Positions 1 to 49,841 of a DNA stretch of 49,841 bases are shown here, piece by piece (the first letter of the stretch is position 1; each line of letters begins with the position of its first letter). Position numbers and translations under genes: made by a program. The DNA is from Fibrobacterota bacterium (GTDB taxonomy: Bacteria; Fibrobacterota; Fibrobacteria; UBA11236), in contig JAHFCH010000019.1 of assembly GCA_023249635.1 (NCBI GenBank), positions 1 to 49,841 on the forward strand. Direction: 5' to 3'. Below the pieces are notes generated by a model. It was not told the origin of the DNA, ran no database searches, and worked only from the letters and a program-made list of their open reading frames with translations.

Positions 1-527
1 GCCAGTTCGTTCTCGAGGAAGATGACAGGATCATTGCAGCGGATGGCGGACTTGAGCATGCCCTTGGCATCGGCCGGATTGGACGGGCTCATGACGCGCA
101 GGCCGGGGAAGTGGGCGTAAACCGATTCCATGTTGTGCGAATGCTGGGACGAGACCCGGGGGCCCGCGCCGTTGGGGCCGCGCATCACCATTGGGATGTT
201 ATAGAGGCCGCCGGACATGTAGTACATCTTGGCGGCATTGCTGATGATCTGATCGATGGCCACCAGCGAGAAGTTGAAGCTCATGAACTCGACCACGGGG
301 CGTAGGCCCATCATGGCGGCGCCCACGGCCAGGCCGGTGAAGCCGGATTCGGAAATGGGGGTATCGATGACGCGCTTGGGACCGAAATGGTCCAGCAGGC
401 CCTTGGTCACCTTGTAGGCGCCGTTGTACTCCGCCACTTCTTCGCCCAGGATGAAAACCTTCTCATCACGGGTCATTTCTTCTTTAAGGGCCTGGTTGAT
501 GGCCTCTTTCATTTCCAGGACGGCCAT
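1..527 (-). CDS. pdhB: Pyruvate dehydrogenase E1 beta subunit, 3' end cut by the window edge
   Basis: This is the beta subunit of the thiamine-diphosphate-dependent E1 component that decarboxylates pyruvate (or a related 2-oxoacid) for acetyl-CoA formation in the cytoplasm. I translated the leftward frame from the ATG at 525-527. It begins [18 protein letters not shown] and continues through [35 protein letters not shown] and [17 protein letters not shown], all characteristic of E1-beta. About 175 residues are present of an expected 320 to 330; the C-terminal half lies beyond base 1. The start codon overlaps the pdhA stop (TGATG), so the two subunits are translationally coupled, as is normal for alpha2beta2 E1 enzymes. 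A branched-chain 2-oxoacid dehydrogenase or acetoin dehydrogenase subunit is the main alternative, since E2 and E3 are outside the window. Confidence 0.93.
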
Positions 528-1528
528 CAGTCGTTCCCCAATTCATCCATGTATACGTGGCGGGTCAGTTCATCCACCGGCGGTTCCGGGCTCTCGTCCG
601 CGAAGTCCACGGCTTCCTGGATGTCGGCTTTGATTTTCTTCTGCAAGGCCTTGAAATCGTCTTCGCTGATGCGCTTGCTGTCGATAAGTTCTCGGCTGAT
701 GACCTGGATGGGATCCTTGGCCTTCCAGCTGTCCACTTCTTCCTTGGAGCGGTACGCGCCGGCGTCCGAGACCGAGTGGCCGAAATAGCGGTAAGTCTTC
801 ATGTGGATGAGCACGGGGCGGCGGGTGGCGCGCACCTCTTTGACGATTTCGCCCATGCGCTCATGGACTTCGTTCAGGTCCATGCCGTTGAGGGTGTGGC
901 CCTTGATGCCGTAAGCTTCGGCCTTGGAGGCGATGTCCGTGTTCGCGATGGCCCGGGTACAGGCGGTGCCCATGCCGTATTGGTTGTCTTCGCAGATGAA
1001 AATGGCGGGGAGGTCCCAGAGGGCGGCGAGGTTCAGGGATTCGTGCAAGGTGCCTTGCACCGTGGCCCCGTCGCCGAAAAAGATGAAGCTGACGGCGTTG
1101 TCTTCGTCGTAATTGGATTTGAAGGCGGCACCGATGCCCACCCCGAACTGGCCGCCCACGATGCCGTGGCCGCCCAGGAAGTTGTGTTCCTTCGAGAAGA
1201 AATGCATGGAGCCGCCCTTGCCGCGGGCGCATCCGGTGACTTTTCCGAAGAGTTCGGCCATGCCCGACTTGGGGGGCAATCCGAGCGCCAGGGAAAGGCC
1301 ATGGCAACGATAGGTGGTGACGACGCTGTCTTGGGGCAGTTTATGGGCGAGGGTGCCCACGCCAACCGCTTCCTGACCGATATAGGTGTGGAGGAAGCCG
1401 GCGATTTTCTTCTGCTGGTAGGCCTTGATGCTGGCTTCCTCAAAATTGCGGATGACCAACATCTTCTCCAGCAGTTCGACCAATTTTTCCTTGGTCACAG
1501 ATGACATCTCTTTCTTAGTGCTTGCCAT
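527..1528 (-). CDS. pdhA: Pyruvate dehydrogenase E1 alpha subunit
   Basis: This 333-residue protein is the thiamine-diphosphate-binding alpha subunit of the E1 component of pyruvate dehydrogenase. The diphosphate-binding signature is seen as [18 protein letters not shown] followed by the conserved Asn in EDNQYGMGT. Other family landmarks are [32 protein letters not shown], and [15 protein letters not shown] near residue 255, which corresponds to the phosphorylation-loop region of the family. Length matches the family. The ATG start at 1528 is preceded by a GGAGAA ribosome-binding site. It is the first gene of the leftward pdhA-pdhB pair, and the stop overlaps the pdhB start by one base. Assignment to pyruvate rather than branched-chain or acetoin substrate rests on overall resemblance only. 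Confidence 0.93.
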
Positions 1529-1832
1529 GTTTCTCCGGCGTACTTGAACCCTAATGATATTGGCTATCGGAAGGATATTGAAAGGCGGTTGATCGGCGCC
1601 AGTTCTTATTTACGGTGTCTTCCTCGTCCAGTGGGTTAATTTAGTAAAAAAATCCGGATTTCATGCCCTATTTGGGTATTGTGGGCAACTCCTAAATGCG
1701 CTCCAATCGGGATATTTCCGCGCGCCCATACCGCAGGAAAACACATAGCTTGGCGGAATTTGATTTACGGTTGATATTTTTGCTTCGGCCATAAAATCCG
1801 GTCCGGTCAGGGCAGGGGAATAGAGGAACTGC
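1529..1832. other. Divergent intergenic region between pdhA and the flavin-reductase-like gene
   Basis: About 300 bases without a convincing gene. It must hold the outward promoters for pdhA (leftward) and the flavin-reductase-like gene (rightward). It contains a perfect 12-base palindrome AAATCCGGATTT at 1650-1661 next to a run of A residues. I could not pick out a well-spaced -35/-10 pair with confidence on either strand. Confidence 0.5.
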
Positions 1833-2309
1833 ATGGAAGAGATCTCCGAACTCGCTGCCGCCGCCGGCAAAATCCCCTCCGGGCTTTTCATCGTAACGGC
1901 AACGGACGGAACCAAGAACGAAGGGTACCTCGGATCCTGGATTCAACAGGCCTCCTTTTCCCCGCTGTTGCTGAACATCGCCATCCGCCCGGGGCGTCCC
2001 TGTTATGACCTGATCAAATCCACCGGCCGGTTCGGCATCAATGTGGTGGGCGGTAAGAATGGCGGCATGATGAAACCCTTCTGGAGCCCCACACCAGGGA
2101 CGGATGCCTTCGCCGGAGTGGAATGGACGCGAAGCGAACTGGGGAACGTCATGCTGGGGAACGCCTTGGCGTTTTTCGACTGCGAATTCCGCAGTTCGGT
2201 GACCCCGGGCGATCATGAAATCGTGTTCGCGGAAGTGGTATCGGGTAAGATTCTGCAATCGGAAGACAAGCCGCTCACCCACGTGCGGAAGTCAGCCCTG
2301 GGCTATTAA
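1833..2309 (+). CDS. Flavin-reductase-like FMN-binding split-barrel protein
   Basis: A 158-residue cytoplasmic protein resembling the flavin reductase (DIM6/NTAB) family, whose members bind FMN and reduce flavin with NAD(P)H or act as oxygenase partners. Family-like features are an N-terminal PSGLFIVTATDG segment, the GSWIQQASFSPLLLNIAI strand with its SW..Q..F.P pattern, FGINVV near residue 70, and GDHEIVFAEV near residue 130, which is the conserved H-x-hydrophobic-hydrophobic-x-G/A-E/x-V strand. The ATG is preceded by AGAGGAAC at a normal distance. It stands alone on the plus strand, convergent with the PHP gene 8 bases downstream. The exact substrate or partner cannot be told from sequence; rubredoxin-linked or standalone flavin reductase roles are both possible. 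Confidence 0.82.
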   Translation: MEEISELAAAAGKIPSGLFIVTATDGTKNEGYLGSWIQQASFSPLLLNIAIRPGRPCYDLIKSTGRFGINVVGGKNGGMMKPFWSPTPGTDAFAGVEWTRSELGNVMLGNALAFFDCEFRSSVTPGDHEIVFAEVVSGKILQSEDKPLTHVRKSALGY

Positions 2310-2317
2310 CCTTCGCA

Positions 2318-3883
2318 TCAGGTTTCGAGATAGCTGGGGGCGGTAAGCGCCAGGCGCTTGCCGGAAGTTTGCGCTTCGGCTCGGAGATATGCGGAACCCG
2401 CGGGGACGGTTAAGGCTTCATCCAAATCCATCCCGCCACCATCGAGCTTCCAGGTCGCCACAACGGTTTCCTGCGAGGCCCCCTTTTGACCCGCCCAGAC
2501 GGTCACGTTGGTGAAGCCGCCGAAATCGGAATTGCTCTTACCGTGGAGACGGAACCGGCCATCTGAGTCCTGTAGCTCCAGGAATGGCCCATCGGTGAGG
2601 AACAGGCGGCCCGAGGCCAATCCGCTTTGGATTCCGGCCACGGTCCGCTCGGGCGCATGCACGACCGTGCGGACATTCCCATAGACATGGTTCCGGTTCT
2701 GGTAAAGCGAAAATAGGGGAGTCTTGACCCCGATGCAGCGGTTGAGATCTCCGTGGGCATCGTTCGCGCCGATGGGGGAGATGCGCTTACCGGCCAGAAG
2801 CTGATCGACCCAGAATCGCCGTCCCTCGGTATAGTCCGTACCCCGGTTCCCGTTCCAGAATTGCAAGCCGTCTACGCCGCGAATGGACGGGTTCGGCCGC
2901 AAATCGCGCTCATGCCACATGCCCCTTCGGAAGATGAACCGCTCGAGCCCGCCTACGCGCGAACGGGGATGGGCCGCGAAAGCCGGGGTTGCGCCGATGC
3001 GTTCCAAGACTTCTTCGACGCGCAGGTCAGGTCGGTTATTGAACCAGCGTCGCCCCCCGTCGCCATGCCCAGGTAGGAAGTCGGGATGCCCAGCCACCAA
3101 AAGATGGACATTCTCGCCCAGGTGGTTTCCGCAGGAAACCTCCTCCCCAGGAATGACCAGGGTCCTGCCTCCATCCCCGGGTCCCGTCACGAGACCTTGA
3201 TTCAATGCCAGAGCCTCGCTGCGGTAGGCCTGGAAATTCGCGTCCGGATCCACGGGCTGCATGTAGCGGCGGCGGTTGTAATAGAAATCGTAGGAATGGT
3301 CCGTGCACACCACGTACCCCATGCCTAAGGCGGTTCCCGCTTCCTGCAGGACATTCAGGGGGGCGCCGTACTCGACCGGGTCGTTGGAATAGTCGGAATG
3401 GCAATGGAGCTCGCCTCCGTGCCAATCGACCGGGTAGGGGAGCGGAGCGGCCAGGAAGCGGATAAGGAGCGGGGAAGGGGGGATACCGGGAAAATTCGCG
3501 TTGAGGAAATCCTGACTGCGGCCGCCGGATTTCTCGACCCGGACCTTGCCGTTCACGGTGACCATCCCGGTGCAGCCCGAGAAGTCGAGCGCCAGGGGAT
3601 GGAAGAGCAGGTTTTCGGTAGGGCGCAGGTCCAGGTTTACCGTTTGTTTCCGGCTGCCGCCTTCCCATTGCAGCAGGAATTCGATTTCATGAACCTGCAC
3701 CGGAAAGAGATCCCCATCCTTGATGACGAGATAGAAGACCGGCTTGACACCGGGAACGCAGAAGCTGGGGCCGTCGAGGAATACCTCAGGCCAAGGCCGA
3801 TAAAGCGGCGACCAAGGCAGCTTGAACTTGTAATGGGTTTCGGCGTAGGGGAGCGGGGAAGGGAAGAGGAGCCGTTTAAGCAT
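2318..3883 (-). CDS. PHP-domain metallohydrolase of the CehA/McbA type
   Basis: A 521-residue protein with a PHP (polymerase and histidinol phosphatase) metal-binding fold. Metal-ligand motifs appear in the usual order: GELHCHSDYSNDP at about residue 157, CTDHSYDF near 190, IPGEEVSC near 245, AAHPRSR near 305 and IGANDAHGD near 375. CehA/McbA-type proteins share this arrangement and hydrolyse phosphoester or ester bonds; the substrate here is unknown. The first 150 residues (including FVPVQ-like beta segments and a GKVRVEKSGG stretch) have no recognised domain and look beta-rich; a C-terminal beta region follows the catalytic part. No signal peptide is evident. Its start overlaps the end of the small upstream gene by eight bases, which suggests one leftward transcript. 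Confidence 0.8.
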   Translation of the reverse strand: MLKRLLFPSPLPYAETHYKFKLPWSPLYRPWPEVFLDGPSFCVPGVKPVFYLVIKDGDLFPVQVHEIEFLLQWEGGSRKQTVNLDLRPTENLLFHPLALDFSGCTGMVTVNGKVRVEKSGGRSQDFLNANFPGIPPSPLLIRFLAAPLPYPVDWHGGELHCHSDYSNDPVEYGAPLNVLQEAGTALGMGYVVCTDHSYDFYYNRRRYMQPVDPDANFQAYRSEALALNQGLVTGPGDGGRTLVIPGEEVSCGNHLGENVHLLVAGHPDFLPGHGDGGRRWFNNRPDLRVEEVLERIGATPAFAAHPRSRVGGLERFIFRRGMWHERDLRPNPSIRGVDGLQFWNGNRGTDYTEGRRFWVDQLLAGKRISPIGANDAHGDLNRCIGVKTPLFSLYQNRNHVYGNVRTVVHAPERTVAGIQSGLASGRLFLTDGPFLELQDSDGRFRLHGKSNSDFGGFTNVTVWAGQKGASQETVVATWKLDGGGMDLDEALTVPAGSAYLRAEAQTSGKRLALTAPSYLET

Positions 3884-4070
3884 CCAGGCGCGATTTGCTG
3901 ACCCAAGTCAAATCGATCCCGGCGTCCATGGCTTCGTCCTGGGAAGTGGCGCGGCGATGCTGCTGACGCCGATCGGGAAAGCTGATCGTCTCTTGGTAGC
4001 GGCGGCGATCGTTCTTACGCAGGTCCCATGACCCGCCTTTGTAATTCCGGTTCGACTCTTCCTTCACCAT
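3876..4070 (-). CDS. Small basic hydrophilic protein of unknown function
   Basis: A 64-residue, highly charged protein (KNDRRRYQETISFPDRRQQH region) rich in Arg, Gln and Asp, without a membrane segment or signal peptide. I do not recognise the family. The DRRQQHRR stretch resembles the basic RxxR-type motifs that precede PilZ or other ligand-binding domains, but the protein is too short to hold one. Support for it being real: the ATG is preceded by GCGAGGT at a suitable distance, and its end overlaps the start of the PHP hydrolase by eight bases, typical of translational coupling. It is a hypothetical gene with moderate confidence. Confidence 0.55.
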   Translation of the reverse strand: MVKEESNRNYKGGSWDLRKNDRRRYQETISFPDRRQQHRRATSQDEAMDAGIDLTWVSKSRLDA

Positions 4071-4125
4071 GACTTACCTCGCAGGAAAGCAAATCATAAA
4101 ATATTTATCTGATCCCCGGAAGGCC

Positions 4126-4314
4126 TCAAATTTTCGCCACTTCACGCACAATATCACGCCAGTAATTTTCCTTGTAGTCGCGACATGCTTTGCGGATTAA
4201 ATCGGAGATACGGATGTCCCTGCCGGTACGTTTGCGTTCATTGACGGCGATGGCTTCCAAATCCAGATATTCCTGCCCCATGTAGACATTTCTGCGCTTC
4301 TTGAGATTTTCCAT
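4126..4314 (-). CDS. Small protein with a ribbon-helix-helix-like sequence
   Basis: A 62-residue protein beginning MENLKKRRNVYMGQEYLD. The pattern of a short beta-like N-terminus followed by two amphipathic helices (DLEAIAVNERKRTGRDI, then ISDLIRKACRDYKENYW) resembles CopG/Arc-type ribbon-helix-helix DNA-binding proteins, including antitoxins and autoregulators. This is a resemblance by eye, not a domain hit. An ATG five codons upstream (4329) exists, but the ATG at 4314 has a GGAG eight bases before it, so I chose 4314. No toxin-like partner is visible on either side. It lies at the edge of the AT-rich gene-free region and could bind there. Confidence 0.55.
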   Translation of the reverse strand: MENLKKRRNVYMGQEYLDLEAIAVNERKRTGRDIRISDLIRKACRDYKENYWRDIVREVAKI

Positions 4315-4683
4315 GGTTCGGGTCTCCATGGGTCGAATGATACCTTAGAGGGTGCGCATACACAACCTTATTGTGGCTTCCGCTAACTTGGTTTTGGCTC
4401 TGTTCCGCGGCTGCATCTAAGGCCGAGTATCCTTATGTATTTCAATGGGTTACCCAAGGCCTTGTGTGGGCATTTTACCAGACTTCGTAGCGTTTAAGGG
4501 AAAGGCTCTATCCACAATCGAAACGAAGAAAGATATTTAAGTTTACATAATATATCTTATGCGTACCGATGGATAAGAAAGCTGGATAGTTATTTAGCAT
4601 AAGTATCTAGGTTGTGACTCATCCATTTTAAATATTTGAGTCGTAGAGTGTTCATAGAACCGAATAATCTGTGGATTAAATGT

Positions 4684-4699
4684 TGTTTCACGGGAAACA
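4684..4699. promoter_or_regulatory. parS-like near-palindrome
   Basis: TGTTTCACGGGAAACA differs by one base (position 10, G for T) from the widely conserved ParB-binding parS sequence TGTTTCACGTGAAACA. The six-base arms TGTTTC and GAAACA are perfect inverted repeats. A one-mismatch match to a 16-mer is not expected by chance in 50 kb. Binding by ParB is inferred; another regulator with a TGTTTC half-site is possible. Confidence 0.5.
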
Positions 4700-4802
4700 A
4701 ACTCAGCAACAACTCAAATTCGCTTCTACTAACTTGCGAAGCTGTAGTTTGCGTCTAGCGCCACTGTTACCATCCTGTGCTCACCTTGGGGATAAGTCGG
4801 AG

Positions 4803-4836
4803 AGAAATGAAAAGGCCCCGCTGGAAAGCGAGGCCT
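4803..4836 (-). terminator. Intrinsic terminator of the coiled-coil protein operon
   Basis: Inverted arms at 4813-4822 and 4827-4836 (AGGCCCCGCT and AGCGAGGCCT, one mismatch) enclose a GGAA tetraloop. On the minus strand the stem is followed by TTTTCATTTCT. It lies about 30 bases after the stop of the leftward gene at 4865. Confidence 0.75.
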
Positions 4837-4864
4837 GTATAAGCACCGGTTTAGGATGGGCCGT

Positions 4865-6265
4865 CTAGGCGGTCAGGCCGCTCCGGGGCGGGAATTCCGA
4901 CTTGGGCAAGTGCCGGAACTGGTGGTCGATGAGACCGGCCCTGCCGGGTCCTACGGACTCAATACGGCTCAGCAACCGACCGGACATGGCTTCGAATTGC
5001 GCCGGACGCTCTTCCCGGGAAAAGGCCAGGATTCTGGCCAGGGTTTCCTTGTTGATTTCTTCGCTCAGGAAGCTCTCCAGATGGATGTTCTGGCCATGCT
5101 CAAGCCGGCTCAGTAGGTCGGTAAAGACCGTTTCCAGGCGTTCATGGAAGGCGTCTTCGTCCCGGGTTTTCAACGACAGCAAGCTCCAAACCGCGTACAG
5201 CGAATTGAAGATATACTGGCGGCTTTCCTTGGGATGGAGCGGCGAATAGAAGTATTCCGAGATGACTTCGCCCTCGGGCGTCTTCACCATGGATTTGCTG
5301 CAAAGGGATTTGCCCGGCTCGAACATCTTCAGCCGGGCGGCCTTATCGACCAAGCTTCCGCTGCTGGCCGAGTTAGGGCTGACTACGGGGCTTGGGGTAG
5401 ACTGCGGGCCGATTTGGAACCCCGCTCCCCCACCCAACACCCTATCCCGTGACCAGATCGATTCCTGCTGATTTCCCAGGGATTTGCCGAATAAACCGGC
5501 ATCTCCACCCAGCGGGGCTCCGGTTTTACGGAACAACCCTTCGGTGAACGGACGGGCAGCATCCTTGGCTTCAGGGGCAAGGGGCTCGGGGGCTTTTTCG
5601 GCCAGTGGTTTTTCGGCGACAGGAGGAGCCGGAGGCTTAGGGGCCGCAGCGACCGGAGCCGGAATCGGCTGCGGAGTTGGGACCGGTAACGGAAGGCTGG
5701 CTTGCGGAGCCTCGGGAGAATCGGAGAGGTCGGTTACCACCTCGTACAGACCGTTGATGATATTGCGCTTATTCTTATCCAGCTCGGCGCGCAGGTTGGT
5801 TTCGATGAAGCGGAGCTCTTCTTCCTTCTTGATCAGCTTCTCGGTGGTCTTGGCCAGCTCGCGCAGCTTGCTCTGGGACTCCATGAGGGTACGCTTCACT
5901 TCGGCCAACTCGCCGGTACGCTTCTTGTACTCTTCCATCATTTTGCGGGAGTCTTCGGAGAGATGATTGATTTTCTCTTCCTTCTCCTTGGCCACGCTCA
6001 GGCGCTGCTGGTAATGCTCCAGCACCAGCTTGAGGGTCGCATCGGGATCGCCTTTCCCGCCTGACAGGCGTTTCAGGTCCGCCAATGCCAGCTCGCAGAG
6101 TTCCTTCTCGCGACGGACGATATTCTCCGTCGCGCCGTAGATTTCCTGCTGTTGGTTGTTCTCGTAGGCGGTGGTGAGCGCGTGAAAGATTTTGTTGTCT
6201 TGCAGCTTGGGCTTCACGAGCCCCTGTTCCTTGGAGATGAATCCCCAGTCCTGAACCGTTTTCAT
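4865..6265 (-). CDS. Coiled-coil and proline-rich protein of unknown function
   Basis: A 466-residue cytoplasmic protein without signal peptide or membrane segment. Residues about 1-60 are a compact N-terminal part (MKTVQDWGFISKEQGLVKPK). Residues 60-185 are strongly charged with heptad-like Leu/Glu/Lys spacing and should form a coiled coil. Residues 195-250 are Pro/Ala-rich (a flexible linker). Residues 250-330 are Gly/Ser-rich, and the last 130 residues form a helical domain (region around SRQYIFNSLYAVWSLLSL). I do not recognise a family. The ATG has GGGAG eight bases upstream. It follows the TPR gene by 16 bases in the same direction and ends at a terminator, so the two probably form an operon and the proteins may interact. 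Confidence 0.8.
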   Translation of the reverse strand: MKTVQDWGFISKEQGLVKPKLQDNKIFHALTTAYENNQQQEIYGATENIVRREKELCELALADLKRLSGGKGDPDATLKLVLEHYQQRLSVAKEKEEKINHLSEDSRKMMEEYKKRTGELAEVKRTLMESQSKLRELAKTTEKLIKKEEELRFIETNLRAELDKNKRNIINGLYEVVTDLSDSPEAPQASLPLPVPTPQPIPAPVAAAPKPPAPPVAEKPLAEKAPEPLAPEAKDAARPFTEGLFRKTGAPLGGDAGLFGKSLGNQQESIWSRDRVLGGGAGFQIGPQSTPSPVVSPNSASSGSLVDKAARLKMFEPGKSLCSKSMVKTPEGEVISEYFYSPLHPKESRQYIFNSLYAVWSLLSLKTRDEDAFHERLETVFTDLLSRLEHGQNIHLESFLSEEINKETLARILAFSREERPAQFEAMSGRLLSRIESVGPGRAGLIDHQFRHLPKSEFPPRSGLTA

Positions 6266-6281
6266 GCTACGGCTCCCTTCT

Positions 6282-7805
6282 CTAATTGAAACCTGTCTGG
6301 CCGGCGAGTTGGTTGTACTCCTTGAATTGTCTTATAGCTTGGAGGTCTTCGTCAGCGTTAATCTTCTCGATGTCCCGGAAGCCTTTCTCCACCGCCTGCT
6401 TGAGGTAATGGAGGCTGTCGTCGAAATTACGATTGCGCGCGTGGCAGCAAGCGAGATTGTATAAGCAATCAGGGTCGTCCGGGGTCTCGCGCCAGAGAGA
6501 CTCAAGGATCGCAACCGCCCTCTCCCCTTCGTTTCGGGCCAGATGGATGCGCGCCAACTCGAAGGCCGCCCCCTGGGTGGCGGGATCCATTTCCAAGGCT
6601 TTCTGGTAGCGGGCTTCGGCCAAACTCTCCGCGCCGCTCTGCACCAGCATGCGGCCCAGCATCGTCAGGGTCTCGGGGGTTTCCCCTTCCGATGCGAGCA
6701 CGGCTTCGAGTTGCGCGATGGCGTCTTTGGTCCGGCCCATTTTCCATTGCCCCAGCACCAGCAGCTTGCGCATCTCTATGGAGAGCGCGCCGTCCGGGGT
6801 GCGCTGCAGATGCTGTACGCATTGCGCGGTCTCCCCCATCTCCATGAGCAGCGATAAACAGGCGGCCGTTTCCTCTTCGCCCAACCCGTGCCTGCCGAGC
6901 ACGCGCTTCAGTACGCTTCCGGCTTCCTCATGCTCCGCTTCCTGGATGTGGAGCTTGGCGAGGGCCAATTGCGTGGGTACATGATCTTCGTCGCGCTTCA
7001 AGGTTTCCTTGAAGGCATCGCGGGCGGCGCGGAATTCCTTCCCCGCCAGGCACAGTCGGCCCAGCAGATGCCGCGCTTCGATATTCCCGGGATTCATCTT
7101 TATGACGCGGGAGATTTCCGCCTTACCCTCGGCCGCTTCCCCGCGCTCCAGGCGGATTACGGCCATGTTCACCAAGGCGGGTTCGTAATTCTCGTCCTTA
7201 CGGACGCACATGGCGAAATCGTCGAAGGCCTCCTGGATACGGCCCAGCTTATACGCCATGTTGGCGCGGTTGAAAAGCGCGTCGGTATATTCCGGGGCTT
7301 CGGCATAGGCCCGGTCGAACAGTTCGAAGGCTTGGCCGTTGTCGCCTTCCATAAAGGCTATCTGACCCAGGCAATTCCACAAGGGCGCCTTCGCCGTCTT
7401 CTGCGTGAGTCCCGACAGACACAACTCGCGCGCCTTGGCGAGTTCGTTCAGGCGTAGGTGGCAATTGGCGAGGTCGATCATGCCGTGCACGTCGCCGGGA
7501 TACCGCTCGAGATATCCGCTCAGGATTTTCTTGGCGGCCTGGTATTCTCCGGCGTCGAAAAGGGCGTTGCCTAGATTGAGTTCGTATTCGGGATGGGGCT
7601 TTTCGTCCATTGCCTGGCGGAAGAAACGGGCGGCTACGGCGTAGCTTTTTTCCTGCATGGCCAATTCGCCCATGGCGTTGAACCAGCGATCATCTGCCTG
7701 ACCCGACTTCTCGAGTTTGAAAAGGGTTTGCCGCATGGCCGCGGAAAGACCCTTAACCTTCTGGTTTTCATAGAGATCCCACAATGCCGTTCCCATGGTA
7801 TCCAT
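6282..7805 (-). CDS. Tetratricopeptide repeat protein
   Basis: A protein of about 507 residues made almost entirely of TPR-like helical repeats, for example YELNLGNALFDAGEYQAAKK, ALFNRANMAYKLGRIQEAFD and LYNLACCHARNRNFDDSLHY, with the conserved small residues, Tyr and Pro-rich turns (ERYPGD, KMNPGN, ETPDD). TPR arrays act as protein-protein interaction scaffolds. There is no signal peptide, so it is probably cytoplasmic. The frame is open to a TTG at 7844, but I chose the ATG at 7805 because the residues before it look non-native; an AGGTGG lies about 13 bases upstream, and an ATG at 7796 is also possible. It is the first gene of an operon with the coiled-coil protein 16 bases downstream. Confidence 0.85.
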   Translation of the reverse strand: MDTMGTALWDLYENQKVKGLSAAMRQTLFKLEKSGQADDRWFNAMGELAMQEKSYAVAARFFRQAMDEKPHPEYELNLGNALFDAGEYQAAKKILSGYLERYPGDVHGMIDLANCHLRLNELAKARELCLSGLTQKTAKAPLWNCLGQIAFMEGDNGQAFELFDRAYAEAPEYTDALFNRANMAYKLGRIQEAFDDFAMCVRKDENYEPALVNMAVIRLERGEAAEGKAEISRVIKMNPGNIEARHLLGRLCLAGKEFRAARDAFKETLKRDEDHVPTQLALAKLHIQEAEHEEAGSVLKRVLGRHGLGEEETAACLSLLMEMGETAQCVQHLQRTPDGALSIEMRKLLVLGQWKMGRTKDAIAQLEAVLASEGETPETLTMLGRMLVQSGAESLAEARYQKALEMDPATQGAAFELARIHLARNEGERAVAILESLWRETPDDPDCLYNLACCHARNRNFDDSLHYLKQAVEKGFRDIEKINADEDLQAIRQFKEYNQLAGQTGFN

Positions 7806-7942
7806 CGGTCGGATCGTACCACCTGGCGGCCGAAAGCTTCGCAAGAAGGCTAAAAAAGGGGTGGGTTACCGCAAGTTCCGGAAGCGCCGGAAGTCGGTTA
7901 AACTTAGAAAGGACTTGGTCTTTGGTTTATAGGGGGGAAAGT

Positions 7943-8016
7943 TGGTTGGGATGCAAGGATTCGAACCTCGATAACCAGATCCAGAATCTGGAGTCCTGCC
8001 ATTGGACGACATCCCA
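7943..8016 (-). tRNA. tRNA-Gln (anticodon CTG)
   Basis: On the minus strand the sequence folds into a complete cloverleaf: acceptor TGGGATG paired with CATCCCA, D arm GTCC/GGAC, anticodon stem CCAGA/TCTGG around loop TTCTGGA (anticodon CTG, reading CAG), and T arm with TTCGAAT. The discriminator A and a genome-encoded CCA (7943-7945) follow. It is preceded by a good promoter. Confidence 0.95.
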
Positions 8017-8027
8017 AGGTACGCAAA

Positions 8028-8056
8028 AGCTTAAAAATCTTTGCGATTCGAGTCAA
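8028..8056 (-). promoter_or_regulatory. Sigma70-type promoter of tRNA-Gln
   Basis: On the minus strand TTGACT (8051-8056) and TAAGCT (8028-8033) are separated by exactly 17 bases. The -10 ends 12 bases before the mature tRNA 5' end at 8016, so a start near 8021 would give a short 5' leader. Confidence 0.6.
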
Positions 8057-8432
8057 CGAGGCCCATATTCATGCAGAAGGGAAGGAGCGCCAGTCGGGTG
8101 ACCCCGGCTGGGGCAAGTTTGCCTTCTCCAGGTTACCTAACGGCGCGGGAGAGAATGAGAGCGGACAGAAACGTGATCCGGGTCTTACACTTATCAATAG
8201 TTGCAGCGGCCATCATGAGTTGTGGCACTTCAACACTGAAAAGAAGGACAATATTTTAGGTCCACAAAAGGCCAAAAAATACCCAACAAATGTTAAAGCT
8301 TTTCATAAAAATACCGAGTAATTTAGAGCAGGGTCGTCCCGCCGAGATGCCTTGGGGTGGCTGCAGATTTGCATCCGAAGTCGCGCCCGAACTTGTTGGA
8401 AACTGGCCTGGAGCTGAAGGAGTGGGTGATAT
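8057..8432. other. Intergenic region upstream of the 56-residue protein
   Basis: About 375 bases with no supportable gene. Short open frames here have poor codon use and no ribosome-binding site. Positions 8220-8330 are AT-rich and probably carry the promoter for the small gene at 8433. No clear terminator, RNA gene or repeat was recognised. Confidence 0.5.
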
Positions 8433-8603
8433 ATGAAGCACGCCTCGCGTCACGAAGCCATCAAGGACAAGATTCCTTTCCTGAAGGGCCGCCCCGATCG
8501 GGAGCTTCCGATCTCCAAGGACGATCTCATCAATCTCCAGATTGCCCTCGAGATCCATCGCGATGTCTCCACTTTCTGGACCGACAAGCACATCTTCAAG
8601 TAA
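8433..8603 (+). CDS. Conserved-looking 56-residue protein
   Basis: An unrecognised small protein, starting MKHASRHEAIKDKIPFLKG and ending in FWTDKHIFK. It is hydrophilic, probably helical in its second half (ISKDDLINLQIALEIHRD), and lacks a signal peptide or membrane segment. Evidence that it is a gene: third codon positions are mostly G or C as in the neighbouring genes, the residue composition is protein-like, and AAGGAG lies about 12 bases upstream of the ATG. A GC-rich inverted repeat follows the stop. It lies 170 to 290 bases ahead of an ABC exporter pair in the same direction; a functional link is not established. Confidence 0.65.
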   Translation: MKHASRHEAIKDKIPFLKGRPDRELPISKDDLINLQIALEIHRDVSTFWTDKHIFK

Positions 8604-8624
8604 CCTTCCGGTACCCAATCCCCT

Positions 8625-8660
8625 CGGCGGCGCGGTAGTTCCGTAGCCGCCGCTTTCGTT
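8625..8660 (+). terminator. Possible terminator after the 56-residue protein
   Basis: CGGCGGC (8625-8631) and GCCGCCG (8646-8652) are perfect seven-base inverted repeats, followed by the pyrimidine-rich CTTTCGTTCCCCTT. The T-run is weak, so termination would be partial at best. Confidence 0.35.
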
Positions 8661-8891
8661 CCCCTTCCGCCTCTTTCCATCCCTCCCTTTCTTTACCACA
8701 TTTCCTAGCGATTCCGCCGCCGCGAAGATTCTTTCCCGGCACGGCATCACAACCGGAACCAAGGCAACCCCATCGCTTCCGCGTCGCGTTACGGATTCCT
8801 GAAACCCTACCTGGCACGCCAGAAAGGGCCCATCCTGTGGGGTTGGGTCCTCGTAGTCGTTTCCACGGCCCTGGACCAGGTTTCCCCATGG

Positions 8892-10604
8892 ATGGTAAAG
8901 GTCATCCTGGACGATCTGCAGGCGGGCGACGGCATGGGTTCCATGTGGTTGCCTTTGGGTTCCATCCTGGCCGCGACCCTGATCAGCGGTCTGATGCTTT
9001 TCTATCAGCGGCTGTGGGTGATCCGGGCATCGCGCACCATCGAATACGAGCTGCGTCGGGATTTGTTCGCGGGATTGATGCTGCAACCCAAGCGTTTCTT
9101 CGATGCCAATTCCATCGGGGACATCATGTCGCGCGGCACCAACGATTTGGATCGCATACGCGACGTGGCCGGTCCGGTAATCCTGCATCTCGCGCGCATG
9201 GGCTGCCTCGCAATCTTCACCACCGTCTGCCTATGGAAGCTGGACACGCGCCTGATGTTGTTGGGTCTGCTCCCTTCCCTGATGATGCCTTTGCTCGCCA
9301 ATGTTTTCCTTAAACGTATGTACGCGCTTTTCGGAGGCATCCAGAAAAACCTTTCCTCCCTCAACTCCTTCCTGCAGGACACCATCTCCGGCATCCAGGT
9401 GGTGAAGTCTTACGGTAAGCAGGAGGAATTCTCCGCCAAGCTGCTGGCCACCTCGCGCGGCCTGCGCGATTCGTCATTGAAGGTGGCCTACTCGAATTCG
9501 ATCATCTGGCCTGCCATCGGCGCTTTGGGCGCCATCGGCCTAGTGCTGGTTTCGTGGATGGGCGGGAAGATGGTCATCCGTGACGTCATCAGCCTGGGTA
9601 CCCTGTCAGCGGCCATCCTGTATATCCTGCGCCTGCAATTCCCCCTGATCGGGTTGGGATGGGTGGCCAGCATGATCCAGCGCGCCAACGTATCCATCGA
9701 TCGGCTCGCCGCCCTGCGCGGTTCCTTCCTGGTTGATCCGGCTGCCATCGCGGGCGGCGCGGACGCGGCCTTGGAAAAGCTGGACGGGGAAACCGAAACC
9801 GGTGAACACCTGTCCCGGCCCGCGTCGCTGGAATTGAAAAACCTTTCCTTCGCATACGACGTCGCGGCGGGTAAGCAAAGCCCTCCCGCCTCTCTCCCCC
9901 CTCCCATTCCCGTTCTCAATGGCATCAGTCTTGCCATCCCGGCCGGCTCCACCTTGGGTATCGTTGGCGCGACGGGATCGGGCAAGACCACCTTGATGCA
10001 TATCCTCTGCGGCATTTACGCGCCGCCGGCCGGATCGCTGTTCCTGGACGGCAAGCCGCGTGAGTCGATTACGGACGCCGATTGGATCCGGCGTTTCACC
10101 TATGCGCCTCAGGACGGTTTTCTGTTTTCGACCAGCATCCGCAACAATATCGCCATGGGCCGCAGCGCGCGATCGGTACACACCGTGGAAGAGGCGGCGG
10201 AATGGTCGGCCTTGTCGCGGGACCTGGGCCAATTCCCCCAGGGCTACGATTCCATGTTGGGGGAAAAGGGAATCAACCTGAGCGGAGGCCAGCGTCAGCG
10301 GGTGGGCCTGGCGCGCGCCCTGCTGGCCAATTCCGCGGTACTCGGCCTGGACGATACGCTTTCGGCCTTGGATACCGAGACGGAAACCCTGGTGCTGGAG
10401 CAATTGCGCCAACGCTTCGCCGGCCGTACCGTCCTGATCGTCTCGCACCGCTACTCGGCGGTGATGGGTTGCGACAATATCATCTTCCTCGCCGACGGGA
10501 AAATACTGGAACAAGGGACCCATGCCGAATTGCTCCGCAAAGGCGGGGCCTACGCGGCCGTGTGGGAAAAACAGCGCCTGAGCTCGGCGTTGGAACTGGA
10601 TTGA
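8892..10604 (+). CDS. ABC exporter half-transporter with a degenerate ATPase site (subunit 1)
   Basis: A membrane-domain plus ATPase fusion of the MdlA/MsbA type. The N-terminal part carries about six membrane helices; the ATPase has Walker A VGATGSGKTT, signature LSGGQRQRVGLARAL and H-loop IVSHRYS. The Walker B region reads VLGLDDTLSALD: the catalytic Glu is Asp, as in the degenerate member of heterodimeric exporters. The partner is the gene four bases downstream. The first canonical start is the ATG at 8892, but it falls inside membrane helix 1. The in-frame codons before it (from 8772) read IASASRYGFLKPYLARQ then KGPILWGWVLVVVSTALDQ, a normal exporter N-terminus, yet no ATG, GTG or TTG occurs back to the stop at 8706. 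The true start may be non-canonical (for example ATC 8772 after AAGG) or hidden by a sequence error. Confidence 0.88.
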   Translation: MVKVILDDLQAGDGMGSMWLPLGSILAATLISGLMLFYQRLWVIRASRTIEYELRRDLFAGLMLQPKRFFDANSIGDIMSRGTNDLDRIRDVAGPVILHLARMGCLAIFTTVCLWKLDTRLMLLGLLPSLMMPLLANVFLKRMYALFGGIQKNLSSLNSFLQDTISGIQVVKSYGKQEEFSAKLLATSRGLRDSSLKVAYSNSIIWPAIGALGAIGLVLVSWMGGKMVIRDVISLGTLSAAILYILRLQFPLIGLGWVASMIQRANVSIDRLAALRGSFLVDPAAIAGGADAALEKLDGETETGEHLSRPASLELKNLSFAYDVAAGKQSPPASLPPPIPVLNGISLAIPAGSTLGIVGATGSGKTTLMHILCGIYAPPAGSLFLDGKPRESITDADWIRRFTYAPQDGFLFSTSIRNNIAMGRSARSVHTVEEAAEWSALSRDLGQFPQGYDSMLGEKGINLSGGQRQRVGLARALLANSAVLGLDDTLSALDTETETLVLEQLRQRFAGRTVLIVSHRYSAVMGCDNIIFLADGKILEQGTHAELLRKGGAYAAVWEKQRLSSALELD

Positions 10605-10608
10605 ACTG

Positions 10609-12432
10609 ATGGCCGATCGCAAGGAATACCTGAGCGAAGACAAGGTCGCGCGCTTCCTGGACCGCAACCTGTGGCTACGCCTGATCTCCCTGGCCAAGGG
10701 GCACCGGGCCACCGCGTTCACGGCCTTCGCCTTCCTTATCACTTCGGAAATCCTACCGGTATTGCAGCCGCGGATACTGAAGCAGATGATCGATGGGCCG
10801 ATCGCCCAAAAGCGTATCGACGGGATCACCCCGTACATGATCGCCTTCGTGGCGCTGGTGGTGCTTTCGGGCGCGCTGGAATACTTCCGCGCCGTGGCCA
10901 GCCAGAAACTGGGCCTGTCCATCATCCACGAATTGCGCGTGCAAATCTTCGCCCGGCTGCAGATGTTCAGCATGGATTTCTTCCACCGTACCCCAGTGGG
11001 CCGACTGATGACGCGCATGGGTAACGATATCGATTCGCTGAGCAGCATGTTCACCGAAGGGCTGATCGAATTGCTGGGCGCCATGCTGATGATAGCCTAT
11101 GCGGTCGGCTTCATGTTCTGGTTGGATTGGAAGCTGGCCTTGGCCTCGCTGGCAGTGCTGCCCTTCATGATCGCGACCACTTCCATTTTCCGCGAGAAGG
11201 TGCGCAAGAACAACAGCATCATCCGGGCGATGTTGGCCGAGCTCAATTCCATCATGCAGGAAAGCCTGGCGGGCATCCACATCGTGCGCATCTTCGGTAA
11301 GGTGGCCCAGCAGGTGCGGAAGTTCGATGAGATCAACTCGGCAACGCGCGTAGAGTGGTTCCAGAACGTCCGGTATTATTCGGTCTTCTTTCCTGTGATT
11401 TCCGGGCTTACGGAAATCTCCCTGGTAATCCTGTACTTCGCCGGAGCGTGGTTCTTTTTCCACGGCAGCGTCTCCATCGGGACCCTGGTGGCCTTCTCCT
11501 GGTATACCGGACTTTTCTTCAGGCCCTTGCGGGAATTGAGCGATAAGATCACGGCGTTACAAAGCGCCCTGGCTGCCGCCGAACGCGTTTTCACCCTCTA
11601 CGATACCCAGGCCTTCCTGCCCGCGGGAACGCGCTCGGACTTTCCGGAAAAGCCGGCCATCGCCTTCGAGAACGTCTCCTTCGCATATGAAAACGGGAAG
11701 ACGGTGCTGAGTGAGGTTTCCTTCGGCGTTCAGCCGGGAGAATCCATCGCCATCGTGGGCGCCACCGGCAGCGGTAAGAGCACCACCATCTCCCTATGCA
11801 ACAAGTTTTATCTGCCGGACGCGGGTAGGATCACTATCGGCGGCGTGGAGATCACGGACTTCGCCGAACCGGTGCTTCGGCGCAACATAGGCCTTATCTC
11901 CCAGGACGTGTACCTCTTCTCCGAATCGGTAGCGTTCAATGTCGCCTTGGGACCGGAATTCGATATGGCCCGCGTGGAAGAAGTGTGCCGCTACGTCAAT
12001 GCCCACGACTTCATCGCTCGGATGCCCGAAGGGTACCAGACCCGGCTTAAGGAACGCGGGGAAAACCTTTCCGCGGGCCAACGGCAGTTGCTCGCTTTCG
12101 CCCGGGCCCTATACCATCGTCCGCGCATTCTCCTCCTGGACGAAGCCACGTCCTCGGTCGACACGGCCACCGAGGCGCTGGTCCAGGAAGCCTTGGACAA
12201 GATTATGCGGAACATGACCACGATCGTCGTGGCGCATCGGCTTTCCACCATCCAAAAGGCGAACAAGATCCTGGTCATGCATAAGGGCCGCATCCGGGAG
12301 GAAGGCACGCACCAGGAATTGCTGCGGCATGGCGGGATCTACCATAAGCTTTATCAACTACAGAATTTCGATGGCGCCGCCGAACCCAGCCTTGAGGATT
12401 TACAGGCCGCCACGCGGCCCGGTCCCGCTTGA
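10609..12432 (+). CDS. ABC exporter half-transporter with a canonical Walker B (subunit 2)
   Basis: A 607-residue partner of the preceding gene: six predicted membrane helices (to about residue 320) followed by an ATPase domain. Walker A is VGATGSGKSTT, Walker B is ILLLDEATSSVD with an intact catalytic Glu, and the H-loop is VVAHRLSTI. The signature reads LSAGQRQLLAFARAL rather than LSGGQ. An altered signature here plus an altered Walker B Glu in subunit 1 are exactly the two elements that build the single degenerate ATP site of heterodimeric exporters. The family exports lipids, drugs or peptides; the substrate is unknown. Only four bases separate it from subunit 1. Acidic coupling helices and a short charged N-terminus (KEYLSEDKVARFL) are typical of MdlB-like proteins. 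Confidence 0.92.
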   Translation: MADRKEYLSEDKVARFLDRNLWLRLISLAKGHRATAFTAFAFLITSEILPVLQPRILKQMIDGPIAQKRIDGITPYMIAFVALVVLSGALEYFRAVASQKLGLSIIHELRVQIFARLQMFSMDFFHRTPVGRLMTRMGNDIDSLSSMFTEGLIELLGAMLMIAYAVGFMFWLDWKLALASLAVLPFMIATTSIFREKVRKNNSIIRAMLAELNSIMQESLAGIHIVRIFGKVAQQVRKFDEINSATRVEWFQNVRYYSVFFPVISGLTEISLVILYFAGAWFFFHGSVSIGTLVAFSWYTGLFFRPLRELSDKITALQSALAAAERVFTLYDTQAFLPAGTRSDFPEKPAIAFENVSFAYENGKTVLSEVSFGVQPGESIAIVGATGSGKSTTISLCNKFYLPDAGRITIGGVEITDFAEPVLRRNIGLISQDVYLFSESVAFNVALGPEFDMARVEEVCRYVNAHDFIARMPEGYQTRLKERGENLSAGQRQLLAFARALYHRPRILLLDEATSSVDTATEALVQEALDKIMRNMTTIVVAHRLSTIQKANKILVMHKGRIREEGTHQELLRHGGIYHKLYQLQNFDGAAEPSLEDLQAATRPGPA

Positions 12433-12477
12433 CAGGGCCCCGGGTTGCCGAACCGTTTCTGCAATCGTCCTAGAACC

Positions 12478-13218
12478 ATGCGTCTTCGTGTCAGCCTGAT
12501 TGCACTTTCCTTTCCCTGGTTGTTCACCCTGCCGGTAAGGGCGGGGAATGCCATCGTCCACGACACAGATCCCATCAACCTTCCTCTGCTCGGGAATTCC
12601 GGGCAAACCCATGTGACGGCATTCTTCGGGCAAAAGGCCGAAGGAGTACATCTGACTGCTGCGGTAGCGGTAGCTCCCCGAGTCGCCTTAATCGCTGCAG
12701 CCGCATATGCGAACCACAACAATTGCTTTTCCTGCCGAGTCTCGGAGCGACGGCACGGAGAATTGGGGATCGGGACGTATCACCGGGAAACCGGGACCGG
12801 TATGGTCTGGGAAACCTACTTCGGCGGTGGAATGGGCCGCGCCAAGCTCTCGGGCGGGGATGAAGGCTCGGACCAGATTTCCGAATTGCGCGTCACCGGG
12901 AGCGAGTACCAAACCCTTTACGCGCAGGCCAACCTGGGAAAACGCCTCAAGTGGGATGATCGGGCCGGAGCGTTACGCTTGGCAGGCTATAAGTTTACGG
13001 GACTTACGCTCCAGGATGGCAATGGCCAATCTCTCCCCGTCAATGGCACAGGCTGGGGTTTTTATCTGGAACCCGCCCTGGTTTACCGCCTCGGGTATCG
13101 AGCCGTGAAATTGGATCTGCAACTCGGCGCTTCCCTACCCCTCATTCAACCCGAGGGTTTGGATAACGAAAAGATCTGGGCGACCTTGGGAATTGGCTTC
13201 GATATTCTCGGAAATTAG
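12478..13218 (+). CDS. Exported, probably outer-membrane beta-barrel protein
   Basis: A 246-residue protein with an N-terminal signal peptide (MRLRVSLIALSFPWLFTLPV, cleavage likely after VRA). The rest alternates polar and hydrophobic residues in short strands with frequent Gly and aromatic residues, for example GKRLKWDDRAGALRLAGYKF and GWGFYLEPALVYRLGYRAVK, and ends in GIGFDILGN, consistent with a small outer-membrane barrel. The family is not recognised. A longer frame starts at a TTG at 12445, but the ATG at 12478 opens directly with the signal peptide and was chosen. It lies 45 bases after the exporter pair and may be co-transcribed with it. The stop codon is part of a perfect hairpin. 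Confidence 0.7.
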   Translation: MRLRVSLIALSFPWLFTLPVRAGNAIVHDTDPINLPLLGNSGQTHVTAFFGQKAEGVHLTAAVAVAPRVALIAAAAYANHNNCFSCRVSERRHGELGIGTYHRETGTGMVWETYFGGGMGRAKLSGGDEGSDQISELRVTGSEYQTLYAQANLGKRLKWDDRAGALRLAGYKFTGLTLQDGNGQSLPVNGTGWGFYLEPALVYRLGYRAVKLDLQLGASLPLIQPEGLDNEKIWATLGIGFDILGN

Positions 13219-13250
13219 GCATAACATACAGTAGTTGTGTATGTTATGCC
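13218..13250 (+). terminator. Perfect 13-base hairpin at the gene end
   Basis: GGCATAACATACA (13218-13230) and its exact complement TGTATGTTATGCC (13238-13250) flank a seven-base loop. The stem begins at the last base of the upstream stop codon. Only a weak T-run (CCAACCTTTTCCC) follows, so it may be a weak terminator, an RNA-stabilising 3' end or an operator. Confidence 0.5.
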
Positions 13251-13272
13251 ACCAACCTTTTCCCTTGAATTC

Positions 13273-13300
13273 TTGAATTTGGGCCAAAAATTCCTATACT
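13273..13300 (+). promoter_or_regulatory. Sigma70-type promoter of tRNA-Ser
   Basis: TTGAAT (13273-13278) and TATACT (13295-13300) are spaced 16 bases apart, and the -10 ends seven bases before the tRNA at 13308. A second TTGAAT occurs at 13265 but is too far away. Confidence 0.6.
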
Positions 13301-13307
13301 TGCTCCC

Positions 13308-13397
13308 AGAGAGTTGTCCGAGCGGTTTAAGGTACATGCTTGGAAAGCATGTTGGCCCTAACCGGCCACGGGGGTTCGAATCCCCCACTCTCTGCCA
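13308..13397 (+). tRNA. tRNA-Ser (anticodon GGA)
   Basis: A 90-base class II tRNA: acceptor AGAGAGT paired with ACTCTCT, anticodon stem CATGC/GCATG around loop TTGGAAA (anticodon GGA), a long variable arm with GGCC/GGCC stem, T arm GGGGGTTCGAATCCCCC, discriminator G and encoded CCA (13395-13397). Confidence 0.96.
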
Positions 13398-13439
13398 ACT
13401 TTGGAAGCCCTGACCATTCACGGCTTTAAGGAGTCCACA

Positions 13440-13652
13440 GTGTCGAAGAACCAGCACCTGTCCCTGGAAACCTGCTATAGCAAGGATATCTCCCCCTTCA
13501 AGTCGGTGATCATGTCATCCCAGGAAGCCCGGTTCATCAACGAGCAGGCCAACCTCGGCTTCATCAAGCTGGACCAGAAGCCCACTACCATCGCCATCCA
13601 GAAATTCAAGGATGGCAAGCTGGAAATCCTGAAGGAAGGGGAGCCCAGCTAG
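13440..13652 (+). CDS. rpoZ: RNA polymerase omega-like subunit
   Basis: A 70-residue protein. The segment SPFKSVIMSSQEARFINEQA followed by QKPTTIAIQKFKDGKLEI fits the omega pattern: hydrophobic helix, S/A-x-x-A-R motif, then K-P-T-x-x-A-x-x-E/K-x-x-x-G-K-hydrophobic. Omega binds the RNA polymerase beta-prime subunit and helps assembly. Context supports the call, because rpoZ commonly lies directly upstream of coaBC. The frame is open to a TTG at 13401 immediately after tRNA-Ser, but the GTG at 13440 has AAGGAG six bases upstream, so I chose it. The N-terminal part (SKNQHLSLETCYSKDI) is not typical, so the assignment depends on the C-terminal motif and the neighbourhood. Confidence 0.75.
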   Translation: MSKNQHLSLETCYSKDISPFKSVIMSSQEARFINEQANLGFIKLDQKPTTIAIQKFKDGKLEILKEGEPS

Positions 13653-13700
13653 GCCCCAAACCTTGTTAGAACCCGGTCCGATCCGGGCCGAGGCTCCAGC

Positions 13701-14933
13701 ATGGGACTTCAAGACAAAAACATACTGCTGGGGGTCACCGGGAGCATCTCGGCCTATAAGGCTTGCGACCTGGTACAACGCCTCAAGGATGAGGGCGCGC
13801 ATGTCCGCGTCATCATGACGGCCAGCGCTGCGAAGCTGGTCCATCCCAATACCTTTGCCGCGCTCACAGCCTCCCGCGTTCCTGTCGATGGCTGGTCTGG
13901 CACCGAATCCGGCGCCATGGATCATATCGACCTGGCCCGTTGGGCGGATATCTACCTGATCGCTCCCTGCACGGCCCATACCCTGGGTGAGCTGGCCGGC
14001 GGACTGACCGGCTCCCTGCTCTCCCTCATCTACCTGGTCTACGGCGGCAATGTCTACATTGCGCCTGCCATGAATTCGGTGATGCTGAACGCGCCCGCGG
14101 TGCAACGTAACCTGCGCACTCTGCGTGACAAAGGGGATATCATCCTGCCCACGGGCGAAGGAATTCTGGCCTGCGGTGAAGAAGGCCATGGCAAGTTGTT
14201 GGACACGGCGCATATCATCGCCTACCTGAAGACCCATCGGGCCTTGAAGCCCGTGCCGGCCCTGAAGGATAAGCGGGTGTTGATCAGCCTGGGACATACG
14301 CGCGAGAAATGGGACGATGTCCGCTTCCTTTCCAACCGCAGCAGCGGCAAGACAGGACTCGCCCTGGCCCGTGCCTTCCATTTGGCCGGAGCCAAGGTGC
14401 AGGTTATCGCGGGTGTTACCGATGAACCGGTCACCCCCGGTTTCATGGCCACGCGCGTCGAAAGCTCCGCTGATTTCCAGCGCGAAATGCTGGAGCGCCA
14501 AGCGGGAAGCGACGTCGTAATCATGGCCGCGGCTATCGCGGATTTCGTCCCCGCGCAAACGCATGCCGGCAAGCAGAAGGATTCCAAATCCCTCGCGCGG
14601 CTGGATTTGCGGCCCTTCCCCAACATCCTGCTCGAACTGGGCAAGCGGAAAACCGCGGACCAGATTTTGGTGGGCTTCGCATTGGAAACCGCCGACGCCA
14701 TTAAGCATGCCGAAGCCAAGATGCAGGAACGCAACTGCGACCTGATGGTGGTCAATAATCCCGTCCCCGGCGGGAACGGTTCCGCAGTCGGAACCGGTTT
14801 CGGAGAGGCTCGCGTTTCCGCTGCGCTGCTCAACGGTAAATCCGGCGGAGCCTTGGCCGAATGGGACAAGGACGAATTGGCGGCCGCCGTAGTGGCCGAA
14901 GTCGGCGTTCTGCTTTCCCACAGGAGCATCTGA
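13701..14933 (+). CDS. coaBC: Bifunctional phosphopantothenoylcysteine decarboxylase/synthetase
   Basis: A 410-residue CoaBC (Dfp) protein catalysing two steps of coenzyme A synthesis: condensation of 4'-phosphopantothenate with cysteine (CoaB, C-terminal) and FMN-dependent decarboxylation (CoaC, N-terminal). CoaC landmarks are GVTGSISAYKACDLVQRL at the N-terminus, the substrate-binding APAMNSVM motif near residue 120, and the flexible-flap cysteine in ACGEEGHGKL near 157. CoaB landmarks are VLISLGHTREKWDDVRFLSN, SSGKTGLALA and the nucleotide-binding AAAIADFVPA. Length is normal. The stop overlaps the start of the next gene (TGATG), so this belongs to a coupled run with the glycosylase-like gene and dnaB. 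Confidence 0.95.
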   Translation: MGLQDKNILLGVTGSISAYKACDLVQRLKDEGAHVRVIMTASAAKLVHPNTFAALTASRVPVDGWSGTESGAMDHIDLARWADIYLIAPCTAHTLGELAGGLTGSLLSLIYLVYGGNVYIAPAMNSVMLNAPAVQRNLRTLRDKGDIILPTGEGILACGEEGHGKLLDTAHIIAYLKTHRALKPVPALKDKRVLISLGHTREKWDDVRFLSNRSSGKTGLALARAFHLAGAKVQVIAGVTDEPVTPGFMATRVESSADFQREMLERQAGSDVVIMAAAIADFVPAQTHAGKQKDSKSLARLDLRPFPNILLELGKRKTADQILVGFALETADAIKHAEAKMQERNCDLMVVNNPVPGGNGSAVGTGFGEARVSAALLNGKSGGALAEWDKDELAAAVVAEVGVLLSHRSI

Positions 14934-15817
14934 TGGCGGCGGCGGAATTGCTGCGCGCCTACCTGGATTGGCAGGCCGAGATCGGAACCGAAGAGGTGAT
15001 CCTGTCCGCGCCCTTGGCGCAACCTGCGCGCCAGGCGGCCCCTGCCGCCCAAGCCTCCGGTCGCGCCCCCGTTTCCCCTGCGTCCCCTGCAGGCGCGCGC
15101 TACGAAGAATCGGCAACCGATACCACGCCTCCCGCGGGCCTCTTTGAATCCCTTTCCAAGGCCCTGCAGAGCGGGTCGGGCGGCCTTTCCCAAGCCGCTT
15201 CCCCCGCCCCTGCGGCCACCCGGGCTCCGGACCTGTCGGCGTTGCCGGCCTTCCCCGATCTTGCCGCCTTGTGGACGCATCTGGAAGCCAACCCATCGCT
15301 GGCCGCAGGTGACCCGACCGCTACCGTCACTCGCGTGATACGCGGGGTGGGCGCTTCGGGAGCCGGCTTGGCCTTGGTGGGCCTGGAGCCCGGTGAAGCC
15401 GACTCGCAGGCGGGTCTGGCGCTGCAAGGCGCGCCGGGCGAACTGCTGGTCAAGATGCTCAAAGCCATCAAGATGGATCCCGCCGGGTGCTACCTTACCA
15501 ATCTGCATAAGGCCGCACGGCCGGCCAAAGCCGGTCGCCGCGATATCGTCCGCTTGTTGCCTTGGCTGCACCTGGAATTGGGACTCGTGCGCGCGCCCTT
15601 CGTACTGCTCTTGGGAGAAGCATGCGCCCAAGCCGTACTCAAGGTAGGCAAGAGCCTGGACGAGCTGCGCCAGGAACCGCACCGGATGGAAGGCAGGGAG
15701 TTCATCGTGACCTATCATCCCCGGGAATTGCTGGAACGGGAAGAATTGAAACGCAAGGCCTGGGAAGACCTGCAATGGCTCCAAAAGCGTATGGCCGGAT
15801 CGAAGGCGGAAGCATGA
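14933..15817 (+). CDS. Uracil-DNA glycosylase family 4-like protein lacking Fe-S cysteines
   Basis: A 294-residue protein. Residues about 35-100 are Ala/Pro-rich and look disordered. The C-terminal 170 residues align by eye with family 4 uracil-DNA glycosylases: LVGLEPGEADSQAGLALQ and GAPGELL correspond to the GEaPG...G..L motif 1 region, CYLTNLHKAARP to the T-N-x-x-K-C-R-P motif, VLLLGEACAQAVL to the P-x-x-hydrophobic-LG-x-x-A strand, and VTYHPRELL to the C-terminal HPS loop. The family's four cluster cysteines are absent: the K-C-R-P cysteine is Ala, and only two unrelated cysteines remain. The protein may be an inactive or structurally altered glycosylase. The ATG overlaps the coaBC stop (GGAG upstream), and its own stop overlaps dnaB (ATGA). 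Confidence 0.75.
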   Translation: MAAAELLRAYLDWQAEIGTEEVILSAPLAQPARQAAPAAQASGRAPVSPASPAGARYEESATDTTPPAGLFESLSKALQSGSGGLSQAASPAPAATRAPDLSALPAFPDLAALWTHLEANPSLAAGDPTATVTRVIRGVGASGAGLALVGLEPGEADSQAGLALQGAPGELLVKMLKAIKMDPAGCYLTNLHKAARPAKAGRRDIVRLLPWLHLELGLVRAPFVLLLGEACAQAVLKVGKSLDELRQEPHRMEGREFIVTYHPRELLEREELKRKAWEDLQWLQKRMAGSKAEA

Positions 15818-17223
15818 GCGAGGAATTCGCGGCGGGAACCTCGCTGGGCGAAGCGCGCGCAAGCATGCGCGACGGAGGCCTGCGTACGGCGGCTTTCCGG
15901 GTGCCGCCCCAAGCCATCGAAGTGGAGAAGCACGTCATCGGCGCGCTGTTCCTGGATTCGGATGCGGTTGGCGATGCGCTCGAGGCCCTCAAGCCCGAAG
16001 ACTTCTACCTCGAGAAGCATCAGGTGATTTTCGAGGCGGTGGCCAACCTCTTCGAGAAGAACGCCCCCATTGATCTCATCACCATCTCGGATAACCTCAA
16101 GAAGAACCAGAAATTCGATCTGGCCGGCGGCGACGGCTACCTGATGGAAATCTCCTCCGAGGTGGTTTCTTCGGCCAACGTTACCCAGCATTGCGGCATC
16201 ATCAAGGAAAAGTCCCTGCTTCGCAGCCTTATCGGCTCGGCCACGCGCATCCTGGAGAAGGCCTACGATGGCAGCCAGGAACCCGGCGAGATCATGGATC
16301 AGGCCGAAGGGGAGATTTACGCCATCAGCGAGACCACGGTCAAGCAGGGCTTCATTCCCATCAAGCGCATCCTATCCGACACCTTTAAGCTTATCGAAAG
16401 CTATTCCAAGGGCGAAATCATCGGCGTGCCCACCGGCTTCAAGGATTTCGACAGCATGACCTCGGGCTTCCAGAAGACGGATTTGATCATCCTGGCCGGC
16501 CGTCCCGCCATGGGCAAAACCGCGCTCGCCTTGTCGATGTTGGCGAACGCGGCCATCGATTACAAGAAGACGGTGGCTTTCTTCTCCCTGGAAATGGGCC
16601 GCGAGCAACTGGTGCAGCGTATCCTATGCCGTCAGGCCCAGGTTAACATGCACCTGCTCCGCACGGGGCGTTTGCCCCAGCGGGATTTCCCCAAGTTGTC
16701 CATCGCGGTAGGCCCCATCAGCGAAGCCAAGGTCTTCATCGATGATCATCCTTCCCTGAACATCCTGGAGTTGCGGGCCAAGTGCCGCCGCCTCAAGGCC
16801 TCCCAGGGCCTGGACATGGTCATGGTGGATTACCTGCAACTGATGGCCGGCGTCGGCCGCCAGGAAAACCGGCAGCAGGAAATCTCGCAAATCTCGCGCG
16901 GCCTCAAGGGATTGGCCAAGGAGCTGGAAATCCCGGTTTTGGCCCTATCCCAGCTCAGCCGTGCCGTAGAGCAGCGCGGCGGCGAAGGCGAACCCAAGCT
17001 TTCCGATCTGCGCGAGTCCGGCGCCATCGAACAGGACGCCGATTTGGTCATGTTTGTGTACCGCGATGAGATTTATAATAAGGAGGCCGAGAAAGGGAAG
17101 GCCAAGATCATCCTGGCCAAGCAGAGAAATGGACCTACGGGCGATGTTCCGCTTACCTTCGTGTCCGACTACGCTTCCTTCGTCAATTACTCGGGGCGCG
17201 CTCCCGAGAACGACGGGTTCTGA
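15814..17223 (+). CDS. dnaB: Replicative DNA helicase DnaB
   Basis: A 469-residue hexameric 5'-3' helicase that unwinds DNA ahead of the replication fork. The N-terminal DnaB domain starts near FRVPPQAIEVEKHVIGALFL and continues with LKPEDFYLEKHQVIFEA. The RecA-like domain has Walker A AGRPAMGKTALAL near residue 230, the Walker B region DMVMVDYLQLM near 345, and the C-terminal LSDLRESGAIEQDADLVMF and NGPTGDVPLTF motifs. Length is normal with no intein. The ATG at 15814 overlaps the upstream stop (ATGA); a longer open frame upstream is an out-of-context extension through the previous gene and was rejected. Its position in a run with coaBC and the glycosylase-like gene implies co-expression. 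Confidence 0.96.
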   Translation: MSEEFAAGTSLGEARASMRDGGLRTAAFRVPPQAIEVEKHVIGALFLDSDAVGDALEALKPEDFYLEKHQVIFEAVANLFEKNAPIDLITISDNLKKNQKFDLAGGDGYLMEISSEVVSSANVTQHCGIIKEKSLLRSLIGSATRILEKAYDGSQEPGEIMDQAEGEIYAISETTVKQGFIPIKRILSDTFKLIESYSKGEIIGVPTGFKDFDSMTSGFQKTDLIILAGRPAMGKTALALSMLANAAIDYKKTVAFFSLEMGREQLVQRILCRQAQVNMHLLRTGRLPQRDFPKLSIAVGPISEAKVFIDDHPSLNILELRAKCRRLKASQGLDMVMVDYLQLMAGVGRQENRQQEISQISRGLKGLAKELEIPVLALSQLSRAVEQRGGEGEPKLSDLRESGAIEQDADLVMFVYRDEIYNKEAEKGKAKIILAKQRNGPTGDVPLTFVSDYASFVNYSGRAPENDGF

Positions 17224-17228
17224 ACAGC

Positions 17229-18071
17229 TTGCCCACCGATAACCGCTCCCGTACTTCCGGCAGCGCCCTGGCCTTGATCCTGGATGCCGCCGGCGGCCAG
17301 TTCCTCCGCCTGCTCGCGCTGTTGTGGGAAGGGCTTTCCCACAAGATCGGGCGCATCGGCGAAGTCATCCTCCTCTTGCTGCGCATCCTCAAGCGCCTGC
17401 CCTGGTTCTTCATGAACCCCTCCCTCACCCTGGAGCAGTTCATCCGCATCGGGGTCTCCTCGCTGCCGCTTATCATCGTCATCTCCTTTTTCATCGGCGC
17501 CGTCTCGGCCGTGCAAGCCGAATACCAGTTCCGCGGATTCGTGCCGTCGAACTACCTGGGCACGGCGGTATGCAAGCTGGTCATCATCGAATCGGGACCG
17601 GTGCTTACGGCGTTGGTGCTGGCGGGCCGCGTAGGTTCGGCCATCGCCGCCCAGATCGGCACCATGAAGGAAAAGGAAGAATTGGACGCCATGACCGTCC
17701 TCGACCTTGATCCGCTCCGCTACCTGGCCCTCCCCCGCTTGCTGGCCGGAATCTTCGTCTTTCCCCTGCTCGTCATCATCTCGGATTTCCTTTCCATCGT
17801 GGGCGGCTGGATCATCACCACCCTGGTGCTGAAGGTGACCACGGCCACCTACGTATTCGGCCTGCGTTTCCTCTTCCAGCCCTATGACGTGCTCACCAGC
17901 ATGATCAAGGCCATGGTATTCGGCGGGATCGTCGTGCTGATGGGCTACTACCACGGCCTGAACGCCGGGCCCGGGGCCAAGGGCGTGGGCCAGGCCAGCA
18001 TGAAATCCGTGGTGGCCTCGTGCATGCTCATCCTGATCGTGGATTTCCTGATCGTGTACATCGCATACTGA
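17229..18071 (+). CDS. mlaE: MlaE-type lipid-transport ABC permease
   Basis: A 280-residue inner-membrane permease of the MlaE/Ttg2B/YrbE family, which works with an MlaF ATPase and an MCE protein to move phospholipids between the two membranes. Family landmarks are SFFIGAVSAVQAEYQFRGF, ESGPVLTALVLAGRVGSAIA, the EE-LDAM element in KEKEELDAMTVL, and several membrane helices, the last in SCMLILIVDFLIVYIAY. No ATG is available at the 5' end; the start is a TTG at 17229, five bases after the dnaB stop, without a clear ribosome-binding site, so the exact start is uncertain and translation may be coupled to dnaB. mlaF follows 33 bases downstream. Confidence 0.93.
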   Translation: MPTDNRSRTSGSALALILDAAGGQFLRLLALLWEGLSHKIGRIGEVILLLLRILKRLPWFFMNPSLTLEQFIRIGVSSLPLIIVISFFIGAVSAVQAEYQFRGFVPSNYLGTAVCKLVIIESGPVLTALVLAGRVGSAIAAQIGTMKEKEELDAMTVLDLDPLRYLALPRLLAGIFVFPLLVIISDFLSIVGGWIITTLVLKVTTATYVFGLRFLFQPYDVLTSMIKAMVFGGIVVLMGYYHGLNAGPGAKGVGQASMKSVVASCMLILIVDFLIVYIAY

Positions 18072-18104
18072 AACCCGATAGATGGAACAGGACGGATCGC
18101 CGGA

Positions 18105-18872
18105 ATGAACAACGACCATTTGATCGAACTACGGCACCTGCAGAAATCCTTCGGCCCCCAGAAGGTGCTGCGCGACGTGGTGCTGGAGATCCGCAAGGGC
18201 GAGACCATGGTCATCATCGGGACCTCGGGCGGCGGCAAATCGGTCATCCTCAAGCATTGCATCGGCCTGCTGCAGCCGGACGACGGCGAAGTGGTGGTGG
18301 ACGGCAAGGTGATCTCCAGCAAGAACAAGATCGACGTGAAGACCATCCGCAAGCGGATGGGAATGCTGTTCCAGGGCGCGGCCCTGTTCGATTCCATGAA
18401 CGTGGGCGAGAACATCAAGTTCGCGGTGCGTGAGCATGAGAAGCAGCATAGCGAGGCCGATCTCGATCGCATCGTGGCGGAAACCCTGCATATGATCAAC
18501 CTGAATCCGGATTTCCGCTTCAAGATGCCCAGCGAGCTTTCCGGCGGCATGAAGAAGCGCCTGGGCCTGGCCAGGGCCATCGCCCTCAAGCCCGAAATCC
18601 TGCTCTACGACGAGCCCACCACGGGCCTGGACCCGATTACTTCGGATGTCATCAACGATCTGATCATCGATATGCAGGTGAAGCTGGGGGCGACCAATAT
18701 CGTGGTGACCCATGACATGGTTTCGGCCTACAAGATCGCCGATCGCATCGCCATGCTGCTGGACGGCCGCATCATTTTCGTGGGGACCCCGGAAGAGACC
18801 CGGGCCACGTCGAATCCTTACGTGCAGCAATTCATCAACGGCCAACGCAAGCTACTCGCAGAAGCGGACTAA
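18105..18872 (+). CDS. mlaF: MlaF-type ABC ATPase
   Basis: A 255-residue ATPase subunit energising the MlaE permease. It has Walker A IIGTSGGGKSV, Q-loop GMLFQGAALFDSM, signature LSGGMKKRLGLARAI, Walker B EILLYDEPTTGLD and H-loop VVTHDMVSAYK. LSGGM with KKR and the FDSMNVGEN segment are typical of MlaF rather than of other ABC ATPases. Spacing to mlaE (33 bases) implies one transcript. No MCE-domain (MlaD) gene follows; the next gene downstream is a proline-rich unknown. The last ten codons and stop are duplicated just downstream (see the repeat entry). Confidence 0.94.
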   Translation: MNNDHLIELRHLQKSFGPQKVLRDVVLEIRKGETMVIIGTSGGGKSVILKHCIGLLQPDDGEVVVDGKVISSKNKIDVKTIRKRMGMLFQGAALFDSMNVGENIKFAVREHEKQHSEADLDRIVAETLHMINLNPDFRFKMPSELSGGMKKRLGLARAIALKPEILLYDEPTTGLDPITSDVINDLIIDMQVKLGATNIVVTHDMVSAYKIADRIAMLLDGRIIFVGTPEETRATSNPYVQQFINGQRKLLAEAD

Positions 18873-18924
18873 GCGTTGGCCCGCCATCGCAAGCTACTCG
18901 CAGAAGCGGACTAACGCCAAAGCC
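18841..18924 (+). repeat. Tandem duplication of the mlaF 3' end
   Basis: Bases 18841-18872 (the final codons and TAA of mlaF) recur at 18883-18914 with one mismatch, a period of 42 bases. A core of 27 bases is identical (18846-18872 and 18888-18914). The period is a multiple of three, but the first copy's stop codon prevents read-through. This looks like a recent slippage or duplication. Confidence 0.9.
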
Positions 18925-19137
18925 TCTAATCGCCCGCTGCCCGCGGCTATTCCGCGTGTAACCTGACGCCCTTTCCCTGGCCCGGAACGGCCTTGGCCCC
19001 CTCGCCTAAAAATGCCCGTTACCAGACCTACCGTAACCAGGCCGCTGCAACCAAGCCATACCCGTAATCGGGATCCGTTACCCCGGGATACCTTTGCTTA
19101 AGGAGCCCTGCTTGGGGCGTCCGGACCGGGGGAATAT

Positions 19138-20037
19138 ATGACAAGGATAGGCGGCAATCGCAATACCCATAAACCGAACGGTGGAGAGGCAGCCCCTCTG
19201 CTTTCGGAATCGGCACCGTTGGGGGAATCCAGCCGGAACGTGTCCCAAGCGTCCCTCACCGAGGCGCGCAACAAACTGGCGGCCCAAATCGGGAAAACGG
19301 TTCACGAGCCCGCGCAGGTCCATCGTAAACCGATGGGGCCCCATTCCCCCTTGAAGCAACTTGATATCCCCCTGGAAGTTTTACCGCCCAGAAGCAAATC
19401 GCATCCGGTAACGCCTTCCCCGCTTGTCTTCAACCCCGAGACTCCCGGCCAGACCCTGCACGGCGTGGGCGGCCGCGCCTATCCGACCAGCTTTCATGGT
19501 ACCGAAACCGGTCTCGATGACATCGAACGGGCCGGCGCGGATTTGCGACCGGCCGGCACGCCCCAAACCAACCTCGACCTGCCCGTGCCGGTCAGCGCGG
19601 AGCATGTACCCGAGGGCAAAAGTTGGATGCCCAACCTTCCTTTCGCCCCGGGCAAGGTCGCGGGCATCACGGCGTTGGGTGGACTGGTCTTCGGCCCCGC
19701 CATCTACGGCACCCAGAAAGCCATCCGGGACAACCTTCCCCATCACCCCAACACCAACGGAACCACGACCAGCACGAGTTTGCCCACCGCGACCGGCGCC
19801 GCGGCGAATGTTCGCTTCGCGGAGTTGCCCACCCAGACTCCGGCCTGGGCGCATCCCACTCCCCCGGCCTCCGCCTTGCCGTCCAGCATCACCATCCCGG
19901 GCGAGAAGCCACAGACCATTGCGTTGCCTTCGCAACGCCCTAGCGCAACGTCGGTACCCGGCGGTTTTCTGGGGGATCTCTCGCCTTCCAGCATTGTTCC
20001 GCCCAGACCTCTCGAATCGGACCCGGGAATAGCCTGA
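19138..20037 (+). CDS. Proline/threonine-rich protein of unknown function
   Basis: A 299-residue protein with no recognised domain. It is rich in Pro, Thr, Ser and Gly and is probably mostly disordered. One hydrophobic stretch (VAGITALGGLVFGPAIYGT, near residue 180) could be a membrane segment or amphipathic anchor; there is no N-terminal signal peptide. The C-terminal third (TTTSTSLPTATGAAANV and later PSSITIPGEK) is low-complexity. The ATG has GGGGGAA just upstream. Codon use fits the neighbours, and I prefer it over the long opposite-strand frame. It lies 265 bases after mlaF, at the position where an MCE protein might be expected, but it shows no MCE features. Confidence 0.6.
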   Translation: MTRIGGNRNTHKPNGGEAAPLLSESAPLGESSRNVSQASLTEARNKLAAQIGKTVHEPAQVHRKPMGPHSPLKQLDIPLEVLPPRSKSHPVTPSPLVFNPETPGQTLHGVGGRAYPTSFHGTETGLDDIERAGADLRPAGTPQTNLDLPVPVSAEHVPEGKSWMPNLPFAPGKVAGITALGGLVFGPAIYGTQKAIRDNLPHHPNTNGTTTSTSLPTATGAAANVRFAELPTQTPAWAHPTPPASALPSSITIPGEKPQTIALPSQRPSATSVPGGFLGDLSPSSIVPPRPLESDPGIA

Positions 20038-20116
20038 TCCGGACCGGGGGGCCAGTCCCCATTTATACCTGCACAAAAGAGCAGCTTCGGCTTGCCCGTG
20101 TTGTTACATTTAGGCC

Positions 20117-21514
20117 ATGGCCAGCCCGAAATCCAAATCCAAGTTCGGTACACACAAGTCCGGTACCCTCTATGCCTGCCGCGAATGCGGTGATACCACC
20201 ACCAAGTGGGGAGGCAAATGCCTTTCCTGCGGTGCCTGGGACAGCCTGACCGAGATCGCGGCCACGGCCCTGGAAGAAGCCACCGAGAGGCGCGGCCTCG
20301 GGGATGTAAGCGAAGCCAGGCCCCTCAAGGACATCATCGTCAGCAAAGAGCCGCGCACGCGCACGGGGATAGGCGAACTGGATCGCGTCTTGGGTGGCGG
20401 CATCGTACCGGGATCCCTGGTCCTGATCGGCGGCGATCCCGGAATCGGCAAGTCTACCCTGCTCCTGCAGATGGCGACCACGCTTTCGGCCGGTGACGTG
20501 TCCGTCCTCTATGTGACCGGGGAAGAGAGCCTGACCCAGCTCAAGATGCGCGCGGAGCGCCTGGAAACCCCTTCTCCCGAGATGTCGGTGCTATCCGAAA
20601 CCAATCTCGACGCCATTTTCCGGCAATGCCAGTCGAGCCGACCTGCCGTGCTCGTCATCGATTCCATCCAAACCATCTACAAGCCCGATCTCCCCGGCTC
20701 GCCCGGTTCCATGACGCAATTGCGCGAATGCACTTTGGCCCTGATGGTCCATGCCAAGTCGACGGGAACCGCCATTTTCATCGTCGGCCATGTGACCAAA
20801 GAGGGCGTGCTGGCCGGGCCGCGCATGCTCGAACACATGGTGGATACCGTCGTCTACTTCGAGGGCGATCGCCACAATGCCTACCGCATCCTGCGGGCCG
20901 TGAAGAATCGCTTCGGCGCCACCCACGAGATCGGGGTTTTCGAGATGGCCGCCCAAGGGCTTCTCCAAGTGGACAATCCTTCCCAGGTTTTCGCGCATAA
21001 CCGCGGCGAACGCGATCCTGGATCGGTGGTTTCCTGTTCCATCGAAGGCACCCGCCCCATATTGGTCGAAGTGCAGGCCCTGGTTTCCCGCAGCAATTAT
21101 TCCAATCCGCAACGGGTGAGCATGGGGCTCGATTCCAAGCGCCTCACCATCCTACTGGCTTTGCTGGAAAGATTCGCGGGCATCGAGGTTGGCATGCAGG
21201 ACGTGTTCGTAAGCCTGGCGGGCGGGTTCCGCATCGAAGAGACGGCCGTCGACCTGGCCATCGCCACCGCGGTAGCCTCCAACCATCTGGGGAAGAAATG
21301 CCTGGCCGATACCTTGGCCCTGGGCGAATTGGGACTGAATGGCGAACTGCGCGCCATCCCCCAGGCTGAGGCCCGCGTAAAGGAAGCCGCGCGCCTGGGT
21401 TTCAAGACGGTCGTGCTGCCCAAACCCATGCAAGGCAAAGTGAATGTTCCGGGTATCGATGTGAAATTCGTGAAGAAGCTGGAAGACGCTTTCGAATTCA
21501 TCTACCAGGTTTGA
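20117..21514 (+). CDS. radA: DNA repair protein RadA
   Basis: A 465-residue RadA (Sms) protein, a RecA-like motor that promotes branch migration during recombinational repair. The N-terminal C4 zinc finger is seen as CRECGDTTTKWGGKCLSCG. Walker A is GGDPGIGKSTLLLQ near residue 105, the RadA-specific KNRFG motif is in AVKNRFGATHEIGVFEM near 260, and the C-terminal Lon-protease-like domain contains GLNGELRAIPQAEARVKEA. Length is normal. It is flanked by an unknown gene upstream (79-base gap) and by a palindrome-rich regulatory stretch downstream. Confidence 0.96.
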   Translation: MASPKSKSKFGTHKSGTLYACRECGDTTTKWGGKCLSCGAWDSLTEIAATALEEATERRGLGDVSEARPLKDIIVSKEPRTRTGIGELDRVLGGGIVPGSLVLIGGDPGIGKSTLLLQMATTLSAGDVSVLYVTGEESLTQLKMRAERLETPSPEMSVLSETNLDAIFRQCQSSRPAVLVIDSIQTIYKPDLPGSPGSMTQLRECTLALMVHAKSTGTAIFIVGHVTKEGVLAGPRMLEHMVDTVVYFEGDRHNAYRILRAVKNRFGATHEIGVFEMAAQGLLQVDNPSQVFAHNRGERDPGSVVSCSIEGTRPILVEVQALVSRSNYSNPQRVSMGLDSKRLTILLALLERFAGIEVGMQDVFVSLAGGFRIEETAVDLAIATAVASNHLGKKCLADTLALGELGLNGELRAIPQAEARVKEAARLGFKTVVLPKPMQGKVNVPGIDVKFVKKLEDAFEFIYQV

Positions 21515-21528
21515 ATTGGATCGACTAA

Positions 21529-21592
21529 TGGATTGGAGCCGAATCCACTAATACATGCAGATACGCACATATTGTGCGTAGATCCGCGGATC
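21529..21592. promoter_or_regulatory. Cluster of three inverted repeats upstream of the hybrid kinase
   Basis: In order: TGGATT/AATCCA around a seven-base loop (21529-21547); TACGCACA-TAT-TGTGCGTA (21562-21580), perfect eight-base arms; and the perfect 12-base palindrome GATCCGCGGATC (21581-21592), directly abutting the second. The last two look like operator sites. They end 54 bases before the kinase start at 21647. The first could help end radA transcription. Confidence 0.5.
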
Positions 21593-21646
21593 CGATCACA
21601 GATCCATCTTATCGCAAGGTCGCTGCTAAGGCTAGCATTTTCATAC

Positions 21647-23224
21647 ATGCAAGACCTTAGCATCCTATGGGTTGAGGGAATCTCCTCGCGGAATCCGGAG
21701 GCAGCGGCGGCACTGGAACAGGCCGGTTACCGTCTCGCGCGCCAGGACCATTCCCATTCCCCTGCGGACATGGAACGCGCTCTGCGCAGGGAATCGTGGG
21801 ATGCGGTCTTCTGCGATGCGGCGCTGCCCGCCGGCGCATGGCAGGAAGTTCTGCGCATGGTACGCCAAGTGCGGCCCGAATCGATATTCATTTTCATTGC
21901 GGACCATGCCGATATGGAAACGGCCGTGGCCGCCATCAAGGCCGGCGCGGACGAATATCTGCTTAAATCCGAACCCCACCTTCTGGGGCCGGCGGTGGCC
22001 CGGGAACTGAAATCCAGGGCCGAACGCAAACGCGCGGAAGAGGCCCAACGCAAGAGCGAGGATCAATTGCGTTTGGCGCAGCGGATGGAAACCGTGGGAC
22101 GCCTGGCGGGGGGCGTGGCCCATGATTTCAATAACATCCTTTCCGTGGTTTCCGGATACGCCAATCTGCTCCAGATGAAAATGGCGCGCGCGGGTGACGC
22201 GCCACGGGAACTGGCGGAAATCGAGCGAGCGGTAGTCAAAGCCACCGCTCTGGTGAGGCAGCTGCTCACTTTCAGCCGCAAGCAAATGGTGCAGCCGCAA
22301 GTGCTCGAGCTTGGATCCGTCCTGGCGGACATGCTGCCTACCGTGCGCATGGTGGTCGGCGAGGACATCCGCGTGGAAAGCCTCCTCGATTCCGGGTTGG
22401 GACGGGTGCGCGCCGACAAGAGCCAGTTGGAGCAGATCGTCATGAACCTGGCTGCCAATGCCAAGGATTCCATGCCCAGAGGCGGGACCTTGACCCTGGA
22501 ATTGGCGGAGGAGAATCTGGACCTGGAGCATTTCCGCCAGGGCGAAAAGGCGCGCCCAGGTCCTTACTTGCGCCTGACCATAAGGGATACCGGCGGCGGT
22601 ATTCCCAATGACATCCTCCCCCGTATCTTCGAACCGTTCTTCACGACCAAGGGCGAAGGCCGGGGCACGGGCCTGGGACTTTCCACCGTGTACGGGATCG
22701 TGCAGCAGATGGACTCCAACCTGCGGGTTGAAAGCGAACCGGGGAAAGGCACCGAGTTCGCGATCCATATCCCTTGCGTACCCGTTTCCGCCTATGCGCC
22801 CCCGGGCAAAGCCGATACCATCGGCCATCCGTCCAGGGGCGAAACCATCTTGCTGGTGGAAGACGACGTGGACTTGCGCAAGCTGACCAAGGATATCCTG
22901 GTATTGCAAGGCTACCGCGTGCTCGAATCGGCCACGCCGGAAGAAGCCCTGGGCTTTGCGCGCTCGCGTACCCTGACCATCGATCTGCTGCTCACCGATC
23001 TTGTCATGCCGCGCATGAACGGAAAGGAACTTTGCGAAGCCGTCCAGGATATCCGGCCCGAAATCCGTATGCTGTATATGTCCGGGTACGCTCCCGAAAG
23101 CCTGCTACCCGATATGGGCCTTATCCCCGTGTACCATTTCCTGGAGAAGCCCTTCACCCCGGCCAAGCTGTTGGTCAAGGTACGCGCCGCACTTGACGTG
23201 CCGCAGACGGAAAAGCAAGTTTGA
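21647..23224 (+). CDS. Hybrid histidine kinase: receiver, kinase, receiver
   Basis: A 525-residue soluble signalling protein. Residues 1-115 resemble a receiver domain with a candidate phospho-acceptor Asp57 (WDAVFCDAALP) and Lys107 (DEYLLKS). A charged helix leads to the dimerisation/phospho-acceptor region, His159 in GGVAHDFNNILSVVSGYANL. The ATPase domain has MNLAANAKDSM (N box), DTGGGIPNDILPRIFEPFF and GRGTGLGLSTVYGIV (G boxes). The C-terminal receiver starts ILLVEDDVDLRK and has DLLLTDLVMPRMNG. There is no membrane segment, so the input is probably cytoplasmic or via the N-terminal receiver. The open frame begins at a TTG at 21533, but that stretch carries palindromes and lacks protein-like sequence; the ATG at 21647 begins the first beta strand. 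Confidence 0.9.
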   Translation: MQDLSILWVEGISSRNPEAAAALEQAGYRLARQDHSHSPADMERALRRESWDAVFCDAALPAGAWQEVLRMVRQVRPESIFIFIADHADMETAVAAIKAGADEYLLKSEPHLLGPAVARELKSRAERKRAEEAQRKSEDQLRLAQRMETVGRLAGGVAHDFNNILSVVSGYANLLQMKMARAGDAPRELAEIERAVVKATALVRQLLTFSRKQMVQPQVLELGSVLADMLPTVRMVVGEDIRVESLLDSGLGRVRADKSQLEQIVMNLAANAKDSMPRGGTLTLELAEENLDLEHFRQGEKARPGPYLRLTIRDTGGGIPNDILPRIFEPFFTTKGEGRGTGLGLSTVYGIVQQMDSNLRVESEPGKGTEFAIHIPCVPVSAYAPPGKADTIGHPSRGETILLVEDDVDLRKLTKDILVLQGYRVLESATPEEALGFARSRTLTIDLLLTDLVMPRMNGKELCEAVQDIRPEIRMLYMSGYAPESLLPDMGLIPVYHFLEKPFTPAKLLVKVRAALDVPQTEKQV

Positions 23225-23228
23225 GGGC

Positions 23229-24407
23229 TTGGACCCCTTCTTCGAACTAACGGCAACAAAAACCGGTTCCGGGTCGCCCGATTCCCGGGCGCCCGGTTCC
23301 CGGGCCCGTGCCGGAATCCTGCATACCTCCCATGGAGACATCCCCACCCCGGTTTTCATGCCTGTCGGAACGGCGGGCGCGGTCAAAGCCGTATCGCCAC
23401 GCGGGGTCAAGGAAGCGGGCGCGAAGATCATCCTGGGGAATACCTACCATTTGTACCTGCGCCCGGGTTGCGACCTGATAGATAAGGCCGGAGGCCTGCA
23501 TCGCTTCGCCTCGTGGGACGGGGCCATGCTCACCGATTCCGGCGGCTTCCAGGTGTGGAGTCTGGAAACCCTGCGGACCATCACCGAAGCAGGCGTGGAA
23601 TTCCGATCGCATATCGACGGTTCCAAGCATCTTTTCACCGCCGAGTCGGTGATGGAGGCCCAAAGGAAGATCGGGGCCGACATCATCATGGCCTTCGACG
23701 AATGTACCCCCTACCCTTCCACGCCGGAACAAGCCAAGCATTCCCTGGCCTTGACCCAGCGCTGGACCGAACGGGCCTTGGAATGGCTCGGGAAGAATCC
23801 CGAACGCCACGGATATCGCCAGCATTTCTTCGGCATCGTGCAAGGCGGGATGCACTTGGATGCGCGCGCGCGCGCCATCGAGCATATCGCCGCCATGGAT
23901 ACCCCGGGCATTGCGCTGGGGGGCCTAAGCGTAGGCGAGCCCGCGGAGATCATGTATGAGGTGGCGGGCCATTGCACGGCCCTGATGCCGCCCGGGAAAC
24001 CCCGTTACGTAATGGGCGTAGGCACGCCCTCCAATCTGTTGACCCTGGTAGGACTGGGCGTGGACATGTTCGATTGCGTACTACCGACGCGCAATGCGCG
24101 CAACGGCACGGTATTCACCTGGGACGGGCCGTTACATTACAAAGCCGCCCGCCATGCCCAAGAACTGGATCAACCGCTCGATCGCCGGTGTTCCTGCTAT
24201 GCGTGCAAGAATTTCTCCCGGGCCTACCTGCGCCATCTATTCGTGGCCGGGGAAATCCTGGCCCTGGAGCTGGCCACCTTGCACAGCCTGCATTTCTACC
24301 AGGATCTGATGCGGGAAGCCCGCGCGCATATTGTCGCGGGGGATTACGATACGTGGAGCGCGGAGTTGTTGGCGCGCTGGGCGACGCCGGAGGTGCGAGG
24401 CGCGTGA
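23229..24407 (+). CDS. tgt: tRNA-guanine transglycosylase
   Basis: This enzyme exchanges guanine-34 of tRNAs with GUN anticodons for preQ1 in queuosine synthesis. About 392 residues. Visible landmarks: HTSHGDIPTPVFMPVGTAG at the N-terminus, the catalytic-region Asp in LTDSGGFQVWSL, AFDECTPYPS, the G-G-L-S-V-G-E loop, DMFDCVLPTRNARNG with the second Asp, and the zinc site CSCYACKNFSRAYLRHLF (Cys, Cys, Cys, His). No ATG is available. The TTG at 23229 gives an N-terminus LDPFFELTATK that matches the family; an earlier TTG at 23193 overlaps the kinase. The start is therefore provisional. No queA or queC-F gene is in the window. Confidence 0.94.
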   Translation: MDPFFELTATKTGSGSPDSRAPGSRARAGILHTSHGDIPTPVFMPVGTAGAVKAVSPRGVKEAGAKIILGNTYHLYLRPGCDLIDKAGGLHRFASWDGAMLTDSGGFQVWSLETLRTITEAGVEFRSHIDGSKHLFTAESVMEAQRKIGADIIMAFDECTPYPSTPEQAKHSLALTQRWTERALEWLGKNPERHGYRQHFFGIVQGGMHLDARARAIEHIAAMDTPGIALGGLSVGEPAEIMYEVAGHCTALMPPGKPRYVMGVGTPSNLLTLVGLGVDMFDCVLPTRNARNGTVFTWDGPLHYKAARHAQELDQPLDRRCSCYACKNFSRAYLRHLFVAGEILALELATLHSLHFYQDLMREARAHIVAGDYDTWSAELLARWATPEVRGA

Positions 24408-24427
24408 GGGATCCGGGAGAAAGAGAG

Positions 24428-24482
24428 GTTTAAGGTCTAAGGTTTAGGAAATGCATTCCACCTTAGACCTTAGACCTTTTTT
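24428..24482 (+). repeat. GGTYTAA heptad repeat forming a terminator between tgt and cheR
   Basis: Three heptamers (GGTTTAA, GGTCTAA, GGTTTAG, 24428-24448) and two complementary TTAGACC units (24464-24477) flank a short spacer. AAGGTCTAAGGT (24433-24444) pairs perfectly with ACCTTAGACCTT (24461-24472), and five T residues follow at 24478-24482. It terminates tgt and, less strongly, the converging chemotaxis operon. A related element occurs at 47143-47207. Confidence 0.8.
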
Positions 24483-24492
24483 CCAATCCGTC

Positions 24493-25317
24493 CTACTTCG
24501 CCACCGGCCTGAAACATCCCGACACGTCGAATTCCGAGCGCCGGAAATAATCCGATAAGTTGAATGTGCTCTCCGCCGCCCCCAGGAAAAGGAATCCTCC
24601 GGGTTGCAGCAAACGATGCGCACGCGCCAAGATCGAGCGCTTATCCGCGTCATCCATATAGATGAGAACGTTGCGCAGGAAAATCACGTCCATGCGCGGG
24701 AACACCGGCCATTCCAGGCACAGATTCAGGGTCCAGAACCGGACCATGCGCCTTACCTCTTCGCGCAGGCGCCAGCCCTGGCCTTCGGCCGCGAAGTATT
24801 TGCGGGCCAGTTCGGGGGATAAACCCCGATTCATCTCAACCTGGGTGTAAAGTCCGGCCCGGGCGCGATCCAAAATGCCATTGGCGATATCGGTGGCGAA
24901 AATTTGCACCGTCCAATCGGCGAGTTGGGGAAAGCCTTCCCGTAGGGTGAGCGCGATGCTGTAGGGCTCCTGCCCCGTGGCGCAGGCCGCCGACCAGATG
25001 TTGAGGCTGCGGTCACCGCGCTTGGCCGCCATCAGGGCCGGCATGGCCTTGTCGCGCAGGGCTTCGAAGGGCGCGCCATCGCGGAAGAAATAGGTTTCAT
25101 TGGTGGTCATCGCCTCCACCGCTTCCGCCACCAGGGTTTCCGGCGCGCCTTGGCGCAGATAGGCGATGAACTCCCCGACCCCGCGCATTCCCATGCGCTC
25201 ATAGATGCGGCCGAACCGGGCTTCCACCAGGTAACCCTTATCCTTATCCAGACGGATGCCCGTGCGCTTGTGCACGAGCTCCGCAACGAAGGCGAGATCG
25301 ATTTCGCTAAGCGCCAT
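24493..25317 (-). CDS. cheR: Chemotaxis protein methyltransferase CheR
   Basis: A 274-residue S-adenosylmethionine-dependent enzyme that methylates glutamates of chemoreceptors for adaptation. N-terminal CheR domain: DLAFVAELVHKRTGIRLDKD, then TTNETYFFRD. Methyltransferase domain: LNIWSAACATGQEPYSIAL (SAM-binding), FATDIANGILDRARAGLY, RFWTLNLCLEWP and FLRNVLIYMD. It is the last gene of the leftward che operon and ends at the bidirectional heptad terminator. The open frame extends 17 codons further upstream, but the ATG at 25317 (MALSEIDLAF) fits the family start and overlaps the cheB end by 11 bases. No C-terminal TPR extension is present. Confidence 0.94.
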   Translation of the reverse strand: MALSEIDLAFVAELVHKRTGIRLDKDKGYLVEARFGRIYERMGMRGVGEFIAYLRQGAPETLVAEAVEAMTTNETYFFRDGAPFEALRDKAMPALMAAKRGDRSLNIWSAACATGQEPYSIALTLREGFPQLADWTVQIFATDIANGILDRARAGLYTQVEMNRGLSPELARKYFAAEGQGWRLREEVRRMVRFWTLNLCLEWPVFPRMDVIFLRNVLIYMDDADKRSILARAHRLLQPGGFLFLGAAESTFNLSDYFRRSEFDVSGCFRPVAK

Positions 25318-26410
25318 GCGGGGGCTCGCTAGGGGGCTTGCGCATCCGGCCTTGCAATACGGCGCCATGGATTACCTCGCCCATACGGCCGATGGGAACC
25401 ATGCGATGATGCAAGCCCGCTTTGACCACCGATCCGGGCATACCCCACACCACGCTGCTGGCTTCGTCCTGGACGAAGATGGAGCCGCCCGCTTTGCGTA
25501 TGTATCCCGCCCCTTCGGTTCCGTCCTGGCCCATTCCGGTCATGATCACCCCCAGGGCGGAGGCGCCGTAGACCGCGGCGACGGATTCGAAAAGCAGGTT
25601 GGCGGAAGGGCGGCAGGAAAGTACCGGCGGTTCTTCATCGATGACCAATTCCACCCGTGCGCCGCGGCGCACGACGCGCATATGGAATCCGCCCGGCGCG
25701 ATCCATACCTTGCCGGGTACCACTTCCGCTCCTGCGAAGCCCTCTTCCACCTCCAGCGACGAACGTCGGGTGAGGCTGTCGGCCAGGGATTTCGTGAAGG
25801 GGGCGGGCATATGCTGCACGATGAGGACGGGTACCGGGAAATCGGCCGGCAAGCGCGGGATGACTTCGGCCAGGGCCTTGGGGCCTCCGGTGGAAATGCC
25901 GATCGCGACTACATCGATGCGCGGTCGCGCAGCCGCGGCTACCGGGGTCCAGCCGGGGTCGGCCGCCGCGGGTTCGGGAACGGTGCGAACGATGGAAGGG
26001 GATCCGTTGCCAAGGGCGTGGATCTTCTCCAGCAATTCGCGGCGGAAGGATTCCAGCGGGGCGGCGGCGCGGCCGCCTTTGGGCTTGGTGACGTAGTCCG
26101 AAGCCCCGCCCAATAGGGCTTTCACGGTAACGGCGCTTCCCTGCTCGGTCAACCCGCTGCACATGATGACGGGGAGATGCGGGCGCTGACGACGGATTTC
26201 CGCCAGGGTCTGCAGACCATCCATGCCCGGCATATCCACGTCGAGCATCACCACATCGGGGGCGCAGTCGGATAACCTGGAAAGGGCCGAAGCACCCGAG
26301 TGCGCGGTGGCCGCAATCTCGATGCCCGGATCGGTCCCCAGCACATCCGACAAGACCTTGCAGGCGACGACGGAGTCGTCGACGATGAGGACACGGATGC
26401 GGTGGCCCAA
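25307..26410 (-). CDS. cheB: Chemotaxis response regulator methylesterase/deamidase CheB
   Basis: A 367-residue protein with an N-terminal receiver domain (RVLIVDDSVVACKVL; phospho-acceptor in VVMLDVDMPGMDGL; Lys in DYVTKPKGG) and a C-terminal methylesterase domain. The catalytic triad motifs are visible: Ser in AIGISTGGPKAL, His in VQHMPAPFTKSL and Asp in MTGMGQDGTEG. It removes methyl groups from chemoreceptors when phosphorylated by CheA. The linker (about residues 125-175) is Ala/Pro-rich. The start is a TTG at 26410, three bases after the mcp stop, because no ATG occurs before the first receiver strand. It sits between mcp and cheR in the operon. Confidence 0.95.
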   Translation of the reverse strand: MGHRIRVLIVDDSVVACKVLSDVLGTDPGIEIAATAHSGASALSRLSDCAPDVVMLDVDMPGMDGLQTLAEIRRQRPHLPVIMCSGLTEQGSAVTVKALLGGASDYVTKPKGGRAAAPLESFRRELLEKIHALGNGSPSIVRTVPEPAAADPGWTPVAAAARPRIDVVAIGISTGGPKALAEVIPRLPADFPVPVLIVQHMPAPFTKSLADSLTRRSSLEVEEGFAGAEVVPGKVWIAPGGFHMRVVRRGARVELVIDEEPPVLSCRPSANLLFESVAAVYGASALGVIMTGMGQDGTEGAGYIRKAGGSIFVQDEASSVVWGMPGSVVKAGLHHRMVPIGRMGEVIHGAVLQGRMRKPPSEPPHGA

Positions 26411-26412
26411 AT

Positions 26413-27891
26413 TCAGCCTACGAAGCTTTGCAGATCCGAAAGCATCCGCACCAGTTCATCCGCCGATTTCTTGGTCTCCCCCGCCCCCATGGCGGTACCT
26501 TGGGCCGCCTTGGCGACGCCGCTGATATTACTCGAGATCTCGGAAGTACCGCGGGCGGCCTCGGAAACGTTCTTGGCGATTTCATTGGTGGTCACGGTCT
26601 GCTCTTCCACCGCGCCGGCGATGGTGTTCTGGATATCGCTGATTTGGCGGATAATGTTGGCGATTTCCGTAATGGAGCTGATGGCGCCCTTGGTATCGCC
26701 CTGGATGGCCTCGATCTTCCTACTGATGTCCTCGGTGGCCTTGCTGGTCTCCTTGGCCAGTTCTTTGACTTCGTTGGCCACCACTGCGAAGCCTTTACCG
26801 GCATCGCCCGCGCGGGCAGCCTCGATGGCCGCGTTCAGGGCCAGCAGGTTGGTCTGCTCCGCGATGGAGGTGATGAGCTTGATGATCTTGCCGATCTCTT
26901 CGCTGCTCTGGCCCAGTTTCGCCACGTTGCTATTGGTCTGGTCGGCCTTACGGACGGCGTTATCCGCCACCCGCACCGATTCAGAAGTGCTCTTGGAGAT
27001 CTCGCGGATACTGGCTGTCATCTCCTCCGTGCCCGTCGCCACGGTCTGCACGCTTTGGTTCACCTGGTGGCTGGAAGAAGAAACCACCGTCGCCTGGGAA
27101 GAGGTCTCCTCGGCGTTGGCGCTCATCTGCTGGCTGACCTGGGAAAGCTGGCGCGAAGCGAGGTCGAGGCCATGGGAGATCTGGGACAAGCTGCCGGTAA
27201 TCTGGCGGGTGAAAAACGCGCACAAAAGGATGACCACCGCGATGATGGCCAGGCCGAAGCTGCCCAACATCACGGTGCGGATCTTGAGGATATGCGCCGC
27301 GGCCGATTCATCCTGCATGTATTTATCGTTGGAAAGACTCACCACCTTATCGATAGCGGCCCGGTGCTGCTCGTATTTCTCGGTCAGGATGCCGTGGGCC
27401 ATCTTCTGGGCCGCGGCGCGATCGCCCGATTTGAGCAGCGGAATGAATTCATGGTCGCGGAGATCCATCAATTCCAAGCCGGGGCGGTAGGAATCCTCCA
27501 GCAAGGTGGTTTTGATTACCCCTTCGGAAAGGTCCTTGATCCAGAACTCGCGGCGGGTATCATAGTCGGCGCGCAAGGATTTGCATTTCGCATACAATCC
27601 CTCGAGCTTCTGGGGATCGCTTTCATCCGCCATCTGGAGGATGGTCATATACGATTCAATCAGGTATTCCGGCGGCGGCAGGATGTCCGCGATGAGATCT
27701 TTGCTCTGCACGATATTCTTGTAATACGGACCGTTGATCTGGACGATCTTCAGGGTGTTCCAGGCCAAGCCGCCGAACGCGAGGAACGCGCCCAGGAACA
27801 AGGCCTGCAGAATGAGCAGCTTGGTATGGATGCGCGATTCCTTGAAGGAGGCCATCATTCCGTGCTTGCCGTGGGCATTGGGGTGTTCCAT
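26413..27891 (-). CDS. Methyl-accepting chemotaxis protein
   Basis: A 492-residue transmembrane receptor. Helix 1 is [20 protein letters not shown] (residues about 25-45). A mostly helical periplasmic sensor region of about 160 residues follows, resembling a four-helix bundle ([19 protein letters not shown]). Helix 2 is [20 protein letters not shown]. The cytoplasmic hairpin tip is [20 protein letters not shown] followed by [15 protein letters not shown], the CheA/CheW-binding core. The C-terminus lacks a CheR-binding pentapeptide tether. The open frame extends 41 codons upstream, but those residues are not protein-like and the ATG at 27891 has a CGGAG just upstream. It is the only receptor in the operon, so it is the likely input of this chemosensory system; the ligand is unknown. 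Confidence 0.94.
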
Positions 27892-27922
27892 AGGGGCTCC
27901 GTGTTCCGTATTCGTTGCAGGT

Positions 27923-28372
27923 TCAGGTTTCGGGTAATTCGAGCGGTCCGGCCGCGGGGACGGGTGTAGCGAGCAGCGCGCGGGGATCGAGGATATGCAA
28001 AAGCGCGTTTTCAAGTTGGAAGACTCCGAGCACGGGCGCGCCTTCGCGGGCGGGCCCGGGACACGGGGCGAGGGCGGCGGGATCGAATTCGTAGACGTCG
28101 CCGGCCTTATCGGCCAGCAAACTGACCGGCTCCCCTTCGATATCGGAAATGATATGGATGGGCTCGCCGGAAATTCCGGCGGCAGGCAGGCCTAGGCGCT
28201 TGCGCAGGTTGACCACCACGGCGATTTGCCCCCGCAAGTTGATCAAGCCGTCCACCCACTCGGGGGCATTGGGCACCGGGGTAACGTCCTGGTGACGGAG
28301 AATCTCCTGGATGCCGAGGATATCGATGCCGTACGCGCCTTCGGCCAGATAGAATGAGCAATACTGGGCCAT
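27923..28372 (-). CDS. cheW: Chemotaxis coupling protein CheW
   Basis: A 149-residue single CheW domain that bridges receptors and CheA. It begins [19 protein letters not shown] and shows the family pattern [20 protein letters not shown] then [20 protein letters not shown], and ends with an Ala/Pro-rich tail of about 15 residues. A longer frame upstream lies within cheA in another register and was rejected. The ATG at 28372 starts just after the cheA stop region (TGA at 28374-28376), with GGAG about 12 bases upstream. Tight packing with cheA and the receptor gene marks it as the dedicated coupler of this cluster. Confidence 0.94.
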
Positions 28373-28373
28373 C

Positions 28374-30563
28374 TCAGGGAATCTCCGCCGTGGCCAAAGC
28401 GCTACCGAGCAGGGCTTCCGGGTCCACGATTTCCACGGCCCGGCCCCGCAGGATGGCCGAGCCCCGGATGCTGGGCCGTTCCGAAAGGGCAGGCATGATT
28501 TGGGCCGATCCGGCCACATCCAAAATGCGATCAACGACCACGCCCACGGTCTCTTCTCCGCGCGCAAGTACAATCACCTTGATGCCCTGGTCACCTGTCC
28601 GGATCGCGGCCGACAAGGGCGCGCGACGGCCTTCCAGCAGATCGGTCAGCCTTAGGATGGGCATGATGCGTCCCCGGCTTTGGCATACGTCGACTTCGCC
28701 CAGGCGCTCCAAGGCGGCAGGGGAAATCTCCTCCAGGCGCGAAATGGATACCAGCGGAAAGGCGTACATGCCCAAGCCTTCGACTTCGGAAAGCAGGAGA
28801 TTCTCTTCGGCTACAGACAGTCCGGAAGACGTCTCCGGCTGCGCGACCGAGGCGGCCAGGGCTTCGGCCTCGTCGGCTTCGCGGGCGAACCCGGCGGCCA
28901 GCGAGAGGCCTGGAATGTCCAGGATGAGCGCCACGCGGCCATCCCCCATGATGGTGGCGCCTGCGAACAAGGCCGCCGACTTGAGATGTTTGCTCAGCGG
29001 CTTGACCACGATTTCCTGGGTATCGCGCACGCTCCCCAGCAAAACCCCGAAATGCGCGTTGTCGGCTTGCACGACGGCGAGGAAATCTTCCGGGATGGCT
29101 TCGCGCAGGGGCCGGTAGGTTGGGCGGAACATGTCATCGAGACGCAACAAGGGCAGTAATTCGCCCCGCAGACGGTATACGGGATGGTCCTGGATCCACT
29201 CCACGCCTTTGCCTGGAGCGTCGGCCTTGAGGCGTACCACTTCGACGACGTTCACCTGGGGAATGGCGAAACGTTGGCCGGCGGCTTGCACGATGAGAGC
29301 GGGGATGATGGCCAGGGTAAGCGGGATTTTGATCCGCAGGGTGAGACCCTGCCCGGGCCGGTTGGCGAGATCAACGGTACCGCCGATACCCTCTACATGC
29401 TTCTTGACCACGTCCATGCCTACGCCGCGGCCGGAAACGTTGGTGACGGCTTCGGCGGTCGAAAAGCCGGGCAGAAAGATAAGCTGGGCCAATTCCCAAT
29501 CGGACATGCGCGATACCCGCTCCGTGGTCACCAGGCCTTTTTCCATGGCCTTGAAGGCCACCTTGGCCACATCGATACCGGCTCCGTCGTCCCCGATCTC
29601 GATGGTTACCTGTCCGCCTTTGTGGTAGGCCTTCAAGCGGATGGTGCCTACCGCCGGTTTTCCCGCACGTACGCGTTCGGCGGCCGGTTCAATGCCATGG
29701 TCGATGGAATTCCGCAGCACATGGGTGAGCGGGTCCTTGATGGCTTCCAGAATGGTCTTATCGAGTTCGGTTCCCCCGCCGTCCATCTCCAGGCGCACTT
29801 CCTTACCGCAGGTATGGGCCAGGTCACGCACCAGGCGCGGAAAGCGTGTCCATACGTTGCGGATGGGCTGCATGCGCGTTTTCATAACGCCCTCTTGCAG
29901 CTCGCTGGTAATCAGATCCAATTGCTGCGCGGCTCCCGGAGCGGCGCCTTTCTGCCGATCGTTGGCGTGCTGGAGCACCTGGTTGCGTACCAGTACCAAT
30001 TCGCCTACCAGATTCATCAGCTTGTCGAGCAGCGCCACATCTACGCGGATGGTTTGATCGCTTCCTCGGCCGGCTTCCCCATGGGCTTCGGGTACGTGAT
30101 CCGCGGAACCATCCGGGGATTTCTCCGCTGCGCTCCAATCTCCAGCCGGCGTGCCGGGCGGATTGGCGACCGCGGTTCCGGTCCGTCCTCCCGCCATCAA
30201 AGCTTCCATCTCCGCCACCAGAGCGGAATGATCGAAGGCGGCATCGCCTCCCGAGGTTTCGATACTGCGGAGGCATGCGCGCACCGCGTCCCCCAGCTTG
30301 AGCAGGCAGGAGACGACGCCGGCATCGGCCGCAAGCTTGCCGTCGCGCAGCAGGCTGAGCAGGCTTTCGCCCGCATGGGTCAGGGATTCGAGCTTGGCGA
30401 AGCCGAGAAAGCCGCAGGCGCCTTTGATGGTATGGGCGATGCGGAATACGTTGGCCAATCCGTCGGGACCGGCATGGTCCTTTTCCAGGGCGAGCAGCAG
30501 GACATCGTATTTGTCCATGGCTTCCGCCGACTCGATGACGAATTCCCGTACGATATCATCCAT
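28374..30563 (-). CDS. cheA: Chemotaxis histidine kinase CheA with two CheW-like domains
   Basis: A 729-residue kinase that autophosphorylates in response to receptors and passes phosphate to CheY and CheB. P1 (residues 1-115) has phospho-acceptor His44 in RIAHTIKGACGFLG. A linker of about 70 residues replaces a recognisable CheY-binding P2 domain. P3 begins near VALLDKLMNLVGELVLVRNQ. P4 has LTHVLRNSIDHGIE (N box), EIGDDGAGIDVAKV and SGRGVGMDVVKKHVEGIGG (G boxes). A first P5/CheW-like domain follows (GQRFAIPQVNVVEVVRL), then a second complete one (AFPLVSISRLEEIS to IRGSAILRGRAVEIVD). Tandem P5 domains are uncommon. It lies between cheY-like and cheW genes with almost no spacing. Confidence 0.95.
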   Translation of the reverse strand: MDDIVREFVIESAEAMDKYDVLLLALEKDHAGPDGLANVFRIAHTIKGACGFLGFAKLESLTHAGESLLSLLRDGKLAADAGVVSCLLKLGDAVRACLRSIETSGGDAAFDHSALVAEMEALMAGGRTGTAVANPPGTPAGDWSAAEKSPDGSADHVPEAHGEAGRGSDQTIRVDVALLDKLMNLVGELVLVRNQVLQHANDRQKGAAPGAAQQLDLITSELQEGVMKTRMQPIRNVWTRFPRLVRDLAHTCGKEVRLEMDGGGTELDKTILEAIKDPLTHVLRNSIDHGIEPAAERVRAGKPAVGTIRLKAYHKGGQVTIEIGDDGAGIDVAKVAFKAMEKGLVTTERVSRMSDWELAQLIFLPGFSTAEAVTNVSGRGVGMDVVKKHVEGIGGTVDLANRPGQGLTLRIKIPLTLAIIPALIVQAAGQRFAIPQVNVVEVVRLKADAPGKGVEWIQDHPVYRLRGELLPLLRLDDMFRPTYRPLREAIPEDFLAVVQADNAHFGVLLGSVRDTQEIVVKPLSKHLKSAALFAGATIMGDGRVALILDIPGLSLAAGFAREADEAEALAASVAQPETSSGLSVAEENLLLSEVEGLGMYAFPLVSISRLEEISPAALERLGEVDVCQSRGRIMPILRLTDLLEGRRAPLSAAIRTGDQGIKVIVLARGEETVGVVVDRILDVAGSAQIMPALSERPSIRGSAILRGRAVEIVDPEALLGSALATAEIP

Positions 30564-30575
30564 GCGCGCATCCGC

Positions 30576-31106
30576 CTAAGGTTTGGCTTCCGCAGGCTTG
30601 GCCGGTTCATCCTTGGAGGCCTCGGCAGCCTTGCCATCAGGGGCCGCGGCTGCGGATTCGGCGGCAGGCGCCTCCGCCCCGGTTGGGGGCTCCATGGTGA
30701 CGGCTGCCAAGGGTTCCACCTTGGCGGGCGCGCTGATGCCGTGCTGCTTGAAGAACGGGGCCAGTTTTTCGCGAATAACGTCGAGGGTAAAAGGCTTGAC
30801 CACGTAATTGGTGGCACCGGCCTTGACCGCCTCCAGGATATGCCCCTTTTCCGATTCTGAAGTGACCATGATCACGGGAATGGCCGATGTAATCGGGGAT
30901 GCCTTCATCTTCTTCAAGGCATCAATGCCGTTCATGTTCGGCATGTTCCAATCCATGAGCACCAGCGCCGGCTTCTGCTCGGCGGCCATGCGCACGGCCT
31001 GGAATCCGTCCGCGGCCTCGATAATGTCGTTCAGCCCCAAGCCCTGCAGCATCCGTTTCTGGATGGTCCGCATGGTACCGGAATCGTCTACCAAAAGGAT
31101 TTTCAT
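30576..31106 (-). CDS. cheY: CheY-like response regulator with an acidic Ala/Pro/Lys-rich tail
   Basis: A 176-residue protein. Residues 1-122 are a single receiver domain typical of CheY: MKILLVDDSGTMRTIQKRML, phospho-acceptor Asp in LVLMDWNMPNMNGIDAL, Thr/Ser in IMVTSESEKGHI and Lys in NYVVKPFTLD. No DNA-binding or enzymatic output domain follows; instead a tail of about 45 residues rich in Ala, Pro, Glu and Lys (for example AEASKDEPAKPAEAKP) is probably disordered. The start ATG at 31106 begins the first receiver strand; the frame's extension upstream was discarded. It sits between cheX and cheA, so it is the natural phosphate target of this CheA. Confidence 0.92.
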   Translation of the reverse strand: MKILLVDDSGTMRTIQKRMLQGLGLNDIIEAADGFQAVRMAAEQKPALVLMDWNMPNMNGIDALKKMKASPITSAIPVIMVTSESEKGHILEAVKAGATNYVVKPFTLDVIREKLAPFFKQHGISAPAKVEPLAAVTMEPPTGAEAPAAESAAAAPDGKAAEASKDEPAKPAEAKP

Positions 31107-31131
31107 GTGAGCGGATCCTTCAATTAATGCC

Positions 31132-31602
31132 CTAGATAAGGCTCTTGAAACTAACGGCCAGGTCGAATTTGCCCGCCGGAGAATCGAATGGAATGACCAC
31201 GGCCACCGAATCGCCATGTCCCGCCACCGTATGCCGGTCACCCAGGATTACCGTCGGCAAGGAGATGGCCAACTTATAACGGGAAAGATCATGCTTGGCC
31301 GACCCCGCCACGATATTGGCGAGTTCACCCACCGCATCGGTGATCTGGTTGGTGGTCACCTTCTCTTCACCTAGGAAAGAAGCCACTACGCCATGGGCGG
31401 TGGCCTTGGTAAAGCTCAGGGATACGCTTCCCTTCGCTCCCCCGGTGAATCCGATGACGCCGGTGACGTCGTAGGCTTCCGCCCCCGTATCCTTGATGCG
31501 GATGCGTCCCGGTTCCACCTTCAGCTTGACCATGGCGGCGAAAGTCTGGATGGTCGCCTGGATGAAGGGATTGACATGCTCGGCTTTTAGGGTAATGTCC
31601 AC
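31132..31602 (-). CDS. cheX: CheY phosphatase CheX
   Basis: A 156-residue protein of the CheC/CheX/FliY phosphatase family, which removes phosphate from CheY. It starts MDITLKAEHVNPFIQATIQT, contains a mixed beta sheet region GVIGFTGGAKGSVSLSF, and has the active-site helix with Glu and Asn, DAVGELANIVAGSAK, matching the E-x-x-N signature of the family. A long C-terminal part (residues 110-156) continues the fold. It is the first gene of the leftward che operon, 25 bases before the cheY-like gene. An AAGGAG lies upstream at a slightly long distance. CheX without CheC is normal. Confidence 0.9.
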   Translation of the reverse strand: MDITLKAEHVNPFIQATIQTFAAMVKLKVEPGRIRIKDTGAEAYDVTGVIGFTGGAKGSVSLSFTKATAHGVVASFLGEEKVTTNQITDAVGELANIVAGSAKHDLSRYKLAISLPTVILGDRHTVAGHGDSVAVVIPFDSPAGKFDLAVSFKSLI

Positions 31603-31931
31603 GGATGCTCCTTGCTCCGGGAGGATCTTAACAGGCGGCTCCCGACGGCTACAAGGGCCGGGATCGGCCGATTCCGGCGGCCGCCGGGATGAAAAGCGCG
31701 TGCCTGGCGTTCAAAGATGGCGTAATCGCAAGCAAATTCCGGCTTGGGTAACATATATGTTACGTCAGCCCGGGCCGCCCCGAGTGGCCCCGGGAGGCCA
31801 GTGGTCAAGCATTTTCGGGAGCCCCGATTTGGGTTTTCAGCGAGAGTCCCAAACACTACGGTCAAGGGAGGGGCAAATGCGGTTTCCCGGGAGGCCGTCG
31901 CGCCGTATCATTCGGATTCGGAGGTACGGTA
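31603..31931. other. Divergent promoter region of the che operon and an unknown gene
   Basis: About 330 bases between the leftward che operon and a rightward unknown gene. It holds a perfect 16-base palindrome (listed separately) and GC-rich inverted segments around 31655-31695. It contains no supportable gene. I could not define -35/-10 hexamers with confidence. Confidence 0.5.
31748..31763. promoter_or_regulatory. Perfect 16-base palindrome, candidate operator
   Basis: GTAACATATATGTTAC is its own reverse complement and lies mid-way between the che operon start and the divergent gene at 31932. Uninterrupted symmetry with an AT-rich centre suits a dimeric helix-turn-helix regulator. The regulator is unknown. 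Confidence 0.5.
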
Positions 31932-32354
31932 ATGTCGGTGATGCGCGCCCTGGACGAAGCGGAGTACGTGTATACACGAGAAGGCAAAAAGCGCGTGACC
32001 CACGAAGCCTATAGCTACATGATCACGCCTTTCGCGTACCCGCCCATCAAGGTGCTGGTATATAAGGGCCATATCGACAATCGAGGCACCTTCCAGGCGG
32101 TGGACTCCCCCAAGGACATCATCATCACCCAGGAAGAATTCAAGGAATTGCTGTGCCCGAACGCGCATGGCAAACCAGCCGGGGATTTCCGCCTTTCCGA
32201 TATCCTGCGTTGCCTTAAACGCAGGAATGCCCCTCCCCCGGCGCCCGCGGCCGATGCCGTCGCTGTCCCGGCGTCAGCCAATCCGGTTGCCGGCAATGCT
32301 GGAGCGGTGAAAACCGAGGAGCCCAAACCCGCGGAACCTGCGGTTAAGAGCTGA
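31932..32354 (+). CDS. Unknown cytoplasmic protein with a Pro/Ala-rich tail
   Basis: A 140-residue protein. The first 95 residues look like a compact alpha/beta domain (YSYMITPFAYPPIKVLVYKG, then PKDIIITQEEFKELLCPN); the last 45 are Pro/Ala/Lys-rich and probably disordered, ending EPKPAEPAVKS. No signal peptide or membrane segment is present. I do not recognise the family. The start is well supported by GGAGG seven bases upstream of the ATG. It is divergent from the che operon across the palindrome-containing region and convergent with the membrane hybrid kinase ten bases downstream. Its tail resembles the CheY-like protein's tail in composition, but no functional link can be claimed. Confidence 0.65.
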   Translation: MSVMRALDEAEYVYTREGKKRVTHEAYSYMITPFAYPPIKVLVYKGHIDNRGTFQAVDSPKDIIITQEEFKELLCPNAHGKPAGDFRLSDILRCLKRRNAPPPAPAADAVAVPASANPVAGNAGAVKTEEPKPAEPAVKS

Positions 32355-32363
32355 GCAACCGTT

Positions 32364-34304
32364 TTAGGTAGCCAGTGGCGCTACGGCGGCCAACGCGCTG
32401 CGCAGATCTTCCAGACGCACCGGTTTTCCCAGGAATCCTGACATGCCGCAGGCCATGCACTTTTCCTTTTCCTCGCTTGAGGCATTGGCGGTAAGCGCGA
32501 GAATGGGCGAAGCTGCGCTTGCGCCACCGGTTCGAATCGCGCTGGATGCAGCATAACCATCCATGACGGGCATCTGGCAATCCATGAGGATCACGTCGAA
32601 GCGACGTTCGGCGGCTGCCTGGGCGCCCGCAGCGCCATCATGAGCGAAAGTAAACCGGCATCCGATGCGTTCCAGCATCTTCCCTATGACCATCCGGTTG
32701 ACCTGGTTGTCTTCCACGACCAGCACGTCCAAGCCTGCCAGGCGCGCTGAGTCGGCGGTGGCGTCTTGCTTGGGCGCACCCGGTGCCGCAGGCGCGGTTC
32801 CCTTGCCTTCGTCTTGTTCGGGAAGCAGGGCCAAGGTGAATCGGAACACCGAGCCCGCTCCCGGACGGCTTTCCATTTCAATGCCGCCACCCATGGCTTC
32901 CACCAGCCGTTTACAGATGGATAGACCCAGACCCGTGCCCCCGAAGCGGCGGCGGGTGCTGGCTTCGGCTTGCGTAAAAGGCTGGAAGAGTTTGGCCGCG
33001 TCGGCGGGACTCATGCCAATCCCGGTATCCCGAATCGAAATGCGTACCCGCTCCCTGCCATCGCCCTGGAGGCCAAGTGCCTCGCAACCGATATCGATGC
33101 TCCCGCGTTCAGTGAATTTTATGGAATTGCCCACCAAGTTCAGCAACACTTGGCGCATGCGGGTGGAATCGCCAAGATAGCGGGCGCTTTCCGGGACGGC
33201 GTATTCCACGCGCAGTTGCAGGCCTTTCTCCCTGGCCTTGGGTTCCATAAGTCCCGCCACCCAACCGATCTCCTTCCGCAAATCAATCGGGCCGGATGCC
33301 AACTCCACGCCCTTCTGTTCGATGCTGCTGAAATCGAGGATATCGTTCACCAGCTCGAGCAGGAGCTCCCCGGAACCCTGGATGGTGCGGACCAGTTGCG
33401 CCTGCGCGTCGGGAAGGCCTTGGGTCTCGAGCAGGGATGCGCATCCGAGTACGGCATTGAGGGGAGTGCGGATCTCATGGCTCATCACCGATAGGAATTC
33501 GCCTTTGGCCGCGTTGGCGGAATCGGCAACTACGCGCGCCCGTTCCAGGTCCGCGAGGATGGTGGCGGCATGCTCCGCGTCGAACCTACGCTTCCTAAGG
33601 GCCACAAAGCTACCCCCGAACACGGCGAAAGCCAGCAACAGCGAGGACGCGAAGCCCGATCCGGCCTGCCGACGCAAATGACGTTGGCTTACCGTGAGAT
33701 CGGCGGCATTGCGATCCACACCCAGTACAGCGGCCAGATGGCCATCGGCCGCGAAGATGGGGCAATATGCACTGTAGAAGGTGCCCCAGGCATCGGTATA
33801 GGGGGCCTCGTCGTTGGATGCCTTACCGGTCGCGAAGGCGCGCCGGCAGGCCGGGCTCGCTTCGGGGTATGCTTGCAGGATATGCGATTTATCATCGGTA
33901 CCATCGGAATCGGAATCGCCCTCGGGCGTGGGATCGAGCACGAAATGGATTCCGTCCGGCTCCATGACCATGGTGTAGATGAATTTCAAGGAAGGATCGG
34001 CAGCCAAGATGCGGGCCAGGGGCTCGACCGCGGCGAGGTACGCTGAATCACCCTCTTGCGAAGGACTGCGGAAGCGCGCGTGCGCCACGGGATCAACGAA
34101 GCGCGCCGCGATGGTCGCCACGTTGCGCAATTCCACTTGCATCTGCGCCTTGAGGGATCGCTGGGCGGAAAGGTATATGCCGAGCAGACCGAAGAGGCAA
34201 ACCGTAAGCGCGCCTCCCGCCCATAGCGACGCCCCGCGCCAAGGGGCGGCCTGATTGCGGCGGAGCGACGATCCCGCAGTCGTTACATGCGGAGCGGCGG
34301 GCAT
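32364..34304 (-). CDS. Membrane-bound hybrid histidine kinase
   Basis: A 646-residue sensor kinase. A membrane helix near residues 25-47 (ALTVCLFGLLGIYLSAQRS) and another near 218-238 flank a periplasmic region of about 170 residues with PDC/Cache-like sequence (SLKFIYTMVMEPDGIHFVLD, TFYSAYCPIFAADGHLAAVL). The dimerisation domain holds His276 in SVMSHEIRTPLNAVLG. The ATPase region has LLNLVGNSIKFTERG, IRDTGIGMSPADAAKLFQPF and RFGGTGLGLSICKRLVEAMG. A C-terminal receiver domain starts DVLVVEDNQVNRMVIGKM and has LMDCQMPVMDGYAASS. It follows the Hpt gene by four bases, so receiver and Hpt probably form a phosphorelay. Confidence 0.92.
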   Translation of the reverse strand: MPAAPHVTTAGSSLRRNQAAPWRGASLWAGGALTVCLFGLLGIYLSAQRSLKAQMQVELRNVATIAARFVDPVAHARFRSPSQEGDSAYLAAVEPLARILAADPSLKFIYTMVMEPDGIHFVLDPTPEGDSDSDGTDDKSHILQAYPEASPACRRAFATGKASNDEAPYTDAWGTFYSAYCPIFAADGHLAAVLGVDRNAADLTVSQRHLRRQAGSGFASSLLLAFAVFGGSFVALRKRRFDAEHAATILADLERARVVADSANAAKGEFLSVMSHEIRTPLNAVLGCASLLETQGLPDAQAQLVRTIQGSGELLLELVNDILDFSSIEQKGVELASGPIDLRKEIGWVAGLMEPKAREKGLQLRVEYAVPESARYLGDSTRMRQVLLNLVGNSIKFTERGSIDIGCEALGLQGDGRERVRISIRDTGIGMSPADAAKLFQPFTQAEASTRRRFGGTGLGLSICKRLVEAMGGGIEMESRPGAGSVFRFTLALLPEQDEGKGTAPAAPGAPKQDATADSARLAGLDVLVVEDNQVNRMVIGKMLERIGCRFTFAHDGAAGAQAAAERRFDVILMDCQMPVMDGYAASSAIRTGGASAASPILALTANASSEEKEKCMACGMSGFLGKPVRLEDLRSALAAVAPLAT

Positions 34305-34308
34305 GGAT

Positions 34309-34656
34309 TCAGGAATACCTGAAGGTGCGCAAGGCCGCGTCGGTAGCGCGGAATTCCCGGCTTACCTCCGCTACGCCAACGCGCACGCGGTTTGCGTCGC
34401 CGGATTCGGCCGCCGTCTGTAACGACGCGCAGGCCATGGCAAGCAGATTGGCGCCGAGATTTCCGCAACAACCCTTCAGCCCATGCGCAGCCTTGAAGAG
34501 GGACATGTTATCCCCGGCCGCCGCCGCGTTTTCGATGGCGGCAAGCATCCCCACGGAATCGACGAGATACGTATCGATAAGTTCATTGAGGAATCCCGGA
34601 GCGGCTTCGCCTCCCAAGGCGCGGAGCGTAGCCAGGATTTCCCGATCCAGCCTCAT
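34309..34656 (-). CDS. Histidine phosphotransfer (Hpt) protein
   Basis: A 115-residue four-helix Hpt domain that carries a phosphate between receiver domains. The phospho-acceptor is His58 in FKAAHGLKGCCGNLGA, with the family H-x-x-K-G-x-x-x-x-x-G pattern. It begins MRLDREILATLRALGGEAAP. The longer frame upstream runs through the previous gene and was discarded; the ATG at 34656 is just ahead of the YkgJ-like gene stop (34661-34663). The adjacent hybrid kinase, four bases downstream, has a receiver but no Hpt of its own, so this protein is its likely phosphate partner. Confidence 0.88.
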   Translation of the reverse strand: MRLDREILATLRALGGEAAPGFLNELIDTYLVDSVGMLAAIENAAAAGDNMSLFKAAHGLKGCCGNLGANLLAMACASLQTAAESGDANRVRVGVAEVSREFRATDAALRTFRYS

Positions 34657-34660
34657 CGGG

Positions 34661-35512
34661 TCAGGTTCCCGCGTCGAATTGACCGAAGGCACCGTTGACC
34701 TCGACCAATCCGGCAAAGAGGCTTTCCGATAGCCCGTAACCCGACAGGGCCGAGCCCGCGCGCGCGAGATCGGCTTCGATATCCTCGGGGAGTTCAATGA
34801 GGAAATTCCGGTTGGCCGGATCGATCACGGCGCGTCCCTTGCACAGGTCCGGTTTCGACATGCTGAAGAACATGCGGCAGCTCATGGGACGGGAAGCATA
34901 GGCGCCGCATGCGCCGTCCGCCCCGAGCATGGGACATGGCATGTTGCGCAGGTAATACCGGTACAGGGCGCGATCCTCGGCCAACTCGCCATCGCTTTCG
35001 CGCCGCAAGGATCCGAAAAGCGCGACGCGGCGGTGCATGGCCACCACGCGGCTGGGATATGCGGGGCCGCCGCGCAAGCGGCCATGCAGGAAAAGCAGTT
35101 CGTAGGGCTCGACCGATTCGACGTAATGGCTGCAGCAATGCGAGCAACCGCGCGTGCAGGCGGGAACGGTTTTCCCGGTACGTAACACCGAGGTGACGTA
35201 GCCGTCGTAACGGGCGTAGAACCCGGGCATGACCGCTTCCAGATCCGAGCGGAGCCGTTCCCAGCCTTCCTTGTCCGAGGGCGGATCGGACCATTTCTCG
35301 CAAACCGCTTTAAGTCCGGCCGCAGCTTCGCGAAGTTCCGCTTCCCGGGCGGCGACCTCGGGATGGGCGAAGTCGAACTCGGGACCCTCGTCACGGGTTT
35401 TTTGAGAATCGACGGGAAGCCCCGTGGCTATTGGGCTTACGGGCTCCGTGATCACTCCGACATGGGCTTCGGAGGCCTGCCCAAATTGTTGTTGATCTTT
35501 TCGGAGGTCCAC
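34661..35512 (-). CDS. YkgJ-type cysteine cluster protein
   Basis: A 283-residue protein with the CxxxCxxCC-type zinc or iron-binding cysteine cluster of the YkgJ family. Visible cysteines: CTRGCSHCC near residue 120, then CPMLGADGACGAYASRPMSC near 195-215, with a further Cys in PDLCKG. Many proteins of this family coordinate metal, but their function is mostly unknown. The N-terminal 80 residues are acidic with no recognised domain. The GTG at 35512 is used as start because no ATG is in frame nearby; the true start could lie a few codons downstream. It is the first gene of a leftward trio with the Hpt and hybrid-kinase genes. Confidence 0.75.
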   Translation of the reverse strand: MDLRKDQQQFGQASEAHVGVITEPVSPIATGLPVDSQKTRDEGPEFDFAHPEVAAREAELREAAAGLKAVCEKWSDPPSDKEGWERLRSDLEAVMPGFYARYDGYVTSVLRTGKTVPACTRGCSHCCSHYVESVEPYELLFLHGRLRGGPAYPSRVVAMHRRVALFGSLRRESDGELAEDRALYRYYLRNMPCPMLGADGACGAYASRPMSCRMFFSMSKPDLCKGRAVIDPANRNFLIELPEDIEADLARAGSALSGYGLSESLFAGLVEVNGAFGQFDAGT

Positions 35513-35547
35513 CCTTAGAATCTATGAAAACTTACACGGAGCGCAAA

Positions 35548-36912
35548 ATGCATCCATCCCTCAAACGCCTGAAAAGCTGCTGCCTGGCACTGGGCTTCAC
35601 CCTGGTAGCCTGCAACGTTTTCAACCCCAGTGGCGAAGGCGACGCCGGCGTTAGCGCGGACGCGCAATTGACGGACGGCGAGAACCAGTTCCGGTCCCAG
35701 GACTACAAGAAGTCCTCGGAAACCTTCGAGGCGGCCATCAAAGCCGACAGCACCAACTCGATGGCATACTACGGGTACTCCAAGGCAGTCATGCGCTACT
35801 GGGACGTAAACGCATCCACCCTGCTTACCGAAGTGAGCAAAGCGCAAACCCAGAGCGGCATTCCTTTCATCGGAGCCGCGGATTGGGATGTGACCCGTTA
35901 CCTGCAGGCCACGTCGCGCGTGCGTCTGGCCCTCGGTGCGATGACCGAGCGGGATTCGCTTACCCGCTTCTGGCAGTACGTCCTCAACCCCAACAGCAAA
36001 GAAGCCCTCGCGGATCCCCTGGCGGCCAAGCGCATCGCCTTCATGGCGGGGTACTGGGAAAAGGCCGACAAGAACTACAAGGGTTTCCACAAGAAGTCGC
36101 AATTCCCCCTTTCCGATCTCAAGATGTCCTCCAAGAAGGTCATCGCCGATTTCGGATTCGTGGAGATGATCTACGCGGTTACCCACTTGCGCGACCTCAA
36201 TGGCGACAATACCATCGACAGCTCGGACGCGGTGATGAAGCTGCTTACCTTCAACGTAAGCGGCGGCTTCAAGGTGGAAAACCTCGAATCCATCGTAGAC
36301 TCCCTGGATACCCCCGAGAAGAAGCAGCAGTTCAATAACCTTATCCAGAACGTGGCCGGTGGCTTATCCTCGGCGAGTACCGTGCTGGGACTGCTCTCCC
36401 CCGCGCTTACCAACCAGGTCGGCGGCGACACCGCGCAAAACCTTTCCGGAGACGTGACCGGAAAGGCGGATAGCGTCATCTCCAGCCTGGGCGATGCCAT
36501 CACCTTCTATCAATTCGGCGATGGCCGCGATAACGACGGCGACGGCTGCGTCGATGAGGAAGTGGCCGACGGCAAAGACAATGATGGCGACGGCTTCACC
36601 GATGAAGACGCCCGCTGGATACCCGCGGACACCGTCGACAACGACCACAACGGAAAAGGCAAGAATCTCTTCCTGGACAAGGATGCCGGGGAAGAACTGG
36701 ACGCCAACTTCAAGCTGGGCTTCGCGGCGGACGCGGGCTTTATTCTCGGCGCCATGTACAAGGACAAGGCCACCCGCATCAGCACCCAGCATGATTCCAT
36801 CCAGGTGCACTACGACGCCGCGGGTTCGGCCGCGAAATTGGACATCGAATACCAGGATAAGCTGGCCGCCGCCAAAAAGAACGTGGGCGGCTGCTGGAAC
36901 AACTACAAATAG
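35548..36912 (+). CDS. Lipoprotein with TPR-like part and calcium-binding-like loops
   Basis: A 454-residue exported lipoprotein. The signal peptide MHPSLKRLKSCCLALGF ends in a lipobox (TLVAC) with the lipidation Cys at residue 22. Residues 45-110 look TPR-like (AAIKADSTNSMAYYGYSKAV). Near residue 215 the segment LRDLNGDNTIDSSDAVMKLL resembles a dockerin or EF-hand calcium loop, and two Asp-rich loops follow at 335-360 (RDNDGDGCVDEE and KDNDGDGFTDED). An ATG eight codons earlier (35524) lacks a ribosome-binding site, while GGAG precedes 35548 well, so I chose it. It is divergent from the YkgJ-type gene and 12 bases upstream of the outer-membrane gene, so the two are likely co-expressed at the outer membrane. 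Confidence 0.75.
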   Translation: MHPSLKRLKSCCLALGFTLVACNVFNPSGEGDAGVSADAQLTDGENQFRSQDYKKSSETFEAAIKADSTNSMAYYGYSKAVMRYWDVNASTLLTEVSKAQTQSGIPFIGAADWDVTRYLQATSRVRLALGAMTERDSLTRFWQYVLNPNSKEALADPLAAKRIAFMAGYWEKADKNYKGFHKKSQFPLSDLKMSSKKVIADFGFVEMIYAVTHLRDLNGDNTIDSSDAVMKLLTFNVSGGFKVENLESIVDSLDTPEKKQQFNNLIQNVAGGLSSASTVLGLLSPALTNQVGGDTAQNLSGDVTGKADSVISSLGDAITFYQFGDGRDNDGDGCVDEEVADGKDNDGDGFTDEDARWIPADTVDNDHNGKGKNLFLDKDAGEELDANFKLGFAADAGFILGAMYKDKATRISTQHDSIQVHYDAAGSAAKLDIEYQDKLAAAKKNVGGCWNNYK

Positions 36913-36924
36913 GCGGATGGGAAT

Positions 36925-38331
36925 ATGCAAAAGCACATGACTACTCGGAAATCGGCTTCTCCCGCCCGCTCCTCCTCACTGGAAGCGGCCCCGGCGCAAC
37001 CTTCGGCCTCCAAGGCCTTGACCGTAGCCCTGGCGGCGGGCCGCTGGTGGAACGCGCAGAAGGCCAAGACGGCCTTCTTGGCCGTCGATCGTGAACTCGG
37101 CCTTATCTCCCGCGGATTCCGTCCTTTGAGCGGTGGCCGCGTTCTACCCCTGTTGGCCGTGCTCGGCCTGGTTGTGGGAGCCTTTGGTCGCCAAGGCCCG
37201 GAACACCGGACCCTGCGTCCGCTGGCCATGGGAAACGCCTTCGTAGCCGTAGCCGACGACAAGGATGCGATGCACTACAACGTGGCGGGCCTCAACCTGA
37301 TGGGCCGCTTGGGCAATGGGAATCTCCGCCCGGCCTTGCAACGTTACCCGATGGATAAATTCGACATGCACATGGATTTCCTGGGCACCGCCATCCCGGT
37401 GGACGAAGCCCTGGACATCCTTAAGTTTTACCAGGATCACCAGGAAAGCTTTCAGAACGCGAACTCCCTGCAGAATGATTCCAACCTGGTATCGGATCTC
37501 TCTTCCTTCGACCGTCGACCGGTAAAGGTGGCCGTCTTGCACGGCGGCGAATTGGCCATGCATAATTTCGGTATGGCTTACTGGGCCGACGCGCAAATGG
37601 CCCCGTACGCCGATGTGGGCGTTCTTCTGCCCCAGGCCGGCATCCAATTCATCACTTTGGATATCGTCGGACAGATTGCCGGCGCCACCAGCTACTTCGA
37701 TGACCGCCTCTCGGTTGGCCTTGGCTACCGCATGGCCAAACGCGAAGAGATGGGCAGCTTCCAGGTCGCGTTAACGGATCTTTCCAACAAGAGCGGCCGC
37801 CAGACCGTCCAGGAGGCCATTCAGGATAGCGTAGACGAGAAGGTCAAACAGTTCGGGGACCTGAGCACCCTGGGGCATGCCGTCGATGCCGGCGTGCTGT
37901 GGCAGCAAACCGCGGACCTCCGTTTCGGCATGTCGGTGCAGAATATGTTCATGGTACTCAACCACAACCCGGTAACGCCGGAGTTGACCATGGGCGTGGC
38001 CTACTCCCCCATGCTGCTGGAGAACAATGGCCGTTGGAAGCGCAAGATCAACTTCGCCTTCGACTACGAAGACGCGATCAACAACGACCGGAACTACAAA
38101 CCGGTCAGCAAGATGAACATGGGCGCGGAATGGGAACAGACCCTCATCCCGTGGGTGCTCAAGGGCCGTCTCTCGGTGGGCCTCAAGGGCGGTTATCCCA
38201 CTGCCGGTATCGGCGGCAGCCTGTTTACCATCTTCCATTACGAGGCCGCCACCTGGGCCGAAGAGGGCGGGTATTACACGGGACAGTTGGAAGAACGGTA
38301 TTACGTGATGAAATTCGGGGTCGGCATTTAA
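36925..38331 (+). CDS. PorV/TraF-like outer-membrane beta-barrel protein
   Basis: A 468-residue protein. Near residues 95-125 the sequence RTLRPLAMGNAFVAVADDKD followed by AMHYNVAGLNLMG resembles the N-terminal G-x-x-x-x-A-M-G-x-A-F-V-A-V-A-D-D signature of PorV/TraF/FadL-like barrel proteins, and the C-terminus ends in aromatic-rich strands (YYVMKFGVGI). A hydrophobic stretch (VLPLLAVLGLVVGAFG) near residues 74-90 looks like the signal peptide core, but it is preceded by about 70 mostly charged residues, which is unusual. The ATG at 36925 has a purine-rich ribosome-binding region (GGCGGATGGG). It follows the lipoprotein gene by 12 bases and ends at a strong terminator. Confidence 0.72.
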   Translation: MQKHMTTRKSASPARSSSLEAAPAQPSASKALTVALAAGRWWNAQKAKTAFLAVDRELGLISRGFRPLSGGRVLPLLAVLGLVVGAFGRQGPEHRTLRPLAMGNAFVAVADDKDAMHYNVAGLNLMGRLGNGNLRPALQRYPMDKFDMHMDFLGTAIPVDEALDILKFYQDHQESFQNANSLQNDSNLVSDLSSFDRRPVKVAVLHGGELAMHNFGMAYWADAQMAPYADVGVLLPQAGIQFITLDIVGQIAGATSYFDDRLSVGLGYRMAKREEMGSFQVALTDLSNKSGRQTVQEAIQDSVDEKVKQFGDLSTLGHAVDAGVLWQQTADLRFGMSVQNMFMVLNHNPVTPELTMGVAYSPMLLENNGRWKRKINFAFDYEDAINNDRNYKPVSKMNMGAEWEQTLIPWVLKGRLSVGLKGGYPTAGIGGSLFTIFHYEAATWAEEGGYYTGQLEERYYVMKFGVGI

Positions 38332-38359
38332 GCGCGTAAGCCAGCGCCGATTCCGGGAG

Positions 38360-38385
38360 ACCCGCGGGAGACCGCGGGTTTTTTT
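38360..38385 (+). terminator. Strong intrinsic terminator after the outer-membrane gene
   Basis: ACCCGCGG and CCGCGGGT (38360-38367 and 38372-38379) form an eight-base GC-rich stem around a GAGA loop, immediately followed by TTTTTTT (38379-38385). It closes the lipoprotein/outer-membrane operon, 29 bases after the stop. Confidence 0.92.
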
Positions 38386-38417
38386 ATTTTCCCTGCCGGC
38401 AATCCGCAGGGAGGAAC

Positions 38418-38951
38418 ATGGCAGACGAAATATTGATCCAGGTTACCGAGGACGATAACGTACTCGGCCCCATCCCGCGCAAAGCCGTGCACGGCAATCC
38501 CGCGCTTATCCACCGCTCCGTGCATGTGCTCGTATTGGGACCGGACGGCGGGATGCTTTTGCAAAAGCGTTCCCTTCGCAAGGATACCCAACCCGGTAAA
38601 TGGGATACCTCGGTAGGTGGCCATGTCGGATTCGGGCAAACTTACGAAGAGGCGGCCCGCCGCGAAGCCGAAGAAGAATTGGGAATTGCCCTCGGTGAAC
38701 TCCTGTTCCTCTATCCTTCCCGCATCCGCAATAGCGTGGAATCGGAGAACATCCATACCTTCCTGCATGTCTCCGCAGGACCCTTCCGGCCCGAGCCGGG
38801 CGAAATCGACGAGCTCCGCTTTTGGTCGGGAGAGGAAATCCTTACGGCTTTGGGGACCGGTGCGTTCACGCCCAATTTCGAAGAGGAGTTCGCTCTATTT
38901 CTGGCTTCGCCGTATGCGAAGTTGCTCGCCGGTGCGGGATCAGGGAAGTAA
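38418..38951 (+). CDS. Nudix hydrolase of the YfcD/IPP-isomerase-like type
   Basis: A 177-residue Nudix protein that probably hydrolyses a nucleoside- or other diphosphate. The N-terminus (VTEDDNVLGPIPRKAVHGNP) and HRSVHVLVL match the YfcD-type subfamily, which resembles isopentenyl-diphosphate isomerase. The Nudix box is GHVGFGQTYEEAARRE followed by AEEELGI. The first Glu of the box is Gln (GHVGFGQ), while the metal-binding R-E-x-x-E-E core is intact. AGGGAGGAAC just before the ATG is a strong ribosome-binding site. Its end overlaps the convergent lipoprotein gene by 12 bases. Confidence 0.88.
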   Translation: MADEILIQVTEDDNVLGPIPRKAVHGNPALIHRSVHVLVLGPDGGMLLQKRSLRKDTQPGKWDTSVGGHVGFGQTYEEAARREAEEELGIALGELLFLYPSRIRNSVESENIHTFLHVSAGPFRPEPGEIDELRFWSGEEILTALGTGAFTPNFEEEFALFLASPYAKLLAGAGSGK

Positions 38952-39332
38952 AGGGGAGGTAGAGTCCCGCGCGGGTTCCGCCGGCGTACGCCCCAGGTTG
39001 GGCAGCCAAGCGTAAACCCCCTCCAATTTGCCTTTGTCGAGACGAACCCCGGATTTGCTTGCCAAGGTGCTCAAGCGAAGGGCTTTCAGTTGCCGTTGCA
39101 CCGGAGGGGTAACGACGCCGCTACCCTCGGTCATCCGCGATTTCTCTTCGGGTGTCAGGTATCCCATGGCCATATCGAATCTGTCTCCTTGCACCGCTTC
39201 CACGAACAAGGTCAACACGTTGATCAGCTTCTCTTTATCGGGCTCTAGGCGCGCGTCCTCCTCACCGGAACGGGTTCCGGAGCAGGAGAGTATCACCAGG
39301 GCAATGGCGGCCCAATATCGCAAACGCGGCAT
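38940..39332 (-). CDS. Small lipoprotein of unknown function
   Basis: A 130-residue protein with a lipoprotein signal peptide, MPRLRYWAAIALVILSCSG, and the lipidation Cys near residue 17. The remainder (KEKLINVLTLFVEAVQGDRF and EEKSRMTEGSGVVTPPVQRQ) is an alpha-helical domain of no recognised family, perhaps related to small helical nuclear transport factor 2-like lipoproteins. The longer frame starting 13 codons upstream was not used because the ATG at 39332 gives a canonical signal peptide. It converges with the Nudix gene and lies 72 bases downstream of the OmpA-type gene's terminator in the same direction. Confidence 0.68.
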   Translation of the reverse strand: MPRLRYWAAIALVILSCSGTRSGEEDARLEPDKEKLINVLTLFVEAVQGDRFDMAMGYLTPEEKSRMTEGSGVVTPPVQRQLKALRLSTLASKSGVRLDKGKLEGVYAWLPNLGRTPAEPARDSTSPLLP

Positions 39333-39404
39333 ATCTACCCCATGATACCCCCGTAACCCCTGTCCTGACAAGGGGTTCTAGGCTTGGAAGGCTCTGGGAA
39401 GGGT

Positions 39405-39428
39405 AAAAAAGCGGCCCCAACGGCCGCT
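39405..39428 (-). terminator. Intrinsic terminator of the OmpA-type gene
   Basis: GCGGCC and GGCCGC (39411-39416 and 39422-39427), plus one flanking A-T pair, form a stem around a CCAAC loop. On the minus strand it is followed by TTTTTT. It begins a few bases after the stop of the gene at 39431. Confidence 0.85.
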
Positions 39429-39430
39429 AA

Positions 39431-41347
39431 TCAATTGAGGCGGCGGATCTGGATGCGGCGGTTGCTGGTCCGGCCTTGGGCCGTACGATTGGGCGCCATG
39501 GGTTGGGAGGCCCCGAAGCCCACAGGCTTCAGACGGCGGGCTTCAATACCCCGGTTGACCAGATACTCCTTCACGGCCTCGGCGCGCGCTTGGGAAAGCT
39601 TCTTGGCATTAGGGCCCGCACGATCATCCAAGTGACCCTGGATCTCAATTTCGGTTCCCGGGTAGGCGAACAGGCGCGAAGCCAGACCATCCAGGATCAG
39701 GAAGGAAGACTGGAGCAATTCGGCGCTGCCGGTCTGGAACTCCACGCCTCCCAGTACCGCATCCCGGAGCGGTTCCGGCTTCTCGTCCGGGCAACCGTCT
39801 TCATCCTGGAAGAAGTTGGTGATCTCGGCCTCGCGCGGGCATTTGTCGCGCCGATCGGGTATGCCGTCCCCATCGGTATCGATTTCCGGGCAACCGTCTT
39901 CGTCTTCGATACCGTTGCGGTTCTCCGCTTGGCGGGGGCATTTGTCCAGGGCATCGGGGATGCCGTCCTTGTCATCATCGAGATCCGGGCAACCATCCTC
40001 GTCCAGGAAGCCATCCCTGTCTTCGGGATCGTTGGGGCAGCGGTCGAGTGAATCCAGGAATCCGTCATGATCGTTATCCAACTCAGGGCAACCATCGCGG
40101 TCTTCGAAGCCGTCATGATCCTCAGCGGTATAAGGGCAAGCATCAACGGCATCCAAAACGCCGTCTCCGTCATTGTCGGGATCAGGGCACCCGTCATCAT
40201 CCTGGAATCCATCACGGTCTTCCGGAATCGTTGGGCATATGTCACGGCCATCGAGTACGCCATCGTGATCAATGTCCCGCCCGAGCGGAAATCCCTGCCA
40301 GGAAACCTGGAGGAACCATGAAAGGGAGGGTTCCAAGCGGTACTGCACATCGCGGACCAGTCCGTTCTCGAGAGTAACGCGCAGCGGCAGATAAGGATTC
40401 ATGCCCCCCGGGGCGATCTGGCCGCCCGCTTGCATGGTGAAACCGCCTCCTGCCATCCAGCTCAAACCGGTGGCGAATACCGTCGATCGGCCGATTGGGG
40501 CTCCCAAAGTCGCGGGATCGGCGGCCAGCCGCTTATGGCGCATCTCCCCTTCCAGACGCAGGTTTTCCATCAGGAAGACTTCCAATGCGACGGAGGCCGC
40601 CAAAATGCCCAGTGGGCTATCCGTATCCGCGGCGAAAGTACGGTCCATGGATGCGTTGGCATGTAATTCCAGGTGCGGGCCTTCCATGGCATCGGAAAAA
40701 TCGATGGATGTCCCGGCCCCTAATCCCGCGCGTGGGGCATCCATGCCAATGCTATGGGAAACGTGATCGGGAAATCGGTTGGAAGCCGGATGGAAGGCCA
40801 ATTGCTTGGGCAGCCTGGGTCCGAACCGCGAGGAAGTCGGCAGCGAGCCGTTCGCGATGATGCTGAAGGACACGAACGGGAGATCGAATGGGAGCAGGTA
40901 TTTCACCACGGCGGATCCATCGCCTACGCCCCAGGTATCCGGCGGGCTTTCCACCCCCGCGAGGTATTCGTAATAGATGGGCATGTAAATCGAACCGTCG
41001 AACCCGAAACCCAATCCGGCCGCGAGGAAAATGCGGGTGGTGTAGGATTTGGCAACGTCCACGGGTAGAACGGTTGAATCGGGCACTTGGTAAAACGCCT
41101 CATCCTTGATCATTTCCAGGCCGCTGTAGAAATGGCCGGAGGCCCCGAGCAACAATCCGCCGGCTTTCAAGCGATGGGAGGAATGCGTCTCGAATACCCC
41201 CGGGAGACCGAACTCATCGGGCATGGTAAAGGACATGCCCGGAGTCTGAGCCGTAGCGGAGGTGGAAATTCCCAGCAGCAAGAACACGAAAAACACAAGC
41301 ATCGGGATGATTATAGGGCTATGGCCCGATATGATGCAAGCCGCCAT
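39431..41347 (-). CDS. OmpA-family protein with thrombospondin type-3 repeats
   Basis: A 638-residue envelope protein. An N-terminal hydrophobic signal region (PMLVFFVFLLLGISTSATAQ) is followed by about 310 residues with beta-barrel-like composition. Near residues 355-525 lies a tandem array of five thrombospondin type-3 calcium-binding units (D-x-D-x-D-G-x-x-D...C-P-x...E-D-x-D-G-x-x-D-x-D-G-C-P), for example DNDGDGVLDAVDACP and EDRDGFLDEDGCPDLDDD. The C-terminal OmpA domain binds peptidoglycan: QTGSAELLQSSFLIL, EIQGHLDDRAGPNAKKLSQ and GASQPMAPNRTAQGRTSNRR. Such proteins tether the outer membrane to the cell wall. ATG 41347 and ATG 41302 (starting MLVFF) are both possible; ribosome-binding sites are weak for both. 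Confidence 0.88.
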   Translation of the reverse strand: MAACIISGHSPIIIPMLVFFVFLLLGISTSATAQTPGMSFTMPDEFGLPGVFETHSSHRLKAGGLLLGASGHFYSGLEMIKDEAFYQVPDSTVLPVDVAKSYTTRIFLAAGLGFGFDGSIYMPIYYEYLAGVESPPDTWGVGDGSAVVKYLLPFDLPFVSFSIIANGSLPTSSRFGPRLPKQLAFHPASNRFPDHVSHSIGMDAPRAGLGAGTSIDFSDAMEGPHLELHANASMDRTFAADTDSPLGILAASVALEVFLMENLRLEGEMRHKRLAADPATLGAPIGRSTVFATGLSWMAGGGFTMQAGGQIAPGGMNPYLPLRVTLENGLVRDVQYRLEPSLSWFLQVSWQGFPLGRDIDHDGVLDGRDICPTIPEDRDGFQDDDGCPDPDNDGDGVLDAVDACPYTAEDHDGFEDRDGCPELDNDHDGFLDSLDRCPNDPEDRDGFLDEDGCPDLDDDKDGIPDALDKCPRQAENRNGIEDEDGCPEIDTDGDGIPDRRDKCPREAEITNFFQDEDGCPDEKPEPLRDAVLGGVEFQTGSAELLQSSFLILDGLASRLFAYPGTEIEIQGHLDDRAGPNAKKLSQARAEAVKEYLVNRGIEARRLKPVGFGASQPMAPNRTAQGRTSNRRIQIRRLN

Positions 41348-41404
41348 TCTACATTTACTTATCCCAATGCGCCCCTACCCTTCCCCCCGGCCCGGAATCA
41401 CCCT

Positions 41405-42103
41405 TTGATCACCTCGGAATTGCGTCTGGCCAGCGTCGTTTCCACCATGGATGCGGCCCGGGAGCTTGCCACGACCCAGGATTACCTGTTGGTTTCCGCT
41501 GAGACCCAATCCGGAGGCAAAGGAACCCGGGGTCGCGCCTGGCGCAGCCCTCCGGGTAACATCTACATGACGGTAGGCATTCACCGTCGGCGCCTCCCTG
41601 CCCCCCGTTTGGCATTGCTGCCCCTTGAGCTGGGATTACATCTATGGGAGGAAAGCGCGTCCCGCGTAACGGAGGAAGCCCGCTCCGGATTAAAGCTTAA
41701 ATGGCCGAATGATTTGTTGTATCAGGGCCGCAAAACGGCGGGCATACTGGTGGAATCCTTCGGGGATTACCTGATGGCGGGGTTCGGCATCAACGTCGCC
41801 GCCGCTCCTGAGGTTACGGACGGAGGGGCTCCCGCCGCCTGCCTCGCCGAAGCCGGTATCCCGCCCGGCTCCCGCGAAGCCCTGGTTGAGGGGATATATC
41901 AAAGGATCCGCGCAGCGGAAAGCGATCCGGAGTCCATCCTGCTCGCATGGCAGGCTAAGGTGGATTGGGATAGGCCGGTGCGTTTGCGCGATCGGGAAGG
42001 CTCCCCGAAGGTCACGGCGGTTTCGGTCAACCGGCACGGCCATCTGCTCGTGCGCCATGGTAATGGCACCGAGGAGTGGCTGGTTTCGGAATACTTGCTG
42101 TAA
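41405..42103 (+). CDS. birA: Biotin-protein ligase catalytic domain
   Basis: A 232-residue biotin-protein ligase (BirA type II-like, no DNA-binding domain), which activates biotin with ATP and attaches it to carboxylase carrier proteins. Landmarks: the nucleotide/biotin loop SGGKGTRGRAWRSPPGNIYM, KWPNDLLYQGRKTAGILVE with the catalytic Lys, GFGINVAAAP, and a C-terminal beta barrel (WDRPVRLRDREGSPKV). The start is uncertain: the TTG at 41405 has GGAA upstream, while the in-frame ATG at 41321 would overlap the divergent OmpA-type gene, and the residues before 41405 are proline-rich and unlike the family. It converges with the OsmC-like gene with five bases between the two stops. Confidence 0.88.
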   Translation: MITSELRLASVVSTMDAARELATTQDYLLVSAETQSGGKGTRGRAWRSPPGNIYMTVGIHRRRLPAPRLALLPLELGLHLWEESASRVTEEARSGLKLKWPNDLLYQGRKTAGILVESFGDYLMAGFGINVAAAPEVTDGGAPAACLAEAGIPPGSREALVEGIYQRIRAAESDPESILLAWQAKVDWDRPVRLRDREGSPKVTAVSVNRHGHLLVRHGNGTEEWLVSEYLL

Positions 42104-42108
42104 AGGGA

Positions 42109-42522
42109 TCAGGAATCGAGCACGGTCGTAGCTACGACCTTGATGTTCGGATCCAGGGAATCGGAAACCGAGCAATATTTTTCCAAGGCAAGGGAAACCG
42201 CGCGCTCCGCCTTCGCCCGATCGATACCGGGCCCGTGAATGCGGTACGCGACCCGGATCTCGGTGAAGGGGGCCGGGGTGGCGTCCTTGCGATCACCTTC
42301 CACATCGATATCCATGCCCGTGAATTCAACCCGCGACTTCTTGAGAATGTTCACCACATCGATGCCGGCGCAGCTGGCCACGGCAGCCAACAGTAATTCC
42401 ATGGGGCGGAAACCGCTCTCATCCCCGCCGATGGATTTGGATGCGCCGATATCGAATGCGTAGCCATTGCCGGACTTGGCCTGGAACCGGAAATCCGGCG
42501 TTCCCGTGAGGGAAATCTTCAT
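42109..42522 (-). CDS. OsmC/Ohr-family peroxide-reducing protein
   Basis: A 137-residue OsmC-fold protein. Family members use two cysteines to reduce organic peroxides. The N-terminal catalytic Cys is in MELLLAAVASCAGIDVVNIL near residue 51, and the second in EKYCSVSDSLD near 118, with the conserved Glu region (DGxE-type RFQ element) at RPMELL. It begins [18 protein letters not shown]. The start overlaps the rho stop by four bases (ATGA), so it is translated from the end of the rho message. Confidence 0.87.
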   Translation of the reverse strand: MKISLTGTPDFRFQAKSGNGYAFDIGASKSIGGDESGFRPMELLLAAVASCAGIDVVNILKKSRVEFTGMDIDVEGDRKDATPAPFTEIRVAYRIHGPGIDRAKAERAVSLALEKYCSVSDSLDPNIKVVATTVLDS

Positions 42523-44099
42523 TGGAATGCCACCACGAAATCCTGCGTGCTCTTGAACTTTTCCAAGGCCTGGATGGCCGCCGGCATCTGGTTGGCCTCG
42601 GTCATGTTGGACAGGTAACGGCGGAACTTGGAAGCGGCCTTGAACACGTCCGGAGGCATGATGAGTTCCTCGCGACGCGTGCCCGACATGCCGATATCGA
42701 TGGCAGGATAAATGCGTTTTTCGGCCAGGCGGCGGTTGAGCACCAATTCCATGTTGCCGGTGCCCTTGAACTCCTGGAAAATGACTTCGTCCATCTGCGA
42801 CCCGGTCTGTACCAGGGTGGTCGCGATGATGGTAAGGCTGCCGCCTTCTTCGAGTTTGCGAGCGGCGCCGAAGAATTTCTTCGGTTCCATCAGGGCCTTG
42901 GCATCCACGCCGCCCGAAAGGGTACGGCCGGACGATTTGAGCTGGTTATTGAAAGCGCGCGCCATACGCGTGATGGAATCGAGCAGGATGACCACGTCCT
43001 TGCCGGACTCCACTTTGCGCTGGGCGATGTCGATGACCATCTGGGTCAGGGCGATATGCTCTTCGATGGGTTTGTCCAGACACGATGCGTAGACCTTCCC
43101 CTTGATCTTGCGGGTCAGATGCGTCACTTCTTCGGGACGCTCGTCGATAAGCAGAAGCATGACATCCGCTTCCGGGTGGTTATAAGCGATGCCGTTGGCG
43201 ATCTTCTCCATCAGGATGGTCTTGCCGGTGCGGGGCGGCGCCACGATCAGGCCGCGCTGGCCCTTGCCGATGGGCGTGAGCAATTCCAAAAGGATCATGG
43301 ATTTGTCGGTATCCACGGGCGAGGAGAGCCGGTAATTCTCCTGGGGATTGATGCTGGTGAGGGTGTGGAACATGGGCGCCGGACGGTAGATCTCCAGCGG
43401 CTGATCCTGCACTTCCATCAGATTGGTAACCACTTTTTGGCGGCGGTTCTTCTTCATGCGTACGATGCCGTGGATCTTATGTCCGGAACGCAGGCCGAAG
43501 CGTTGTACGATTTCCCGGGGAACCAGGATATCCTGTTCCTGGGGAGTGAAACTGGTTTTCTCCGAGCGCATGAAGGCGTGACCGCCATCCACCAGCTGGA
43601 TGAATCCCGTGTATTCTTCGGTTTCCGAACGTTGGTCGAAATCGATCCCGTTATCGTGGCCGCCATCGTCGCGATCGCGGCGATCCTTGCGTTTGCCATT
43701 GCGATGGCCGCCTCGATCTCCCCCTCGATCGCCGCCTCCGCCTCCACCGCCTCCACCGTTATTATTGTTGTTGTTATTGTACTGATTGCCGTTCTGGCCG
43801 CGGTTCTGCAGCTTGCTTACCTTGGCGCGCTTGCGCCGGCGACGCAGGCTGTCGTTGGACTCGTGGGAGATCTGGGTCAGGTTCTTGAGTTGCTTGGTGG
43901 GGTCGAAATCCTTGGGCTGCGCTTCGCCCCCCTCGGCTTCGGGTTGCGCGCCCTGTTCCGGCGCGTCGTCTTCGAAGTCATCATCGTCGTCATCGTCCAA
44001 GTCGTCGACCTCCTCGGTCGATTCCATTTCCGGTTGTTCGATGATTTCGTCTTCGCGATCGTCGTTGCTGATCATTTCGGTGGGATTCCTATCTTGCAT
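42519..44099 (-). CDS. rho: Transcription termination factor Rho with a disordered N-terminal insert
   Basis: A 526-residue Rho, larger than the usual 420, the excess being in the N-terminus. Residues 1-65 are strongly acidic (an Asp run near 31-45), residues 85-100 basic ([11 protein letters not shown]), and residues 108-123 are seven Asn followed by nine Gly, then Arg/Gly/Asp-rich to about 150. The RNA-binding domain follows ([35 protein letters not shown]). The motor has Walker [14 protein letters not shown] near 280, [14 protein letters not shown], and the C-terminal [19 protein letters not shown] segment. Helicase motifs are intact, so it should be active. Rho inserts of this type can drive phase separation in other bacteria. 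A candidate -10 TATAAT lies about 150 bases upstream. Confidence 0.95.
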
Positions 44100-44542
44100 T
44101 CCAGGACCCTTGGTTGGTATGAAAGCGATGTGTCCATGCGTAGGCTGGATACCTTTAAGCGAGTTGGATCACGGATTTGCGAGCTGTTGGCGGGCCGGCC
44201 GTCTCTCGGCCTATGCCTTCCGATGCCTACGCGCTCGCGCGGCTCCCGGGTATTATAAAACCCTGGGGCCGGTCATGTTCTTATCAGAGAACCCCTGATG
44301 GATTTCCACTGACCTCCCTCTGCGAGGCCCATTTTCATAAAGGCCGAGAGGGGGACCGTCTTTTTTTATCGGCAAGCTTCAACGGCAAGTATAGCCATTT
44401 GTCGATACGCGAAGCAACGGAAACAATGGGTTGATGGGCGTATTTTCAGTGCCACCTGGCGGAATCGAAGCTTGGTGGTACCCCTTAATATAGATAACTT
44501 AGCCGAATATTCAACGGAAATGCCTATGGGATTAGGGACTTT
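44100..44542. other. rho leader and upstream intergenic region
   Basis: About 440 bases without a supportable gene. On the minus strand a TATAAT (44252-44257) could be the rho -10 box, giving a leader of about 145 bases, but I found no good -35. On the plus strand there is a hairpin plus T-run (44313-44367, listed separately) that faces no known gene. The AT-rich part around 44370-44520 contains no recognised element. Confidence 0.5.
44313..44367 (+). terminator. Orphan plus-strand terminator in the rho upstream region
   Basis: CCTCT (44317-44321) and GGCC (44326-44329) pair with GGCC (44342-44345) and AGAGG (44347-44351) in a bulged stem, followed after six bases by TTTTTTT at 44361-44367. 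No plus-strand gene ends nearby, so it would terminate an unannotated RNA or a divergent transcript. Confidence 0.45.
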
Positions 44543-44878
44543 TCACCTCGGATTATAGTTGTTCATGGCCACCATCATCAGCGCAAGGCAGGTCATGATG
44601 ACGCTTCCCGTGATGATTTGCTCCTGATGGTTGAAATGATGTTTTACCACTATCACGCTGTCGCTGCGGGCCTTGGGTTTGCTCGCCAAGACGCTGTCAG
44701 AAGGGGCTTTGGGGTGGGTTGCCGAGGTATCTCCAGCTACGCTCGGCGGGATGGAACGCAGGGAATCTTGGGTTGCTTGGGCAGGAGCGCTGGCCGGGAT
44801 CGCGGCCGCCGCGTCCAGACCGGAAGCGGCCATCAGGAGTGCTGCGACGACGGCAGCGCCGAAAGCTGCCCGGAGCAT
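44543..44878 (-). CDS. Small exported or membrane protein of unknown function
   Basis: A 111-residue protein. The N-terminus MLRAAFGAAVVAALLMAASG is a signal peptide or first membrane helix; residues 30-75 are Ser/Pro/Ala-rich; a second hydrophobic helix, ITGSVIMTCLALMMVAM, lies near the C-terminus. It could be an inner-membrane protein with a short periplasmic linker. The family is not recognised. It starts four bases after the gatB stop, with AGGGG directly upstream, so it is co-transcribed with gatB. A link to tRNA-dependent amidation is unlikely. Confidence 0.62.
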   Translation of the reverse strand: MLRAAFGAAVVAALLMAASGLDAAAAIPASAPAQATQDSLRSIPPSVAGDTSATHPKAPSDSVLASKPKARSDSVIVVKHHFNHQEQIITGSVIMTCLALMMVAMNNYNPR

Positions 44879-44881
44879 CCC

Positions 44882-46333
44882 CTACGCGTCCAGATGCTTC
44901 TTGAGGATTTGATTCACCTGCTCGGGCCCGGCCTTGCCGCCGCTCAGCTTCATCACCTGGCCGACGAAAAAGCCCATCAGTTTTACCTTGCCGCCCTTGT
45001 AGGCCACGACGGAATCCTGATTCTTATCAAGCACTTCCTTGATGAAAGCTTCGAGGGCGCCGGTATCGTTGATGACCACGAGTCCCTTGTCTTTGACGAT
45101 GAGCCCAGGGGCTTTGCCTTCGGCCAGCATGTCCTCGAAAACGGCTTTGGCGATCTTGCCCGAAATCGTCCCGGCAAGGATCAAGTTGATCAATTCGCCA
45201 AGATGCTCGGGAGTGAACTTGAGGTCCCCCACTCCTATGGACTGTTCTTTCACGACGCGTAGTACCTCACCCATGACCCAGTTGGACGCTTGCTTCTTGT
45301 CGGCCGTGACCGCGCAGACGCGTTCGTAGAACTGGGAGACGGGCTTGTCCGAAGTGAGCACGGCGGCGTCATAGGGCGGGATGCCGTATTCATCGACATA
45401 GCGCTTGCGGCGGGCCTCGGGAAGTTCCGGCAGCGCCTTCTGGATCTCTTCCACATTGCGCCAATCCACGTTGATGCGGACCAGATCGGGCTCGGGAAAA
45501 TAGCGGTAATCGTGGGCTTCTTCCTTGGTACGCGTAGCCACGGTAACCCCGCGGTTCACGTCCCAACGTTTCGTCTGCTTGGGGATGGTCTCACCCTTGT
45601 CCAGCAACATGGCCTGCAATTCGATTTCCGATTCCAGCGCCTTCTCGATATTGTGGAAGGAATTCATGTTCTTCAGCTCGACGCGGTTGCCGAAGGGGGC
45701 GAACTCATCCTTGCGCAGGGAGACATTGGCGTCGCAACGCAGGTTTCCGCGCTCCATATTGGCGTCGCAGATCTCGAGGTATTCCAAAATCTGCTTAAGC
45801 TTTTCCAGGTATAGGTAAGCCTGGCGGGGAGTGCGCAAATCGGGATCGGATACGATTTCAATCAACGGTGTGCCGCAACGATTGGCGTCGAATAGGGAAT
45901 CGGCCACGGTCAGATCGTGGATGAGCTTGCCCGCGTCCTCTTCCATGTGGATGCGGGTGAGACCGATGCGCATGCGCGAACCATCGTCCAGATCGATATC
46001 GAGGTGGCCCTTGGTGCAGATGGGCCGGTCGTACAAGGCATTCTCGCCCTGTTGGGTGATCTGGTAGCCTTTGGGAAGATCCGGGTAGAAGTAGTTCTTG
46101 CGCGTCCACATCGCCTTGGGATCGATACGCGCCCCGCAGGCCAGGCCCATCTTTATGGCGTACTCGACCGCCTTGGCATTGGGCATGGGAAGGGTTCCGG
46201 GCATGCCGAGGCAGACCGGACACACCAGGGTGTTGGGTTCGGCGCCGAACTCCACCTTGCATCCGCAGAACATCTTGGTGCGCGTGGAAAGCTGGGCATG
46301 GACTTCGAGACCGATAACGACGCTGTAGGGCAT
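44882..46333 (-). CDS. gatB: Asp/Glu-tRNA amidotransferase subunit B
   Basis: A 483-residue GatB, the tRNA-binding, kinase-like subunit of GatCAB, which converts Glu-tRNA(Gln) or Asp-tRNA(Asn) to the amidated form. Landmarks: IGLEVHAQLSTRTKMFCGC with the zinc-binding Cys, CPVCLGMPGTLPMPN, LPKGYQITQ, RIHMEEDAGKLIHD, PLIEIVSDPD, RCDANVSLR, and the C-terminal tail domain near residues 380-480 (LAEGKAPGLIVKDKGLVVIN). Length is normal. gatA and gatC are not in the window. The presence of a tRNA-Gln gene does not conflict with a role in making Gln-tRNA. It diverges from trmB. Confidence 0.96.
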   Translation of the reverse strand: MPYSVVIGLEVHAQLSTRTKMFCGCKVEFGAEPNTLVCPVCLGMPGTLPMPNAKAVEYAIKMGLACGARIDPKAMWTRKNYFYPDLPKGYQITQQGENALYDRPICTKGHLDIDLDDGSRMRIGLTRIHMEEDAGKLIHDLTVADSLFDANRCGTPLIEIVSDPDLRTPRQAYLYLEKLKQILEYLEICDANMERGNLRCDANVSLRKDEFAPFGNRVELKNMNSFHNIEKALESEIELQAMLLDKGETIPKQTKRWDVNRGVTVATRTKEEAHDYRYFPEPDLVRINVDWRNVEEIQKALPELPEARRKRYVDEYGIPPYDAAVLTSDKPVSQFYERVCAVTADKKQASNWVMGEVLRVVKEQSIGVGDLKFTPEHLGELINLILAGTISGKIAKAVFEDMLAEGKAPGLIVKDKGLVVINDTGALEAFIKEVLDKNQDSVVAYKGGKVKLMGFFVGQVMKLSGGKAGPEQVNQILKKHLDA

Positions 46334-46426
46334 CGCCCAAAGGTAAAAAAGCCAAAGGCGCTATCCCAGCGGATAAGGCCATCCGGGTTGACGCAGGCGG
46401 CGATTCTTCCCATTTTGCCAGTCCGT

Positions 46427-47149
46427 ATGTCCCTGCCCGCCGGTTTGACCTCGTACGAATTCCTCCGCAGCTTGGAGCCCTCCACCGACCTGGCGCGGTA
46501 CTGGCATCTGAGCATCCGCAAGCAGGAAGATGGCCGCCATCCCATGCTCGCGCCTGACGGTATCCCGGTTCCCACCCCCATCTCCCTGGAAGCCTTTTTC
46601 GGGAAGCCTGGGCCTATCGAGATCGAGATCGGTTGCGGCAAGGGCGGATTCCTGGTCGAGTACTGCGAAAAGCATCCGGAACTGCCCTTGGTGGGCCTGG
46701 AATGGGAAAATGAGATCGCTTGCCAAGCCGCCCGCCGTTTGCAGAAGCGGACCCATCTCCCCCACGCCCGAGTGCTGCTGGGCGATGCCTTCTACTTCTT
46801 CCGGGATTTCCTTCCGGACTCCTGCGTGGGCGCCTTCCACATGTATTTCCCCGATCCCTGGCCCAAGAAGCGCCATGTCAAGAACCGCTTGATGGGACCG
46901 CGCTTCATGGAGCAGGTGTTACGCACGGCTCTGCCGGATGCCCCTTTCTTCTGGGGCACCGATCATGCCGAGTACAATGCCGAAGCCCAGGCGGTCTTCG
47001 CGTCCTTGCCTTGGCTGGAGATGGAGATTCCCAACGCCGAGCCCACCGAGGGAATCATGACGAACTTCGAGAAGAAGTACCGGGCGCAGGGAAAGCCTAT
47101 CTACCGGTGCAAGTTGAGAGTGAAAAAGCCGGGAGTGGAAAAGGTCTAA
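46427..47149 (+). CDS. trmB: tRNA (guanine-N7-)-methyltransferase
   Basis: A 240-residue TrmB that methylates guanine-46 of tRNAs using S-adenosylmethionine. Landmarks: IEIEIGCGKGGFLVEYCEKH (SAM-binding), LVGLEWENEIACQAARR, HMYFPDPWPKKRHVKNRL (active-site motif), and WGTDHAEYNAEAQAVF. A short N-terminal extension of about 60 residues precedes the SAM motif. The ATG at 46427 is chosen; an open frame further upstream is a shadow through gatB. No good ribosome-binding site is visible. It ends 70 bases before the convergent SprT-like gene, with the second heptad repeat in between. Confidence 0.94.
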   Translation: MSLPAGLTSYEFLRSLEPSTDLARYWHLSIRKQEDGRHPMLAPDGIPVPTPISLEAFFGKPGPIEIEIGCGKGGFLVEYCEKHPELPLVGLEWENEIACQAARRLQKRTHLPHARVLLGDAFYFFRDFLPDSCVGAFHMYFPDPWPKKRHVKNRLMGPRFMEQVLRTALPDAPFFWGTDHAEYNAEAQAVFASLPWLEMEIPNAEPTEGIMTNFEKKYRAQGKPIYRCKLRVKKPGVEKV

Positions 47150-47207
47150 GGTTTAAGGTTTAAGGTGAAAGGATGCCTCGAATTTGTATTCCCTTAGACC
47201 TTAAAGC
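47143..47207 (+). repeat. GGTYTAA heptad repeat between trmB and the SprT-like gene
   Basis: Four heptamers in tandem (GGTCTAA, GGTTTAA, GGTTTAA, GGTGAAA; 47143-47170) start seven bases before the trmB stop region and are mirrored by TTAGACC at 47194-47200. AAGGTCTAAGG (47141-47151) can pair perfectly with CCTTAGACCTT (47192-47202) across a 40-base loop. It has the same motif as the element at 24428-24482 and also sits between convergent genes. Confidence 0.75.
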
Positions 47208-47222
47208 TCTCTTGTCCCCCTC

Positions 47223-48143
47223 TTATCCCCTTCCCCGCATCATCCTCCGCAAAGCCCTCGGCAATCCCTCCCTGTGCCACTCCCTCCAGACCCGGTAATG
47301 GTCGTACTCCCGCTCCCGTTTCCGGAAATCCCCTCCATGGACCACGCGCCGGCCGCCTTCGCGGCGGGGAGGGATGGCGATATGCAGGCATTCGTGGTAG
47401 ACCACACCGCCCAGTATCTCCGGAGTTACCTCGGGGCAATCGTAACCGCGGCTGATGGTGAGCAGATGGTACGGACGCCCCTCGGCGTCCTGGGCGATGG
47501 TATGCGTGGAAAGCCCGCCCAGGCGCGCGGCCCAGCTGATGCGGGCCTGTAGGGTTCCGCCGAAGTAGCGCGCGTTCACCGCGGAGAGGACGCTGTCGAG
47601 ATCATGGCACTCGCCCTGCGGCCGCAGACGCGCCAGCTTGCGCCCATCCCGGGCCGCGCGGCGTTTGGCCGCCGGGGTCATGGCTCCACCGGATTGGGCT
47701 TGGGCGCCTCCGCGAAGATGGTCGCGAATGGTGGTTTCCAATTCCAGGCGGCGCGCGCGTCGGACCGCATCCTTATGCTTCCGTTGACTGGCCAACAAGG
47801 CCCATTCCAGCAAGGCCGCTTGGCATTCCTGCGGGGCTTCGGCAAGCAGGGCGGGGATTTCCAGGCGTAAGGCTTCCCGGCGCCGCAGCCAGGTTACCCG
47901 CCAACTTTCGTGGAGGCGGGGTCGCACCGCGACTTCGATATGGGCGTAAGGGCCTACGCAAAGATGGGCGAATGCGGACCGCGGTAACCCGAGAGTTACC
48001 TTGGCCGCCGGTGCCGCCTGCGTGCGCGCGGGAGCCGTCGGTACGGGTGGATCGGGTGGATCAAAAAGGGAAAGCTGCCGCAGGAAGGCGGCCACGCCGG
48101 CGGTAATGCGCCTGACCGGGGCCGTGGCGCGACCCGGCGTCAT
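47223..48143 (-). CDS. SprT-like zinc metalloprotein
   Basis: A 306-residue protein with an SprT-like C-terminal domain. The zinc site is the HExxH-type motif in GVVYHECLHIAIPP near residue 250, followed by VVHGGDFRKRERE with a third candidate His ligand. Upstream, NARYFGGTLQARISWAARLG matches the SprT N-x-x-x-F-x-G-x-L pattern. Such domains occur in proteases that act on DNA-protein crosslinks and in many uncharacterised bacterial proteins. The N-terminal 190 residues are Arg/Ala/Pro-rich with no recognised domain and no signal peptide. Its start overlaps the secretin stop by four bases (ATGA), so it is translated from the end of the secretin message. Confidence 0.75.
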   Translation of the reverse strand: MTPGRATAPVRRITAGVAAFLRQLSLFDPPDPPVPTAPARTQAAPAAKVTLGLPRSAFAHLCVGPYAHIEVAVRPRLHESWRVTWLRRREALRLEIPALLAEAPQECQAALLEWALLASQRKHKDAVRRARRLELETTIRDHLRGGAQAQSGGAMTPAAKRRAARDGRKLARLRPQGECHDLDSVLSAVNARYFGGTLQARISWAARLGGLSTHTIAQDAEGRPYHLLTISRGYDCPEVTPEILGGVVYHECLHIAIPPRREGGRRVVHGGDFRKREREYDHYRVWREWHREGLPRALRRMMRGRG

Positions 48144-49841
48144 TTCCCCTTGGAAGTATCCGCCGGGGTCCGGGGAACCGGGGCCGGGGCTGAAAAGCGG
48201 GAGGAATCGGCGGCGGAACGCGCGGCCGGCGGCGCAGGGACCGCGGAGACGGGTTTGGCGGGTACGATGGGTCGGACCGCTTCCTTGCCATCCTTTTTAT
48301 CCGAACCTTTTCCCGTGCCCAGGAAATCGGATTGCTTCAGGAATCCCGAACGGCGATCCAGGTTCTCGAATTCCTCTTCCAGGTTTACGCCCTGGGTCTC
48401 GGGATTCAGGATATGCGGCGTCACGTAGATTACCAATTCATTGGTGGAAGTGACCGCGTCGCGGTAGGAGAACAGGTAACCGAGCAGGGGAATGCTGCCG
48501 AGGATGGGTATGAAGGAACGCGTGTTGCCTTCTTTCGAACTGATGAGGCCGCCCAGCGCGACGGTTTCCCCATCTGCCAGCATGACGTTCGTATTGATGG
48601 AGCGGTTGGTGACGGGAGGCGGCGCCGTACCTACCGCGACACCCGTGGTCTTGATGCTGGGGCTGATGGTCACGTTGACTTCCCCGTGCTTGGTGACCCA
48701 GGGGGTGAGCTCGATGGTGATACCATCGTCGATGGTGCGATAATCATTGTTCTGGAACCCGTCCTTGGTTACCGAACTAACCGGGAAATACAGGGTACGG
48801 CTCACCTTCAGCTCGGCCTTGTTGCCGTTGAGGGTGGTGATTTTGGGCATGGAGAGGATCTTTGCCTTGTCCTTGGCTTCCAGCGCGCGCAGGCTCAATT
48901 CGAAATCGGGAGGCTTGATGCCGATCAGCGCTTCGAAACCGCCTTTGGTGATCTTGTTGCTGATTCCGCTCATGTTCCCGTAGGCGTTGAGGTTCGGCCC
49001 GCCTTCCTTGCCATTGGCGTTGAGACCGGTCTTGAGCCCGAAAGAGGAACTCTTGTTGCGTTCGTATTCAACCACGACCACTTCCATGAGTACCTGGGGC
49101 GTGGGCAGATCGACTTTGAGAATGAAGGATTTCACCAGCTCGATGTCGTCCGTCGTGCCCGAGATTAGCACGGCATTCTGCTCCTTGATGACCTTGATGT
49201 TTTCCACGGGGATGGATTTGGGGACGATCTTCTCGATGTTCTCGGCCTTGATGTATTTCAGATAAATGAGTTCCGCGCCCGAGAGGGCCTGGCCGGAGGG
49301 GGTGTTGGGATTACGATCCCCTATGAGCAGGGTCCCCTCTTTGTTCATGTAGGCGTAGCGCGTTCCGTTCAGGAGAGCGGACAAGGCCTCGTCAACGGTG
49401 ACGCCCTTCAATTGCGCATTGACGTTTCCGGAAACGTCCCCGATGATGGTGTAATTGAGTCCGGCCTGCTCGGCGATCTCGCGCAAGGCATCGCCCAGGG
49501 AGGCATTGTTCAAGGACAACGTCACCTTGCCGTCATGCACGTCCACGTCGGTATTACCGCCGCCCTGTCCCGGGAAACCGCCCGCGCCGCGGCGATTGCG
49601 GCGAAAGCCCTGACTCTCGCCGCCGGCGGAGTCCCCGTTCTCGACCAGGTACACCCCATTCTTGAGGCGCACGTCGTAATCGTTGGCGGCCATCAGGGCC
49701 TTGAAGCCATCGATGGGTTCCACATCCTTGAGGTGGCCGGTGACCAGGCCCCGCAGGTTTTGGCCGGGAACGATGTTGATTTTGGTCTTCTCCACGAACT
49801 CGCGCAGGAAATCCTTGACCGGGCGGTTCTGGACATCGAGA
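48140..49841 (-). CDS. Type II/IV secretin, N-terminal part beyond the window
   Basis: Outer-membrane secretin of a type II secretion or type IV pilus system (GspD/PilQ-like); at least 566 residues are inside the window and the frame continues upstream off the right edge (...LDVQNRPVKDFLREF). Two STN/N0-like segments are seen: one near the edge (around VPGQNLRGLVTGHLKDVEPI) and one after a Gly/Arg-rich linker (KVTLSLNNASLGDALREIA). An N1-type domain follows (LIYLKYIKAENIEKIVPKS). The secretin core ends with PILGSIPLLGYLFSYRDAV, the family V-P-x-L-G-x-I-P signature, then LVIYVTPHIL. The C-terminus is Pro/Ala-rich, an unusual tail. It is followed by the SprT-like gene. Confidence 0.9.
   Translation of the reverse strand, partial: LDVQNRPVKDFLREFVEKTKINIVPGQNLRGLVTGHLKDVEPIDGFKALMAANDYDVRLKNGVYLVENGDSAGGESQGFRRNRRGAGGFPGQGGGNTDVDVHDGKVTLSLNNASLGDALREIAEQAGLNYTIIGDVSGNVNAQLKGVTVDEALSALLNGTRYAYMNKEGTLLIGDRNPNTPSGQALSGAELIYLKYIKAENIEKIVPKSIPVENIKVIKEQNAVLISGTTDDIELVKSFILKVDLPTPQVLMEVVVVEYERNKSSSFGLKTGLNANGKEGGPNLNAYGNMSGISNKITKGGFEALIGIKPPDFELSLRALEAKDKAKILSMPKITTLNGNKAELKVSRTLYFPVSSVTKDGFQNNDYRTIDDGITIELTPWVTKHGEVNVTISPSIKTTGVAVGTAPPPVTNRSINTNVMLADGETVALGGLISSKEGNTRSFIPILGSIPLLGYLFSYRDAVTSTNELVIYVTPHILNPETQGVNLEEEFENLDRRSGFLKQSDFLGTGKGSDKKDGKEAVRPIVPAKPVSAVPAPPAARSAADSSRFSAPAPVPRTPADTSKGK

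Follow-up and report, generated by a model that had tools for sequence, protein, structure and literature searches.

Heptad-armed inverted repeats behind stop codons in a Fibrobacterota genome and their counterparts with other heptads in related species

REP/BIME elements and REPINs are palindromic intergenic repeats of gene 3' ends and of the gaps between co-transcribed genes, and are rarely found in divergent settings. DNA uptake words in inverted pairs also serve as terminators. In the Neisseriaceae, the uptake word is short and comes in dialects that differ between related species (available part of PMC3630211); uptake sequences number hundreds to thousands per genome (available part of PMC2346458). 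Heptameric repeats occur here and there among bacteria, and no explanation of their 7-base length is generally accepted. As retold in the accessible sections of MacGregor (2015, PMC4679880), Mrazek et al. (2007) found that heptamers outnumber all other long simple sequence repeats in most of the genomes they surveyed. The same sections describe the TAACTGA heptamers of Beggiatoaceae, Cyanobacteria and Bacteroidetes as abundant intergenic repeats that for the most part run in direct orientation and lie shortly before start codons; a single case is inverted. According to the available part of Rehm et al. (2015, PMC4692102), the GGGNATC heptamers of Xanthomonas and Nostoc are spread genome-wide, mostly intergenic, near stop codons and in few divergent settings. 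In Xanthomonas they form 70–75 inverted pairs, and 83% of the repeats have G-rich repeats at the same place in the related species as well; they were explained as G-quadruplex formers, with GGG tracts and a preference for four units.

The GGTYTAA repeats examined here, two copies of which lie in the 49,841-nt stretch of DNA that we call the window, resemble the Xanthomonas GGGNATC repeats, as the available text portrays them, in their 7-base units, their place near stop codons, the scarcity of divergent settings and the inverted pairs. They differ in that their units hold GG only and do not provide four GGG tracts, and in that a sister species, G004, has another heptad at shared sites; that heptad, GGGTWHA, does hold GGG. 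With the TAACTGA repeats, judging from the accessible sections, they have intergenic abundance and a scattered phylogenetic distribution in common, but they form inverted pairs after stop codons. Like REP/BIME and REPIN, they are palindromic, intergenic, located at gene 3' ends and rarely divergent, but the genome lacks the Y1 transposase of RAYT-associated repeats, the arms are tandem heptads of variable number, and the loops differ. As in the Neisseriaceae dialects, to the extent that the available text describes them, the word differs between related species; unlike the uptake sequences of that text, the heptads stand in tandem and the copies are far fewer (~103, plus 74 of a second family, CGTCGGG). 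Heptads near stop codons, inverted pairs among them, were already known from Xanthomonas; the novelty here lies in a heptad "dialect" that has switched genome-wide at gene junctions which are themselves conserved. An exchange of heptads at junctions shared by sister species is not reported in the available parts of PMC4692102 and PMC4679880, and searches of the freely accessible published literature listed no account of heptads being switched between species at orthologous junctions.

Two elements in the window and the family in the genome

A preliminary description of the window had noted GGTYTAA repeats at two intergenic sites, roughly 24,428–24,482 and 47,143–47,207, and had read them as a bidirectional terminator between convergent genes. 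The repeats are present at both sites, with the correction that element 1 starts one base earlier, at 24,427. Its left arm, on the plus strand at 24,427–24,447, consists of GGTTTAA (24,427–24,433), GGTCTAA (24,434–24,440) and GGTTTAG (24,441–24,447); after the loop GAAATGCATTCCA (24,448–24,460), the right arm CCTTAGACCTTAGACC (24,461–24,476, minus strand) pairs with it. Six T residues stand directly 3' of the stem (24,477–24,482), on the plus strand only, as an intrinsic-terminator-like tail for the tgt transcript. A consensus terminator scan, with a loop limit of 3–8 bases, returned no terminator-like site. The tgt gene (tRNA-guanine transglycosylase; 23,229–24,407, plus strand, TIGR00430) ends 19 nt upstream of the element, and a cheR-like gene (24,493–25,317, minus strand; PRK10611 match below the cut-off) converges on it from the other side.

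Element 2 has a left arm (47,143–47,163, plus strand) composed of GGTCTAA (47,143–47,149), GGTTTAA (47,150–47,156) and GGTTTAA (47,157–47,163), a loop at 47,164–47,191, and a right arm (47,192–47,206, minus strand) in which CCTTAGACC (47,192–47,200) is followed by a mutated heptad, TTAAAG. The TAA of its first heptad is the stop codon of an ORF at 45,917–47,149 (plus strand) whose C-terminal half is trmB-like (TIGR00091, below the cut-off). The first part of this ORF overlaps a minus-strand ORF, and its true start therefore lies further in. The convergent neighbour (47,223–48,143, minus strand), previously called SprT-like, matched no NCBIfam family. By gene calls and family matches, both elements are placed between convergent genes, as had been claimed. 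GGTYTAAGG occurs nine times in the window compared with 0.46 expected, and no shuffle reaches nine; one of the nine (at 13,324) sits within a tRNA-Ser gene and is unrelated to the elements. Both hairpins fold better than shuffles (z −8.6/−5.4 for element 1 and −2.4/−3.3 for element 2). The window also holds, at 39,786–40,004, a period-99 tandem repeat of 2.2 copies within a long minus-strand ORF.

Could these be the only copies? The genome of the window (6.75 Mb in 341 contigs) contains 337 matches to GGTYTAAGGTYTAAGG, 174 on one strand and 163 on the other, and none to the reversed control. In a 1.02-Mb sample of this genome, most contigs of which were chosen for carrying matches, we observed 46 clusters of the 9-base core, 42 with at least two cores and four with a single core, the tRNA-Ser copy being one of the four; the 298 kb of the sample chosen independently of matches (C106–C125) held seven elements. 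Each of the 42 multi-core elements is an inverted pair with the (+)n arm first and the (−)n arm second, giving (GGTYTAA)n-loop-(TTARACC)n. Scaled by matches, this gives ~103 elements genome-wide. The dispersed, intergenic, hairpin-forming repeat family suspected from the two sites is thus borne out: it has about 100 copies and not two, and with genes called by a codon-model script, none of the 42 multi-heptad elements lies inside a gene, so that copies are not equally common there.

The commonest arm is GGTTTAA-GGTCTAA-GGTTTAA-GG. Within this one genome, arms range from 1 to 9 perfect heptads, the two arms are unequal in length in 24 of the 42 elements, and the loops mostly differ between copies. 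Twelve of the 42 have an 18-base core, GGTCCCGTAGGCCCGGTC, in common within 5 mismatches, and all nine places within 2 mismatches of it in the 1.02 Mb are inside GGTYTAA elements, which indicates that part of the family spread by the copying of a larger unit. The remaining elements do not share this core, and an interior shared between copies, as in a MITE, is therefore not a property of the family. On one contig of the genome (G000:C108, L079; 4,506–15,093), four elements fall in a stretch of 11 kb, and two of these follow genes that we take to be sufB and sufS.

By setting, 16 and 14 of the 42 elements lie between co-directional genes of either strand, 11 between convergent genes and one between divergent genes. 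Convergent settings are enriched (11/42 compared with 9.6% of intergenic length, p = 0.0016), and divergent settings are depleted (1/42 compared with 27.6%, p = 2 × 10^−5). The proposed link with convergent gene ends consequently holds as an enrichment but not as a general rule, as 30 of the 42 are co-directional. Co-directional elements are often in tight operons, the distance from stop codon to element is mostly 5–38 nt, and for about half of the co-directional copies the following start codon is at most 40 nt away, so that a promoter would hardly fit in between. A GACCAC leader motif before start codons was found for 7 of 38 genes with heptads at most 180 nt upstream and for 5 of 690 others; it was not taken as a part of the element, because a comparable native leader stands at the gyrB-like site of relatives that have no element there.

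A second family, (CGTCGGG)n-loop-(CCCGACG)n, has 14 elements in the 1.02-Mb sample and an estimated ~74 in the 6.75 Mb. Altogether, the sample has 49 intergenic period-7 arrays and one in coding sequence, compared with at most two intergenic arrays of any other period that is not a multiple of 7. This is the excess of 7-base tandem units at many loci that characterizes heptameric prokaryotic long simple sequence repeats. After removal of both families, the remaining intergenic DNA had no global period-7 signal. In the relative G002 (C16, 56,799–57,283), one pair of CGTCGGG arms is ~430 bases apart, compared with the usual 30–150.

Heptads at the gene junctions of related species

GGTYTAAGGTYTAAGG had no match in 60 relatives, five of the same genus among them. 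The sister species G004 (joined with the species of the window at a support of 0.999 in a protein tree of 1546 concatenated residues) thus has none of the GGTYTAA word; it has 230 GGGTWHA pairs, a word of which G015, from the same class, has 11 pairs and the genome of the window and the remaining four members of the genus have none. AAATTGM pairs number 60 in G003, 14 in G001, 10 in G002, 5 in G005 and 1 in G010, and none in the genome of the window or G004. CGTCGGGCGTCGGGCG, of the CGTCGGG family, has 143 matches in the genome of the window, 283 in G002 and 9 in G003; the search gave none for its other 58 genomes. The architecture is the same with each word, GGGTWHA in G004, AAATTGM in G003 and CGTCGGG in G002, and the AT-rich heptad arrays of G003 and G001 are likewise inverted pairs.

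We sought 10 of the 42 element sites, picked for recognisable genes, in five relatives; the gene names used here are our reading of the sequences. By a fixed rule, period-7 arrays were found at 13 of the 38 relative junctions where both neighbours are kept, compared with 1 of 114 junctions that lack an element in the genome of the window (Fisher 3 × 10^−8); these 114 came from fetched contigs, some of which, in G002 and G003, had been chosen for CGTCGGG matches. Arrays of other periods (5, 6, 8–11) numbered 0 or 1 at the same 38 junctions. Two degenerate arrays at pheS (G001, G003) are visible by eye and were missed by the rule. Among relatives with kept junctions, none had an array at rnhA (0/2), ruvC (0/2) or sufS (0/5), G004 had none at sufS, glmM, rnhA or ruvC, and G005 had none at any tested junction, all of which speaks against conservation of the sites. 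The gap between sufS and the next gene is 152 with the element in the genome of the window and −1, −1, 15, −1 and −1 in the five relatives, a clear gain by the genome of the window.

The reciprocal comparison started from the first 20 listed G004 elements, three of which were already known. All of the other 17 have the (+)n(−)n order; eight are in minus, seven in plus, two in convergent and none in divergent settings, and one overlaps a predicted ORF. Eleven of the 17 sites were sought in the genome of the window, where eight carry GGTYTAA, one carries CGTCGGG and two are without an element. Furthermore, at 13 sites shared by the two species, alignments of the 45 bases that follow the element are better than those of mismatched pairs (3 of 5000 permutations), whereas the loops show no such advantage (553 of 5000). 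These results indicate that the position was inherited and that the arms and loop were changed throughout the genome.

The surroundings of trmB differ among the relatives. In G003 (L157) and G001 (L158), AT-rich heptad arms flank an apparent trmB promoter in the gatB–trmB region, where the genes are divergent; the gatB–trmB intergenic regions of the genome of the window, G004 and G005 contain no arrays. In the 3' region of trmB, the genome of the window and G004 carry heptad elements. The same region in G001 (C48, L158) has a different inverted repeat with the ends GGCCTGTTAAGAAATAA and TTATTTCTTAACAGGCC, like a small inverted-repeat insertion.

Stem-loops, terminators and competing explanations

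The GGTYTAA hairpins are stable (median −40 kcal/mol), and z is below −2 for 99% of the strands. U-tracts follow the stem on both strands in 2 of the 42 elements, on one strand in 22 and on neither in 18. The single-strand rate resembles that of element-free controls (co-directional, 20/60 sense and 8/60 antisense; convergent, 4/22 and 6/22), and there is no asymmetry between sense and antisense, with a T content after the arms of 3.93 and 3.93. Set against the same controls, U-tracts on both strands are the rule among CGTCGGG elements, with 8 of the 14 in the genome of the window and 12 of 16 in relatives. Most GGTYTAA copies are therefore not textbook bidirectional intrinsic terminators, and the reading as a bidirectional terminator rarely fits this family, but the CGTCGGG form looks like a true one. 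Compensatory change between the GGTYTAA arms is absent (C/T states agree at 57 of 93 positions, compared with 67% in shuffles), and together with the unequal arms this means that RNA pairing is not evidently under selection. As a class, the elements may be described as post-stop stem-loops, of which the CGTCGGG form would terminate transcription both ways and the GGTYTAA form would mostly attenuate, protect or process.

The explanation that we favour, with about even confidence, is a family of ~100 heptad-armed palindromes after stop codons that act as RNA stem-loops, each species acquiring its own heptad dialect by copying and slippage. New elements would have arisen by copying into gene-end positions, and slippage would lengthen or shorten their arms by 7 bases at a time. 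If recombination or repeated copying kept the copies of one genome alike, this homogenization would let each species drift to its own dialect. Behind the stop codon, the stem-loops might partly end or attenuate transcription, or protect or process the mRNA 3' end between cistrons, and termination at operon junctions would be incomplete. In the sister species, many of these junctions also bear an element, but its heptad is a different one across the whole genome. Against an RNA role, the arms in G003 and G001 flank the divergent gatB–trmB promoter region, so that both arms would not share one short 3' UTR. No enzyme able to copy the element was found. Two candidate origins were rejected: the Y1 transposase of the RAYT/REP system (PF01797) had three matches among six genomes, all in G001, and none in the genome of the window or G002–G005, and reverse transcriptase (PF00078) had a single match in the six, in an ORF of the genome of the window that presumably codes for a group II intron protein. 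As none of the other species with heptads has a PF00078 match, a reverse transcriptase cannot explain the class.

Could the elements be neutral or selfish instead, functionless insertions with slippage that are tolerated only at gene junctions, as REP-like or MITE-like repeats? Insertion into formerly tight junctions fits this, as the gap is 121 in the genome of the window and −4 in G002 (C48), 115 and 20 in G005 (C27) and, at a CGTCGGG junction, 123 and −4 in G005 (C27), and so do the unalignable loops and the asymmetric core that some of the copies share. Yet several species occupy the same junctions (13/38 against 1/114), and the Y1/RAYT transposase is missing from five of the six genomes, including that of the window, which makes this somewhat improbable. 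A further possibility, which we likewise regard as somewhat improbable, is that different heptad elements were inserted independently into hot-spot junctions of each species, without descent and change of heptad. The loops that do not align between the genome of the window and G004, the two shared junctions at which the former and G002 bear different families (C10: GGTYTAA and CGTCGGG) and the array-free junctions of G005 all speak for it, but site sharing with the sister species is high (8/11 in the GGTYTAA dialect) and the flanks beside the elements are orthologous.

DNA-level recognition is rather unlikely in our estimation. Here, a protein reading 7-base steps, with a part in nucleoid structure, segregation, topology or uptake, would bind the heptads and co-evolve with the dialect, and the 3'-end position would merely mark places that tolerate such DNA. 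That the heptads at shared places differ between species is consistent with such a protein, which, reading each heptad, would need neither covarying nor equal arms, and the arms around the divergent promoter region of G003 and G001 agree with it as well. However, a stop codon precedes nearly all copies by no more than a few tens of bases, the analysis turned up no candidate protein, and the dialects span AT-rich (AAATTGM) to GC-rich (CGTCGGG) words; for uptake, ~100 GGTYTAA and 74 CGTCGGG elements per 6.75 Mb are far fewer than the copy numbers in the available part of PMC2346458. An artefact of assembly or chance low-complexity sequence is refuted and has virtually no probability left, as the reversed control and the shuffles gave none, many flanks are unique, and the same architecture recurs in several separate genomes.

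Beyond the copying and slippage that we favour, it is conceivable, but doubtful, that the dialects are a genus-wide phenomenon in which the junctions stay fixed through speciation and the word is rewritten at ~100 sites as a trans-acting factor changes its word. Such a factor might be a protein that binds DNA or RNA and reads heptads, or an activity that copies in 7-base steps; the letters would then not be conserved, unlike the 7-base period and the inverted arrangement. The swap of dialects at the same operon junctions is a natural experiment that sets period, inverted layout and post-stop place against letters, and it gives the hunt for a trans-acting cause a definite object. A further lesson is how tight operon junctions (neighbours of pheS, infB, sufB, sufS, fliQ and glmM) acquire intercistronic hairpins.

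Heptad arrays in other lineages

Outside the phylum, 17 stretches from cyanobacteria, Bacteroidota, Zixibacteria and Proteobacteria (L137–L153) contain the same 23-base heptad array, and some of these arrays are inverted pairs (L144, L145, L150 and L152). In L150, a hairpin resembling a terminator is flanked by the array, which is also the arrangement of the CGTCGGG family. Three tandem heptads were also found in 15 viral contigs.
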